DNA of 43,137 nucleotides from Salinisphaera sp. (GTDB taxonomy: Bacteria; Pseudomonadota; Gammaproteobacteria; Nevskiales; Salinisphaeraceae). The notes under the pieces were generated by a model. It saw only the letters and a program-made list of their open reading frames with translations. It was not told where the DNA came from and searched no databases. The translations under genes were made by a program, and so were the position numbers. Position 1 is the first letter of the stretch, and each line of letters starts with the position of its first letter. Positions 1-43,137 of the stretch are shown one piece after another. The stretch lies in the NCBI GenBank assembly GCA_027858915.1, contig JAQIBT010000159.1, forward strand, positions 1 through 43,137, given 5' to 3'.

Positions 1-1
1 C

Positions 2-1156
2 GTGCTGGGCTACGAGACGATCACGGCGTTCATGTACGAGGCCGGCTTCATCGGCCTGATGATCTTTGGCTGGGGCAAGATCAGCCGCGGCATGCATCTG
101 TTTGCTACGTTCAACGTGATGGTGTCGTCGACGCTATCGGCGTTCTGGATCATGGATGCCAATTCCTGGATGCAGACGCCCACCGGCGTGAAGTTTAAAG
201 ACGGGATCTTCCATGTCACCAATTGGGGCGCGGCGATCTTCAATCCCAACTTTATCACCGGCTTTCCGCATATGTGGATTGCCGCCCTCGAGCTGGCGGT
301 GTTCTTTGTAACGGGCGTATCGGCCTGGTTCATTCTCAAGGGCCGGCACGTGTCACTGTTCCAGCGCTCGTTGACGTATGCGCTGCTGGCGGCCGTGGTC
401 GTGGCGCCGCTGCAGATCTATATCGGTGACGAACTCGGTCTGACCGTCGGCGAGACGCAACCGGCGACGGTGGCGGCCATGGAAGGCCACTACCACACCT
501 ATAACGCCGACGCCAGCGTCAATACCGGTTGGAACGTGCTGGCATGGCCCAACGATGCCAAGGGCAAGAATGATTGGGCGATCAGGATCCCGCACGCGCT
601 CAGTATGATCGAGACGCGCACCTGGAGCGGCAAGGTCACCGGGCTGGATCAGTTCAAGCCCGAAAACAGGCCGCCGGTCTGGGTGCCGTTCTATTCGTTT
701 CGCGTGATGATCGCGATCGGTGGCTTTCTGTTCCTTACGGCGCTGTGGGGCGTCTGGCTGATGTGGCGTGGCCGGCTGTCAACCGCAGCGGTATCAGAGA
801 ACCGATGGTTCCTGCGCCTGCTCGTGTTCAGTGCCTTCCTACCGTATCTGGCGATCTGGACCGGCTGGTGGACGCGCGAAGTCGGTCGCCAGCCCTGGCT
901 GGTCAACGGCATGATGCGGGTCTCCGAAGGCGTGAGCAAGATGACGATTCTTGAAGCCAGCGTGTGGCTGGGCGGTTTCATGGTCTTTGAACTGTTCGTG
1001 TGGTATTTCACCTGGTATTTCCTGGCCAAGACAATGCGCGACGGGCCCGATATGGACAGTCCAGTGGAATACGGTGGCAGCCAGCATCTGGGGCAACTCG
1101 AGACCCCGGCGCGCGACGATGATGCGCTCGAACCCGCATACGTACGAAATAACTGA
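2..1156 (+). CDS. cydA: Cytochrome bd-type quinol oxidase subunit I, CIO-like (5' partial)
   Basis: This is the haem-bearing subunit of the inner-membrane cytochrome bd quinol oxidase, which reduces O2 with quinol without pumping protons. The reading frame is open at the window edge and starts inside the protein; by comparison with E. coli CydA roughly 80-90 N-terminal residues are missing. Visible are the haem b558 ligands (His in GFPHMW near residue 90 of the fragment, Met in FRVM near 236), the GDELG motif and the GRQPW motif near 295. The Q-loop between GLDQF and the FRVM helix is very short (about 15 residues), the mark of the cyanide-insensitive (CIO) subgroup. The gene ends 28 bases before cydB and heads the cydAB-ORF-cydDC cluster. 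Its promoter lies outside the window. Confidence 0.95.
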   Translation: MLGYETITAFMYEAGFIGLMIFGWGKISRGMHLFATFNVMVSSTLSAFWIMDANSWMQTPTGVKFKDGIFHVTNWGAAIFNPNFITGFPHMWIAALELAVFFVTGVSAWFILKGRHVSLFQRSLTYALLAAVVVAPLQIYIGDELGLTVGETQPATVAAMEGHYHTYNADASVNTGWNVLAWPNDAKGKNDWAIRIPHALSMIETRTWSGKVTGLDQFKPENRPPVWVPFYSFRVMIAIGGFLFLTALWGVWLMWRGRLSTAAVSENRWFLRLLVFSAFLPYLAIWTGWWTREVGRQPWLVNGMMRVSEGVSKMTILEASVWLGGFMVFELFVWYFTWYFLAKTMRDGPDMDSPVEYGGSQHLGQLETPARDDDALEPAYVRNN

Positions 1157-1184
1157 TCAGAGGTTCCTTGAGGAGACCGCCAAT

Positions 1185-2240
1185 ATGAACACAACCGCTG
1201 ATCCGAACAATCTTTTACAGGTCCAGCATTTCCTGATCTATGCCTGGTGGCTGGCGCTGGGTCTGGCTTTTCTGCTCTACATCGTGCTGGATGGCGCCGA
1301 CCTGGGCGCCGGCATCTTCTCGCTGTTTCTGCCGGACGAACAGGAGCGTGGCGCGGTCATGGCTGCGATGGCCGGCACCTGGGATGCGAATGAGACCTGG
1401 CTGGTGGTCGCCGGCGGCGTCTTGTTCGGTACCTTCCCATTCGTATACGGCTCGGCCTTTCACTATCTGATGCTGCCGCTGATGATTGTGCTCTGGAGCG
1501 TCATGATGCGGGCCGTAGCGCTGGAGTTCCGCCATCATGCAGTGCGTAGTCAGTGGCTCTGGGATGGCTTGTTCGGCATTGGCAGCCTGTTTACGGTGTT
1601 CTTCGCGGGGATGGCCATGGGCGCAATACTCAAGGGCTTCCCGCTGACCCAAGGGCAGGTGCCGACCTATCCCGGCGGGCTGCTGCGCTTCATCAGTCCG
1701 TTCAGCGTCTGGACTGGGATCGGCGCGGTTATTGCCGCCTCGCTCGCAGGCTGCATGTTCATCAGGGCGCGCTTCAAACCGGATGAAGACATTCGCAGAC
1801 GCGCGCTTCGCTGGGGCAATGTGCATTTTTTCCTGGCGCTCGCAGCGGTTGTCATCACGGTCGTCTGGACTATCCTGGTTTTTCCATGGGCGGCCAACAA
1901 ATGGCTGGGTTCCTACTTCTGGATCTGGCTGATTGTGGCGGCCGTGATCGTTTTCGCCGTCGTTCAGATGCGGCGCGCATCGCACAACGAGCGCGATGTG
2001 ACGGCCATTCTCTGGCTCAATATAGCGATTGCGCTGATGTGGTTCAGCATGATGGCCACTATGTTCCCCTGGATCGTGCCCAACACCTGGACCATCTTTT
2101 CCGGCGCCAGCCCGTCGGTTTCCCTGGTCACGTTCACCTTGGCCATGGGCAGTTTCCTACCGGTAATGATCGCGTACAACTTCTATCAGGCATGGGTGTT
2201 CCGGGCGCGAATCAGTAAGCTGACGTCCTACGGCGACTAG
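1185..2240 (+). CDS. cydB: Cytochrome bd-type quinol oxidase subunit II
   Basis: This is the second, haem-free membrane subunit of cytochrome bd oxidase. The 351-residue product has the family features: an early LDGADLGAGIF helix, the GTWDANETWLV motif, FGTFPFVYG, a conserved Arg-rich loop (RAVALEFRHH), and a C-terminal series of hydrophobic helices ending with YNFYQAWVF. About eight to nine membrane segments are apparent. I chose ATG 1185 because it follows a good Shine-Dalgarno (TTGAGGAGACC) and gives the expected N-terminus; the frame stays open further upstream but only as an overlap with cydA. The stop codon overlaps the GTG of the next small ORF (TAGTG), suggesting coupled translation. 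Confidence 0.96.
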   Translation: MNTTADPNNLLQVQHFLIYAWWLALGLAFLLYIVLDGADLGAGIFSLFLPDEQERGAVMAAMAGTWDANETWLVVAGGVLFGTFPFVYGSAFHYLMLPLMIVLWSVMMRAVALEFRHHAVRSQWLWDGLFGIGSLFTVFFAGMAMGAILKGFPLTQGQVPTYPGGLLRFISPFSVWTGIGAVIAASLAGCMFIRARFKPDEDIRRRALRWGNVHFFLALAAVVITVVWTILVFPWAANKWLGSYFWIWLIVAAVIVFAVVQMRRASHNERDVTAILWLNIAIALMWFSMMATMFPWIVPNTWTIFSGASPSVSLVTFTLAMGSFLPVMIAYNFYQAWVFRARISKLTSYGD

Positions 2241-2245
2241 TGTTC

Positions 2246-2488
2246 ATGTCCTCGCAAGCGCGCATTCAGAACCTTCCGCTGAGCTTCAGGGCGCTGTGGA
2301 ACATGCGGCTGCCAGCACTGATCGTCTGTGCGCCGGTGGCCGGTCTCTGCCTGCTGGATCTTTTCTACGGATTGCCGAGCAAACTCTGGCTGCTGGCAGG
2401 CGGATTCTTTGTCTTCAGCCTGGTGCTTCTGGGCACCCTGGTTCGGGGCGAGGCACGGCGTCTTCGACAAACCGCCGACCATCGCTGA
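2246..2488 (+). CDS. Small two-helix membrane protein between cydB and cydD
   Basis: An 80-residue ORF sits directly after cydB. Two hydrophobic stretches (about residues 24-43, LPALIVCAPVAGLCLLDLFY, and 48-67) predict a hairpin in the membrane with a basic C-terminal tail (RGEARRLRQ). A GTG at 2240 overlaps the cydB stop and would add two residues; ATG 2246 is equally possible, and neither has a strong Shine-Dalgarno. It is much longer than CydX (about 37 residues) and I see no clear match to YbgE. Position and coupling suggest an accessory of the bd oxidase or its assembly, but that is inference. I do not recognise the family. Confidence 0.6.
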   Translation: MSSQARIQNLPLSFRALWNMRLPALIVCAPVAGLCLLDLFYGLPSKLWLLAGGFFVFSLVLLGTLVRGEARRLRQTADHR

Positions 2489-2548
2489 TTTGCGCTACGC
2501 TTACTGGTACCGGCGCGCCCTGTCGATCGCGACCGGGAAAGGTTGACG

Positions 2549-4321
2549 ATGGCTCGCCGTTCGGGGCCAATGCCCCGGTCCACGGGCAAGGCACTGGGTG
2601 TCTGGCTGCAGAGCCAGGCCACCCGGGTACGCGCCCCGCTCACGGCTGCTGTCGGCGTGGGGGCGGTTGATGGGCTGCTGATCATCGGCCAGGCCGGGTT
2701 GCTGGCGCTGATCATCAACGCCGTGGCCATTGAAGGCCACGGCCTGCGGACCGTATGGCCTTGGCTGTGGTGGCTGCTCGGCGTATTTGCTGCACGCGCG
2801 ATTGCGGCAGCACTGATCGAGACCACGGCGTTCGAGGCCGCCGCCCGCGTCAAGCTGGCCATCCGCACCGAGCTCTATGCGCATATCCAGGCGCTGGGGC
2901 CAGGCTGGGCCCGCGGCCAGCGCAGCGGCGATCTGACCAATACGCTGGTCGACGGCGTCGAAGCACTGGAAAAATACTATGCGGCTTATCTGCCGCAGAT
3001 GCGCCTGGCCCTGTTCGTGCCCATTGCGATTCTGATCGTGGTCGCGCCTACGGACTGGGTATCCGGGCTGATCATGCTCATCACGGCCCCCTTGATACCG
3101 TTGTTCATGATCATCATCGGCAAGGGCGCCGAACAGCTCAATCAGCGCCAGTGGCGGCGTCTTGCCCGTATGAGCGCGCATTTCTTCGATGCCATTGAAG
3201 GCCTGACTACGCTCAAGCTGTTCAACGCCAGTCGGCGCGAAGCCGAGGTGGTGGCCCACATGGCCGACGATTATCGGACCAGCACGATGGCCGTACTGCG
3301 CGTGGCGTTTCTGTCGTCGCTGATCCTGGAGTTTCTGGCGTCCCTGAGCATCGCGATGATCGCCGTGTATATCGGCTTTCGGCTGTACGACGGCGAGATG
3401 CTGTTTCTGCCCGGCCTGTTCGTGCTGCTGCTCGCGCCGGAGTTCTACAAACCACTGCGCAATATGGGCACCCAGTATCACGCGCGCATGGAGGCGATCG
3501 GGGCCGCCGAGCAGATCGTGGACATCTTTAATACGCGCGCAGCCGAGAACAAACCGGAAGGCAGTGCGGTACTGGACAACACAAAGCCTCTCGAAGTGGT
3601 GTTCGAGGACGTGGGTTTTGCCTACCACATCGATCAGCCAGTGCTCGAGCACATCAATTTCACGCTCGAACACGGGCAGCGTATCGCGCTGGTAGGCGCC
3701 AGCGGCGCCGGCAAGACCACGCTCAGCCAGTTGCTGCTGGGCTTTATCAGCCCGAGCCGGGGCTTAATCCGCGTCAACGGCGTCGACCTGCGCGAGGTGG
3801 CCAATACGGTCTGGTTGGAGAAAGTGGCCTGGCTGCCGCAGCGTCCGACGCTGTTTCACGGCAGCGTACTGGACAATATTCGCCTGGGCACGCCAGACGC
3901 TGATATCGCGGCTGTTCGCCAAGCCGCTACCCTGGCCAACGCGGCCACATTCATCGACGCCCTGACCGCCGGTTACGACACCCCGCTCGGCGATCGCGGC
4001 CAGGGCCTGTCCGGCGGCGAGATCCAACGCATCGCGCTGGCGCGTGCGTTCCTGAAAGATGCAGAACTGGTCGTGCTGGATGAAGCCAGTGCCAGCCTGG
4101 ATCCCGATGCCGAACGCCTGATCACCGAATCCATCGAACGGCTGGCCCGTGATCGCGCCATGCTGGTGATTGCTCATCGACTGGATACGGTCCGTCGGGC
4201 AGACCGTATCCTGGTGCTCGATCAAGGCCGCATCGTCGAACAAGGCGATCACGAGACGTTGCTCGCCGCGGGCGGCCGATATGCCGACATGCTGGGGCTT
4301 TATCGCAGCACGCCGACATGA
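2549..4321 (+). CDS. cydD: Thiol reductant ABC exporter subunit CydD
   Basis: CydD is half of the heterodimeric CydDC ABC transporter, which exports cysteine and glutathione to the periplasm and is required for cytochrome bd assembly. The 590-residue product has an N-terminal six-helix ABC membrane domain (about residues 20-320) and a C-terminal ATPase domain with Walker A GASGAGKTT (about 382-390), signature LSGGEIQRIALARAF (about 488) and Walker B VVLDEASASLD (about 510). ATG 2549 follows GGGAAAGG; an in-frame TTG at 2543 is less likely. The stop overlaps the cydC start as ATGA, so the two halves are translationally coupled. Confidence 0.95.
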   Translation: MARRSGPMPRSTGKALGVWLQSQATRVRAPLTAAVGVGAVDGLLIIGQAGLLALIINAVAIEGHGLRTVWPWLWWLLGVFAARAIAAALIETTAFEAAARVKLAIRTELYAHIQALGPGWARGQRSGDLTNTLVDGVEALEKYYAAYLPQMRLALFVPIAILIVVAPTDWVSGLIMLITAPLIPLFMIIIGKGAEQLNQRQWRRLARMSAHFFDAIEGLTTLKLFNASRREAEVVAHMADDYRTSTMAVLRVAFLSSLILEFLASLSIAMIAVYIGFRLYDGEMLFLPGLFVLLLAPEFYKPLRNMGTQYHARMEAIGAAEQIVDIFNTRAAENKPEGSAVLDNTKPLEVVFEDVGFAYHIDQPVLEHINFTLEHGQRIALVGASGAGKTTLSQLLLGFISPSRGLIRVNGVDLREVANTVWLEKVAWLPQRPTLFHGSVLDNIRLGTPDADIAAVRQAATLANAATFIDALTAGYDTPLGDRGQGLSGGEIQRIALARAFLKDAELVVLDEASASLDPDAERLITESIERLARDRAMLVIAHRLDTVRRADRILVLDQGRIVEQGDHETLLAAGGRYADMLGLYRSTPT

Positions 4322-6042
4322 AAGAGCTGCTTCGCCTGCTGCAGTTGTTCCGCCCGTATTGGCGCGCAATGCTCGCCGGCATTGGCCTGTCGGCAGCCGT
4401 GGTGCTGACCAACGTTGCATTGCTGGCGGTCTCGGGCTGGTTCATTACTGCCATGGCGCTGGCCGGCTTGGGCATGGGAACCATCAACTATTTCACGCCG
4501 GCCGCCGGAATCCGAGCGCTGGCGATCATACGGGCCGTCGGGCGCTACGGCGAACGGCTGGTGACGCACGACGCCACGCTGCACGGGCTGGCCGAGCTGC
4601 GTGGTTGGTTTTACCAGCATCTGGAACCGCTGGCCCCGGCGCGCTTGCAGTTCTATCGCGGCGGCGATCTGCTCAGCCGTATACGGGCCGATATCGATAC
4701 GCTCGACAACTTCTATCTGCGCGTACTCGCACCGAGCGTAGCCGCCGCATTCAGCGTCCTGCTGATGACCGCTTTCATAACGCTTTACAGCGGGCCCGTG
4801 GCGCTGATCAACCTGGCCGGTCTGCTGGCTGCCGGTCTGGTGCTGCCGTTGTGGGCCCAGTGGCTGGGCAACGCCCCCGGCGAGCGCGCGGTCAGCCGGC
4901 GTGCCGATCTGCGCGCTGCGGTTGCCGACAGCGTGCGCGGGCTCGGCGAACTCGAGGTCTACCAGGCCAGCGCGCGCCAGGCCGCCACCATCGACCGGCT
5001 CGGCGCCGAACTGATTGCGCCGCAGCGCCAACAGGCCCGGATTGATGGCCTGTCCTCGGCCCTGTCGGGGCTCGCCAGTCGGCTGACGCTGTGGCTGGCA
5101 CTGCTGGTCGTCATTCCGCTCGTGGCCAGCCAACAACTTGGCGGCGCCGATCTGGCGATGATCGCGTTCTTCGTACTGGCGGGCTTCGAAGGCGTAGCCG
5201 CCCTGCCGCTGGCCTTCCAGTCGCTGGGCGAAACCTTCGCCGCGGCCCGACGGATTTTCGAGATCGTCGACGCCGAACCGATGGTGACCGACCCGTCACA
5301 TGAAGCCGATTTACCGGCCAAATTCGATATCGAATTCAAACAACTGCGCATGCGCTATGCACCAGACGGCGGTTGGGCGCTGGACGGCATCGATCTGAAG
5401 GTTGCGGCAGGCGCACGCGTTGCCATCGTCGGGCCGACCGGTTCTGGAAAAACCAGTCTGTTCAACGTGCTGCTGCGGTTCTGGGGATATCAGGAAGGCA
5501 GCCTCGACCTCGGCGGTCAGCCACTGACCGGTTTTTCCGGCGAGACTGTCCGTAGCTGGTGTGCGGTCGTCGCTCAGCAGACCCATCTGTTCAATGCCAG
5601 CGTGCGCGACAATCTACTGCTGGCCTGCCCCGACGCCAGTCAGGATGCCCTCATCGCGGCACTCCGCCAGGCCTGTGTCTACGATGAAATCGCTGCGCTG
5701 CCGCAAGGCCTGGATACGCTGGTTGGCGAAATCGGCGCGCGCCTGTCGGGCGGCCAGGCACGCCGGGTCGCCATCGCCCGTGCCCTGCTCAAGGACGCAC
5801 CGATCCTGCTGCTGGACGAGCCGACCGAGGGCCTGGATGTGACCTCCGAGCAGGCGGTGCTGCAGGCATTGGAAGCCCTGATGATCGGACGCACGACGCT
5901 GCTGGTCACGCACCGACCGCAAGCGCTGCGTTATGTGGATCACGTCGTGGTTTTGGGTCGCGGGCGTGTGCTCGAACAAGGCAAGCCTGCCGCGCTGTTG
6001 CAGGGCGGCCAGTATCTGCCGTCGTATGCCAGCATCAATTGA
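4318..6042 (+). CDS. cydC: Thiol reductant ABC exporter subunit CydC
   Basis: CydC is the second half of the CydDC exporter. Its 574 residues comprise a transmembrane domain (about 1-310) and a nucleotide-binding domain with Walker A GPTGSGKTS (about 373), signature LSGGQARRVAIARALL (about 476), Walker B ILLLDEPTEGLD (about 497) and a switch His in LVTHRPQ. The start codon overlaps the cydD stop. It closes the cyd cluster; the next gene lies 152 bases on and appears to have its own promoter. Pairing on the same strand with a CIO-like cydAB makes joint expression of oxidase and assembly factor likely. Confidence 0.95.
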   Translation: MKELLRLLQLFRPYWRAMLAGIGLSAAVVLTNVALLAVSGWFITAMALAGLGMGTINYFTPAAGIRALAIIRAVGRYGERLVTHDATLHGLAELRGWFYQHLEPLAPARLQFYRGGDLLSRIRADIDTLDNFYLRVLAPSVAAAFSVLLMTAFITLYSGPVALINLAGLLAAGLVLPLWAQWLGNAPGERAVSRRADLRAAVADSVRGLGELEVYQASARQAATIDRLGAELIAPQRQQARIDGLSSALSGLASRLTLWLALLVVIPLVASQQLGGADLAMIAFFVLAGFEGVAALPLAFQSLGETFAAARRIFEIVDAEPMVTDPSHEADLPAKFDIEFKQLRMRYAPDGGWALDGIDLKVAAGARVAIVGPTGSGKTSLFNVLLRFWGYQEGSLDLGGQPLTGFSGETVRSWCAVVAQQTHLFNASVRDNLLLACPDASQDALIAALRQACVYDEIAALPQGLDTLVGEIGARLSGGQARRVAIARALLKDAPILLLDEPTEGLDVTSEQAVLQALEALMIGRTTLLVTHRPQALRYVDHVVVLGRGRVLEQGKPAALLQGGQYLPSYASIN

Positions 6043-6056
6043 ACTTCCGCCGATTA

Positions 6057-6090
6057 TTGATGTCATTTACACAGGCTTGGGCCGTATAAT
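6057..6090 (+). promoter_or_regulatory. Probable sigma-70 promoter of the CBS-domain gene
   Basis: A perfect TATAAT lies at 6085-6090. A weak -35 candidate, TGTCAT at 6061-6066, is 18 bases upstream. The site is about 105 bases before the CBS-domain gene, leaving a leader without other features. The -10 match is strong, the -35 poor. Confidence 0.4.
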
Positions 6091-6194
6091 GACTTAAGCA
6101 TGGTTCCTGCCCGCTGCCAGATAAACGGACCCGAGCTGACGAAAAACCGGGCGACGCAGATCCCGCCATTTTCGATTTTATTTCGAGGATCCTA

Positions 6195-6785
6195 ATGACC
6201 AACTCTCACGCTTTATCCACCTACCCGCTGGGGCCAGGCGTCGTGCTTGCCAAGGCGGCTGCCTATGTACATACCTCGGTGACGCATAGTTCGCCGGCGT
6301 TCGAAGTGATGACCGACTTCGCCAAGGTCAGGGCTGCCACCATCAGCCCGTTGATGTCACTGGCGCAGGCCGAACAATCGATGATCTATCAGGGTGTACG
6401 ACTGCTGTTCGTGATTGACAATGCAGCGACGATCGTCGGCCTGATCACCACCACCGATATGGCCGGGCCCAAGCCGATACAGATCGTGCACGACAGCCAT
6501 CTTCACTATGACCAGCTGACGGTGGCCGACGTAATGACCGGTCTGGACATGCTTAACGCCATCGAGCTGGAGCGGATCGAACGCGCCACCGTCGGCGACG
6601 CCATCGCTACCCTGAAAACTTTCGGACGCAATCATCTGCTGGTGGTCGAAGGCGCGACCGGCGAGACACCGCGACGGGCTCGCGGGCTGATTTCACGTTC
6701 GCAGATCGAACTCCAGCTCGGCGAGCTAATTGACATCACACCCGTCGCCCGCAGTTTCTCAGAGATCGAAAAAGCGCTGCTGTGA
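6195..6785 (+). CDS. CBS-domain protein
   Basis: The 196-residue soluble protein contains a pair of CBS motifs (about residues 45-100 and 112-185). Recognisable elements are the MSLAQAEQSMIYQGVRLLFV turn and the GLITTTDMAG end of the first repeat, then VADVMTG and NHLLVV with GLISRSQIE in the second. CBS pairs usually bind adenine nucleotides or SAM and act as energy or redox sensors. No catalytic domain is attached, so the partner is unknown. GAGG precedes ATG 6195 at suitable spacing. It stands alone between cydC and the convergent nnrS gene. Its placement within a respiratory block suggests, but does not show, an energy-status role. Confidence 0.85.
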   Translation: MTNSHALSTYPLGPGVVLAKAAAYVHTSVTHSSPAFEVMTDFAKVRAATISPLMSLAQAEQSMIYQGVRLLFVIDNAATIVGLITTTDMAGPKPIQIVHDSHLHYDQLTVADVMTGLDMLNAIELERIERATVGDAIATLKTFGRNHLLVVEGATGETPRRARGLISRSQIELQLGELIDITPVARSFSEIEKALL

Positions 6786-6850
6786 GTCTCGCCGGTGCCG
6801 ATGTATTTCGCCCGAGCAGAGCGTACCGCTCTATTCACACGCTCTGTGTC

Positions 6851-8071
6851 TCAACCGTCTGCTCCATCCAGCCGCGGTCGCAGATAGATCGCGCCGAAGT
6901 GGAAACTCCAGGGAATGAAGGCAGCAAGCCATAGCCCGGCAGCAAGCAACACGAAGCCCGGATAGGCATAGCCGTGCCCAGGCAGCGGGATTTCGGCAAG
7001 CACCCGCGCGACGGCGGTCAGTTGGACCAGGACAAAAGTCCATAAAACGATTCGGTCGGCAACCAACGGACGGCCGGAATGCCCCAGGCTGACGCGGGAC
7101 GCCATCGCCACCACCATGCCGGTTATAAAACCGATGCCCAGCGCGTGCATTGGCGCCAAGCCCAGATCGAAGCCGGCCCCGGTCCACTGCAACAGGCATT
7201 GGGCCGTGTACAGGCTCATCGCCACGAACAGCCAGGCAAAGCTGATATGCAACATGCCGAGCAGTGGCACCCGCAGGCTGCGTAACAGACCCCAGCGCAC
7301 ACTGTGCCAGCCCGCAAGCCCGGCCAGCGGCAAATCGGCCCACAGCGTCCAGGAAGAGCGGTCGATAAGCGCCAGCAGACAATGGGCGACGACACAGAGC
7401 AACGTGGCTGGCAGCGTCCAGTTGGGTCGAACAACCTTGTAGTCCTTGAGCACGCTCGCGCTGAAAAACGGAATCATCCGGTGGCTGACCGCCACGATCA
7501 GGGGCACAAGATAAAGCCAGACGCCGATGACGGTCGCGGCGTGGCGGAGCCCGGGCTGCGACGTCCACAGCCAGAGCGCGTGCACGACCGCCCCGGCGCA
7601 GCCTGCCGTTACGCAGGCCAGTGGAAAAAGCGCAAAGCGCTTGTCCGGGCGACGGGATCGCCACCAGACGCGCCCCAGCATCCAAAGCCCCAAGGCCCAA
7701 CCAGCGGCGAAAAGCGCACTGCCGGCGAAAGCCAGATCGCGGCCGATGAACAAGCCCAGATAATAGCCGGTAAGGCCAGTCGTCATTAATCCGGCAATCG
7801 CCGCATAGGCAGGCCGGCCCAGCGCCTCGGTCGCCAGCCAGCGAGGAAACACGGTGGTCAGGAAACCAAAGACAAAGAACGTGAACAGCCCGTAAAGCAT
7901 CAGAAAGATATGGATCGAGGTGTCGTCAACCGCTAGCGACAGAACAGGCACAGCAGGGATGAACCGGCCGGCCAGTACGACCAGCCACAGAAGGACGCTC
8001 ACGACGAGCTGAATCGCGCCAATCAGGAAAAAGAGCCGATGGGGCGCGGCCAGGACCTGTTGCAGCTTCAT
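6851..8071 (-). CDS. nnrS: NnrS family membrane protein (NO-stress related)
   Basis: NnrS proteins are haem- and copper-containing polytopic membrane proteins that protect metabolism, notably iron-sulfur enzymes, during nitric-oxide stress; the biochemical activity is not settled. The 406-residue product has about 12 hydrophobic helices, the N-terminal PHRLFFLIGA motif typical of the family, FGFLTTVFPRW, the VSHRMIPFF motif and APMHALGIGF with conserved histidines. ATG 8071 overlaps the stop of a 27-codon upstream ORF by ATGA. A Dnr/FNR box at 8267-8280 is well placed for a class II promoter, with TAATAC as a -10 candidate at about 8241-8246. The gene faces a Dnr-type regulator, a common pairing for NO-responsive genes. 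Confidence 0.92.
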   Translation of the reverse strand: MKLQQVLAAPHRLFFLIGAIQLVVSVLLWLVVLAGRFIPAVPVLSLAVDDTSIHIFLMLYGLFTFFVFGFLTTVFPRWLATEALGRPAYAAIAGLMTTGLTGYYLGLFIGRDLAFAGSALFAAGWALGLWMLGRVWWRSRRPDKRFALFPLACVTAGCAGAVVHALWLWTSQPGLRHAATVIGVWLYLVPLIVAVSHRMIPFFSASVLKDYKVVRPNWTLPATLLCVVAHCLLALIDRSSWTLWADLPLAGLAGWHSVRWGLLRSLRVPLLGMLHISFAWLFVAMSLYTAQCLLQWTGAGFDLGLAPMHALGIGFITGMVVAMASRVSLGHSGRPLVADRIVLWTFVLVQLTAVARVLAEIPLPGHGYAYPGFVLLAAGLWLAAFIPWSFHFGAIYLRPRLDGADG

Positions 8072-8151
8072 ACGACGCCGTATGAAACGGCAACAGGCCG
8101 TGGAATCATGGGCACCAATGTGTCCGGTCCTGTGTTGGCCTCTTGGTTCAT
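8068..8151 (-). CDS. Short leader ORF translationally coupled to nnrS
   Basis: A 27-codon ORF begins at ATG 8151 after a purine-rich Shine-Dalgarno (AGAGGGGAG). It ends with a TGA that shares bases with the nnrS start codon (ATGA at 8068-8071). The peptide starts MNQEANTGPD and ends PRPVAVSYGVV; it has no signal peptide or membrane segment. The strong ribosome site and exact overlap argue that it is translated and feeds ribosomes onto nnrS, which itself lacks a clear Shine-Dalgarno. No family is recognised. It could be a regulatory leader or a small accessory protein. Confidence 0.5.
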   Translation of the reverse strand: MNQEANTGPDTLVPMIPRPVAVSYGVV

Positions 8152-8224
8152 GCTCGCTCCCCTCTGGTGGTGTGCGTGAACCAGACCGTCAGGCCAGCAG
8201 ACCTCAGGCTCGCAGCGGTTCGAC

Positions 8225-8237
8225 CTTTTGATCCAAA
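8225..8237. promoter_or_regulatory. Near-palindrome TTTTGATCCAAAA upstream of nnrS
   Basis: The 13-base near-palindrome lies close to the transcription start expected for nnrS from the FNR/Dnr box 30 bases away. It may be a second, weaker operator or chance. No family assignment is possible from sequence alone. Confidence 0.25.
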
Positions 8238-8266
8238 AGCGTATTACCTGCGTGCAGGTGTTAGCC

Positions 8267-8280
8267 TTGATTCGTATCAA
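8267..8280. promoter_or_regulatory. FNR/Dnr box (TTGATTCGTATCAA) between nnrS and dnr
   Basis: This is a full match to the FNR/ANR/Dnr consensus TTGAT-N4-ATCAA. On the minus strand a TAATAC sequence lies where the -10 of a class II activated nnrS promoter should be (about 21-26 bases past the box). On the plus strand no comparable -10 is visible, so activation of nnrS is the better supported role; autoregulation of dnr remains possible. Confidence 0.8.
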
Positions 8281-8396
8281 GGTATTCGGTCAATGGACGT
8301 CGTGGGCTGGCGCGATCAGAAATCGATTCGCGCGTCCGGCGACCGGTATCTGTTGTCACATCTGGCTACCGGGCGGATTTGAAGGAAGGGTCGAGC

Positions 8397-8435
8397 ATGT
8401 TCGTCATCGTATATCGCGCGCGGGACTGCCGATGA
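8397..8435 (+). CDS. 12-codon leader ORF coupled to dnr
   Basis: ATG 8397 follows a strong Shine-Dalgarno (AAGGAAGG at 8382-8389) and encodes MFVIVYRARDCR before a TGA that overlaps the regulator start codon (ATGA at 8432-8435). The regulator start itself has no good ribosome site, so ribosomes ending here would reinitiate there. It mirrors the leader ORF on the nnrS side. The peptide is too short to classify, and translation is inferred from the ribosome site and overlap only. Confidence 0.45.
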   Translation: MFVIVYRARDCR

Positions 8436-9124
8436 GCAACGCTACCGACGCGCTCATGCAGCGTTTGCGAACGCATTATCTGTTCGCAGACCTGGATGAT
8501 GTCCAGCATGCCCGGTTATTGTCGCATCTCCATGTTCGGCCGTTCTCGGCGGGGCAATCATTGTTCGATCACGGCGATCCCGCCCGCGTTTTCTTCGTAC
8601 TGCACTCCGGCGCGGTCAAACTCTATCGTGTCTCTGACGATGGGCATGAAAAGATCATGCGGCTGATCGCGCCCGGCCAGAGTTTTGCCGAGGCCGTCAT
8701 GTTCATGGAAAAGCCCTGTTATCCGGTCCATGCCCAGGGTTTGCACAACGGTGTGCTGATCGCGATCGAGGCCGCTGCATACCTCGAGGTCATGGAGGCG
8801 TCTTTTGCCACCTGCCGGACGGTATTCGCACGCATGACCGAACGCATCCAGGCCCACTGGGACGAAATCGAATCATTGACGCTGCAGAACAGCCGTTATC
8901 GCGTGGTGCATTATCTGATCGGCCTGGCGTCGACACACGACGTGGGCGAGACCACGGTGACGCTGCCGGTGTCCAAATCACTGATCGCCTCCCAGCTCGC
9001 TATCACACCCGAAACGCTGTCTCGTATATTGCGTTCGCTGAACGAGGCGGATCTGATCGAAATGCAGGGTAATCGATTGTATATCCCGAGCCTGGCGGCA
9101 CTGCGTGAAACCATGATGCCTTGA
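8432..9124 (+). CDS. dnr: Crp/Fnr family regulator, Dnr-like
   Basis: The 230-residue protein has a cyclic-nucleotide-like sensor domain (about residues 20-140; FDHGDPARVFFVLHSGAVKLY, RLIAPGQSFAEAVMF), a long dimerisation helix and a C-terminal winged helix (about 160-225). The recognition helix ITPETLSRILRSL keeps the E..SR residues that in FNR read TTGAT. There is no N-terminal cysteine cluster, so it is not an Fe-S FNR; the sensor signature matches Dnr, the haem-based NO sensor of Pseudomonas. ATG 8432 is chosen because homology begins there and it overlaps a leader ORF; the frame is open further upstream without conserved sequence. It faces nnrS across a matching binding site, so control of nnrS is strongly implied. 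Confidence 0.88.
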   Translation: MSNATDALMQRLRTHYLFADLDDVQHARLLSHLHVRPFSAGQSLFDHGDPARVFFVLHSGAVKLYRVSDDGHEKIMRLIAPGQSFAEAVMFMEKPCYPVHAQGLHNGVLIAIEAAAYLEVMEASFATCRTVFARMTERIQAHWDEIESLTLQNSRYRVVHYLIGLASTHDVGETTVTLPVSKSLIASQLAITPETLSRILRSLNEADLIEMQGNRLYIPSLAALRETMMP

Positions 9125-9224
9125 TTCATTCCGAGGGTTGCCAAATCCGCTCACCAAGCATACCCCTATCGCGAACCGCCGGATTACTGCTCGCTGACAA
9201 CCAGCCGCGGCCGGGCGATATCCA

Positions 9225-9632
9225 ATGACCGAACATCTTGCCGACTGGTATCTGCAGATCCGTATGGTTCACGTCGCATGTGTGGCGACCAGCATCACCT
9301 TGTTCGTCGTCCGCGGCAGCTGGATTGTGCTATCGGGCCGCGGCCTGTGGCGTTGGCTGCGTGTTGCGCCGCATATCGTCGACACTCTGTTGCTGGCCAG
9401 CGGACTCACATTGGCGTTTCTGATCCAGCAATATCCGTTTTACAACAGCGACTGGTTGACCGCCAAAGTGATCGGCCTGGTGGTGTATATCGGGCTCGGC
9501 GTGACGTTGTTCCGTGGCCCTCGATCGCGCGCAGTGCGTGCCATGGTGGGCTTGATGGCAGTGCTGGTATTCGCTTATATCGTGAGCGTGGCGCTCAGCA
9601 AGCAACCACTGGGACTCTTCGCGAGTTATTGA
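9225..9632 (+). CDS. SirB2 family membrane protein
   Basis: The 135-residue product has four hydrophobic helices and the SirB2 pattern: an early histidine-containing helix (IRMVHVACVATSITLFVVRG), RVAPHIVDTLLLASGLTLA, and WLTAKVIGLVVYIGLG. SirB2 proteins are small membrane proteins of unknown function, named from an invasion-gene locus and often found near respiratory or NO-related genes. The conserved His residues in helices one and two could bind haem, which is inference. It follows the dnr-like regulator by 100 bases on the same strand, and no clear Shine-Dalgarno decides the start. Confidence 0.85.
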   Translation: MTEHLADWYLQIRMVHVACVATSITLFVVRGSWIVLSGRGLWRWLRVAPHIVDTLLLASGLTLAFLIQQYPFYNSDWLTAKVIGLVVYIGLGVTLFRGPRSRAVRAMVGLMAVLVFAYIVSVALSKQPLGLFASY

Positions 9633-9732
9633 TCGTCAACTCGCCGTGGCGACGGCCATGCAATATAGCCACATCTCGCCGGTGCCGGGCAACTATCGCG
9701 CCAGGCCGACGCCAAGACAGTTTATCCGCAGA

Positions 9733-10209
9733 TCACGCAAACCCGGACGGCTGCCATTCGTCCATCATCTTCTGCCGTGCTACCGCCAAGCGTCGCGACA
9801 TCAGGCCAGAAAAACGCTTGAACAATTCATAGCCGAATCGAGGGTCCGACTCACAGTGCGCCAAGAGGGCATCGCCGTCGAATTCCAGCACCTCGCCGTC
9901 TTCCAGAGCCCGTGCCTGGAAGTGCCAGCGATACGGCGGTATCAGCCAGGACCAGCCCGCAATATCGCCGGGGCCCAGGCGCAGCATCTCTGCCGGTGGC
10001 CCAGTAATAGCGGCCACCTCGATGCTGATACGGCCTTCAAGCAGCAGGTAAAAGCGATCGGCGCGGTGCTCGTGGCGATACAGCGTCTCGTCCTTGCGGA
10101 TTCGACGCGGCGTTGCGCACTCAGCGAGTACCGTAATGAACGAGGGCTCCAGGCCGAGGAAGAAATCCTGTTCGGCCAGATCGCTCTCTATATGATGCTT
10201 ATCCGTCAT
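9733..10209 (-). CDS. Stand-alone cyclic-nucleotide-binding-domain protein
   Basis: The 158-residue protein has the beta-roll of a cyclic-nucleotide-binding domain (about residues 18-130: IRKDETLYRHEHRADRFYLLLEGRISIEV, LGPGDIAGWSWLIPP) and a short C-terminal helix, but no DNA-binding winged helix. It is therefore not a transcription factor of the usual Crp type. The start is certain: ATG 10209 is preceded by AGGAGGTGA, a perfect anti-16S match. It follows the CopD-like membrane gene on the same strand by 129 bases. The ligand is unknown. It may sense a small molecule or act as a regulatory subunit. Confidence 0.82.
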   Translation of the reverse strand: MTDKHHIESDLAEQDFFLGLEPSFITVLAECATPRRIRKDETLYRHEHRADRFYLLLEGRISIEVAAITGPPAEMLRLGPGDIAGWSWLIPPYRWHFQARALEDGEVLEFDGDALLAHCESDPRFGYELFKRFSGLMSRRLAVARQKMMDEWQPSGFA

Positions 10210-10338
10210 GAGGTCACCTCCTCGCGCGGGTGCGCCGGGTTACATATTGTCCGCGGGCTAGACATCCGCTTCATTGACCGCCGTTCCGATCATAGCGCGA
10301 ATGCGATGCCTTGGGGCTCGACGTGGCTATGGCTGAAC

Positions 10339-10800
10339 TCAAAAGCCGTGGCTGCCGGCCGCTGCCGCGGCGATGATGACAACGCCAAGCCCAAGCAATA
10401 CCGCATGCAGCCGATGAAAACGTTGCCACGCACGGGCCGGATTACGATTTACCAACAGAGAACGCTGCAAAAGCCCCGACGGTTCGACGATGAACAACAT
10501 CACGAAGAACAGCAGCCAATAGCCCATCATCGCGTCCACCCACCAGAAATGCAGCATGGTCAGACGCGGCCATGCACCTAGCGCCCACAGCAGGTAGCCG
10601 CCGGACAGGCCAGAGAGCAGGATCGCGATCCGGGCCTGCGGCGCGAACCGTCGCTCAATGGCACTGAGCAATGCATGAGGATCATCGGCGCAATCCGCAC
10701 TTAGCGCCGGCAGAAAGACCAGGGTCACAAACGCCAGTCCGCCGATCCACCAAACGACGGCCAATAGATGCACGGCGATAGCAAGCCCTAGCAACGTCAT
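10339..10800 (-). CDS. CopD-like integral membrane protein
   Basis: From ATG 10800 the product is 153 residues with four hydrophobic helices. The first helix carries HLLAVVWWIGGLAFVTLVFLP, typical of CopD-like and related small haem or metal-associated membrane proteins; a later HFWWVDAMMGYWLLFF helix and HRLHAVLLGLG give further conserved histidines. The frame is open to an in-frame ATG at 10944, which would add a 48-residue polar extension without family similarity. An FNR/Dnr box at 10992-11005 with TAGATT at a class II distance predicts a transcript starting near 10957, so both starts remain possible. Function is unknown; haem or copper handling is an inference. Confidence 0.75.
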   Translation of the reverse strand: MTLLGLAIAVHLLAVVWWIGGLAFVTLVFLPALSADCADDPHALLSAIERRFAPQARIAILLSGLSGGYLLWALGAWPRLTMLHFWWVDAMMGYWLLFFVMLFIVEPSGLLQRSLLVNRNPARAWQRFHRLHAVLLGLGVVIIAAAAAGSHGF

Positions 10801-11275
10801 CACGCCAAGTCGTCGCCCCGGCCGCTGGGTGACTGTCCTAAGACGGGATGGTCTTCGTTTACCAACATACCTGCGGTCCCAATGGCTGGACGTGATATTC
10901 GTGCCGGCCGCTGACGTGCCCAGGCACGCCACCAGACCGGCCATTCTTTAATTTCGAATTCCAAATCTATTGCCTTCGCGAGCGACTCGCATTGATCTGC
11001 GTCAAAGGCGGACGATAAGTTCTTGCCGGCGGAACGATTCGTTAGCTCGATGGACAAGTCGGCCGCTGCTACGCCAGACCATTAACCTGCATGGTGCAAT
11101 GACATGTGATCAGCGCGATGCTGCGCGCACCATCGACGCCCGGTTTTCTGGCAGGCACTGCTTGCTTCGCGGCGTATATCGCCTGCCCATGTAATCCGGC
11201 CGAGGATTGCACGCACGATAGATGTCGCACGATCATCGCCCGCTCTGAATACACGCAACGCAGGGACCCCGCAGG
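10801..11275. other. 475-base intergenic region with one FNR/Dnr box
   Basis: It separates the CopD-like gene from the ClC pseudogene. The only clear signal is the FNR/Dnr box described separately. Short ORFs on both strands lack ribosome sites and similarity. Confidence 0.6.
10992..11005. promoter_or_regulatory. FNR/Dnr box (TTGATCTGCGTCAA) upstream of the CopD-like gene
   Basis: It matches TTGAT-N4-ATCAA with one change (GTCAA). On the minus strand TAGATT follows 23 bases after the box, the spacing of a class II FNR-type promoter, giving a transcript start near 10957. The transcript would cover the CopD-like gene and the cyclic-nucleotide-binding-domain gene. Confidence 0.65.
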
Positions 11276-12402
11276 ATGCGGTCAATCAGGTTCGTCGAGC
11301 CCGTCGTCATGCTGGCAACCGTGGCTCAATGGCTGATACTGGCCACGTTGACGGGCACCTTGGTCGGCGCCGGTACAAGCCTGTTCCTGCATACGTTGTT
11401 CTTCATGACCCACACGACAGCCACAGCACCCGTCTGGCTGTACATGTTGCTGCTACCCCTGGGTGGACTGGTACTGGGGATATCGCCGTAACAAGAGCGG
11501 CCTGAAGGACTCGGCTATTGCCGCGGTTCATCGGCAATCGGGCCGGATGCCGTTCAGGACCGCTTATATCAAGCCACTGGCAGCGCTGGTGACGCTTTCC
11601 CGGCTATCGTTGCCGGCGTGGCGAGTTTTGAAATCAGCAAACTGGTCAGGGTGCCCTATGAGTACTACAGCATCGGCTTGCCGGACCAGTTGTGTTATAT
11701 CATATTATCAGGACCGTCATCATCGGGATCATCGGTGACGTGGTGGCGTGGTTTTTTGTGACTCTGGTGCAGCTGTCGCGGCAAGGCTTCGATCGTCTCA
11801 GACGCCAGTTCAATCTGTGGCCGCCGCTGATGCCGCTGTTGGGCGGCATCATTCTGGCTCTTCTGATTCTTGTCATTCCCACCGATTATCTGGGCCTCAG
11901 CCTGCCCTTGATGGACGGCGCGCTGGCCGGGCACGCGATGCCCTACCTCGGATTTTTGTGGAAATCGCTGCTGGTGGCGATCACGCTGGGGTCCGGATTC
12001 TATGGCGGTATTGTCACGCCACAGTTTGTCATTGGCGCGGTCACCGGTACCGCGTTCGCCTATTTGCTGGGCATCAGCCCGGCCCTGGGCGGCGCGACTG
12101 GCCTGGTATCCGTGGTCGCTGCGGCATCCAATGCGCCGATCGCGGCGATTCTGATGGGCGTCGAGCTGTTCGGCCAGATGACTGGTACCATCTACGTGAC
12201 CGGCGCCAGCATTGCAGCCTATCTGGTGATCGGCCATCGCAGCGTCTATCCCGACCAACTGGTGGCTTTTTCCAAGACCTCCTGGCTGGTGACCCAATCC
12301 GGTCTGCCGCTAAGCCTCGATACGTTTCATCTGTCCTACGGTCTGCGCCGATGGATCAATCGCCAGCGCAGCCGATACCAACGGGCGCGAAAGCTCCGAT
12401 AA
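11276..12402 (+). pseudogene. ClC family chloride channel, disrupted
   Basis: Pieces of one ClC protein appear in order but in changing frames. 11276-11490 encodes the first helices (ending LPLGGLVLGI); a second frame at about 11475-11600 gives MPFRTAYIKPLAALVTL; a third, from about 11603, gives AIVAGVASFEISKLVRVPY; and a fourth, from about 11700 to 12402, gives the C-terminal half with GSGFYGGIVTPQFVIGA and VVAAASNAPIAAILMGVELFG. Besides three frame changes, the segment that should hold the GREGP-type selectivity motif, some 75-80 residues, is missing between the second and third pieces. Ribosomal frameshifting cannot explain the deletion, so this is a pseudogene unless the assembly is wrong. 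Confidence 0.85.
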
Positions 12403-12538
12403 TCGTTGCTCCCAGCAGGCCAGCGTGACAGCAGCGCCTTCGATACGTCTATCTGCACGTACGCATCACGCACAAACCCATCACGCGCCGGGTCCATTCC
12501 CGGCAATGACAAACAGATAACGTTTCGGCTCGTGATGG

Positions 12539-15349
12539 CTAGTGTCCTGGGCCGTCGGCCAGCTCTCGTAGCATATAAGGCAGAATGCCGCCGTGCCGAT
12601 AATAGCCCGCTTCCGCAGGCGTATCGATGCGCACGCGGGCATCGAATCCTGTGGTGTTACCCTGCGGATCGATGACCTGCACGCGTACCGTGGCGGCCGG
12701 TGTCTCGCGACCTTCGAGACCGGTGATTTCGAATGTTTCCTCGCCCGTCAGGCCTAGCGATTCCGAGTTTTCGCCGTCGACGAACTGCAGTGGGAGCACG
12801 CCCATGCCAATCAGGTTGGAGCGGTGGATCCGCTCGTAGGACTCGGCAATCACCACTCGTACCCCAAGCAGCAGCGTGCCCTTGGCAGCCCAGTCGCGCG
12901 AGGAACCCGAGCCGTATTCCTTGCCGGCCAGAACCACCAGCGGCGTCCTCTCGGCTGCGTAGTTCACCGACGCATCGTAGATCGTGGCGACCGGGCCGTC
13001 GGGCTGGGTGAAATCACGGGTGAAGCCGCCTTCGGTGTCGGGCGCGAGTTGGTTGCGCAGCCGGATATTGGCAAAGGTGCCGCGGATCATCACCTCGTGA
13101 TTGCCACGGCGCGAGCCGTAGGAATTGAAATCCTTGCGCTCGACGCCGTGCTCGCGCAGATAGACGCCGGCAGGCGAGTCCGGCGCGATCGCGCCGGCCG
13201 GGCTGATATGGTCGGTAGTGACCGAATCGCTCAGTTTGGCCAGCACCCGCGCCCCGTGGATATCGGCCAGCGGTTCGGGTTCGCGCGTCATGCCGTCGAA
13301 ATACGGTGGCTGGCGGACATAGGTGGATTCGGGCTGCCATTCGAAGGTATCGCCGGCCGGTATATCCATCCCTTGCCAGCGTTCGTCGCCGGCATAGAGG
13401 TCGGCATAGCCGTGGGTGAACATCTCGGCGTGCAGGCTCGCCGCGATCGTATCTTCGATGGTCTGGGGAGAGGGCCAGATATCGTGCAGATAGACCGGCT
13501 TGCCGTCGCTCCCGGTGCCCAGCGGCTCGCGTAGCAGATTGACGTGCAGGCTGCCGGCCAGGGCATAGGCCACCACCAACGGCGGCGACGCAAGAAAGTT
13601 CATCCGGCATTCGGGATGGATACGTCCTTCGAAATTGCGATTGCCCGAAAGCACCGAGCACACGGTGAGATCGTTGTCATTTACCGCCTGGCTGACTGCC
13701 GGAATCAGCGGCCCGGAGTTGCCGATACAGGTGGTGCAGCCATAACCGACCAGATAGAAACCCAGTTGTTCGAGATAAGACGTCAGGCCGGCACGTTCGA
13801 GGTAATCGGTCACCACGCGTGAGCCGGGTGCCAGCGATGTCTTGACCCACGGTTTGCTGACGAGGCCTTTCTCAACGGCGTTTTTGGCCAGCAGCGCCGC
13901 GCCGATCATCACCGACGGATTCGAGGTGTTGGTACAGGAGGTAATCGCCGCGATTACAACAGAGCCGTTGTCGATCTCGCACTGGCTGCCATCGTCCAGC
14001 GTCACGCTTATCGGCGTGCTGGGCCATTCGTGGTCCTTGCCGCAGTCGCAGGCCATCTGCGGCTCGTCCCCGACGTGAGCCTGGTCGATCGAGACCGAAT
14101 CGCTGGCAGGGAACGACTCGCCCGAGGCCTCGTCCAGCCCGACAGCGACGGCTTGCGTCTGTGTCTCGCCGGCGAGCAGCGCACTGACCGCGTGCGGGGC
14201 AATACGCAGCGGCACGCGGTCGTGTGGGCGCTTGGGCCCGGCAATCGACGGTTCGACACTGCCGAGGTCGAGTTCGAGAGCCTGCGAATACTCAGGTTCA
14301 TGGTCTGGATCGTGCCACAGGCCCTGCGTCCTGGCGTAGGCCTCGACCAGTCCGATCTCATGCTCGGACCGGCCGGTCAGGCGCAGATAAGACAAGGTTT
14401 CGTCGTCGATCGGGAAGATCGCACAGGTCGAGCCATATTCCGGGCTCATGTTGCCGATGGTGGCGCGGTTGGCCAGCGGTACGTTGGCCACGCCCGGGCC
14501 ATAGAACTCGACGAACTTGCCGACCACGCCGGTGGCGCGCAGCAATTCGGCGACCGTCAGCACCAGATCGGTCGCAGTAGTGCCCGGCTGCAGGGCGCCC
14601 GTGAGCTTCAGGCCTACCACCTGCGGCAACAACAGGCTCATCGGCTGGCCCAGCATCGCCGCTTCGGCTTCGATACCGCCCACGCCCCAACCGAGCACGC
14701 CCAGGCCATTGACCATCGGTGTATGCGAGTCGGTGCCCACCAGCGTGTCCGGATACGCCAGCGTGTCGCCGTCGGTCTCACGGGTAAACACCACGCGGGC
14801 CAGATATTCGAGATTGACCTGATGACAGATCCCGGTATCCGGCGGCACCACCTTGAAGTCGTCGAATGCCTGCTGCCCCCAGCGCAGCATCTGATAGCGC
14901 TCGGCGTTGCGCTCGAACTCCCGGGTCGCATTGGTCATGAAGGCATCAGGCCGGCCAAAGGCATCGACAATCACGGAATGATCGATCACCAGCTCGGTGG
15001 GGATCAACGGATTGACGCGCTGTGGGTCGCCGCCCAGATCGGTGATCGCATCCCGCATCGCCACCAGGTCGACCACACAGGGCACGCCAGTGAAATCCTG
15101 CATCAGTACGCGTGCCGGCGTGTACTGGATTTCCTCGCTGGGGGCGGCATCGGGCTGCCAGGCAGCCAGCGCCTCGATCTGCTCGGCGGTGACCAGACGT
15201 CCGTCTTCGTTGCGAAGCAGGTTTTCCAGCATCACCTTCAGGCAGTACGGCAGGCGGTCCGAACCGTCGATGCGGTCGAGGCGATAGATGGTGTATGTGG
15301 TGTCGTCGAACGTGAGCCGGCTGCGGGTGTCGAAGCTGTTGGACGTCAT
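12539..15349 (-). CDS. acnA: Aconitate hydratase A
   Basis: Aconitase isomerises citrate to isocitrate in the TCA and glyoxylate cycles, in the cytoplasm. The 936-residue product matches AcnA/IRP-type aconitases, which are near 890-930 residues. The [4Fe-4S] ligands are visible: Cys472 in [11 protein letters not shown], and Cys538 and Cys541 in [32 protein letters not shown] and [12 protein letters not shown] complete the active site. ATG 15349 follows AAGGA; the frame extends upstream without similarity. A perfect FNR/Dnr box lies 85-98 bases upstream. The gene follows a DUF3565 gene on the same strand and converges with the ClC pseudogene. Confidence 0.97.
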
Positions 15350-15433
15350 AGCCGTATCCTTGTCTGGCGGGACATGTCGATCGCGCCGGCTGGCGCCAAT
15401 CCTCATACTCTGCCGGGCAAGCAAGGCCTGTCG

Positions 15434-15447
15434 TTGATCCAGATCAA
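15434..15447. promoter_or_regulatory. FNR/Dnr box (TTGATCCAGATCAA) upstream of acnA
   Basis: This is an exact TTGAT-N4-ATCAA site, 85 bases before the acnA start and 31 bases past the end of the DUF3565 gene. TATGAG lies 27-32 bases past the box on the minus strand, slightly far for a class II -10. Regulation of acnA is the only sensible role by position; whether it is activation or repression is open. Confidence 0.7.
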
Positions 15448-15478
15448 GTCACCCACGGCCATGACGTCCCCTTAAACG

Positions 15479-15682
15479 CTATAGATCCGGCGACACCCCC
15501 TGATCGCATTTGACGCACTCCAGCTCAAAACCGCGCATCGATTCCCGCCCGGCGGAGGTCGTCACCCAAGGGCGATCGACCCAGGGCGGGTTGTGACGCA
15601 CGTGCTGGCAATGGCCGCAGGCGAGCTCCGCGACCCAGTGTTGTTCTTCGTCCCGGTGATAATCGACGATCGGTTGTCGCAT
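15479..15682 (-). CDS. DUF3565 domain protein
   Basis: The 67-residue protein matches the DUF3565 pattern: MRQPIVDYHRDEEQHWVAEL, then ACGHCQHVRHNPPW with VDRPWV, and a C-terminal ECVKCDQG. The Cys and His pairs suggest a small zinc-binding fold; the function is unknown. It starts 22 bases after the metY stop on the same strand, so co-transcription with metY is likely. The next gene downstream, acnA, has its own regulatory site. Confidence 0.85.
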   Translation of the reverse strand: MRQPIVDYHRDEEQHWVAELACGHCQHVRHNPPWVDRPWVTTSAGRESMRGFELECVKCDQGVSPDL

Positions 15683-15703
15683 GTGGCGCGAGTGGGCTAC
15701 GGC

Positions 15704-16972
15704 CTAGGTCGCAGCCAATGCCTGCTCCAGATCCGCGATCAGATCATCCACGTGCTCGATGCCGATCGACAGGCGCACCATGTCCGGCGTCACGCCGGCG
15801 CTCTTGAGCTCGTCTTCGTTGAGCTGGCGATGGGTCGTGGCGGCGGGCATCGACGCACAACTTTTGGCGTCGCCTATGTTTACGAGCCGGATGAACAGCT
15901 TGAGGGCGTCATAGAACTGAACGCCTGACTCAAGGCCGCCGTCGATACCGAAACTCAGGATGCCCGAAGCCTGCCCGCCCATATAGTGCTCGGCGAGATG
16001 ATGATCGCGATGGCTCGCCAGGCCGGCATAGCTGACCCAGCTCACGCGCTCATGGGCTTCCAGATATTCGGCAATTCGCTGGGTGTTCTCGCATACGCGT
16101 TCCATACGCAGGGCCAGGGTTTCCAGCCCCTGCAGAAACTGCCAGGCGTTGAACGGGCTCATCGCGCCGCCCATGTTGCGCAGCGGCACCACCCGCGCGC
16201 GGGTGATAAACGCCGCTTCGCCGACGTCTTTGGCGTAGTTCACGCCGTGATAGGACGGGTCCGGTTCGGTGAGCAGAGAAAAACGCTCGGCGTGATCCAG
16301 CCAGGGGAAACGGCCAGAGTCGACAATCAGCCCGCCAATCGTGGTGCCGTGGCCACCGATATACTTGGTCGCCGCATGAACTACGATATCGGCACCGTGC
16401 TCGATCGGCCGCAGCAGGGTCGGCGAGGGTACCGTGTTGTCCACGATCAGCGGCACGCCGTGGTCATGCGCGATCTTCGCCAGTTTTTTGATGTCGGCGA
16501 CATTGCCGGACGGATTACCGATCGATTCGCAATACACGCCCTTGGTGCGTGCATCGATCAGGCCTGCCATGCCCTCTAGATCGTCCTTGTTGGCAAACCG
16601 GACTTCCATGCCCTGGCGCGGCAGCGTATGCGCAAACAGGTTGTAGGTGCCGCCATAGAGCTCGCTGATCGACACGATATTGTCGCCTGCCTCGGCGATC
16701 GTCTGCACGGCGGCGGTGATGGCGGCCATCCCCGAGGCCATTGCCAACGCACCGACGCCGCCTTCCAATGCTGCGATGCGTTGCTCGAGCACGCCGCAGG
16801 TCGGATTCATGATCCGGCTGTAGATATTACCCGGCACCTTCAGATCGAACAGATCCGCCGCGTGCTGGGCATCATCGAACGAATACGAAGTGGTCTGGTG
16901 GATCGGCACGGCCACAGCGTGCTGGTCGTCCGGCGTATAGCCGGCATGCAAGGCGATGGTTTCAGGTTTCAT
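15704..16972 (-). CDS. metY: O-acetylhomoserine sulfhydrylase
   Basis: This PLP enzyme makes homocysteine from O-acetylhomoserine and sulfide, feeding methionine synthesis. The 422-residue product has the Cys/Met-metabolism fold: YSRIMNPTCGVLEQRIAALEG, ASGMAAI, LYGGTYNLF, VDNTVPSP, and the Schiff-base Lys in HAATKYIGGHG near residue 205. The C-terminal motif reads NIGDAKSCASMPAATTHRQL where most MetY have a form like NIGDAKSLAIHPASTTH, so an otherwise frequent His is Met here. A TATAAT at 17012-17017 on the minus strand is a probable -10, without a good -35. No SAM riboswitch structure was seen in the leader. Confidence 0.93.
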   Translation of the reverse strand: MKPETIALHAGYTPDDQHAVAVPIHQTTSYSFDDAQHAADLFDLKVPGNIYSRIMNPTCGVLEQRIAALEGGVGALAMASGMAAITAAVQTIAEAGDNIVSISELYGGTYNLFAHTLPRQGMEVRFANKDDLEGMAGLIDARTKGVYCESIGNPSGNVADIKKLAKIAHDHGVPLIVDNTVPSPTLLRPIEHGADIVVHAATKYIGGHGTTIGGLIVDSGRFPWLDHAERFSLLTEPDPSYHGVNYAKDVGEAAFITRARVVPLRNMGGAMSPFNAWQFLQGLETLALRMERVCENTQRIAEYLEAHERVSWVSYAGLASHRDHHLAEHYMGGQASGILSFGIDGGLESGVQFYDALKLFIRLVNIGDAKSCASMPAATTHRQLNEDELKSAGVTPDMVRLSIGIEHVDDLIADLEQALAAT

Positions 16973-17011
16973 GGGCAGGCTTCCTGGCTGCTGTGTATCA
17001 CTTTTATCACG

Positions 17012-17017
17012 ATTATA
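17012..17017 (-). promoter_or_regulatory. Probable -10 element (TATAAT) of metY
   Basis: A perfect TATAAT on the minus strand lies 40 bases before the metY start. No convincing -35 hexamer is found 16-18 bases further upstream. The same stretch has repeated ATCAC and GTGAT pieces that could be an operator. Confidence 0.4.
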
Positions 17018-17112
17018 GGCAGGTGTGATTCAGCTTTTCGCTATGGGCTGGCGCAACGCGCCCCGAGTGCTATGGTTTTACTGTAGCCATTGATTTCGCA
17101 AGGAGATGATCC

Positions 17113-17430
17113 ATGACGCAATCGGCAGCAAAGAAACGCAAGGACCTCACGCCCGACGCCGAGCGCGCCTGGCGCAATTTCAGCAAGACGGTATTCGCGC
17201 CGGGCGCGCTGGATGCCAAGACCAAACAGTTAATTGCGGTGGCCGTGGCGCATGTCACTCAGTGCCCTTATTGCATCAAGAGCCATGCCCCTGCTGCCCG
17301 GCATGCAGGGGCAACCGAGGCCGAACTGATGGAAGCAATCTGGGTCGCCGCAGAAATGCGCGCCGGCGGCGCGGTCGCCCATTCGCATCTCGCGTTTGCG
17401 GCATACGATGTCGACGGCAAGCCGGAATAG
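17113..17430 (+). CDS. Carboxymuconolactone decarboxylase family (AhpD-like) protein
   Basis: The 105-residue protein shows the AhpD-like signature: DAKTKQLIAVAVAHVTQCPYCIKSH with a redox CxxC, followed by the conserved His two residues on, then GATEAELMEAIWVAAEMRAGGAVAH. Such proteins work as alkylhydroperoxidase-like or disulfide-reducing enzymes, with unknown substrates in most cases. The start follows AAGGAGATGATCC, an excellent Shine-Dalgarno. It is transcribed away from metY, and the DUF488 gene follows by 53 bases on the same strand. Confidence 0.9.
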   Translation: MTQSAAKKRKDLTPDAERAWRNFSKTVFAPGALDAKTKQLIAVAVAHVTQCPYCIKSHAPAARHAGATEAELMEAIWVAAEMRAGGAVAHSHLAFAAYDVDGKPE

Positions 17431-17483
17431 CCCGACAGTACAAACGAAACGTGCGCTGACCGGCACGGGTCGCCAGCCTGCCT

Positions 17484-18026
17484 ATGACGCATAGCTTTTA
17501 TACCATTGGCCATTCCACTCGTACGACCGCCGAGTTCGTCGATCTGCTGCAGGTCGGCGGCGTCGAGCACGTAGTGGACGTTCGTGCCATGCCGCGATCG
17601 CGGACCAATCCGCAGTTCAATGGCGATACGCTGACAACAGCGCTCGCGCCGTTCGGTATCGGCTATACCCATGTGCCAGCCCTGGCCGGCCTGCGCAAGC
17701 GATCGCACACCGTGCCCGATGACGTTAATGCCTACTGGCGAAACCGCAGTTTCCACAACTATGCGGATTACGCATTATCGGCACCGTTCGCCGACGCGCT
17801 CACAAGGCTGATCGAGCAGGGCCACCGACAGACCTGCGCGCTGATGTGTGCCGAAGCCGTCTGGTGGCGTTGTCATCGCCGTATCATCGCCGATCATCTG
17901 CTGCATCGCGACGAAACGGTGTACCACCTGATGAACAGGGACCGCGTTCAGCCGGCAGCCCTGACTGCGGCCGCGCGCGCAGGTGGCGGCGGCGAGCTGA
18001 TCTATCCCGCCGAAGATAATCGCTGA
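17484..18026 (+). CDS. DUF488 domain protein
   Basis: The 180-residue protein has the DUF488 hallmarks: FYTIGHSTRTTAEFVDLL at the N-terminus, VVDVRAMPRSRTNPQFN, and the C-terminal ALMCAEAVWWRCHRRIIADHL with two cysteines. Function is not established for the family. It probably shares a transcript with the preceding AhpD-like gene and is convergent with the NlpE/META lipoprotein 23 bases beyond. Confidence 0.9.
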   Translation: MTHSFYTIGHSTRTTAEFVDLLQVGGVEHVVDVRAMPRSRTNPQFNGDTLTTALAPFGIGYTHVPALAGLRKRSHTVPDDVNAYWRNRSFHNYADYALSAPFADALTRLIEQGHRQTCALMCAEAVWWRCHRRIIADHLLHRDETVYHLMNRDRVQPAALTAAARAGGGGELIYPAEDNR

Positions 18027-18049
18027 CCCAGCCACGACAGTAGGTTAGC

Positions 18050-18835
18050 TCATGTTCCGTGAGTGCCGGCATGGAATACAGCCAGCGGTGCGGGATTGCC
18101 TTCGTCTCCGTATAACAGCAGGTAGCGACCGAGCGTCTCGATTCGGATCGTGCGCTTGAGCGCGTCAAGCATCGACTGCTGGGTGTCGTCATGGCCGGCA
18201 CAGGCCATGCGCGTGGTCGCGATACCGCTCACCGACAGCTTGTCTCCATGCTGCCGATAAGCGCCCATCAGGCGATTGCAGCCGGTCGACCCGCTGATGC
18301 GTCCGGTCTGATCATCGAATCGGATATACACCGGTTGCGGCAGCGAGGTTTCAGGCGCATTGACAAGCGTCCACCGCGGCCCGGCCAACGACAGGCCGTC
18401 GGATTCGGCCAGCCGATTCAGCTGGTACGTCGATCCGGAACCCACCGGCTGTCCGTTGGCACCCAGCGCGGTCAGGCCGTCGTGCCCGTCAAGACGCCAC
18501 AGGCTCTGGCCAGCGTCATCGGCATCGGTCGGCGTGAGCACCAGCCGCGCCGGCTCGGATAGCGTCCGCCAGCGCCCAACTTCGACAACATCGGCTGAGC
18601 GAGGCGCTGCGTGGTAGTGCTGGCTGAGCACATAGGACTGGTCGCCCCCCAGGATCAGGCGATAGTCAGCACCCGCGCAATGGGTGCACGGCAGCGTTCC
18701 TGCGTAGGCCGCGGGAAGCGGCCCGAGCTGGTCGACCTGTTCGCCCGGCCGATGAGCACAGCCGGCAAAGATCAGTAAAACCAGACCAAGCGCCCATAGC
18801 GGCAGACTTCGATAAAATACGATGGGTAACGACAT
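18050..18835 (-). CDS. NlpE-META two-domain lipoprotein
   Basis: The 261-residue product begins with a hydrophobic signal and lipobox ending LIFAGC with Cys26, so it should be lipidated after cleavage. An NlpE N-terminal-type domain follows (about residues 38-140; AGTLPCTHCAGADYRLIL, with the CxxC of copper-responsive NlpE). The C-terminal half is a META/HslJ-type domain (about 155-258; ISGSTGCNRLMGAY and ATTRMAC). The combination suggests an envelope stress or copper-linked lipoprotein; the actual role is inferred. It is a single gene converging on DUF488. Confidence 0.85.
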   Translation of the reverse strand: MSLPIVFYRSLPLWALGLVLLIFAGCAHRPGEQVDQLGPLPAAYAGTLPCTHCAGADYRLILGGDQSYVLSQHYHAAPRSADVVEVGRWRTLSEPARLVLTPTDADDAGQSLWRLDGHDGLTALGANGQPVGSGSTYQLNRLAESDGLSLAGPRWTLVNAPETSLPQPVYIRFDDQTGRISGSTGCNRLMGAYRQHGDKLSVSGIATTRMACAGHDDTQQSMLDALKRTIRIETLGRYLLLYGDEGNPAPLAVFHAGTHGT

Positions 18836-19047
18836 GACAGCAATCGTCCGAACAGCCGACAGAAACCACGCCAGTCTATCAACCGGGCGTCTAAGTCAGG
18901 CATGTGAATCAAACCCGCAAGAGCTGATGGTCTTGCAATGCGCGAACTCCGCAGCGTGCTTGACGGCGATGCAAGTCTCGGCGACGTGACAATAAATAGC
19001 CTGCGGATCGGGCGATAGTGGCATTGGGCAGGCGCCGGCTGACCGCT

Positions 19048-20385
19048 ATGCTGGGAGATACGTTCTTCATCGGCTCGTCGCTCATGCCGCCAGACAATCC
19101 TTCGAGACCTGCCGCCAACGGCACTATCGCGCGCCAGCACGCGGTCTACAGCGCCGGGCTGGCCGGGCATAGACCGCTGCTGCCAACAAACGCAGGCGCT
19201 CTGGAGGCCGCTGCCGAGCATGTGTTGTCGCCCAAGGCGTTTGCCTATATCGCCGGGGGGGCCGGCGCGGAACAGACCCTGACCGGCAACCGTGCCGCAC
19301 TCGACCACTGGCAGATCGTGCCGCGCGTGCTAAGCGACGTCAGCACGCGTGATACATCAATTTCGCTGTTCGGCCATCGTTATTCTCAGCCGTTTCTTTT
19401 GTCGCCTATTGGTGCGCTGGAACTGGTCCACGGCGAAGCGGATGTGGCAGTGGCGCGCGCCGCCGCGGCTGCCGGCGTACCGATGATCTTCTCCAATCAG
19501 GCCAGCCGATCGATGGAGGACTGTGCGCTGGCCATGAACCGCGTGGCCGCCGGCGCGCCACGCTGGTTTCAGCTGTACTGGCCAAAATCGGATGCGCTGG
19601 CCGAATCGCTGGTCACGCGAGCCGAGGCTTGTGGCTGTCATGCGCTGGTCGTCACCCTCGACACCACCCTGCTCGGCTGGCGGCCACGCGATCTGGATCT
19701 TGGCCATCTGCCGTTTCTACTCGGCCAGGGCATCGCCCAGTACACGTCAGACCCGGTATTCCGTTCGCTGCTGGCTGATACGCCCGACGACCGTGGCCGA
19801 CCGCCGATCAACGCCACCACCCTGCGCAACGTACTGGCCACCGCGCGACATTTCCCAGGCTCCAGCCTGAAGGCCTTGACCAGCGGCCAGGCGCTGGCCG
19901 CAGTACGTCAGTTTGTGGCGACTTATTCCCGACCCAACCTGACCTGGGCCGGTCTGGCCTGGCTGCGCGAGCGCACGTCCTTGCCGATTCTGCTCAAGGG
20001 CGTGCTGGCTGCCGACGACGCACAGCGCGCGGTCGAACAGGGCGTCGACGGGCTGATCGTGTCCAACCACGGCGGGCGCCAGGTCGACGGTGCGATCGCG
20101 AGTCTGGATGCGCTGGTCAATATCCGCCGCGTATTGCCTGATCTACCGATCGTGCTTGATTCGGGCGTTCGCGGCGGCGCCGATATCTTCAAGGCACTTG
20201 CGCTGGGTGCCGATGCGGTCGGCATCGGCCGACCCTATGCCTATGCGCTGGGCATTGGTGGCGAAAACGGGGTCGCCGAGTTGCTGGCCAACCTGGCGAC
20301 TGATTTCGAACTCACGATGGCTCTGTCAGGCTGTGCTGATATCGCTGCGCTGCGCGACGGTACCGAACGCATGACAAGAACCTGA
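19048..20385 (+). CDS. FMN-dependent 2-hydroxyacid dehydrogenase (lactate oxidase/monooxygenase-like)
   Basis: The protein belongs to the FMN-dependent alpha-hydroxyacid dehydrogenase family: AFAYIAGGAGAEQTL at the N-terminus, PFLLSPIGALEL, the FMN-contacting FQLYWPKSD, LPILLKGVL, the catalytic His in SNHGGRQVDGA, and VLDSGVRGGADIFKALALGADAVGIGRP. These enzymes oxidise lactate or similar hydroxyacids with quinone, cytochrome or oxygen as acceptor. Sequence flavour is closest to lactate 2-monooxygenase-like proteins, but the acceptor cannot be told. The start is uncertain: ATG 19048, ATG 19084 and GTG 19018 are in frame, none with a strong Shine-Dalgarno; homology begins near RQHAVYSAGLAG. The stop overlaps the DUF3301 start (TGATG). 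Confidence 0.88.
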   Translation: MLGDTFFIGSSLMPPDNPSRPAANGTIARQHAVYSAGLAGHRPLLPTNAGALEAAAEHVLSPKAFAYIAGGAGAEQTLTGNRAALDHWQIVPRVLSDVSTRDTSISLFGHRYSQPFLLSPIGALELVHGEADVAVARAAAAAGVPMIFSNQASRSMEDCALAMNRVAAGAPRWFQLYWPKSDALAESLVTRAEACGCHALVVTLDTTLLGWRPRDLDLGHLPFLLGQGIAQYTSDPVFRSLLADTPDDRGRPPINATTLRNVLATARHFPGSSLKALTSGQALAAVRQFVATYSRPNLTWAGLAWLRERTSLPILLKGVLAADDAQRAVEQGVDGLIVSNHGGRQVDGAIASLDALVNIRRVLPDLPIVLDSGVRGGADIFKALALGADAVGIGRPYAYALGIGGENGVAELLANLATDFELTMALSGCADIAALRDGTERMTRT

Positions 20386-20693
20386 TGCTAGAACTTGCCC
20401 CCTGGCTGCTGGCCGCTGCCGTTGTTGCCCTGATCTGGTGGCGCGCCATGGGCGCGCGCACCGCGGCCAGGCGCGCGGCGCAACGTGCCTGCAAGGACGC
20501 CGAAGTGGCTTTCATCGACGAGCTGGCCTTCAAGCGTATCGGGTTGACCCGTGACGCAGGCGGGGCCTGGCGGGTCGCCAGACGTTATGGCTTCGAGTTC
20601 TACGAGCGTGGCGACCGCCGCTACGCCGGCACCATCGAAATGCACGGCCAGCGCGTGGTCAACGTGTTCATGGGACCGAGGCCGCTGCATTGA
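20385..20693 (+). CDS. DUF3301 domain protein
   Basis: The 102-residue protein has one N-terminal membrane helix (about residues 6-19, PWLLAAAVVALIWW) and a cytoplasmic domain with the DUF3301 pattern: AQRACKDAEVAFIDE, then RRYGFEFYERGDRRYAGTIEMHGQRVV. The ATG overlaps the stop of the hydroxyacid dehydrogenase gene, so the two are coupled. The function is unknown. Confidence 0.85.
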   Translation: MLELAPWLLAAAVVALIWWRAMGARTAARRAAQRACKDAEVAFIDELAFKRIGLTRDAGGAWRVARRYGFEFYERGDRRYAGTIEMHGQRVVNVFMGPRPLH

Positions 20694-20789
20694 ACGACCT
20701 GCCGCTTCCAGTTCACATGGCAGGCAGTCAGTGCGTGTTTAATTCACGCTTATCTGTGTGAATTGGCGGACAACCAGGCTTTTCGTCTT

Positions 20790-21368
20790 TCAGTCAGCCG
20801 GCTGGCGCGGATCGGTTTCGGCAACCATGGGTTGATGTTGATGTCGTTCGCGCAGGGCCAGCAGACCGGGAAAGCTGGCGAAATCGAACAGCTCGCGAAA
20901 GAGCATCCAGTCCAACGAGGCGTACGCACAGATCGCCGGATAGTTCCACTCCTGGAAGGCTCCCTGCTCGGCCTGGGCATCCATCGAAGCGACGCAGGCC
21001 GCTATGCGTTCTTGCTGGCGCTGGATAAACGGCATGTCCTGACCGATATCGATGCCGGAGCGCGACGCCGATAACAGTAGAAAAGCCGAATCGGTCGCAC
21101 CGTCGATCACCGTGAGCTGGTTTTCCTGTGCCCAGCTCAGCGGGGCAAGGTCCATCTGTGCCGACAGATATCGCGCGATCACACGTGAATCGAGCACGGT
21201 CTGATCATCGTCGATCAGCACGGGAATTTTCATGGTCGGATTTGCCTGCCGCAGGGCCTCCCGGTCGGCCCCATATATATCGATGCCTCGGAACACACAG
21301 TCGCGCTCGCCCAGCAACAGCCGGATACGACGTACGAAAGGCGACGCGGCCGATCCCAGTAATTCCAT
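20790..21368 (-). CDS. Glutathione S-transferase family protein
   Basis: The 192-residue protein has the GST layout: a thioredoxin-like N-terminal domain starting LLGSAASPFVRRIRLLL with a probable Ser at the active site, the cis-proline motif KIPVLIDDD, the glutathione-binding VLDSRVIARYL, and an all-helical C-terminal domain from about residue 80. Such enzymes conjugate or reduce with glutathione; the substrate is unknown. The gene is divergent from the YciA thioesterase and converges with DUF3301. Confidence 0.88.
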   Translation of the reverse strand: MELLGSAASPFVRRIRLLLGERDCVFRGIDIYGADREALRQANPTMKIPVLIDDDQTVLDSRVIARYLSAQMDLAPLSWAQENQLTVIDGATDSAFLLLSASRSGIDIGQDMPFIQRQQERIAACVASMDAQAEQGAFQEWNYPAICAYASLDWMLFRELFDFASFPGLLALRERHQHQPMVAETDPRQPAD

Positions 21369-21466
21369 GGTCTTCTCCTATGATGTTGAACGAGGACACG
21401 ACGACCGACTCGCTCGTGCTATGAGAGCAGGCTAGACTGCCGGCTGACTCGAATCATCGTATCGAT

Positions 21467-21961
21467 ATGTCTGATCAGAAAATCACCCTGCGCTTCCTGG
21501 CCGAACCGACAGACGTGAACTTTGGCGGCAAGGTGTTCGGCGGCAGCGTGATGAAATGGATCGACCATGCCGGCTATACCTGTGCCGCGACCTGGTCGCA
21601 TCATTACTGCGTCACAGCTTATGTCGGCGGCATCCGATTTCTCAAGCCGATCCGAGTCGGCGATCTGGTCGAGCTCCGGGCCGAGCTCATGATGACCGGC
21701 ACCACCAGCATGCATATCTCGGTGAGCGTGTATGCACGCGATCCCAAATCGGACGAGGACCGGTTCACCACCCATTGTATTCTGGTGTTTGTTGCGGTCG
21801 ACGCCGATGGCAACCCGACGCCGGTTCCAACATTTACCCCGGCCACCGATCAGCAACAGCGACTGAATGATTTTGCGCGCCACGTGATGCATCTGCGCAA
21901 GAATATTCATGAAGAAGAAGCCCAGTTCCTGGAGCATATGGAAGATAACAGCGGAACATAA
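21467..21961 (+). CDS. Acyl-CoA thioesterase, YciA-like
   Basis: The 164-residue hotdog-fold protein matches the acyl-CoA hydrolase group: EPTDVNFGGKVFGGSVMKWIDHAGYTCA contains the conserved Asn and Asp of the active site, and VGGIRFLKPIRVGDLVEL the second half of the fold. It hydrolyses acyl-CoA to free acid and CoA in the cytoplasm. The C-terminal 20 residues are acidic and variable. It starts a same-strand series leading to opgD 85 bases on, though a promoter between them is possible. Confidence 0.9.
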   Translation: MSDQKITLRFLAEPTDVNFGGKVFGGSVMKWIDHAGYTCAATWSHHYCVTAYVGGIRFLKPIRVGDLVELRAELMMTGTTSMHISVSVYARDPKSDEDRFTTHCILVFVAVDADGNPTPVPTFTPATDQQQRLNDFARHVMHLRKNIHEEEAQFLEHMEDNSGT

Positions 21962-22046
21962 GCAAGCCAAACTGGGCGCGACCGGACAATCGGGAACCCG
22001 CGCGCTGTGCGCTTGTCTCTGTGTGATACCTATTCAAGGCTCTGAT

Positions 22047-23657
22047 ATGCAACGACGTACGCTGCTCAAGGCTTCGCTCGCGCTGACCACGCTTGGTCTG
22101 CCAGCCATTCCGGCTCTTGCTGCCTCTCCTGTATCGCACGGAGCCGGCAAGCCGTTCTCCTTTGACTGGCTGAAGGACAAGGCACAGAAAATGTCACGCC
22201 AGGCCTATCAGTCGCCCAAGGAAAAACTGCCGAAACAGCTGGCGGATCTCGCGCCGCTGGATTACCAGAAAATCCACTACAACCCGAACGATGCGCTCTG
22301 GTCGAGCCGGCCGAACGCCGATCTGCGTATCCATTTCTTCCACGTCGGCATGCATTTCAATACGCCAGTGCGTATGCACGCCATCGATGCCAACGACCGC
22401 TCGCACTTGATTCATTTCCAGCCTGGTCTGTTCGACTATGCCGGCAGCGGCGTGGATCCGAAGGCCCTGAAGAACCACGACCTGGGCTTTGCCGGTTGGC
22501 GTCTGGCGATCCATCCGGGCGGCAAGAGCGTGCACGAAGTTGCTTCGTTTCTGGGTGCCAGCTATTTCCGGGCGATCGACAAGAACAAGCAGTATGGTTT
22601 GTCGGCGCGCGGCCTGGCGATCGACACGGACGTACCCAGCGGTGAGGAATTCCCGGACTTTACTCAGTTCTGGTTCAAGCAGCCTGCCGACGGCAGCGAC
22701 AAGGTCACGGTCTATGCACTGCTGGATTCACCCAGCACGACGGGCGCCTATCGTTTTGATATCGATTGCCGCGAGCGCGGCGTAGTGATGGAGATCACCA
22801 GCGAGATCTATACTCGCAAGGCCATCAAGCGGCTGGGCATCGCGCCCATGACCAGCATGTTCCTCAAGGGCTCGTCGCAGGAGAATGCCCGCGACACGAT
22901 CTATCCGCGCATGCACGACTCTGATCGATTGTCGATGTGGCGGGGCAACGGCGAGTGGATCTGCCGGCCGCTGTACAACCCGCCAACCATCCAGTTCAGC
23001 ACCTTCCAGGACGAAAACCCGCACGGCTTCGGCCTGGTTCAGCACGATCACAAGTTCGATGACTATCGCAACGTCGTGGCCTGGTACAACCGTCGTCCCA
23101 GCCTGTGGCTGGAGCCCAGAGGCGACTGGGGCAAGGGCCAGATCGCGCTGCTGGAAATGCCAACGGTCGGCGAAACGGTCGACAACATCGTGGCGTTCTG
23201 GATTCCGGAAAAGCCGGTGACCGCCAACGATCATCTATCCTATGCCTACACGCTCTACTGGTGGCCCGAGCCGCCGGTATCGCCGTCGCTGGCTTCGGTC
23301 GATGCCACCTGGTCGGGCATGGGCAATGTGCAGGAAGGCTGGATCCCCGGCAATCGATCGCCCAAGCAATATGCCCGTCGGTTCGCCATCGACTTCACGG
23401 GCTCGCCGCTCGACGGCCTGCCTGACAATGCCAATGTGACGGTCAACGTCAGCGTTTCCCACGGTCGCGTGAGCTGGTCGACGACGCATCAGATGCAGCC
23501 GATTCATGGCTATCGCGCGATATTTGACTGGATGCCGACCAGCGACGATACCGCGCCGGTGACCATGCGGGCCTATCTGCAGGACGGCGACCGCACGCTG
23601 TCAGAAACCTGGCTGTACCAGTGGGTGCCGCCGGCGCCGGCAGCTCGCCATTACTGA
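22047..23657 (+). CDS. opgD: Periplasmic glucan biosynthesis protein, OpgD type
   Basis: OpgG/OpgD proteins shape the backbone of osmoregulated periplasmic glucans. The 536-residue product has a Tat-type signal (RRTLLKA, hydrophobic region, cleavage likely near ALAA) and the full MdoG domain: ADLRIHFFHVGMHFNTPV, YFRAIDKNKQYGLSARGLAI, and HDHKFDDYRNVVAWYNRRPSLW. The Tat signal points to OpgD rather than OpgG. ATG 22047 follows AAGG; the open frame upstream overlaps yciA and has no signal sequence. The glucosyltransferase OpgH is not in the window. Confidence 0.93.
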   Translation: MQRRTLLKASLALTTLGLPAIPALAASPVSHGAGKPFSFDWLKDKAQKMSRQAYQSPKEKLPKQLADLAPLDYQKIHYNPNDALWSSRPNADLRIHFFHVGMHFNTPVRMHAIDANDRSHLIHFQPGLFDYAGSGVDPKALKNHDLGFAGWRLAIHPGGKSVHEVASFLGASYFRAIDKNKQYGLSARGLAIDTDVPSGEEFPDFTQFWFKQPADGSDKVTVYALLDSPSTTGAYRFDIDCRERGVVMEITSEIYTRKAIKRLGIAPMTSMFLKGSSQENARDTIYPRMHDSDRLSMWRGNGEWICRPLYNPPTIQFSTFQDENPHGFGLVQHDHKFDDYRNVVAWYNRRPSLWLEPRGDWGKGQIALLEMPTVGETVDNIVAFWIPEKPVTANDHLSYAYTLYWWPEPPVSPSLASVDATWSGMGNVQEGWIPGNRSPKQYARRFAIDFTGSPLDGLPDNANVTVNVSVSHGRVSWSTTHQMQPIHGYRAIFDWMPTSDDTAPVTMRAYLQDGDRTLSETWLYQWVPPAPAARHY

Positions 23658-23717
23658 TGCCCGACTGATGCTGCCCGAAGGGCGCTGCGCCGGCGTTCGG
23701 CCGCCTCGTAAGCCCTG

Positions 23718-24752
23718 ATGGCGTCGGCGGACATTCTAATTGCCGCACGCCTGGTGGCTGAGCTGCTGATCGTTGCGGTACTGGTCTACGGCGCAGGCGC
23801 GCTCTGGTTTCGCGGGCCAGCCCCGGAGGCACTGCGCTATGTGCTGTTCGGCGTATGGATCATCAGCGGCGTGGCCGCGATCATCGGGCTGGTGGTCACC
23901 TATTGGGTGACGCTGTGGATCTTTGCGGGAGCGACACTGGTGTTTGCCGGCTGGTGGACCTGCATCACGCCGTCTGCAGACCGGCCGTGGGCGCCAGACG
24001 TGGCCCGCACGCTGGGGGTTGCACGCGATGGCGCGATGGTGACACTCACCAACGTACGCCACTTCGACTGGCGAACCCACGACGATTACACCGCCCGGTG
24101 GGAGACCCGCCAATACCACCTCGACCACTTGATCGCGGTCGATCTGGTCGCGTCCTACTGGATGGGTCCGGCAATCGCCCACACGCTGGTTTCGTTTGCG
24201 TTCTCTGACGGGCGCCATCTCGTATTCTCGGTCGAGGTTCGGCGTCTGGCAGGCAAGGAGTTCTCGGCACTCGGCGGCCTGTTCCGGGAGAACGAACTGG
24301 TGCTGGTTGCCGCCGACGAGCGCGATATCGTACGCACGCGTACCAACGCGCGCGGCGAAGACGTCTATCTGTATCGCGTCGCCCTGCCACCGGCCGATAT
24401 CCGCGCGCTGTTCGAGGCCTATCTCAAGACCGCCGGCCGTCTGCGCGAGCGGCCGCGCTTCTACAACACGCTGACCTCCAACTGCACCACCCTGATCTAC
24501 GACATGGTCGAGCCAATCGTGCCCGGCGTGCCCTGGAACTGGCGCTTGCTGGCCTCGGGCTATCTGCCCGAATATCTCTACGATCTGGGCGCGCTCGACA
24601 CGCGCCTGCCAATGGCTGAACTCCGCCAGCGCGGCCATATCAACCAACGTGCTCTGGCCTCGGATATCAACGGCCACGCCAGCCCTGATTTCTCCAGCGC
24701 TATCCGACGCGGCCTGCCGTATCCGTCGAGCACCCCGGCACCGCCTCCTTAG
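23718..24752 (+). CDS. DUF4105 family membrane protein
   Basis: The 344-residue protein has three N-terminal hydrophobic helices (about residues 5-85) and a large following domain with DUF4105 features: VRHFDWRTHDDYTARWETRQY, the MGPAIAHTLVSFAF stretch with a conserved His, and the Cys in FYNTLTSNCTTLIYD. The Cys/His arrangement recalls a papain-like fold, so a hydrolase or acyltransferase role is possible but unproven. It follows opgD by 60 bases on the same strand. Confidence 0.85.
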   Translation: MASADILIAARLVAELLIVAVLVYGAGALWFRGPAPEALRYVLFGVWIISGVAAIIGLVVTYWVTLWIFAGATLVFAGWWTCITPSADRPWAPDVARTLGVARDGAMVTLTNVRHFDWRTHDDYTARWETRQYHLDHLIAVDLVASYWMGPAIAHTLVSFAFSDGRHLVFSVEVRRLAGKEFSALGGLFRENELVLVAADERDIVRTRTNARGEDVYLYRVALPPADIRALFEAYLKTAGRLRERPRFYNTLTSNCTTLIYDMVEPIVPGVPWNWRLLASGYLPEYLYDLGALDTRLPMAELRQRGHINQRALASDINGHASPDFSSAIRRGLPYPSSTPAPPP

Positions 24753-24889
24753 CCGTAAAACGATTTGCCACCGGCCCCATATGGCGTTGCGGTCAGATAG
24801 CATGCGACGATTGCTGTGTGGTGATCATGCATCACGCACGACGATTGGATTCGACCGCATCGTTTCACTGACTGCTTCAGGGAGTTGGC

Positions 24890-26818
24890 ATGTCATCTGG
24901 TGTATTTCGCAGCATGACTATTGCCGCGCTCATGCTCGGTATCCCGCATGCGGGGCTGACCGCAGACAGCACGGCGGCGAATAAATCCGGCGACGCCGCC
25001 GAACGGTCGGCTGTCAACTCACATCCAGCCAGCCACACCCCCACCCAATGGAATCTGGGCGATCTGTATGCCTCGCCGGCGGCTTGGCGGGCCGCCTATG
25101 TCAAGGCTGGCCAGCAGATTGACGATCTGGCGCGCTTCAAGGACCAGCTCAGCCAGGGTCCAGAGACGCTCAACCGAGCGCTGGACGCCATCAATCAGGT
25201 CGAGAAGACGGCAGTGCGACTCAACGTATACGCCAGCTTGAAGGCCGACGAGAACCTGCGCGACAGCGCTGCCCAGGAACGCCGCGGCAAGGCCGATCGG
25301 CTGATGTCGCACTACAGCGAAGCAACCGGCTATGTCCGGCCCGAGCTGACCGGCATGGATCAATCTACGCTCAAGCAATGGGCCAGCCTGCCCGTGCTCT
25401 CGGTGCACCAGCATTTCCTGCACGACGTGATCCGCGAAGCCCCGCATACCCTGTCACCGCAAACCGAATCGGCGCTGGCGGCCTTGGGGCCGGTCAACGG
25501 CCAATCCGATACCTTCTCGCTGTTATCCAGTGCGGATATCCAATGGCCAAAAGTCGTCATCGACGGCAAGCCGCGGACTATCGACCAAGCCGGCTATACC
25601 CGTTGGCGTGGTGACGGCGATCGCCAGGTACGCAAAGCCGTGTTCAAGGCGTTCTGGTCGACCTACAGCCAATATCAGGACACCTTCGGCTCGCTGCTCA
25701 GCCAGACCGTGCTCCAGCACGTAATCGATGCGCGCCTGCATCATTACGACAGCGCCTTGGCAGCCGCTGTCTCGTCCGACGATATCCCGGTCGGCGTTTA
25801 TCACCAGCTCATCACTTCGGTCAACGACAATCTGGATACGCTGTATCGCTATCTGAAGCTGCGCAAACGCATGCTCGGTGTGGATACGCTGCACTACTAC
25901 GATATCTACCCGCCGCTCGTGAAAAGCGATAAGCGCTTCACTATCGATCAGGCACGCAGCCTGTTACGCACCGCCACCCGCCCCCTGGGCGCGCATTATC
26001 AGCAGCTACTGGACAAGGCCACGGACTCGCCCTGGACCAGCGTCTATCCGAGCCCCGGCAAGAGCCCGGGTGCTTATATGGCCGGCGCGGCCTACGACGT
26101 GCATCCCTATGTGCTGATGAACTTCAACGGCGATTATGAGAGTGTCTCGACCTATGCCCACGAATGGGGCCACGGCCTGCATACGTTGCTGGCGGACGAA
26201 AAACAGCCCTATGCGACCTCGGATTATCCGATCTTCACGGCCGAGGTCGCCTCGACCACCAACGAAGAACTGCTGGTCGACCATATGATCGCCCAGGCAA
26301 CGACCGATCAGGCGAAGCTCTACTATATCGGCCAGGCCCTCGAGTCCTTGCGCGGCACCTTCTTCCGCCAGGCCCAGTTCGCCGAATTCGAGCTGGCTAT
26401 TCATCAGGCAGCAGCAAACGGCGAGTCGCTGTCCGGGGAGCGCCTGACCCGGATGTACGGCGCCATCCTCGACAAGTACTACGGCGTCAAGCAAGGCATC
26501 ACCGCAATCGACCCGCGGGACAATATTGAGTGGGCCTATGTCCCGCACTTCTACTACAATTTCTACGTCTACCAGTACGCGACATCGATCACCGCTGGGC
26601 ACTACTTCGCCAGCCGTATCGAGAAAGGTGACACCCACGCAAGCAAGGCCTATCTTGAAGCGCTGTCTGCCGGCGGCTCGAAAAGCGGGTATCAGCTGCT
26701 CAGGAACGCAGGCGTTGATCTGCAGACGGCCGCGCCGTATCAGAACTTGATCGACTACATGAATCAGCTGATGGATCAGGCAGACAGCATTCTCGACAAG
26801 ACCTCGAACCACAGCTGA
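24890..26818 (+). CDS. pepF: Oligoendopeptidase F, exported form
   Basis: This M3-family zinc peptidase cleaves short peptides. The 642-residue product carries the catalytic HEWGH motif (His424, Glu425, His428) and a downstream Glu in FTAEVASTTNEELL as third zinc ligand. The C-terminal YVPHFYYNFYVYQYATS motif is typical of PepF. Unlike cytoplasmic PepF, the N-terminus has a hydrophobic segment (SMTIAALMLGIPHAGLT) that looks like a signal peptide, so a periplasmic location is likely. AGGGAG precedes ATG 24890. Single gene, 36 bases before the oxidoreductase gene on the same strand. Confidence 0.93.
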   Translation: MSSGVFRSMTIAALMLGIPHAGLTADSTAANKSGDAAERSAVNSHPASHTPTQWNLGDLYASPAAWRAAYVKAGQQIDDLARFKDQLSQGPETLNRALDAINQVEKTAVRLNVYASLKADENLRDSAAQERRGKADRLMSHYSEATGYVRPELTGMDQSTLKQWASLPVLSVHQHFLHDVIREAPHTLSPQTESALAALGPVNGQSDTFSLLSSADIQWPKVVIDGKPRTIDQAGYTRWRGDGDRQVRKAVFKAFWSTYSQYQDTFGSLLSQTVLQHVIDARLHHYDSALAAAVSSDDIPVGVYHQLITSVNDNLDTLYRYLKLRKRMLGVDTLHYYDIYPPLVKSDKRFTIDQARSLLRTATRPLGAHYQQLLDKATDSPWTSVYPSPGKSPGAYMAGAAYDVHPYVLMNFNGDYESVSTYAHEWGHGLHTLLADEKQPYATSDYPIFTAEVASTTNEELLVDHMIAQATTDQAKLYYIGQALESLRGTFFRQAQFAEFELAIHQAAANGESLSGERLTRMYGAILDKYYGVKQGITAIDPRDNIEWAYVPHFYYNFYVYQYATSITAGHYFASRIEKGDTHASKAYLEALSAGGSKSGYQLLRNAGVDLQTAAPYQNLIDYMNQLMDQADSILDKTSNHS

Positions 26819-26854
26819 GCGGGTGTCGATCATGACAGCTGGTATCGTTGGTAT

Positions 26855-27919
26855 ATGAACGATTCAAGCAACGCCCCCAGTCGGGTCGCCGTGATCGGCT
26901 ACGGCCTGGCCGGTTCGGCTTTTCATGCGCCGCTGATCTACGCCACCCCCGACCTGACGCTGGCGGCTGTGGTCACCAGTGACGCAGCCAAGACCGCCGA
27001 TATCCATCGTCGCTATCCGAATGTGCAGGTGCTGCCCGATGCTGACTCGCTCTGGGCACAGGCCAGCTCTCTCGATCTGGTCGTGATCGCGGCCCCGAAC
27101 GCGCAGCACAGCCCGTTGGCTCACGCAGCACTCGAGGCCGGGCTGGCGGTCGTGGTCGATAAACCGCTGGCGTCCAGCTACGACGAAGCACGGGCCCTGG
27201 CTGAGGACGCTAGAGCGCGCGGGTTGGCGCTCACGGTATTCCACAATCGGCGCTGGGATGCTGATTTTCTAACCGTTCGCCGACTGCTGGATAGCGGCGA
27301 ACTCGGCACGGCTCAACGCTTCGAGTCGCGTTTCGAGCGCTGGCGACCACACGCCAAGCCCGGATGGCGGCGGGCGGCTGATCCGCGCGATGCCGGCGGT
27401 GTGCTGTTCGACTTGGGCAGCCACTTGATCGATCAGGCCATGCAACTGTTCGGCGATGTCCGCCAGGTCTATGCCGAACTCGATCAGCGCTACCCGGACT
27501 CGGAAGTCGACGACGACAGTTTCGTGGCCCTTACCCACGGCAACGGCGTGCGCTCACATCTGTGGATGAGCAGTTTCACGCCGCAGCTCGGCCCGCGTTT
27601 TCGCGTACTGGGTGATCGGGCCGCGTATGTCACCTACGGCCTGGACCCACAGGAAGCCGCGCTGCGCGCAGGCGTCATGCCAGGCGATCAAGGCTTTGGC
27701 GAGGAAGCAGAAAGCGCATGGGGCCGGCTGGGGACAGAAGACAATGTGCAAATCGTGCCCAGCGAGACCGGTCGATACATAGGTTTCTACGAAGGCGTCG
27801 CCGCCATGCTGCGCCAGCGCGCTGCGCCGCCGGTCGATCCGATGGAGGCGTTGCAGTGCCTGGCCGTGATTGATGCCGCCCAGCGATCATCCGCCGGCCG
27901 AGAGGTAGTCACGCTATAG
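26855..27919 (+). CDS. Gfo/Idh/MocA family oxidoreductase
   Basis: The 354-residue protein has an N-terminal Rossmann domain (VAVIGYGLAGSAFHAPLI), the conserved VDKPLASS sequence whose Lys takes part in catalysis, FHNRRWD, and a C-terminal dimerisation domain with DAGGVLFDLGSHLIDQA. These enzymes are NAD(P)-dependent sugar or inositol dehydrogenases. The sequence resembles the YdgJ/YhhX group, whose substrates are mostly unknown. It may be read through from pepF. Convergent with the glycosyltransferase gene. Confidence 0.9.
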   Translation: MNDSSNAPSRVAVIGYGLAGSAFHAPLIYATPDLTLAAVVTSDAAKTADIHRRYPNVQVLPDADSLWAQASSLDLVVIAAPNAQHSPLAHAALEAGLAVVVDKPLASSYDEARALAEDARARGLALTVFHNRRWDADFLTVRRLLDSGELGTAQRFESRFERWRPHAKPGWRRAADPRDAGGVLFDLGSHLIDQAMQLFGDVRQVYAELDQRYPDSEVDDDSFVALTHGNGVRSHLWMSSFTPQLGPRFRVLGDRAAYVTYGLDPQEAALRAGVMPGDQGFGEEAESAWGRLGTEDNVQIVPSETGRYIGFYEGVAAMLRQRAAPPVDPMEALQCLAVIDAAQRSSAGREVVTL

Positions 27920-28202
27920 GGCCTGTTGCCATTTTTCATACGTCCCCGCGTTGTGCCCCCCTGGAAATGTTTATCAGGGCGCGTCAGACAAGGCCAGAGC
28001 GCCGGCCGCAGTCCTCTGCGGTCAAGCGCTGCAACGCCGGATGGCGAGATTTTGGGCCACAACCCCCAATAAATTTCGACGGGACGGCGGCTATTTTTCC
28101 GCAGTAAGGCGTTGCAGCTCGCTCATGTAGCTGGGCTACATTGCGCTCCCTGCGCCTTTCCTTGCGAAACCTAGTGTATATAACCATGGGCCGCCGGCCG
28201 CG
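27920..28202. repeat. Structured convergent intergenic region with inverted repeats
   Basis: This 283-base gap lies between two convergent genes. An 11-base inverted repeat (GCTGCAACGCC at 28028-28038, GGCGTTGCAGC at 28108-28118) encloses 69 bases, followed by a perfect 7-bp hairpin ATGTAGC-TGG-GCTACAT at 28125-28141. The pattern looks like a dispersed intergenic repeat or a two-way terminator. Only one copy is in the window, so repeat status is unproven. A 67-codon minus-strand ORF over it has no support. Confidence 0.4.
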
Positions 28203-29297
28203 TCAGCCGAGGCCGGCCAATCCCAACCGCCGCCGGGCCGGCGCTGACACACGGCCCAGCAAAGACTGCGGCTGTTGTCTATGCCAGACATCAGCCGGCA
28301 GCCGCGCGGTGAGTTCGACGAATCGCTCGGCGCAGACCGTCCAGGAGAAATCGAGCGCGAAGGCACGGGCGGCTGTCGGCGACAGCCTGCTCGCGCCGCG
28401 GATGGCACGCGCCAGATCATGGTCCAGACAGGCCACATGGGGCGCCTCGCCCAGTATGTCTTTTGGGCCAGGCACCGGGAAAGCGGCTACCGGCAAGCCG
28501 CTGGCCAGCGCTTCCAGCATCACCAGGCCGAAGGTGTCGGTCCGGCTGGCAAAGACAAACACATCGGCGGCCGCATACCAGCGCGCCAGGGCCTCGCCCT
28601 GCTGCCAGCCAGCAAAGACGACGTCAGGATAGCGCTTGGTCAGCTCTGCCAGCTGCGGGCCGTCACCCACCACCACCTTGGTGCCTGCTACGTCCAGATC
28701 GAGAAACGCACGGATATTCTTTTCCACCGCCACCCGCCCGACATAGATCATCACCGGCGACGCACCGGCCAGCTTGTCGACGTCGGGCATCGGCCGGAAC
28801 AGGCGCGCATCGACGCCGCGCGGCCAGATGGCGGCGTGCGGGATCCCGCGCGCGGCCAGCTCGTCGGCGAGCGTACCGGTCGTTACCATCACTGCCTGTG
28901 ACGCCTGATGGAAGCGGCGAATCACGCCGAACGTCAGGCGTTCGGGCACGCCGAGACGCATCTTCAGATACTGCGGGAAATGCGTGTGGTACGACGTGGT
29001 GAACGCCAGATCACGGCGCCGGCAGTAGCGTCGCGCGGCCGTGCCCAACGGGCCTTCGGTGGCGATATGGATAGCATCAGGGCGGGCATCCGCGATCATG
29101 CGGCCGACCGCGCCGGACGTAGCCAGCGCCAGCCGGATCTGTGGCTCGCCAGGACACGGCAGGCTGGCAAACTGCTCCGGGGTAATTGTGACCACCTGGT
29201 GGCCCATGCGCGACAGCTCGTCGACTACGATAGACCAAGTACGCACCACTCCGTTGATCTGCGGGTGCCAGGCGTCGGTGACGAGTAGGACCTTCAT
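28203..29297 (-). CDS. agt: GT4 glycosyltransferase, Agt/SQD2-like (diacylglycerol glycosylation)
   Basis: The 364-residue protein is a GT4 (GT-B fold) enzyme: MKVLLVTDAWHPQINGVVRT at the N-terminus with a glycine loop, HIATEGPLG, FTTSYHTHFPQYL, the acceptor-side RGVDARLFRP, VMIYVGRVAVEKNI, and the donor-binding TDTFGLVMLEALASGLPVAA near residue 285. This pattern is shared by SQD2, which makes sulfoquinovosyl diacylglycerol, and by Agt, which makes glucosyl or glucuronosyl diacylglycerol during phosphate limitation. ATG 29297 overlaps the plcP-like stop (ATGA), so the pair is coupled. With SqdB next door, sulfolipid synthesis is likely, but the donor cannot be settled from sequence. Confidence 0.85.
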   Translation of the reverse strand: MKVLLVTDAWHPQINGVVRTWSIVVDELSRMGHQVVTITPEQFASLPCPGEPQIRLALATSGAVGRMIADARPDAIHIATEGPLGTAARRYCRRRDLAFTTSYHTHFPQYLKMRLGVPERLTFGVIRRFHQASQAVMVTTGTLADELAARGIPHAAIWPRGVDARLFRPMPDVDKLAGASPVMIYVGRVAVEKNIRAFLDLDVAGTKVVVGDGPQLAELTKRYPDVVFAGWQQGEALARWYAAADVFVFASRTDTFGLVMLEALASGLPVAAFPVPGPKDILGEAPHVACLDHDLARAIRGASRLSPTAARAFALDFSWTVCAERFVELTARLPADVWHRQQPQSLLGRVSAPARRRLGLAGLG

Positions 29298-30187
29298 GCT
29301 GCGGCCTTCTGGCGGCTGGCGTTGTCGGCAGGCATCTCGTGGTCTGCGCCACGTCCCCAGTAGAGCAGCTCCATCTGTCCGGCGAAATCCTCTGTCAGGG
29401 CAGTACAGGATTCCACCCAGTCGCCGTCGTTGCAGTATTCGATGCCGTTGATTGGCTTGCGTGAAGGCGTGTGGATATGACCACAGATGATGCCGTCCAT
29501 GCCGCGGCGTAACGCTTCGTCGGCCAGCGCTTCCTCGAAGCGGCCGATGACGGCCACGGCGTTTTTCACCTGATGCTTGATGAACGCCGACAGCGACCAG
29601 TACGGATAGCCCAGCCGGCGGCGCATGGTATTGAACCAGCTGTTGCCGACAATCACGCCGCGATAAGCATAATCGCCCAGCACGGCCAGCCAACGCGCCT
29701 CGGTGCAGACCGCGTCGAAGGCATCGCCGTGAACCACCAGATAACGCCGGCCGTCGGCGGTGTCGTGCACGCATTCATTGCAGACCTCGATACCGGCCAG
29801 ATCCAGCGGTAGAAAATCGCGCAGTACTTCGTCGTGATTACCCGGCACATACACGACGCGCGTACCGTGTTCGCGGTGCATCGTGAGCACGGCCTGAATA
29901 ACCGCGCTGTGGGTGGCAGGCCAGTAGCAGGCTTTCTTGAGTGCCCAGGCATCGATGATGTCGCCCACCAGATAGAGTATGTCGCAGCGCACCGCGGCCA
30001 GAAAATCCAGCAGCCGCTCGGCACGACAGCCGCGGGTGCCCAGATGAAAGTCCGAAATCCAGACGCTGCGGTAGCGATGTTGCCCGCGGGCGATGGCGGA
30101 AGATGGCCGAGCCGCGGCCGTGATGGGCCGGGTGACTGGCGCATCGCGATCGGCCGGAGTGGTCTCGAGGACGTCGTCTAGGAACAT
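29294..30187 (-). CDS. plcP: PlcP-type metallophosphoesterase (phospholipid remodelling)
   Basis: PlcP is a calcineurin-like phosphoesterase that splits phospholipid head groups to give diacylglycerol when phosphate is scarce. The 297-residue product has every metal motif: SDFHLG (about residue 45), GDIIDAW (about 76), GNHDE (about 117), HGDAFD (about 152) and GHIHTP (about 237), and the COG2908-like sequence RGCRAERLLDFL and YCNDGDWVESCTAL. LpxH, a relative, is shorter and differs in these latter parts. About 38 extra N-terminal residues precede the fold. ATG 30187 has GGAG upstream. Pho-box-like repeats lie 46-85 bases upstream. Confidence 0.85.
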   Translation of the reverse strand: MFLDDVLETTPADRDAPVTRPITAAARPSSAIARGQHRYRSVWISDFHLGTRGCRAERLLDFLAAVRCDILYLVGDIIDAWALKKACYWPATHSAVIQAVLTMHREHGTRVVYVPGNHDEVLRDFLPLDLAGIEVCNECVHDTADGRRYLVVHGDAFDAVCTEARWLAVLGDYAYRGVIVGNSWFNTMRRRLGYPYWSLSAFIKHQVKNAVAVIGRFEEALADEALRRGMDGIICGHIHTPSRKPINGIEYCNDGDWVESCTALTEDFAGQMELLYWGRGADHEMPADNASRQKAAA

Positions 30188-30232
30188 GACAGAGTCTCCA
30201 CGCTGAACCTTGCTGGATTATCGGCGTGGCAT

Positions 30233-30272
30233 ATGACGCGGTCGTGGCGGGCGTCTGACGCGTTGATGACAG
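30233..30272 (-). promoter_or_regulatory. Tandem Pho-box-like repeats facing plcP-agt
   Basis: On the minus strand four heptamers follow one another with an exact 11-base period: CTGTCAT (30272-30266), GCGTCAG (30261-30255), CCGCCAC (30250-30244) and GCGTCAT (30239-30233). The first is a perfect PhoB half site; the first, second and fourth share the GTCA core. The PHO box is known to be two such heptamers separated by four bases. The third unit is poor. Position before plcP fits PhoB activation. Confidence 0.6.
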
Positions 30273-30324
30273 ATCGAAATCGCGATCAGCCACTCTTGCC
30301 AAGCAGAGCGTCAGATTGCCGGGG

Positions 30325-30342
30325 CTGTCACGATCCGGTCAC
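30325..30342 (+). promoter_or_regulatory. Pho box (CTGTCACGATCCGGTCAC) facing sqdB
   Basis: Two heptamers, CTGTCAC and CGGTCAC, are separated by four bases. This agrees with the PHO-box consensus CTGTCAT-N4-CTGTCAY at 12 of 14 positions. A box here would place transcription start near 30365, which argues for the sqdB start codon at 30390 or 30429 rather than GTG 30366. Confidence 0.65.
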
Positions 30343-30389
30343 TGTGACGCGCGACGCTTGATGGTGTGACTACCGACACGAGCTTTTTC

Positions 30390-31703
30390 ATGCGCGATAT
30401 TAATCCTCTGTGCCCCAACACTAGCGCGATGGGCGAACGGATTCTGATTCTCGGCGGCGACGGCTTCTGCGGCTGGCCGACCGCGCTGCATCTTTCGGAT
30501 ACAGGCTACGAGGTAGCGATCGTCGATAATCTGTCGCGACGCATGATCGACGTTGAGCTAGAGGTCGAATCACTCACACCTATTCGACCGATGAGCGAAC
30601 GACTGGACGTATGGGCAGACATCAGCGGCCATGCAATCGATTTCCACCGCTTCGACGTGGCCCGGAACTATCAGCGGCTGCTCAATCTGCTGCGTGATTT
30701 CGCCCCTACCGCGATCGTGCATTTCGCCGAGCAGCGGGCCGCGCCTTATTCCATGAAATCAGCCGCCCATAAACGCTATACGGTCGATAACAACGTCGGT
30801 GCCACGAATACCCTGCTGGCCGCGCTGGTCGAGTCGGGCCTCGATGCACACGTTGTGCATCTGGGCACCATGGGCGTCTACGGCTACGGCAGCGCCGGCA
30901 TGAAGATTCCCGAGGGCTATCTGACCGTGCACGTCGAAACGGACGATGGCCGGTTTGCGGCCGATGAAATCCTTTATCCGGCGCATCCCGGCAGCATTTA
31001 TCACCTGACCAAGACCCAGGACCAGCTCATCTTTGCCTATTACAATCATAATGATGGCGTGCGCGTGACCGATCTGCACCAAGGCATCGTCTGGGGCACC
31101 CAGACCGAACAGACGGCACGAGATGAACGGCTGATCAACCGCTTCGACTACGACGGCGACTACGGCACCGTGCTCAACCGGTTCCTCATGCAGGCCGCGA
31201 TCGGTTATCCGCTGACCGTGCACGGCACCGGCGGCCAGACCCGTGCGTTCATCCATATCCAGGATACGGTGCGCTGCGTGGAGCTGGCGATCAAGAACCC
31301 GCCCGCCGTCGGCGAGCGCGTGCATATTCTCAACCAGATGACCGAAACCCATCGCGTGCGCGATCTGGCCGATCAGATTGCCCAGTGCACGGGTGCCACG
31401 ATCGATTTCGTGGCCAATCCGCGCGTCGAAGCTGCCGAAAACGATCTGCACGTCGCCAACGACACGCTCATCGCGCTGGGCCTGTGCCCGACCACGCTGG
31501 CTATCGGCCTGTTCACAGAAGTCACCGATATCGCCGCGCGCTACGCGCACCGGGCCGATCCACGTCGTATCGCCTGTCGCTCGGCCTGGCGCGCCGACCG
31601 GCAGAGCGCGGACCACAAGAGCACAGTGTCCGCGACGATTCCCGAAAAAAGCCCGATCACGGATGCTGGCAAAGAGCTCGATCAGCTCTGGCAGACAAGC
31701 TAG
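30390..31703 (+). CDS. sqdB: UDP-sulfoquinovose synthase
   Basis: SqdB/SQD1 converts UDP-glucose and sulfite to UDP-sulfoquinovose, the head-group donor of the sulfolipid SQDG. The protein is an extended short-chain dehydrogenase: NAD motif LGGDGFCGW (about residues 21-29), TGYEVAIVDNLSRR, HFAEQRAAPYSM, the catalytic Thr in LGTMGVYG and YxxxK in YHLTK, then TDLHQGIVWG, GQTRAFIHIQDTVRCVELAI and NPRVEAAEND. These are SQD1-specific, not general epimerase, signatures. About 50 residues follow the usual end. The start is uncertain: ATG 30390 has a weak GAG site, ATG 30429 best matches SQD1 N-termini, GTG 30366 is possible. Its end overlaps the convergent mocR gene by three bases. Confidence 0.93.
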   Translation: MRDINPLCPNTSAMGERILILGGDGFCGWPTALHLSDTGYEVAIVDNLSRRMIDVELEVESLTPIRPMSERLDVWADISGHAIDFHRFDVARNYQRLLNLLRDFAPTAIVHFAEQRAAPYSMKSAAHKRYTVDNNVGATNTLLAALVESGLDAHVVHLGTMGVYGYGSAGMKIPEGYLTVHVETDDGRFAADEILYPAHPGSIYHLTKTQDQLIFAYYNHNDGVRVTDLHQGIVWGTQTEQTARDERLINRFDYDGDYGTVLNRFLMQAAIGYPLTVHGTGGQTRAFIHIQDTVRCVELAIKNPPAVGERVHILNQMTETHRVRDLADQIAQCTGATIDFVANPRVEAAENDLHVANDTLIALGLCPTTLAIGLFTEVTDIAARYAHRADPRRIACRSAWRADRQSADHKSTVSATIPEKSPITDAGKELDQLWQTS

Positions 31704-33097
31704 ACGGTCTGCCAGAACGCCGGATCAGGGTTGCGCAGCGTCTCCCGCAGGATGCGCAGGCCGTCGGCCAGGCGCTCGCGGGTAGGCGCAGCGCTGATGC
31801 AGACACGGATCGCTTGCGGCGCCGGCTCGCTGCCGATACAGAATGCCTCGGCCGGCGTGACCGTCAGACCGCGTCGAGCCAACTGATCGACGAGCGTGGA
31901 CGCGCGCAGCCCAGCGGGCAGCGGCAGCCAGAGATAAAAACCACCGGTCCGGCCGGCATAATCGATACCTTGAAGAATATCGGCCGCCAAAGCGTAGCGG
32001 GCATCCATCTCGGCAGCCTGCCAGGCGCTCAGGCGCGCTGCGTCGCCGGACTCGATCCATTCACAGACAAGCCCTGCCATCAGCGGCGGCGGCATCCAGC
32101 ACTGATTGCGCAGCGCAACCGTCACGCGCGTCATAATTGATAGTGGCACACGCATCACGCCAGAACGCAGGCCGCCCCCCAACAGCTTGGATACCGAGGC
32201 CAGATAGATCGTGCGTTCGGGTGCCAGCCGATACAACGGCGTGCCGCGCGTGCCGGGCGCAACAGGCAGCACGTCGTCCTCGATCAGCCAGAAGTCGCGC
32301 TCGGCTGCCAGTGCTGCCAGATCACGGCGTCGGCGTTCCGACAGCTGAACCGTCGTGGGATTCTGATACTCGGGCATCAGATACAACACCTTGAACCGCT
32401 GCTGATGATGACGACGCGCCAAGGCTTCGACGTCGATACCCTGCTCGTCGAGCGCAAGGCCCAGCGTCTTCAGCTGCATTTGCTGGGCAAGGCTGATCAA
32501 GCCGGGATAACTCAGCACTTCGGTTGCCAGCCGGTCACCGGGCGATAACAGGCTGGCAAAAGCCAGTGCGATCCCGTTCATACCGCCGAGGTTGACGACC
32601 AGTTCATCGGCGTCTATCTCTTGTCCGGCGCCAGCCAGCCACTGCGCATAGGCGGCGCGATGCTCGGCCGATCCGCCGTGTGGCTGATAATCCAGCGCGC
32701 CGGTCAGAAGCATGTCCGTCGATTGCATGACGGCCATGGCTCGGCGCAGCCCTGCCTCCCGCTCTGGCGTTGGCGGCGGTAAGGCCAGTCCGAGGTCAAG
32801 CAGCCCGGCCTTATCGCTGGCTTCTGGCAGCGGGCCAGACAGCTGATGGCCGACCGCCTCAGCCCGCACATAAGTCCCGCTGCCGACCCGAGCTTCTACC
32901 CAGCCTTCGCGTTCTGCCTCGCCGTAGGCCCGCGTTACTGTGCCGGTCGTCACGCCGAGCGCATACGCCAGACGCCGTTGCGGCGGCAGCTTGTCGCCCA
33001 CCGCCAGTTCGCCGGCGCTGATGGCCTGTGCGATGGCGTCAGCCAGCCGACGATACTTGGTGCCGCCCGCAGCCAGCGCGGGAACCCAAATTGTCAT
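31700..33097 (-). CDS. MocR family regulator (GntR HTH with aminotransferase-like domain)
   Basis: The 465-residue protein has an N-terminal GntR winged helix (about residues 12-78; IAQAISAGELAVGDKLPPQRRLAYALGV in its first part) and a class I aminotransferase-like domain (about 110-455) with LNxGGMNGI-like turn, LMPEYQNPTT, and the PLP Lys in ASVSKLLGGGLRSG. MocR proteins sense PLP or amino-acid adducts and commonly control a divergent neighbour. Here that is a LysE-type exporter. The ATG has no Shine-Dalgarno and sits inside the palindrome TTGTCATGGTGACAA, so leaderless translation or strong autoregulation is possible. Confidence 0.9.
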   Translation of the reverse strand: MTIWVPALAAGGTKYRRLADAIAQAISAGELAVGDKLPPQRRLAYALGVTTGTVTRAYGEAEREGWVEARVGSGTYVRAEAVGHQLSGPLPEASDKAGLLDLGLALPPPTPEREAGLRRAMAVMQSTDMLLTGALDYQPHGGSAEHRAAYAQWLAGAGQEIDADELVVNLGGMNGIALAFASLLSPGDRLATEVLSYPGLISLAQQMQLKTLGLALDEQGIDVEALARRHHQQRFKVLYLMPEYQNPTTVQLSERRRRDLAALAAERDFWLIEDDVLPVAPGTRGTPLYRLAPERTIYLASVSKLLGGGLRSGVMRVPLSIMTRVTVALRNQCWMPPPLMAGLVCEWIESGDAARLSAWQAAEMDARYALAADILQGIDYAGRTGGFYLWLPLPAGLRASTLVDQLARRGLTVTPAEAFCIGSEPAPQAIRVCISAAPTRERLADGLRILRETLRNPDPAFWQTV

Positions 33098-33146
33098 GGT
33101 GACAATAAACTTATTGACTGCATCTTAGCCTGCATTACTCTTGCAT
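33091..33146. promoter_or_regulatory. Operator-like repeats between mocR and lysE
   Basis: Three kinds of repeat are packed here. TTGTCA-TGG-TGACAA (33091-33105) is a perfect inverted repeat over the mocR start codon. CAATAA-AC-TTATTG (33103-33116) is another. TGCAT occurs three times in the same direction at 33119, 33131 and 33142, spaced 12 and 11 bases, about one helical turn. MocR proteins such as PdxR and GabR bind direct repeats, so the TGCAT series is the best operator candidate. Confidence 0.5.
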
Positions 33147-33245
33147 CTACGGAAACAAAATCGCGATTCATTAAAATTGAACCCGTACAATGAGACGATC
33201 ACGGCGGCTTGTCCAGCCATCGATGAATCGTCTGGAGCACTGCTC

Positions 33246-33854
33246 GTGTCTTTCGCTGCTGCCTTCCCGCTGATTCTCTTTGCCGTGACCATGACCGGTA
33301 CGCCAGGCCCCAACAATGTCATGCTGACGGCCCACGGCGCATTGCACGGCTATCGACGCACGCTGCCGGCAATCCTGGGCATTCTGGTCGGTGGCGTGAC
33401 GCTGTTCACGCTGTTGGCCCTGGGTCTCGGTGGATTGTTTCAGCGTTATCCCCTGCTGCAGACAATTCTCAGTCTGGCGAGCGTCGTCTATCTGCTCTAT
33501 CTGGCCTGGAAGATCGGTACAGCCCCGCCACCTGAGATCGACGCCGTCCATCGCAAACAAGTGCCGCCGTGGTCGTTCTGGCAAGCAGCGGTGTTCCAGT
33601 TCGCCAATCCCAAGGTGTGGGTAATGGGAATCACCTTGATGTCCTCCTTCCTGCCCAGCACCGGCTGGCTGATCCTCAATGCGATCGGGCTGGCGCTGGT
33701 CATGGAGGCCATCGCTTTTCCCTGTATCTCATTCTGGGCAGGATTCGGCACCGTGATAGCGCGCTGGCTGCGCAGCGAACGCGACTGGCGAATATTCAAC
33801 GCTGTCATGGGCCTTGCCACAGCCGCCTGCGCCGGATTCATCCTGCTTGATTGA
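33246..33854 (+). CDS. LysE/RhtB family exporter
   Basis: The 202-residue membrane protein has the LysE pattern: six hydrophobic helices, VTMTGTPGPNNVMLTAHGALHGYRR in the first loop and FWQAAVFQFANPKVWVMG in the middle. These exporters move amino acids or related compounds out of the cell. I chose GTG 33246, which follows GGAG and places the conserved PGPNN motif at the usual distance from the N-terminus; the open frame upstream to 33141 is polar and overlaps the operator region. The divergent MocR gene probably regulates it. Confidence 0.9.
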   Translation: MSFAAAFPLILFAVTMTGTPGPNNVMLTAHGALHGYRRTLPAILGILVGGVTLFTLLALGLGGLFQRYPLLQTILSLASVVYLLYLAWKIGTAPPPEIDAVHRKQVPPWSFWQAAVFQFANPKVWVMGITLMSSFLPSTGWLILNAIGLALVMEAIAFPCISFWAGFGTVIARWLRSERDWRIFNAVMGLATAACAGFILLD

Positions 33855-34481
33855 CGCCCTGTGCCCAACTGGCCTGGCTCAGCCACGTATTCCTTCAGTT
33901 CTCCGCACGCGGCAAACATGCTTTGCCGAGCGTCGACTCGGCAAAATAGCCTGACTAAGTCGCAGTAAATCAACCCAGAACAGGTGCAGCACGCCGAAGC
34001 TCTAGCCAGCGGTGCCGTTCAGGCCGCTGAGAAACCAACCATTCCTAGGTAATCGAGAATTCGCGCCAGCGCTTGCCAACAGGCACACCAGCCCACAGCA
34101 AGGCCCATGACACGCGTTCATGAACCATTTACAAGTGCCACTAAATGACGCAATTGTTTGTTTAATAATATAAAAATAAATTCACTTGATTTTCTGCAAA
34201 AAAAAATTTTCGACGGACTTGTAAACTCATACTTTAGGCGTAGACTCGCGCACATCGACAAGGAAAAGACGCATAAGCCTGCGTTCTTTCGAACGTTCGC
34301 TTGCACTGTCTCTTCTTGTCGATTCTTGAAGCCGGGTTTGTACCCAAGAGGCCTTATTATTCGTTTTAATCATCAGACAGGCATTACTGGCTGATCACCG
34401 TCATACGGTCGGGTCAGTGCAGGTGCCGAGTTGAAGGATCAAGCGTTGCAAACGTTTGGTTTAATTCGAGGAGCATTGATC
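33855..34481. other. 627-base intergenic region with an AT-rich island
   Basis: No gene is supported here. About 34140-34215 is strikingly AT-rich for this GC-rich DNA, with a run of nine A (34198-34206) followed by TTTT. A 10-bp palindrome CGAACGTTCG lies near 34300, and a short hairpin ACCGT-CAT-ACGGT near 34400. TTG- and ATG-started ORFs across it have no ribosome sites. It may hold the promoter of the following small gene or an unrecognised small RNA. Confidence 0.45.
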
Positions 34482-34655
34482 ATGGATACTTTAAAACTGA
34501 ACATCACGAACACGGTCGTTGTCGCTGCCCTGATTGCGATTTCGATGTGCATGCCCGTGGTGGCGGCCAGCCTGGCCAACCACGCAGGTACCGGCACCCA
34601 CGTCTCCGAATCCGCTTTCCCGGCGCCGCAGACGAGCCTGAATATCGGACGTTGA
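34482..34655 (+). CDS. Small secreted protein (57 aa)
   Basis: The ORF encodes 57 residues. The first 28 or so form a signal peptide: NTVVVAALIAISMCMPVVAAS, a hydrophobic core with a likely cut after VAA. About 30 polar residues remain (starting SLANHAGTGTHVSES), without cysteines. GAGGAG upstream of ATG 34482 is a strong Shine-Dalgarno, and a textbook terminator follows 25 bases after the stop, so it is a complete short transcription unit. An upstream in-frame ATG at 34431 lacks a signal. I do not recognise the family; a periplasmic peptide or a short envelope protein is possible. Confidence 0.65.
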   Translation: MDTLKLNITNTVVVAALIAISMCMPVVAASLANHAGTGTHVSESAFPAPQTSLNIGR

Positions 34656-34680
34656 GCGCTGGTTCAACGAGTCGCAGAAA

Positions 34681-34708
34681 ATACCCGGCCCTGGCCGGGT
34701 ATTTTTTT
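34681..34708 (+). terminator. Rho-independent terminator of the small secreted protein gene
   Basis: A perfect stem ATACCCGGC / GCCGGGTAT with a CCTG loop is followed by seven T. It is the clearest terminator in the window and separates the 57-aa gene from the M13 peptidase gene. Confidence 0.92.
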
Positions 34709-34738
34709 GTGCGCCAATCTGCCGTCCGTCGATGCCTT

Positions 34739-34758
34739 GCGGCCCACCGGTGGGCCGC
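34739..34758. repeat. Perfect 20-bp palindrome upstream of the M13 peptidase gene
   Basis: GCGGCCCACCGGTGGGCCGC is a perfect 10+10 palindrome, 75 bases before the start codon. It could form a strong hairpin in the leader RNA or be an operator. There is no T run, so it is not a standard terminator. Confidence 0.6.
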
Positions 34759-34832
34759 GGCGAATTCAGAATCACTATTCCGTCCTATGCGACAGTAACG
34801 AATCAGCAGCGCTTCCAATCAAGAGAATACTA

Positions 34833-36932
34833 ATGAACGAAAATCTGAGCCAGCGGATCGTTCTGGCACTTGGCCTGGTGATTTCAGGCGTTGCCTGGGC
34901 AACGCCAGACACCGGTTCCAGTCAAAACAGCAAAACAACCGAGCTCAAGCTGTCTACGGCCAGCCATATCTTCGATACCGGCGACCTGGACACCCGCATC
35001 AGCGCCTGTCAAAACCTGAATACGTTCGTCAACGCTCGATGGATTGCTGCCCACCCAATTCCCGACGACAAGATTCGCTGGGGCTCGTTCGACAAGCTCG
35101 CCGAGAAAAGCCTGGATGATCAGCACGCGATCGTGACCCAGGCGGCAAGCGAGGCCAATCACGTTGACGCCGATTCGATCGAAGCGAAGATCGGCCATCT
35201 GTTTGCTTCCGGTATGGACGAACAAGCCATCGACAAGGCCGGTGATACGCCGATCAAGCCGCGCTTGGCCAAGATCAACGGCATACGCAACCGCAAGCAG
35301 CTGGCCCACTATCTCATCCAATCGTTTGCCGACGGCCAAGGCCAGGTATTCGATCTGGATGCCAGCCCCGACTACAAGAACGCGACCCGCATCATTGCTT
35401 ATGTTTATCAGGGCGGCCTGGGCCTGCCGACACCGGAGTACTACACCGACAAGGCCTATGCCGACCAGCGCGCGGCCTACGTCGATTACATGAAGAAGAG
35501 CTTCCGGCTGATCGGCGAGTCGGACCAGCAGGCCACCGCCGATGCCCAACAGGCGATGGCGTTCGAGACCGACCTGGCTCGACATTCGCTCAGCCAGATC
35601 GAGATGCGTAATCCGGACAACCAGTACCACTTCGTCACGCTCGACGAAGCGGCCAAAGCCAACCCGCATTTCGACTGGGCGGCTTTCTTCAAGGCCCAGC
35701 ACGCCGACATCAAGCAAGGTTTCTCGCTGTCCGAGCCGAAGTTCTTTGCCGAATTCGACCGCTTGCTGGCACAAGCCCCGCTCGATCAATGGCAAGCCTA
35801 TCTGCGATTCCACACCGTCGACGATGCCGCGCCCCTGCTGTCGAAGCCCTTTCGCGACAATCATTTCGCGTTCTACGGCACCACCCTCAACGGCCAGCCG
35901 CAGCAAAAGGCACGCTGGAAACAGGTACTCAACTCGGTCAACAGCGGCATGGGACAGGCGCTGGGCCAGTTATACGTGAAACAATACTTCCCGCAGGACG
36001 CCAAGGCCCGGGCGCTCAAGCTGGTCGACAACGTTCGCGCAGCGCTCAAGACACGCCTGAAAAACGTCGACTGGATGAGCGAGGCCACCCGCCAGAAAGC
36101 GTTGGATAAATGGTCGAAATTCCTGCCGAAGATCGGCTATCCAGAGACATGGCGTTCCTGGGACGGGCTGAGCATCTCGCCGGATAACTATTACGCCAAC
36201 GTGGAAGCCGCAGCCCGGTTCAACCACGACTACGAGATGGACTACGTCGGCCAGCATCGCGATCGCCAGCGCTGGGGCATGACGCCGCAGACCGTCAATG
36301 CCTATTACAACCCGACCGACAACACCATCAACTTCCCCGCCGCGATTCTGCAACCGCCGTTCTTCTATGCGCACGGAGACGATGCGGTGAACTACGGCGG
36401 TATCGGTGCCGTGATCGGGCACGAGTCGAGCCACGGCTACGACGATCAGGGCAGTCAGTTCGACGGTAACGGCAATCAGAAGAACTGGTGGACTCAGGCC
36501 GACCGCAAGGCGTTCGATGAGCGCACCCAGAAGCTGGTCGACCAGTTCGACCAGTACGCGCCGATTGCCGACAAGCCGGACCTGCACGTCAAGGGTCGGC
36601 TGACCCTGGGCGAGAACATCGCCGATCTGGACGGGCTGACGCTGGCCTACGACGCATTGCAAAAAGCATTGGCCGACAAGCCGAAAGAAGCCCGCATGAA
36701 GATCGACGGCTATACTCAGGACCAGCGTTTCTTCATGTCATGGGCGCGCGTCTGGCGTGGCCATATGCGGCCCAAGGCCCAGGAAGTACGGCTGAATTCA
36801 GACCCGCATGCGCCGATGCAGTTCCGGGCGATCGGCGCACCCTCGAATATGGACGCGTTTTCCCGGGCTTTCAGCTGCCAGCCCGGCGACGCCATGGTCC
36901 GGCCGAAGAACAAGCAGGTCGAAATCTGGTAG
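34833..36932 (+). CDS. pepO: M13 family metallopeptidase (PepO/neprilysin-like)
   Basis: M13 enzymes are zinc endopeptidases for small peptides. The 699-residue product has a signal peptide (IVLALGLVISGVAWA), the two-lobed M13 body starting DTRISACQNLNTFVNARW, and the catalytic region: VNAYYNPTDNTINFPAAIL, VIGHESSHGYDDQG with HExxH at His530-His534, and LGENIADLDG with the third zinc ligand. The middle residues of the zinc motif are SS instead of the usual IT or LT. The C-terminus ends with KNKQVEIW, like the usual ...VEIW/CxVW ending. ATG 34833 follows AAGAGA. The product should be periplasmic or outer-membrane associated. Confidence 0.93.
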   Translation: MNENLSQRIVLALGLVISGVAWATPDTGSSQNSKTTELKLSTASHIFDTGDLDTRISACQNLNTFVNARWIAAHPIPDDKIRWGSFDKLAEKSLDDQHAIVTQAASEANHVDADSIEAKIGHLFASGMDEQAIDKAGDTPIKPRLAKINGIRNRKQLAHYLIQSFADGQGQVFDLDASPDYKNATRIIAYVYQGGLGLPTPEYYTDKAYADQRAAYVDYMKKSFRLIGESDQQATADAQQAMAFETDLARHSLSQIEMRNPDNQYHFVTLDEAAKANPHFDWAAFFKAQHADIKQGFSLSEPKFFAEFDRLLAQAPLDQWQAYLRFHTVDDAAPLLSKPFRDNHFAFYGTTLNGQPQQKARWKQVLNSVNSGMGQALGQLYVKQYFPQDAKARALKLVDNVRAALKTRLKNVDWMSEATRQKALDKWSKFLPKIGYPETWRSWDGLSISPDNYYANVEAAARFNHDYEMDYVGQHRDRQRWGMTPQTVNAYYNPTDNTINFPAAILQPPFFYAHGDDAVNYGGIGAVIGHESSHGYDDQGSQFDGNGNQKNWWTQADRKAFDERTQKLVDQFDQYAPIADKPDLHVKGRLTLGENIADLDGLTLAYDALQKALADKPKEARMKIDGYTQDQRFFMSWARVWRGHMRPKAQEVRLNSDPHAPMQFRAIGAPSNMDAFSRAFSCQPGDAMVRPKNKQVEIW

Positions 36933-36936
36933 GACC

Positions 36937-36951
36937 GCAGTCACTGACTGC
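36937..36951 (+). terminator. Weak hairpin after the M13 peptidase gene
   Basis: GCAGTCACTGACTGC forms a six-base stem with a three-base loop just past the stop codon, followed by TGTCTGT. The T content is poor, so terminator function is uncertain. Confidence 0.3.
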
Positions 36952-37084
36952 TGTCTGTCCCGCCATGCCTGTGCGCCGTCCGTTGTGATCAACTGGTGAT
37001 GCCGACTTGATCCGACCGCCGGCGTCGCTATCTTATCGGATGGCGCACCGGCCACCGCCCTTCTCACCGATTCTGTGGTAATTC

Positions 37085-37693
37085 ATGCTCGATATCAGCC
37101 AGATCATTACCGATTACGGGCCATGGGCCATTTTTCTGCTGATCCTGATCGAGGATTTCGGCATCCCGGTGCCAGGCGAAACCGCGCTGATCTCGGCGGC
37201 GCTGCTGGCCTCGCAGGGCAAACTGCCGATTTTCTGGCTCCTTCCCGCCGCCTGGGCAGGTGCGGTGGTCGGTGACAATATCGGCTATGCCATCGGACGC
37301 TTCGGTGGCCGGCGGGTCGTTGTGCGCTACGGCGAGAAGGTAGGTATTACCGACAACCGTCTCGACCGAATCGAAACGTTCTTCGCGCGCCACGGCGCGG
37401 TGATTGTCATTGTCGCCCGTTTCTTCGTCGGGCTGAGACAGCTCAACGGTATTGTCGCCGGCATCGGTTATATGCCCGCCGCGCGTTTCATGCTGTTCAA
37501 CGCCATTGGTGCTGCGCTGTGGGTCAGTGTGTGGGGCTTTGGCGTCTACTGGTTCGGCTCGCACTTCAAGCACGCGGTGGAAACACTCGGGCCGATTGGG
37601 CTCTATATCACCGGCGGTGTAGCGGCGATGGCATTCGTGGCCTGGATCATCTGGCGCGTACGCCAGTCGCGCCGGGCAGGCGTCGACGGCTGA
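37085..37693 (+). CDS. DedA (VTT) family membrane protein
   Basis: The 202-residue protein shows the DedA signature: LIEDFGIPVPGETALISAALLA with the conserved Glu, GDNIGYAIGRFGG, and the ARFFVGLRQLNGIVAGIGYMP arginine helix. DedA proteins are lipid transporters or flippases, in some cases for undecaprenyl phosphate or phosphatidylethanolamine, and affect membrane potential. It is a single gene, convergent with nagD-like. The lipid cargo cannot be predicted. Confidence 0.93.
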   Translation: MLDISQIITDYGPWAIFLLILIEDFGIPVPGETALISAALLASQGKLPIFWLLPAAWAGAVVGDNIGYAIGRFGGRRVVVRYGEKVGITDNRLDRIETFFARHGAVIVIVARFFVGLRQLNGIVAGIGYMPAARFMLFNAIGAALWVSVWGFGVYWFGSHFKHAVETLGPIGLYITGGVAAMAFVAWIIWRVRQSRRAGVDG

Positions 37694-37910
37694 CTCGTTG
37701 TGCTTCGCCGCTGACTGCTGCGGCCAGCGGACCGGCACCGCTGTGCCGTGCACAGATGATGTCAACCGCGCAAGGATATTGATACGCCCCATCGACCTGG
37801 CGCAGGATGGAATCTCTCGCAACGGATATAGAGCCCAACCTGCGCGCCCAGCAACAAGCCGGCGGAATAGCAGGCCCCAGGTCGGCCGTGACCACTCGAT
37901 CAAACGTCGA

Positions 37911-38687
37911 TCAATCCCCGTCCAACAGATCGGCCACTGAATCCAGAATCTGATGCGGTCGAAACGGATAGCGATCAACGTCTTCACGAGAGGCGATCCC
38001 GGATAGCACCAGCACGGTATGCAGGCCGGTCTCGATGCCTGCGACCACGTCCGTATCCATGCGATCGCCGATCATGCCGGTCCGCTCCGAATGCGCGCCG
38101 AGCTTGTTCATGGCCGAGCGGAACATCATGGGATTGGGTTTGCCGACGTAGTACGGCTCGCGCTTGGTTGCCGCGGTAATCAACGCGGCGACCGCACCCG
38201 TTGCCGGCAGCACGCCCTCGGCACTGGGGCCGGTGACGTCGGGGTTGGTGGCGATGAAGCGGGCACCGTCGTTGATCAACCGGATGGCCTTGGTGATCGC
38301 TTCGAAAGAATAGGTTCGCGTTTCACCCAGGATAACGAAGTCGGGCGAGACATCGGTCATCACGAACCCGGCTTCGTGGATGGCCGTGGTTAACCCTGCC
38401 TCCCCGATCACGTGCGCCGATCCGCCAGGCACCTGGTCCTTAAGGAAGGCCGCGGTGGCCAGGGCCGACGTCCAGAGCTTGTCCTCCGGCACTTCAATGC
38501 CGCTACGCGCCAGCCTTGCCGACAGATCCCGCGGTGTAAAGATCGAGTTGTTGGTGAGCACCAGAAACCGCGTTTTCGTCTCGCGCCAGTGGTCAATCAA
38601 CTCCGCGGCGCCCGGCAGCGCCTTGTTTTCATGGACCAGTACGCCGTCCATGTCGGTCAGCCAGCAGTCGATTTTTCTATCAGTCAT
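37911..38687 (-). CDS. HAD-IIA family phosphatase, NagD-like
   Basis: The 258-residue protein has the HAD motifs: DMDGVL (Asp12, Asp14), LTNNS as motif II, GKPNP with the motif III Lys, and GDRMDTDVVAGIETG as motif IV. The large C2-type cap between motifs II and III marks the NagD/phosphoglycolate-phosphatase subgroup. Likely substrates are nucleotide monophosphates or sugar phosphates. It lies 110 bases downstream of the acetate-transporter-family gene on the same strand. Confidence 0.9.
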   Translation of the reverse strand: MTDRKIDCWLTDMDGVLVHENKALPGAAELIDHWRETKTRFLVLTNNSIFTPRDLSARLARSGIEVPEDKLWTSALATAAFLKDQVPGGSAHVIGEAGLTTAIHEAGFVMTDVSPDFVILGETRTYSFEAITKAIRLINDGARFIATNPDVTGPSAEGVLPATGAVAALITAATKREPYYVGKPNPMMFRSAMNKLGAHSERTGMIGDRMDTDVVAGIETGLHTVLVLSGIASREDVDRYPFRPHQILDSVADLLDGD

Positions 38688-38797
38688 GGACGATCTCGCG
38701 TGGGTTCAAGCCTCTTCAAGAGCATACGCCAGTACGTATCGTCCAGCAGCGGAAGACGCCCGAGAGAGCGCCCTCCGCACAACCGACGGTCAGAAAC

Positions 38798-39400
38798 TCA
38801 GAGCCACAGGCCCAGACCGTTGGCCAGATCCAACACCGCAGCAAACGTCATATACATCAGCCACAACCCGGTCACCACATGTGCAAGCCCTAGCAACCGC
38901 TCCGTCGCTGGCGTACCCAGGTCGAAACTGGCAAAGAATTCGAAGAAGTACACGAAACACAAGCCGATGAAGATAATCGCTACCGGATAATCGCCGGCCA
39001 GCGAGAAGGAGGTCACTCCAAGCACCGAGATGAGGAAGAATGCCACCGACATAAAGCCATTGGTCCGCGCATCGGCTTGAAGGAACTTGTTGATGCCCAG
39101 CGCCAGCCAGTGCACACCGAACACCGTGAAGGCCGTCGCTGCCATGTAGAGCGGCGCTTCCTTGAACACATGGAACCAGGTCAGACCGACGAACAGATAG
39201 GTGCCGGCCAGCAGTTGGCACAGGCCCGGCATGAAGAAGCCCCAAACGCCGTTGGCGTGGGCCATGGCCTTGTCATGCGCTGGCCAGCCAAATAATTCCT
39301 GGGGCCCAAGAATCAGGTAACCGGTACCCAAGCCAAAGAAGCCCAGCGCGATCGGGGCGAACGACGACGCCGCGAATTGGATTGTATCGATGATGATCAC
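38798..39400 (-). CDS. GPR1/FUN34/YaaH (acetate transporter) family protein
   Basis: The 200-residue protein has six hydrophobic helices and the layout of the acetate transporter family: APIALGFFGLGTGYLILG at helix one, GFFMPGLCQLLAGTYLF at helix two, and helices of small residues after. The classical NPAPLG motif appears here only as the variant FAPIALG. Members take up acetate or succinate with protons. Identification rests on the pattern, so somewhat divergent membership is possible. Divergent from aroQ. Confidence 0.75.
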   Translation of the reverse strand: MIIIDTIQFAASSFAPIALGFFGLGTGYLILGPQELFGWPAHDKAMAHANGVWGFFMPGLCQLLAGTYLFVGLTWFHVFKEAPLYMAATAFTVFGVHWLALGINKFLQADARTNGFMSVAFFLISVLGVTSFSLAGDYPVAIIFIGLCFVYFFEFFASFDLGTPATERLLGLAHVVTGLWLMYMTFAAVLDLANGLGLWL

Positions 39401-39520
39401 CAGTCAGTGAATTGAGAATCTGCAGCATACAGAATTTCATTCCAGACGATAACGAGCCGGTGCGGCGTCGCACGATGCGGTATTCTCTTTCCGGACCTTT
39501 CAATCGATTGACAGCGCGCG

Positions 39521-39949
39521 ATGAAAATCCTTCTGCTCAATGGGCCCAACCTCAATCTGCTGGGCCAGCGCGAACCCGAGATATACGGCCACGAGACGCT
39601 CGCTGATATCGAACAGGCCGCTTGCAAGCGTGCCGAAGCGGCAGGTGCCAGGCTGGAAGCCTTCCAAACCAACTATGAAGGTGCTCTGATCGACCACGTC
39701 CATGCTGCCCGAAGCGCGATGGACGCGATCATCATCAATCCCGGCGCTTGGTCGCATACGTCTATTGCTATTCTCGATGCCTTGAACAGCTTCGGGGGCA
39801 GCGTTGTCGAGGTGCATCTGTCGAATATCCACAAGCGCGAACCCTTCCGGCACCATTCTTACGTTTCGGCGCGCGCCGACGGCGTGATCTGCGGGCTCGG
39901 CAGTTTCGGCTATCTCGCAGCCGTGGATTGGCTGACGCGCCAGCCGTGA
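39521..39949 (+). CDS. aroQ: 3-dehydroquinate dehydratase, type II
   Basis: Type II dehydroquinase catalyses the third step of the shikimate pathway. The 142-residue product has all active-site motifs: [17 protein letters not shown] with the flexible-loop Arg and catalytic Tyr22, [26 protein letters not shown], and [18 protein letters not shown] with the catalytic His. The His found in most QSNHEG motifs is Tyr here (QTNYEG). A single cytoplasmic gene; an IS256 remnant starts 9 bases after the stop. Confidence 0.95.
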
Positions 39950-39957
39950 TACTTCAG

Positions 39958-40056
39958 TCAGCTGGCTTCGTGGGGGAATAACGCCGCTACCCGAATTCGG
40001 CGCTTGAGCTCTTTGGTCACGCACTCACCAGCGTTACTGGTCCAATTCACGCCGCG
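39958..40056 (-). mobile_element. IS256-family transposase C-terminal remnant
   Basis: About 32 codons on the minus strand match the transposase C-terminus of IS256-type elements: SNAGECVTKELKRRIRVAALFPHEAS, compare the family pattern SNxxERxNKExKRRTRVxGIFPNxAS. The rest of the element is absent, since the Peptidase_Mx gene begins within 40 bases. This is a scar of an old insertion. Terminal repeats are not recognisable. Confidence 0.7.
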
Positions 40057-40093
40057 TCGACCAGCGAAATTCGGAGATCCACCGGCTGACCGC

Positions 40094-41059
40094 TCAGAGC
40101 CCCTGCGCCCCTCGGCGCAACCACTCGTGAACGAAAGCCAGCTTGCGATGCGTGTGTTCGGCCAGTAGAAACGGGTAGAGGTCTGACAGGCCCATTGAGC
40201 GGTTGACGTGATTGATGCCAACGGCGACCGCAGCTGCCACATAGATCAAGCGCGCGGAATCGGTTTCCGTGTAGGGGTTCCAACCCGGATGCGGAAGTGC
40301 TGGGGACGTCAGGCCGGTTGCTATGAAACTATCGGTAATATCCGTCAGGTGCAGCAGGTGCGCGGTAGTTTCGGCCCAGTCTTCATGCGGATGTGCGGAC
40401 GCGTAGCTGGTCAGGAAGCGTTGTTCCCAGTAGGGCGGTGGGCCGTTGTTATAGTGACGCTTGAGTGCTTCGCCGTAATCCTCGCGTTCGTCGCCGAACA
40501 TGGTTCGAAAAGCATCCAGAAAATCTGCGCGCAGGCTGAGCCGCCACCACAGCATATGCGCAATCTCGTGGCGCATATGACCGATCATGGTGCGATAAGG
40601 CTCGTTGAGTTGCTGTCTGCGGGTAATACGCACCACCGGGTCGGCTTCCGCCACGCTGATGGTAACTACGCCATCGACATGGCCCATCGGTGCCGGCCCG
40701 TCGTACTCGGCGAGCATATGAAAAACCGGACGGGTGCCCGGATCTTCCGGTCGGAACCAGTGCCATCGCCCCAGATTATCGAGCGCCCAACGCTTGGCCG
40801 CCTCGGTCTGCGCCCAGTTGGCAATCGCATCGTCGATGGAGGGGTCGGGCGCGAGCGCGGTCATGGCGCAGGAGCGACAGAAAGCGCCTTGTTCGGGGGC
40901 GATCCAGTTGCAGCCAATGCGCTCCCGGTTGGCACAGAATGGCGGCATCGCCAGGAACGCTCTTGCCTGCGGATCGTAAGCCACCGGCGTACCGTCGGCA
41001 GTCGCAAGATTATCGAACCAGAGCGAACCGGAGCCAACCGGATTGTCGAAGACTTGCAT
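40094..41059 (-). CDS. Putative zinc-binding metallopeptidase (Peptidase_Mx)
   Basis: The 321-residue protein has an N-terminal zinc-ribbon-like region (PFCANRERIGCNW and FCRSCAM) and a gluzincin-like domain with GHMRHEIAHMLWW (HExxH) and downstream HEDWAETTAHLLHL, whose Glu and His may complete the zinc site. Family members are proposed metallopeptidases without known substrates. No signal peptide is visible, so it should be cytoplasmic. It is transcribed toward the IS256 scar. Confidence 0.85.
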   Translation of the reverse strand: MQVFDNPVGSGSLWFDNLATADGTPVAYDPQARAFLAMPPFCANRERIGCNWIAPEQGAFCRSCAMTALAPDPSIDDAIANWAQTEAAKRWALDNLGRWHWFRPEDPGTRPVFHMLAEYDGPAPMGHVDGVVTISVAEADPVVRITRRQQLNEPYRTMIGHMRHEIAHMLWWRLSLRADFLDAFRTMFGDEREDYGEALKRHYNNGPPPYWEQRFLTSYASAHPHEDWAETTAHLLHLTDITDSFIATGLTSPALPHPGWNPYTETDSARLIYVAAAVAVGINHVNRSMGLSDLYPFLLAEHTHRKLAFVHEWLRRGAQGL

Positions 41060-41512
41060 GGGCGGGTAACTCCGTGAACAGCGGTGCGTGGCAGGCCTCT
41101 AGCCCTATGAATATACGCCGATTTTCTGAAGTTGAATCAGTTCATTTACGTAGCCGGCAACTCCGAATTTCTTCCCGCAGGAGGGGCTGCGCTGTAGGAA
41201 CCGTGCAAGCAAGGACCTGCCGATTTGAGTCAGATTTCCGGACGGTGGTCCTATTTAACGACGCTGGACTAGCATACGGCTAGATCGGCAGGTCCTAATG
41301 AATTCGACGCGTACGTGTGCTCAACCAGAGCGGAAAAATATAACATACTGTCGAGATTCCGCACTTACCGTTCCATAAAGAGAAAATAGCGTTGAGATGA
41401 CTCCGGCTTCCGCGCGCCGCTGCATTCGCCTAAAGTTTCTCGTTCGCACCGCCGACTAGCCGGCGCACACCTGACACTCCGTGAGTAACTTTCCATTCGT
41501 ACGAGGCAAGTC
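41060..41512. other. 453-base intergenic region
   Basis: The region separates two divergent genes. Its only structure is the inverted-repeat element at 41212-41296. The DoxX Shine-Dalgarno (ACGAGGCAAG) closes it. No ORF with a credible start was seen. Confidence 0.5.
41212..41296. repeat. 85-bp element with 13-bp terminal inverted repeats
   Basis: AGGACCTGCCGAT (41212-41224) and ATCGGCAGGTCCT (41284-41296) are exact inverted repeats at the ends of an 85-base segment. The inside has no coding potential. It resembles a miniature inverted-repeat element or a large hairpin. No target-site duplication is obvious. Confidence 0.5.
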
Positions 41513-41974
41513 ATGTTCGATTCATTGCTGCATAAACCGGTCGCCCGGAATCCACTCCTGCTGATCGCCCGCCTGCTGATCGCGTGGTTGTTCGTGCTTT
41601 TCGGCTGGAGCAAGCTCATTGGCTTTGCCGGCACCGTGGCTTATATGCAGCACAAGGGCGCCCCCCTGCCAACGGTCGCTGCCGCTATCGCGGTCATCAT
41701 GGAAGTTCCGGTCGCGCTGGCGATCGCTGCAGGCCTATTCACGCGCCCACTGGTGTTGCTGATGGCACTCTACACCCTTGGCACGGCCTTGATCGGCCAT
41801 CCCTACTGGACAATGTCTGGCGCCGAGCAATACGCCAACGAGATCAATTTCTACAAGAACATCGCTATCATCGGCGGGCTGCTGGCGCTTTATGTAGCTG
41901 GGCCTGGTCGCTACGCAGTCGATGCGCTGATTGATCGACGTTCGGTACCGCGTGCGAGTAACCCTGCGTCATGA
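41513..41974 (+). CDS. DoxX family membrane protein
   Basis: The 153-residue protein has four hydrophobic helices and the DoxX pattern: LLIARLLIAWLFVLFGWSKLIGF at the N-terminus, VAAAIAVIMEVPVALAIAAGLFTRP, and ANEINFYKNIAIIGGLLAL near the end. DoxX-like proteins are small membrane proteins with roles in redox or thiosulfate metabolism in some cases; most are uncharacterised. GAGG precedes ATG 41513. It is followed by decayed DNA. Confidence 0.9.
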   Translation: MFDSLLHKPVARNPLLLIARLLIAWLFVLFGWSKLIGFAGTVAYMQHKGAPLPTVAAAIAVIMEVPVALAIAAGLFTRPLVLLMALYTLGTALIGHPYWTMSGAEQYANEINFYKNIAIIGGLLALYVAGPGRYAVDALIDRRSVPRASNPAS

Positions 41975-42335
41975 ATCTGGCGCTATTGACCGGCTACGAC
42001 CCGCTCGCACCAATATGCAGCACTTTGGCGATCATCGGCCGGCGCTCCCAGACTCTGATCAGCTCACCGTAATCCGGGGTTCAATGCCCGGAAGGCTATC
42101 CAACTCAAGGCCAACCTACGGAGCCGGCGCGATCATGGCCGTGCGGCTTTGCGCAGATGCCAACTGGATCAACGGCCGGCATATTGGGGCGCTGGAGACT
42201 ACACCGGTAAGCCCGGCACTCCAACGATGGTTTTCGCGCGCATCCGACGGATGGATTCAACGCGTAATCGCCTCAACCAGATCGACGGCTCGGGCGTTAG
42301 TGCGCGTGCTTGTGAATGTCTGGCAGGAGCCATCA
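41975..42335. other. 361-base region without recognisable gene
   Basis: Two overlapping frames are open here, but neither shows family motifs, hydrophobic pattern or ribosome site. It probably belongs to the decayed segment that continues to the right edge. Confidence 0.45.
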
Positions 42336-42620
42336 ATGATGACAGGACAGATTCTCTCGGCGGAGCGCGGCTCGTTTGGCCTGGTCACTCGAGACATCGA
42401 TCTTGCCGACGTCCAGGCGGACCAGGCCGGTGCGTTGTCGCAGCTGATTGCTGCCTGCGACGTCGTCGCGTTCCGCACAATCAATCGTTGGACGACAAGG
42501 CATTTGTCCGACTGTTAAGCGTCACTGGCGTTGCCGGTCACGAGGAAACCCATCGGCATCCGCTGACCAATCGGGTGGCGTTATATATGTCAACGCCCGA
42601 ACGCTGCCGGGATATCAGCG
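42336..42620 (+). pseudogene. TauD/TfdA-type dioxygenase, N-terminal fragment with frameshift
   Basis: From ATG 42336, with AGGAG upstream, about 48 codons give a TauD-like N-terminus: GSFGLVTRDIDLADVQAD and IAACDVVAF. Near 42477 the similarity moves to another frame, where QSLDDKAFVRLLSVTG continues the pattern (family form: VVFRDQxLxxxxFVxLxxxxG). Beyond about 42600 the likeness ends. The catalytic HxD region is not present. The homology call rests on short motifs, so it is tentative. Confidence 0.45.
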
Positions 42621-42760
42621 GCCATCGCGCGGTTTGCGAACGCCGCTCGATCGCCTGCAAGAGTGGGAAAGTTTTTGCGCTATGTTGGAAGCGTCTTACA
42701 TCTGAACTCTTTGTTAATGCATGGACTTTCGATCGAAGATCCGAAATAACGATTAAAAAC

Positions 42761-42882
42761 CTAATTTTGCACCTGGGCGCTTTGCTGTTTTTTAATATCT
42801 GAGAATAAAAATCGCCGTCGCGCCCTCGGGTGATAGAGAGGCCCCTGCAAGCTGCGCAACTAGCCCGAATTTTGCACAAGGG
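42761..42882 (+). repeat. Imperfect 17-bp direct repeats upstream of the transposase remnant
   Basis: CTAATTTTGCACCTGGG (42761-42777) and CGAATTTTGCACAAGGG (42866-42882) agree at 14 of 17 positions, 105 bases apart. They may be insertion-sequence end sequences, or chance in a locally AT-rich stretch. Confidence 0.35.
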
Positions 42883-42900
42883 GAGGCGAACCTCGAGCAA

Positions 42901-42917
42901 CCCATTGATATAATGGG
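42901..42917. repeat. Inverted repeat CCCATT-GATAT-AATGGG
   Basis: Two perfect six-base arms with a five-base spacer sit directly before, and partly over, the first ATG of the transposase remnant. It could be an operator or a by-product of insertion-sequence decay. Confidence 0.3.
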
Positions 42918-43137
42918 CGTTCAACACATCGGCTTGACCGAGCGTCTGGCGGCAGCCGTCGTATGTCCGGCACGAGGTCGCTGACCTGCTGGCCCAGCGG
43001 ACCTATCAGGTCGCCAGTGCCTATGAGGACGGCAACGACGCCAATACCCTGCGCCACGATCCGATGTTTCAGATGGGCGTGGGCCGCTCGCCTGGAGATG
43101 AGGACAGCGCGCTGGTCAGCGGCGCGACGTTCTCTCG
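42913..43137 (+). mobile_element. IS1380-family transposase remnant (partial at window edge)
   Basis: The sequence matches the N-terminal part of IS1380-type transposases in two frames. ATG 42913 opens with IGLTERLAAAV, which then stops. From 42965 a different frame gives VRHEVADLLAQRTYQVASAY, then EDGNDANTLRHDPMFQMGVG and SGATFS to the window end. The usual first residues (a GGxLLLRxxDxR motif) are missing. A frame change plus N-terminal loss indicate an inactive copy; its right end lies outside the window. Confidence 0.75.

Follow-up and report, generated by a model that had tools for sequence, protein, structure and literature searches.

Three genes that stand side by side in Salinisphaera DNA, encoding a predicted phospholipase C, a lipid glycosyltransferase and a predicted UDP-sulfoquinovose synthase, raise the question of whether they form one phosphate-starvation unit and, if so, which enzyme would join sulfoquinovose to diacylglycerol. 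This transfer is carried out by SqdX in cyanobacteria and by SqdD in alphaproteobacteria. In the window, which is the whole 43,137-nucleotide stretch analyzed, the open reading frames at positions 28203–31703 comprise a GT4 glycosyltransferase (GT) gene and a PlcP-type phosphoesterase gene that are divergent from an SQD1/SqdB-type gene:

28203–29297, minus strand: GT4 glycosyltransferase of Agt type, 364 aa, with Pfam GT4 domains; proposed sulfoquinovosyl-diacylglycerol (SQDG) synthase
29294–30187, minus strand: predicted PlcP-type phospholipase C, 297 aa, by identity to PlcP and scores far under the LpxH cut-offs
30255–30272, minus strand: Pho-box-like direct repeat facing plcP, 68 bp before its ATG; 11/14 consensus bases
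30325–30342, plus strand: Pho-box-like direct repeat CTGTCAC-GATC-CGGTCAC, 104 bp before the sqdB ATG at 30429; 11/14 consensus bases
30429–31703, plus strand: sqdB, predicted UDP-sulfoquinovose synthase, by its SQD1 (1i24) match, identity to S. meliloti SqdB and conserved residues

The GT and PlcP frames overlap in the common bases ATGA. The sqdB frame is open from an upstream GTG (30366–31703, plus strand); the ATG at 30429 (MGERILILGGDG) is the likelier start because relatives align only from about residue 14–25 of the long form. Overlapping GT and phosphoesterase codons on one strand, an SQD1-type gene on the other and a gammaproteobacterial host had all been described in the earlier note and were confirmed here, the source genus being Salinisphaera.

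Identity of the encoded enzymes

Pfam domains were Metallophos in the phosphoesterase, Epimerase in SqdB, and Glyco_transf_4 with Glyco_trans_1_4 in the GT. The phosphoesterase was 54% identical to P. aeruginosa PlcP over 239 aa and 47% identical to S. meliloti PlcP, and reached 35 bits with one LpxH model and 42 bits with the other, whose cut-offs are 190 and 134 bits, respectively. It is nearer to characterized PlcP than to LpxH, and an LpxH identity was ruled out. PlcP is predicted to strip the phospho-headgroup off phospholipids, which would yield diacylglycerol.

The best PDB match of the window SqdB was SQD1 (1i24, 326 bits), compared with 42 bits for the next family, which ruled out a GalE-type epimerase. 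Grouping with LpxH or with ordinary sugar epimerases was what the earlier note had named as speaking against its PlcP and SqdB assignments, and neither was found. Identity to S. meliloti SqdB was 62–63%, and residues T168, M169, Y212 and K216 were conserved; the available text of PMC4388408 names Thr, Tyr and Lys as the catalytic triad of UDP-sulfoquinovose synthase, corresponding to T168, Y212 and K216. The NCBIfam model UDPsulfquin_syn (NF041015) gave 320 bits, under its equivalog cut-off of 575. No sequence reached this cut-off in any of the 369 genomes of the class or in four cyanobacterial genomes, so it appears to cover a narrower group. The predicted SqdB activity would convert UDP-glucose and sulfite to UDP-sulfoquinovose. 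The SqdB tree used one locus per duplicate set and sequences of at least 400 bits and 280 residues. A close SqdB paralogue in the same genus, L046, is located in a polysaccharide cluster.

The GT, for which the GT4 assignment of the earlier note held, was 47% identical to P. aeruginosa Agt1. It has the motifs GRVAVEKN and TDTFG (GRVAxEKN and TDTFG in Agt), with catalytic His H104 and Asp D254, and motif comparison with the accessible portion of PMC8231724 showed that the Agt-motif residues H104, D254, T255, G257 and E262 are kept. In the tree, for which 9 of the 88 GTs gathered were discarded because they were distant or additional, it fell inside the Agt clade (support 99). The nine include L103, which is 1.3 kb away from an SqdB belonging to a different subfamily. 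Within the source genome the window GT was the only Agt-like GT, the next match having an E value of 1e-8. SqdX-like GTs shared 35–38% identity with it, have E rather than D at position 254 and fall outside the Agt clade, and membership in SqdX was ruled out. SqdD was ruled out as its family and as a gene of the source genome, since SqdD searches were empty across 30 genomes, and likewise in 11 genomes that included the source genome and in which positive controls were detected. In the portions available of PMC8528852 and PMC8231724, characterized Agts use UDP-Glc, UDP-GlcA or UDP-Gal; P. aeruginosa Agt1 accepts UDP-glucose only (PMC8528852), and Pelagibacter GTcp and Agrobacterium Agt accept two or three UDP-sugars (PMC8231724).

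Gene linkage and probable phosphate control

The context search proposed in the earlier note recovered the plcP–GT/sqdB trio in seven further loci, six in the same genus and one in the same family, at protein identities of 56–85%; the neighborhood is therefore not a chance one. This divergent layout (type A) is one of two arrangements in the genus. The second, a GT–sqdB operon (type B), was present in six of the 13 genus genomes with both genes and was also found in other gammaproteobacterial families. The GT gene lies beside sqdB in both arrangements. GT and SqdB were each present in 13 of 14 Salinisphaera genomes and both absent from the same one (G003, which retains PlcP), indicating that they belong together. 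Genome G015 had GT and PlcP, with no strong match to SqdB. Eight genomes of the class sample had a window-type SqdB together with the GT, and the genes were adjacent in seven and ~11 kb apart in one; in the phylum sample, 14 of the 16 genomes having both genes kept them apart.

Known PlcP–Agt pairs (P. aeruginosa PA3219–PA3218, Agrobacterium Agt and SAR11 GTcp) likewise have plcP immediately before the gene for a GT4 lipid glycosyltransferase, and PA3219–PA3218 share the 4-bp overlap of the window pair. Their products, however, are glucosyl- or glucuronosyl-diacylglycerol and they have no adjacent sqdB, whereas the window pair adjoins one. The alphaproteobacterial sqdBDC operons (R. sphaeroides, S. 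meliloti) encode an SqdB of the same subfamily, with 62–64% identity to the window SqdB, but their transferase is the GT8-like SqdD, which the window system lacks, and the S. meliloti plcP is located elsewhere. Cyanobacterial sqdB–sqdX loci (L207, L289) resemble the window in having sqdB beside a GT4 transferase gene, but differ from it in having no adjoining PlcP match.

Pho boxes were scored against the 14-base consensus CTGTCATNNNNCTGTCAT. The repeat on the sqdB side had a P of 0.002 against shuffles, and scores of 11 or more occurred on this side in 6/8 type-A loci compared with 1/66 control gene upstreams; the other two type-A loci reached just 9 and 10. On the plcP side the repeat (shuffles P 0.022) is weaker because, in gtrA-bearing relatives, part of the corresponding sequence lies within the end of gtrA, and a clean Pho box there was given little weight. 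Upstream of ten type-B operons, the best scores ranged from 9 to 12 out of 14, and the two top-scoring repeats lay on the strand that points away from the GT gene. The P. aeruginosa plcP–agt promoter has a Pho box according to the available part of PMC8528852. Judging from the sequence, both arms of the window locus are probably under PhoB, to which they would respond through the common intergenic region. The tie to phosphate-starvation lipid remodeling drawn in the earlier note is supported.

Residue signature and competing explanations

The sqdB-linked GTs and cyanobacterial SqdX have active-site residues in common that were absent from the directly examined unlinked Agts outside the linked lineage. 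Position 106 was His (H106) in 8/8 type-A GTs, 4/4 SqdX and 0/62 others, and position 256 was Leu (L256) in 11/11 sqdB-adjacent type-B GTs, 4/4 SqdX and 0/56 others; neither residue occurred in 29 further unlinked GTs. These residues set the linked GTs apart from the known PlcP–Agt pairs, and position 256 corresponds by motif match to the donor-site Phe258 of Pelagibacter GTcp in the accessible text of PMC8231724. The counts leave out five outlying rows (L120, L169, L172, L173, L217); among these, Leu256 was also present in the four sqdB-linked ones, and L217 also had His106. Three type-B kin with no adjacent sqdB, L255, L264 and L280, were held apart and have L, L and Y, respectively, at position 256. 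Columns common to SqdX and unlinked GT clades by chance were found in 7/14 clades of 3–4 rows and in 0/8 larger clades. In the search for a signature that both types share and that few unlinked Agts have, positions 5 and 157 alone came up, both of them conservative hydrophobic changes. Trees suggested that the A and B pairings arose separately, but AU tests gave no support, as A and B in one clade was not rejected for GTs (p-AU 0.214) or SqdBs (0.291). It is possible, and we put it forward tentatively, that an SQDG synthase arose once more from Agt-type GTs, perhaps twice in gammaproteobacteria (A: R/Q106 to H; B: F/Y256 to L), with each change matching the cyanobacterial SqdX residue and with sqdB recruited out of polysaccharide clusters to a unit serving phosphate starvation.

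We consider it moderately probable that the locus is a phosphate-starvation lipid-replacement cassette in which PlcP, SqdB and the Agt-type GT would together lead to SQDG. The GT would move sulfoquinovose from UDP-sulfoquinovose, the donor that we infer, to diacylglycerol at low phosphate. The evidence favors the GT itself as a putative sulfolipid synthase over three lipid functions side by side. Several points were counted against it: the Agt-type sequence of the GT and the donors of Agts, the lack of one convincing residue for A and B, the chance SqdX columns of small clades, the unlinked genes across most of the phylum sample, the polysaccharide setting of L046 and the two low Pho scores. 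An alternative is that PlcP and Agt make the usual glucosyl- or glucuronosyl-diacylglycerol, like the P. aeruginosa pair, while a co-regulated SqdB feeds UDP-sulfoquinovose to another acceptor, e.g., a polysaccharide. The identity of the GT to the UDP-glucose-only Agt1, the close SqdB relative encoded in a cluster for polysaccharide export and genome G015 are in line with this explanation. We regard it as rather unlikely, given the joint loss of GT and SqdB, their linkage in two layouts and several families, the His106/Leu256 signature and the lack of any recognized polysaccharide gene beside the window's sqdB among neighbors judged from the ORF list.

A promiscuous GT making SQDG plus glucosyl- and/or glucuronosyl-diacylglycerol would agree with the multiple donors of GTcp and Agrobacterium Agt and with the window GT being the sole Agt-like GT of its genome. 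This seems improbable to us, as donor-region residues are altered in the linked GTs and the specificity of Agt1 for UDP-glucose indicates that donor specificity can evolve. A reading in which the SqdB-like protein yields some other nucleotide sugar and the cassette some other glycolipid would accommodate the NF041015 score below cut-off, but is very unlikely: the active-site residues are kept, S. meliloti SqdB, 62–63% identical to it, is encoded in the sqdB–sqdD order seen in R. sphaeroides sqdBDC, and a search of three cyanobacterial genomes at E 1e-50 turned up no SqdB outside the window's subfamily.

PlcP, Agt and SqdB are already known as parts, and PMC5082522 tabulates PlcP and SqdBCD across Pseudomonas genomes. 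We found no description of a plcP–agt–sqdB linkage or of an Agt-derived SQDG synthase in the literature searched, chiefly the main text of non-subscription papers, and no report there of Salinisphaera with sulfoquinovosyl lipids or phosphate starvation; for Salinisphaera with polar lipids and glycolipid, the match was a paper whose title concerns an archaeon. If the SQDG-synthase reading is true, non-photosynthetic gammaproteobacteria would replace phospholipid with sulfolipid via a complete three-gene unit, and the Agt-type GT would be a third kind of SQDG synthase.

Composition and conservation of the cassette

The window, which is the entire contig G000:C41 (43,137 bases) of a 4.3 Mb Salinisphaera genome, carries genes for an Agt-type glycosyltransferase (GT) and a PlcP-type phospholipase C that diverge from sqdB, encoding a predicted UDP-sulfoquinovose synthase:

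28203–29297, minus strand, GT gene, sharing an ATGA overlap with plcP
29294–30187, minus strand, plcP, sharing the ATGA overlap with the GT gene
30429 (probable ATG start)–31703, plus strand, sqdB

The same three genes were present on a 135,785-base contig of Salinisphaera hydrothermalis C41B8 (L145), and the parts of the cassette belong to known families. The window PlcP was 54% identical over 239 aa to the PlcP of a P. aeruginosa plcP-agt pair (L119) and 47% identical to an S. meliloti PlcP (L118). Based on identity agreement and gene order, L119 is probably PA3219-PA3218 and locus L120 probably PA0842. The assignment of L118 and L119 as characterised PlcPs is supported because the 46.6% identity found here between them agrees with the 46% given for S. 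meliloti PlcP and PA3219 in the available text of PMC8528852. Public records label both proteins (L118:3001–3846 and L119:2192–3004) as 'UDP-2,3-diacylglucosamine diphosphatase' (LpxH), which is probably a misannotation. For the window GT, identity was 47% with the P. aeruginosa lipid GT Agt1 and 34% with Agt2. The window SqdB was 62–63% identical to S. meliloti SqdB, whose gene precedes that of a GT8-like SqdD; the sqdBDC operon of R. sphaeroides likewise has sqdB followed by sqdD (PMC11346425, available text).

Strong SqdB matches were found in 13 of the 14 Salinisphaera genomes (G000–G013), as were strong GT matches; G003 had neither, and PlcP was present in all 14, G003 included. At E 1e-25, exactly one GT was matched in each of the 13 GT-bearing genomes. 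Seven genomes of the genus and G016 of the same family shared the window layout (type A). In the other six (type B), GT and sqdB lay on the same strand with ends overlapping or touching, were 48–52% and 64–65% identical to their window counterparts, and were separate from a PlcP 62–63% identical to that of P. aeruginosa. Elsewhere in the family, G015 had GT and PlcP with no strong SqdB match, and in G014 none of the three was strongly matched.

A sample of 369 genomes from the class contained SqdB-like matches at E 1e-60 in 29, window-type SqdB in 15, GT at E 1e-60 in 56, and both in eight (Fisher P 0.0005, relatedness ignored). The two genes were adjacent in seven of these eight (G000, G002, G013, G073, G180, G197 and G309), with the consecutive order GT-sqdB-plcP in G197 and G309; in the eighth, G337, plcP-GT lay ~11 kb from sqdB. 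However, among 398 genomes of the phylum, with SqdB at E 1e-100 in 27 and GT at E 1e-60 in 118, only two of the 16 with both (G000 and G073) had them adjacent by the positions listed, which counts against the linkage seen in the class. Among 80 named loci picked by SqdB similarity, some ending early at contig ends, two, L145 and L152, had an Agt-like GT (at least 56% identity to one of the reference GTs) close to sqdB; in six, the GT4 matches near sqdB were weaker (29–34%). At the Ectothiorhodospiraceae locus L152 (6001–9400), a type-B GT bearing L256 is paired, across one intervening gene, with an SqdB that falls near the type-A clade, which suggests that cassette parts are shuffled.

The glycosyltransferase as a candidate SQDG synthase

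The Agt-type GT may act as the SQDG synthase, a role known for SqdX in cyanobacteria and SqdD in alphaproteobacteria. A S. meliloti SqdD query gave no match in 30 genomes in a search run without a positive control, and a Loktanella query gave none in 11 genomes while finding both control records. With the window GT as query, the next GT4 matches in G000 reached at most 35 bits, and cyanobacterial SqdX-like GTs scored 148–175 bits. The latter are GT4 proteins of 376–377 aa from four cyanobacterial genomes, two adjoining sqdB, and in each of these genomes no other protein matched the window GT at E 1e-20; on this single match and the sqdB neighbour in two, they are probably SqdX.

In a GT tree of 79 rows, sqdB linkage was clustered (8 changes versus 21.4 in shuffles), near-copies contributing. 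H106 occurred in all eight type-A GTs, all four SqdX and none of 62 other Agt-type rows, and L256 in all 11 sqdB-linked type-B GTs, all four SqdX and none of 56 others. Among type-B kin lacking an adjacent sqdB, position 256 was L in G337 (sqdB 11 kb away) and Y in G015; G390 had L256 on a 3.9-kb contig too short to judge the neighbour. In a further 29 GTs, from 29 of the 118 phylum genomes with a match, position 106 was R, Q or K and position 256 was F or Y; of these GTs, 26 adjoined PlcP and none SqdB. Among 22 nested clades of unlinked GTs, none of the eight with at least five rows shared columns with SqdX likewise, and seven of the 14 with 3–4 rows shared 1–4 columns, making this a modest control. 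Position 256 corresponds, by the motif TDTFG and not by alignment, to Phe258 of the Pelagibacter enzyme GTcp, a residue placed in the donor site, whose replacement by Ala nearly abolishes activity (PMC8231724, available text). Likewise, H104 of the window GT corresponds to the catalytic His104 of GTcp; the MshA counterpart contacts the sugar 6-OH (same text), the position that bears the sulfonate in sulfoquinovose. Distant GT4 genes directly following sqdB in Jeotgalibacillus and Trueperaceae (L217, L169, L172, L173) also encode L256, suggesting that these may be further sulfolipid synthases.

Relatives of SqdB in other contexts

In an SqdB tree of 115 rows, the window clade fell inside a 25-row group (node value 98), joined by SqdBs from outside lipid cassettes. 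A second sqdB, 70–73% identical to that of the window, was seen in polysaccharide export clusters from the same genus or order (L046:6480–7796, L045 and L048). In L046, of the same genus and among those SqdBs of the 25-row group from outside lipid cassettes, it adjoins Poly_export/SLBB, Wzz/Wzc and Polysacc_synt genes, and a Wzc-like neighbour is common to all three loci, hinting at sulfoquinovose in a polysaccharide. This suggests that the cassette sqdB may have been recruited from polysaccharide synthesis.

Window-type SqdB was the only SqdB at E 1e-50 in three cyanobacterial genomes (G426–G428; L207, L211, L187), and in Leptothoe it adjoins an SqdX-like GT. On a Rhodococcus plasmid (L121:427–11173), window-type sqdB lies amid genes for a SulP anion transporter, a glycosyltransferase and an alkyl sulfatase. 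Gammaproteobacterial loci L089–L104 hold another SqdB-like subfamily, 33–43% identical to the window SqdB, mostly with the start motif GGDGYLGWPT and scoring 399–476 bits, under the NCBIfam cut-off.

Novelty, putative phosphate control and a GtrA-family gene

The open-access literature searched yielded no description of the plcP/GT/sqdB unit as such or of an Agt-type sulfoquinovosyltransferase. The plcP neighbourhood types in the available text of PMC4796936 include btaAB and agt, and that text names no sqdB type.

Scored by the consensus in PMC8528852, the best Pho-box-like sites within 150 bp upstream of sqdB in eight mutually related type-A loci reached 11, 13, 13, 9, 10, 12, 12 and 11 of 14; one of 66 control gene upstreams reached 11. 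Shuffles of 200-bp arms gave P ≤0.012 in six of the eight loci, and 0.042 and 0.226 in the remaining two. PhoB control at these putative sites is plausible because plcP and sqdB of S. meliloti are under PhoB control (PMC10315480, available text). Upstream of plcP there is a weak signal at best, because in six relatives the end of a GtrA-family gene overlaps part of the repeat. This membrane protein gene lies between sqdB and plcP in six other type-A loci of the genus (L039–L044) and is missing in the window and L049; PF04138 was found in all three tested. An example is:

L039:6400–6909, plus strand, GtrA-family gene between sqdB and plcP

The GtrA-family protein might translocate the proposed lipid, or the sugar precursor of that lipid, from one face of the membrane to the other.
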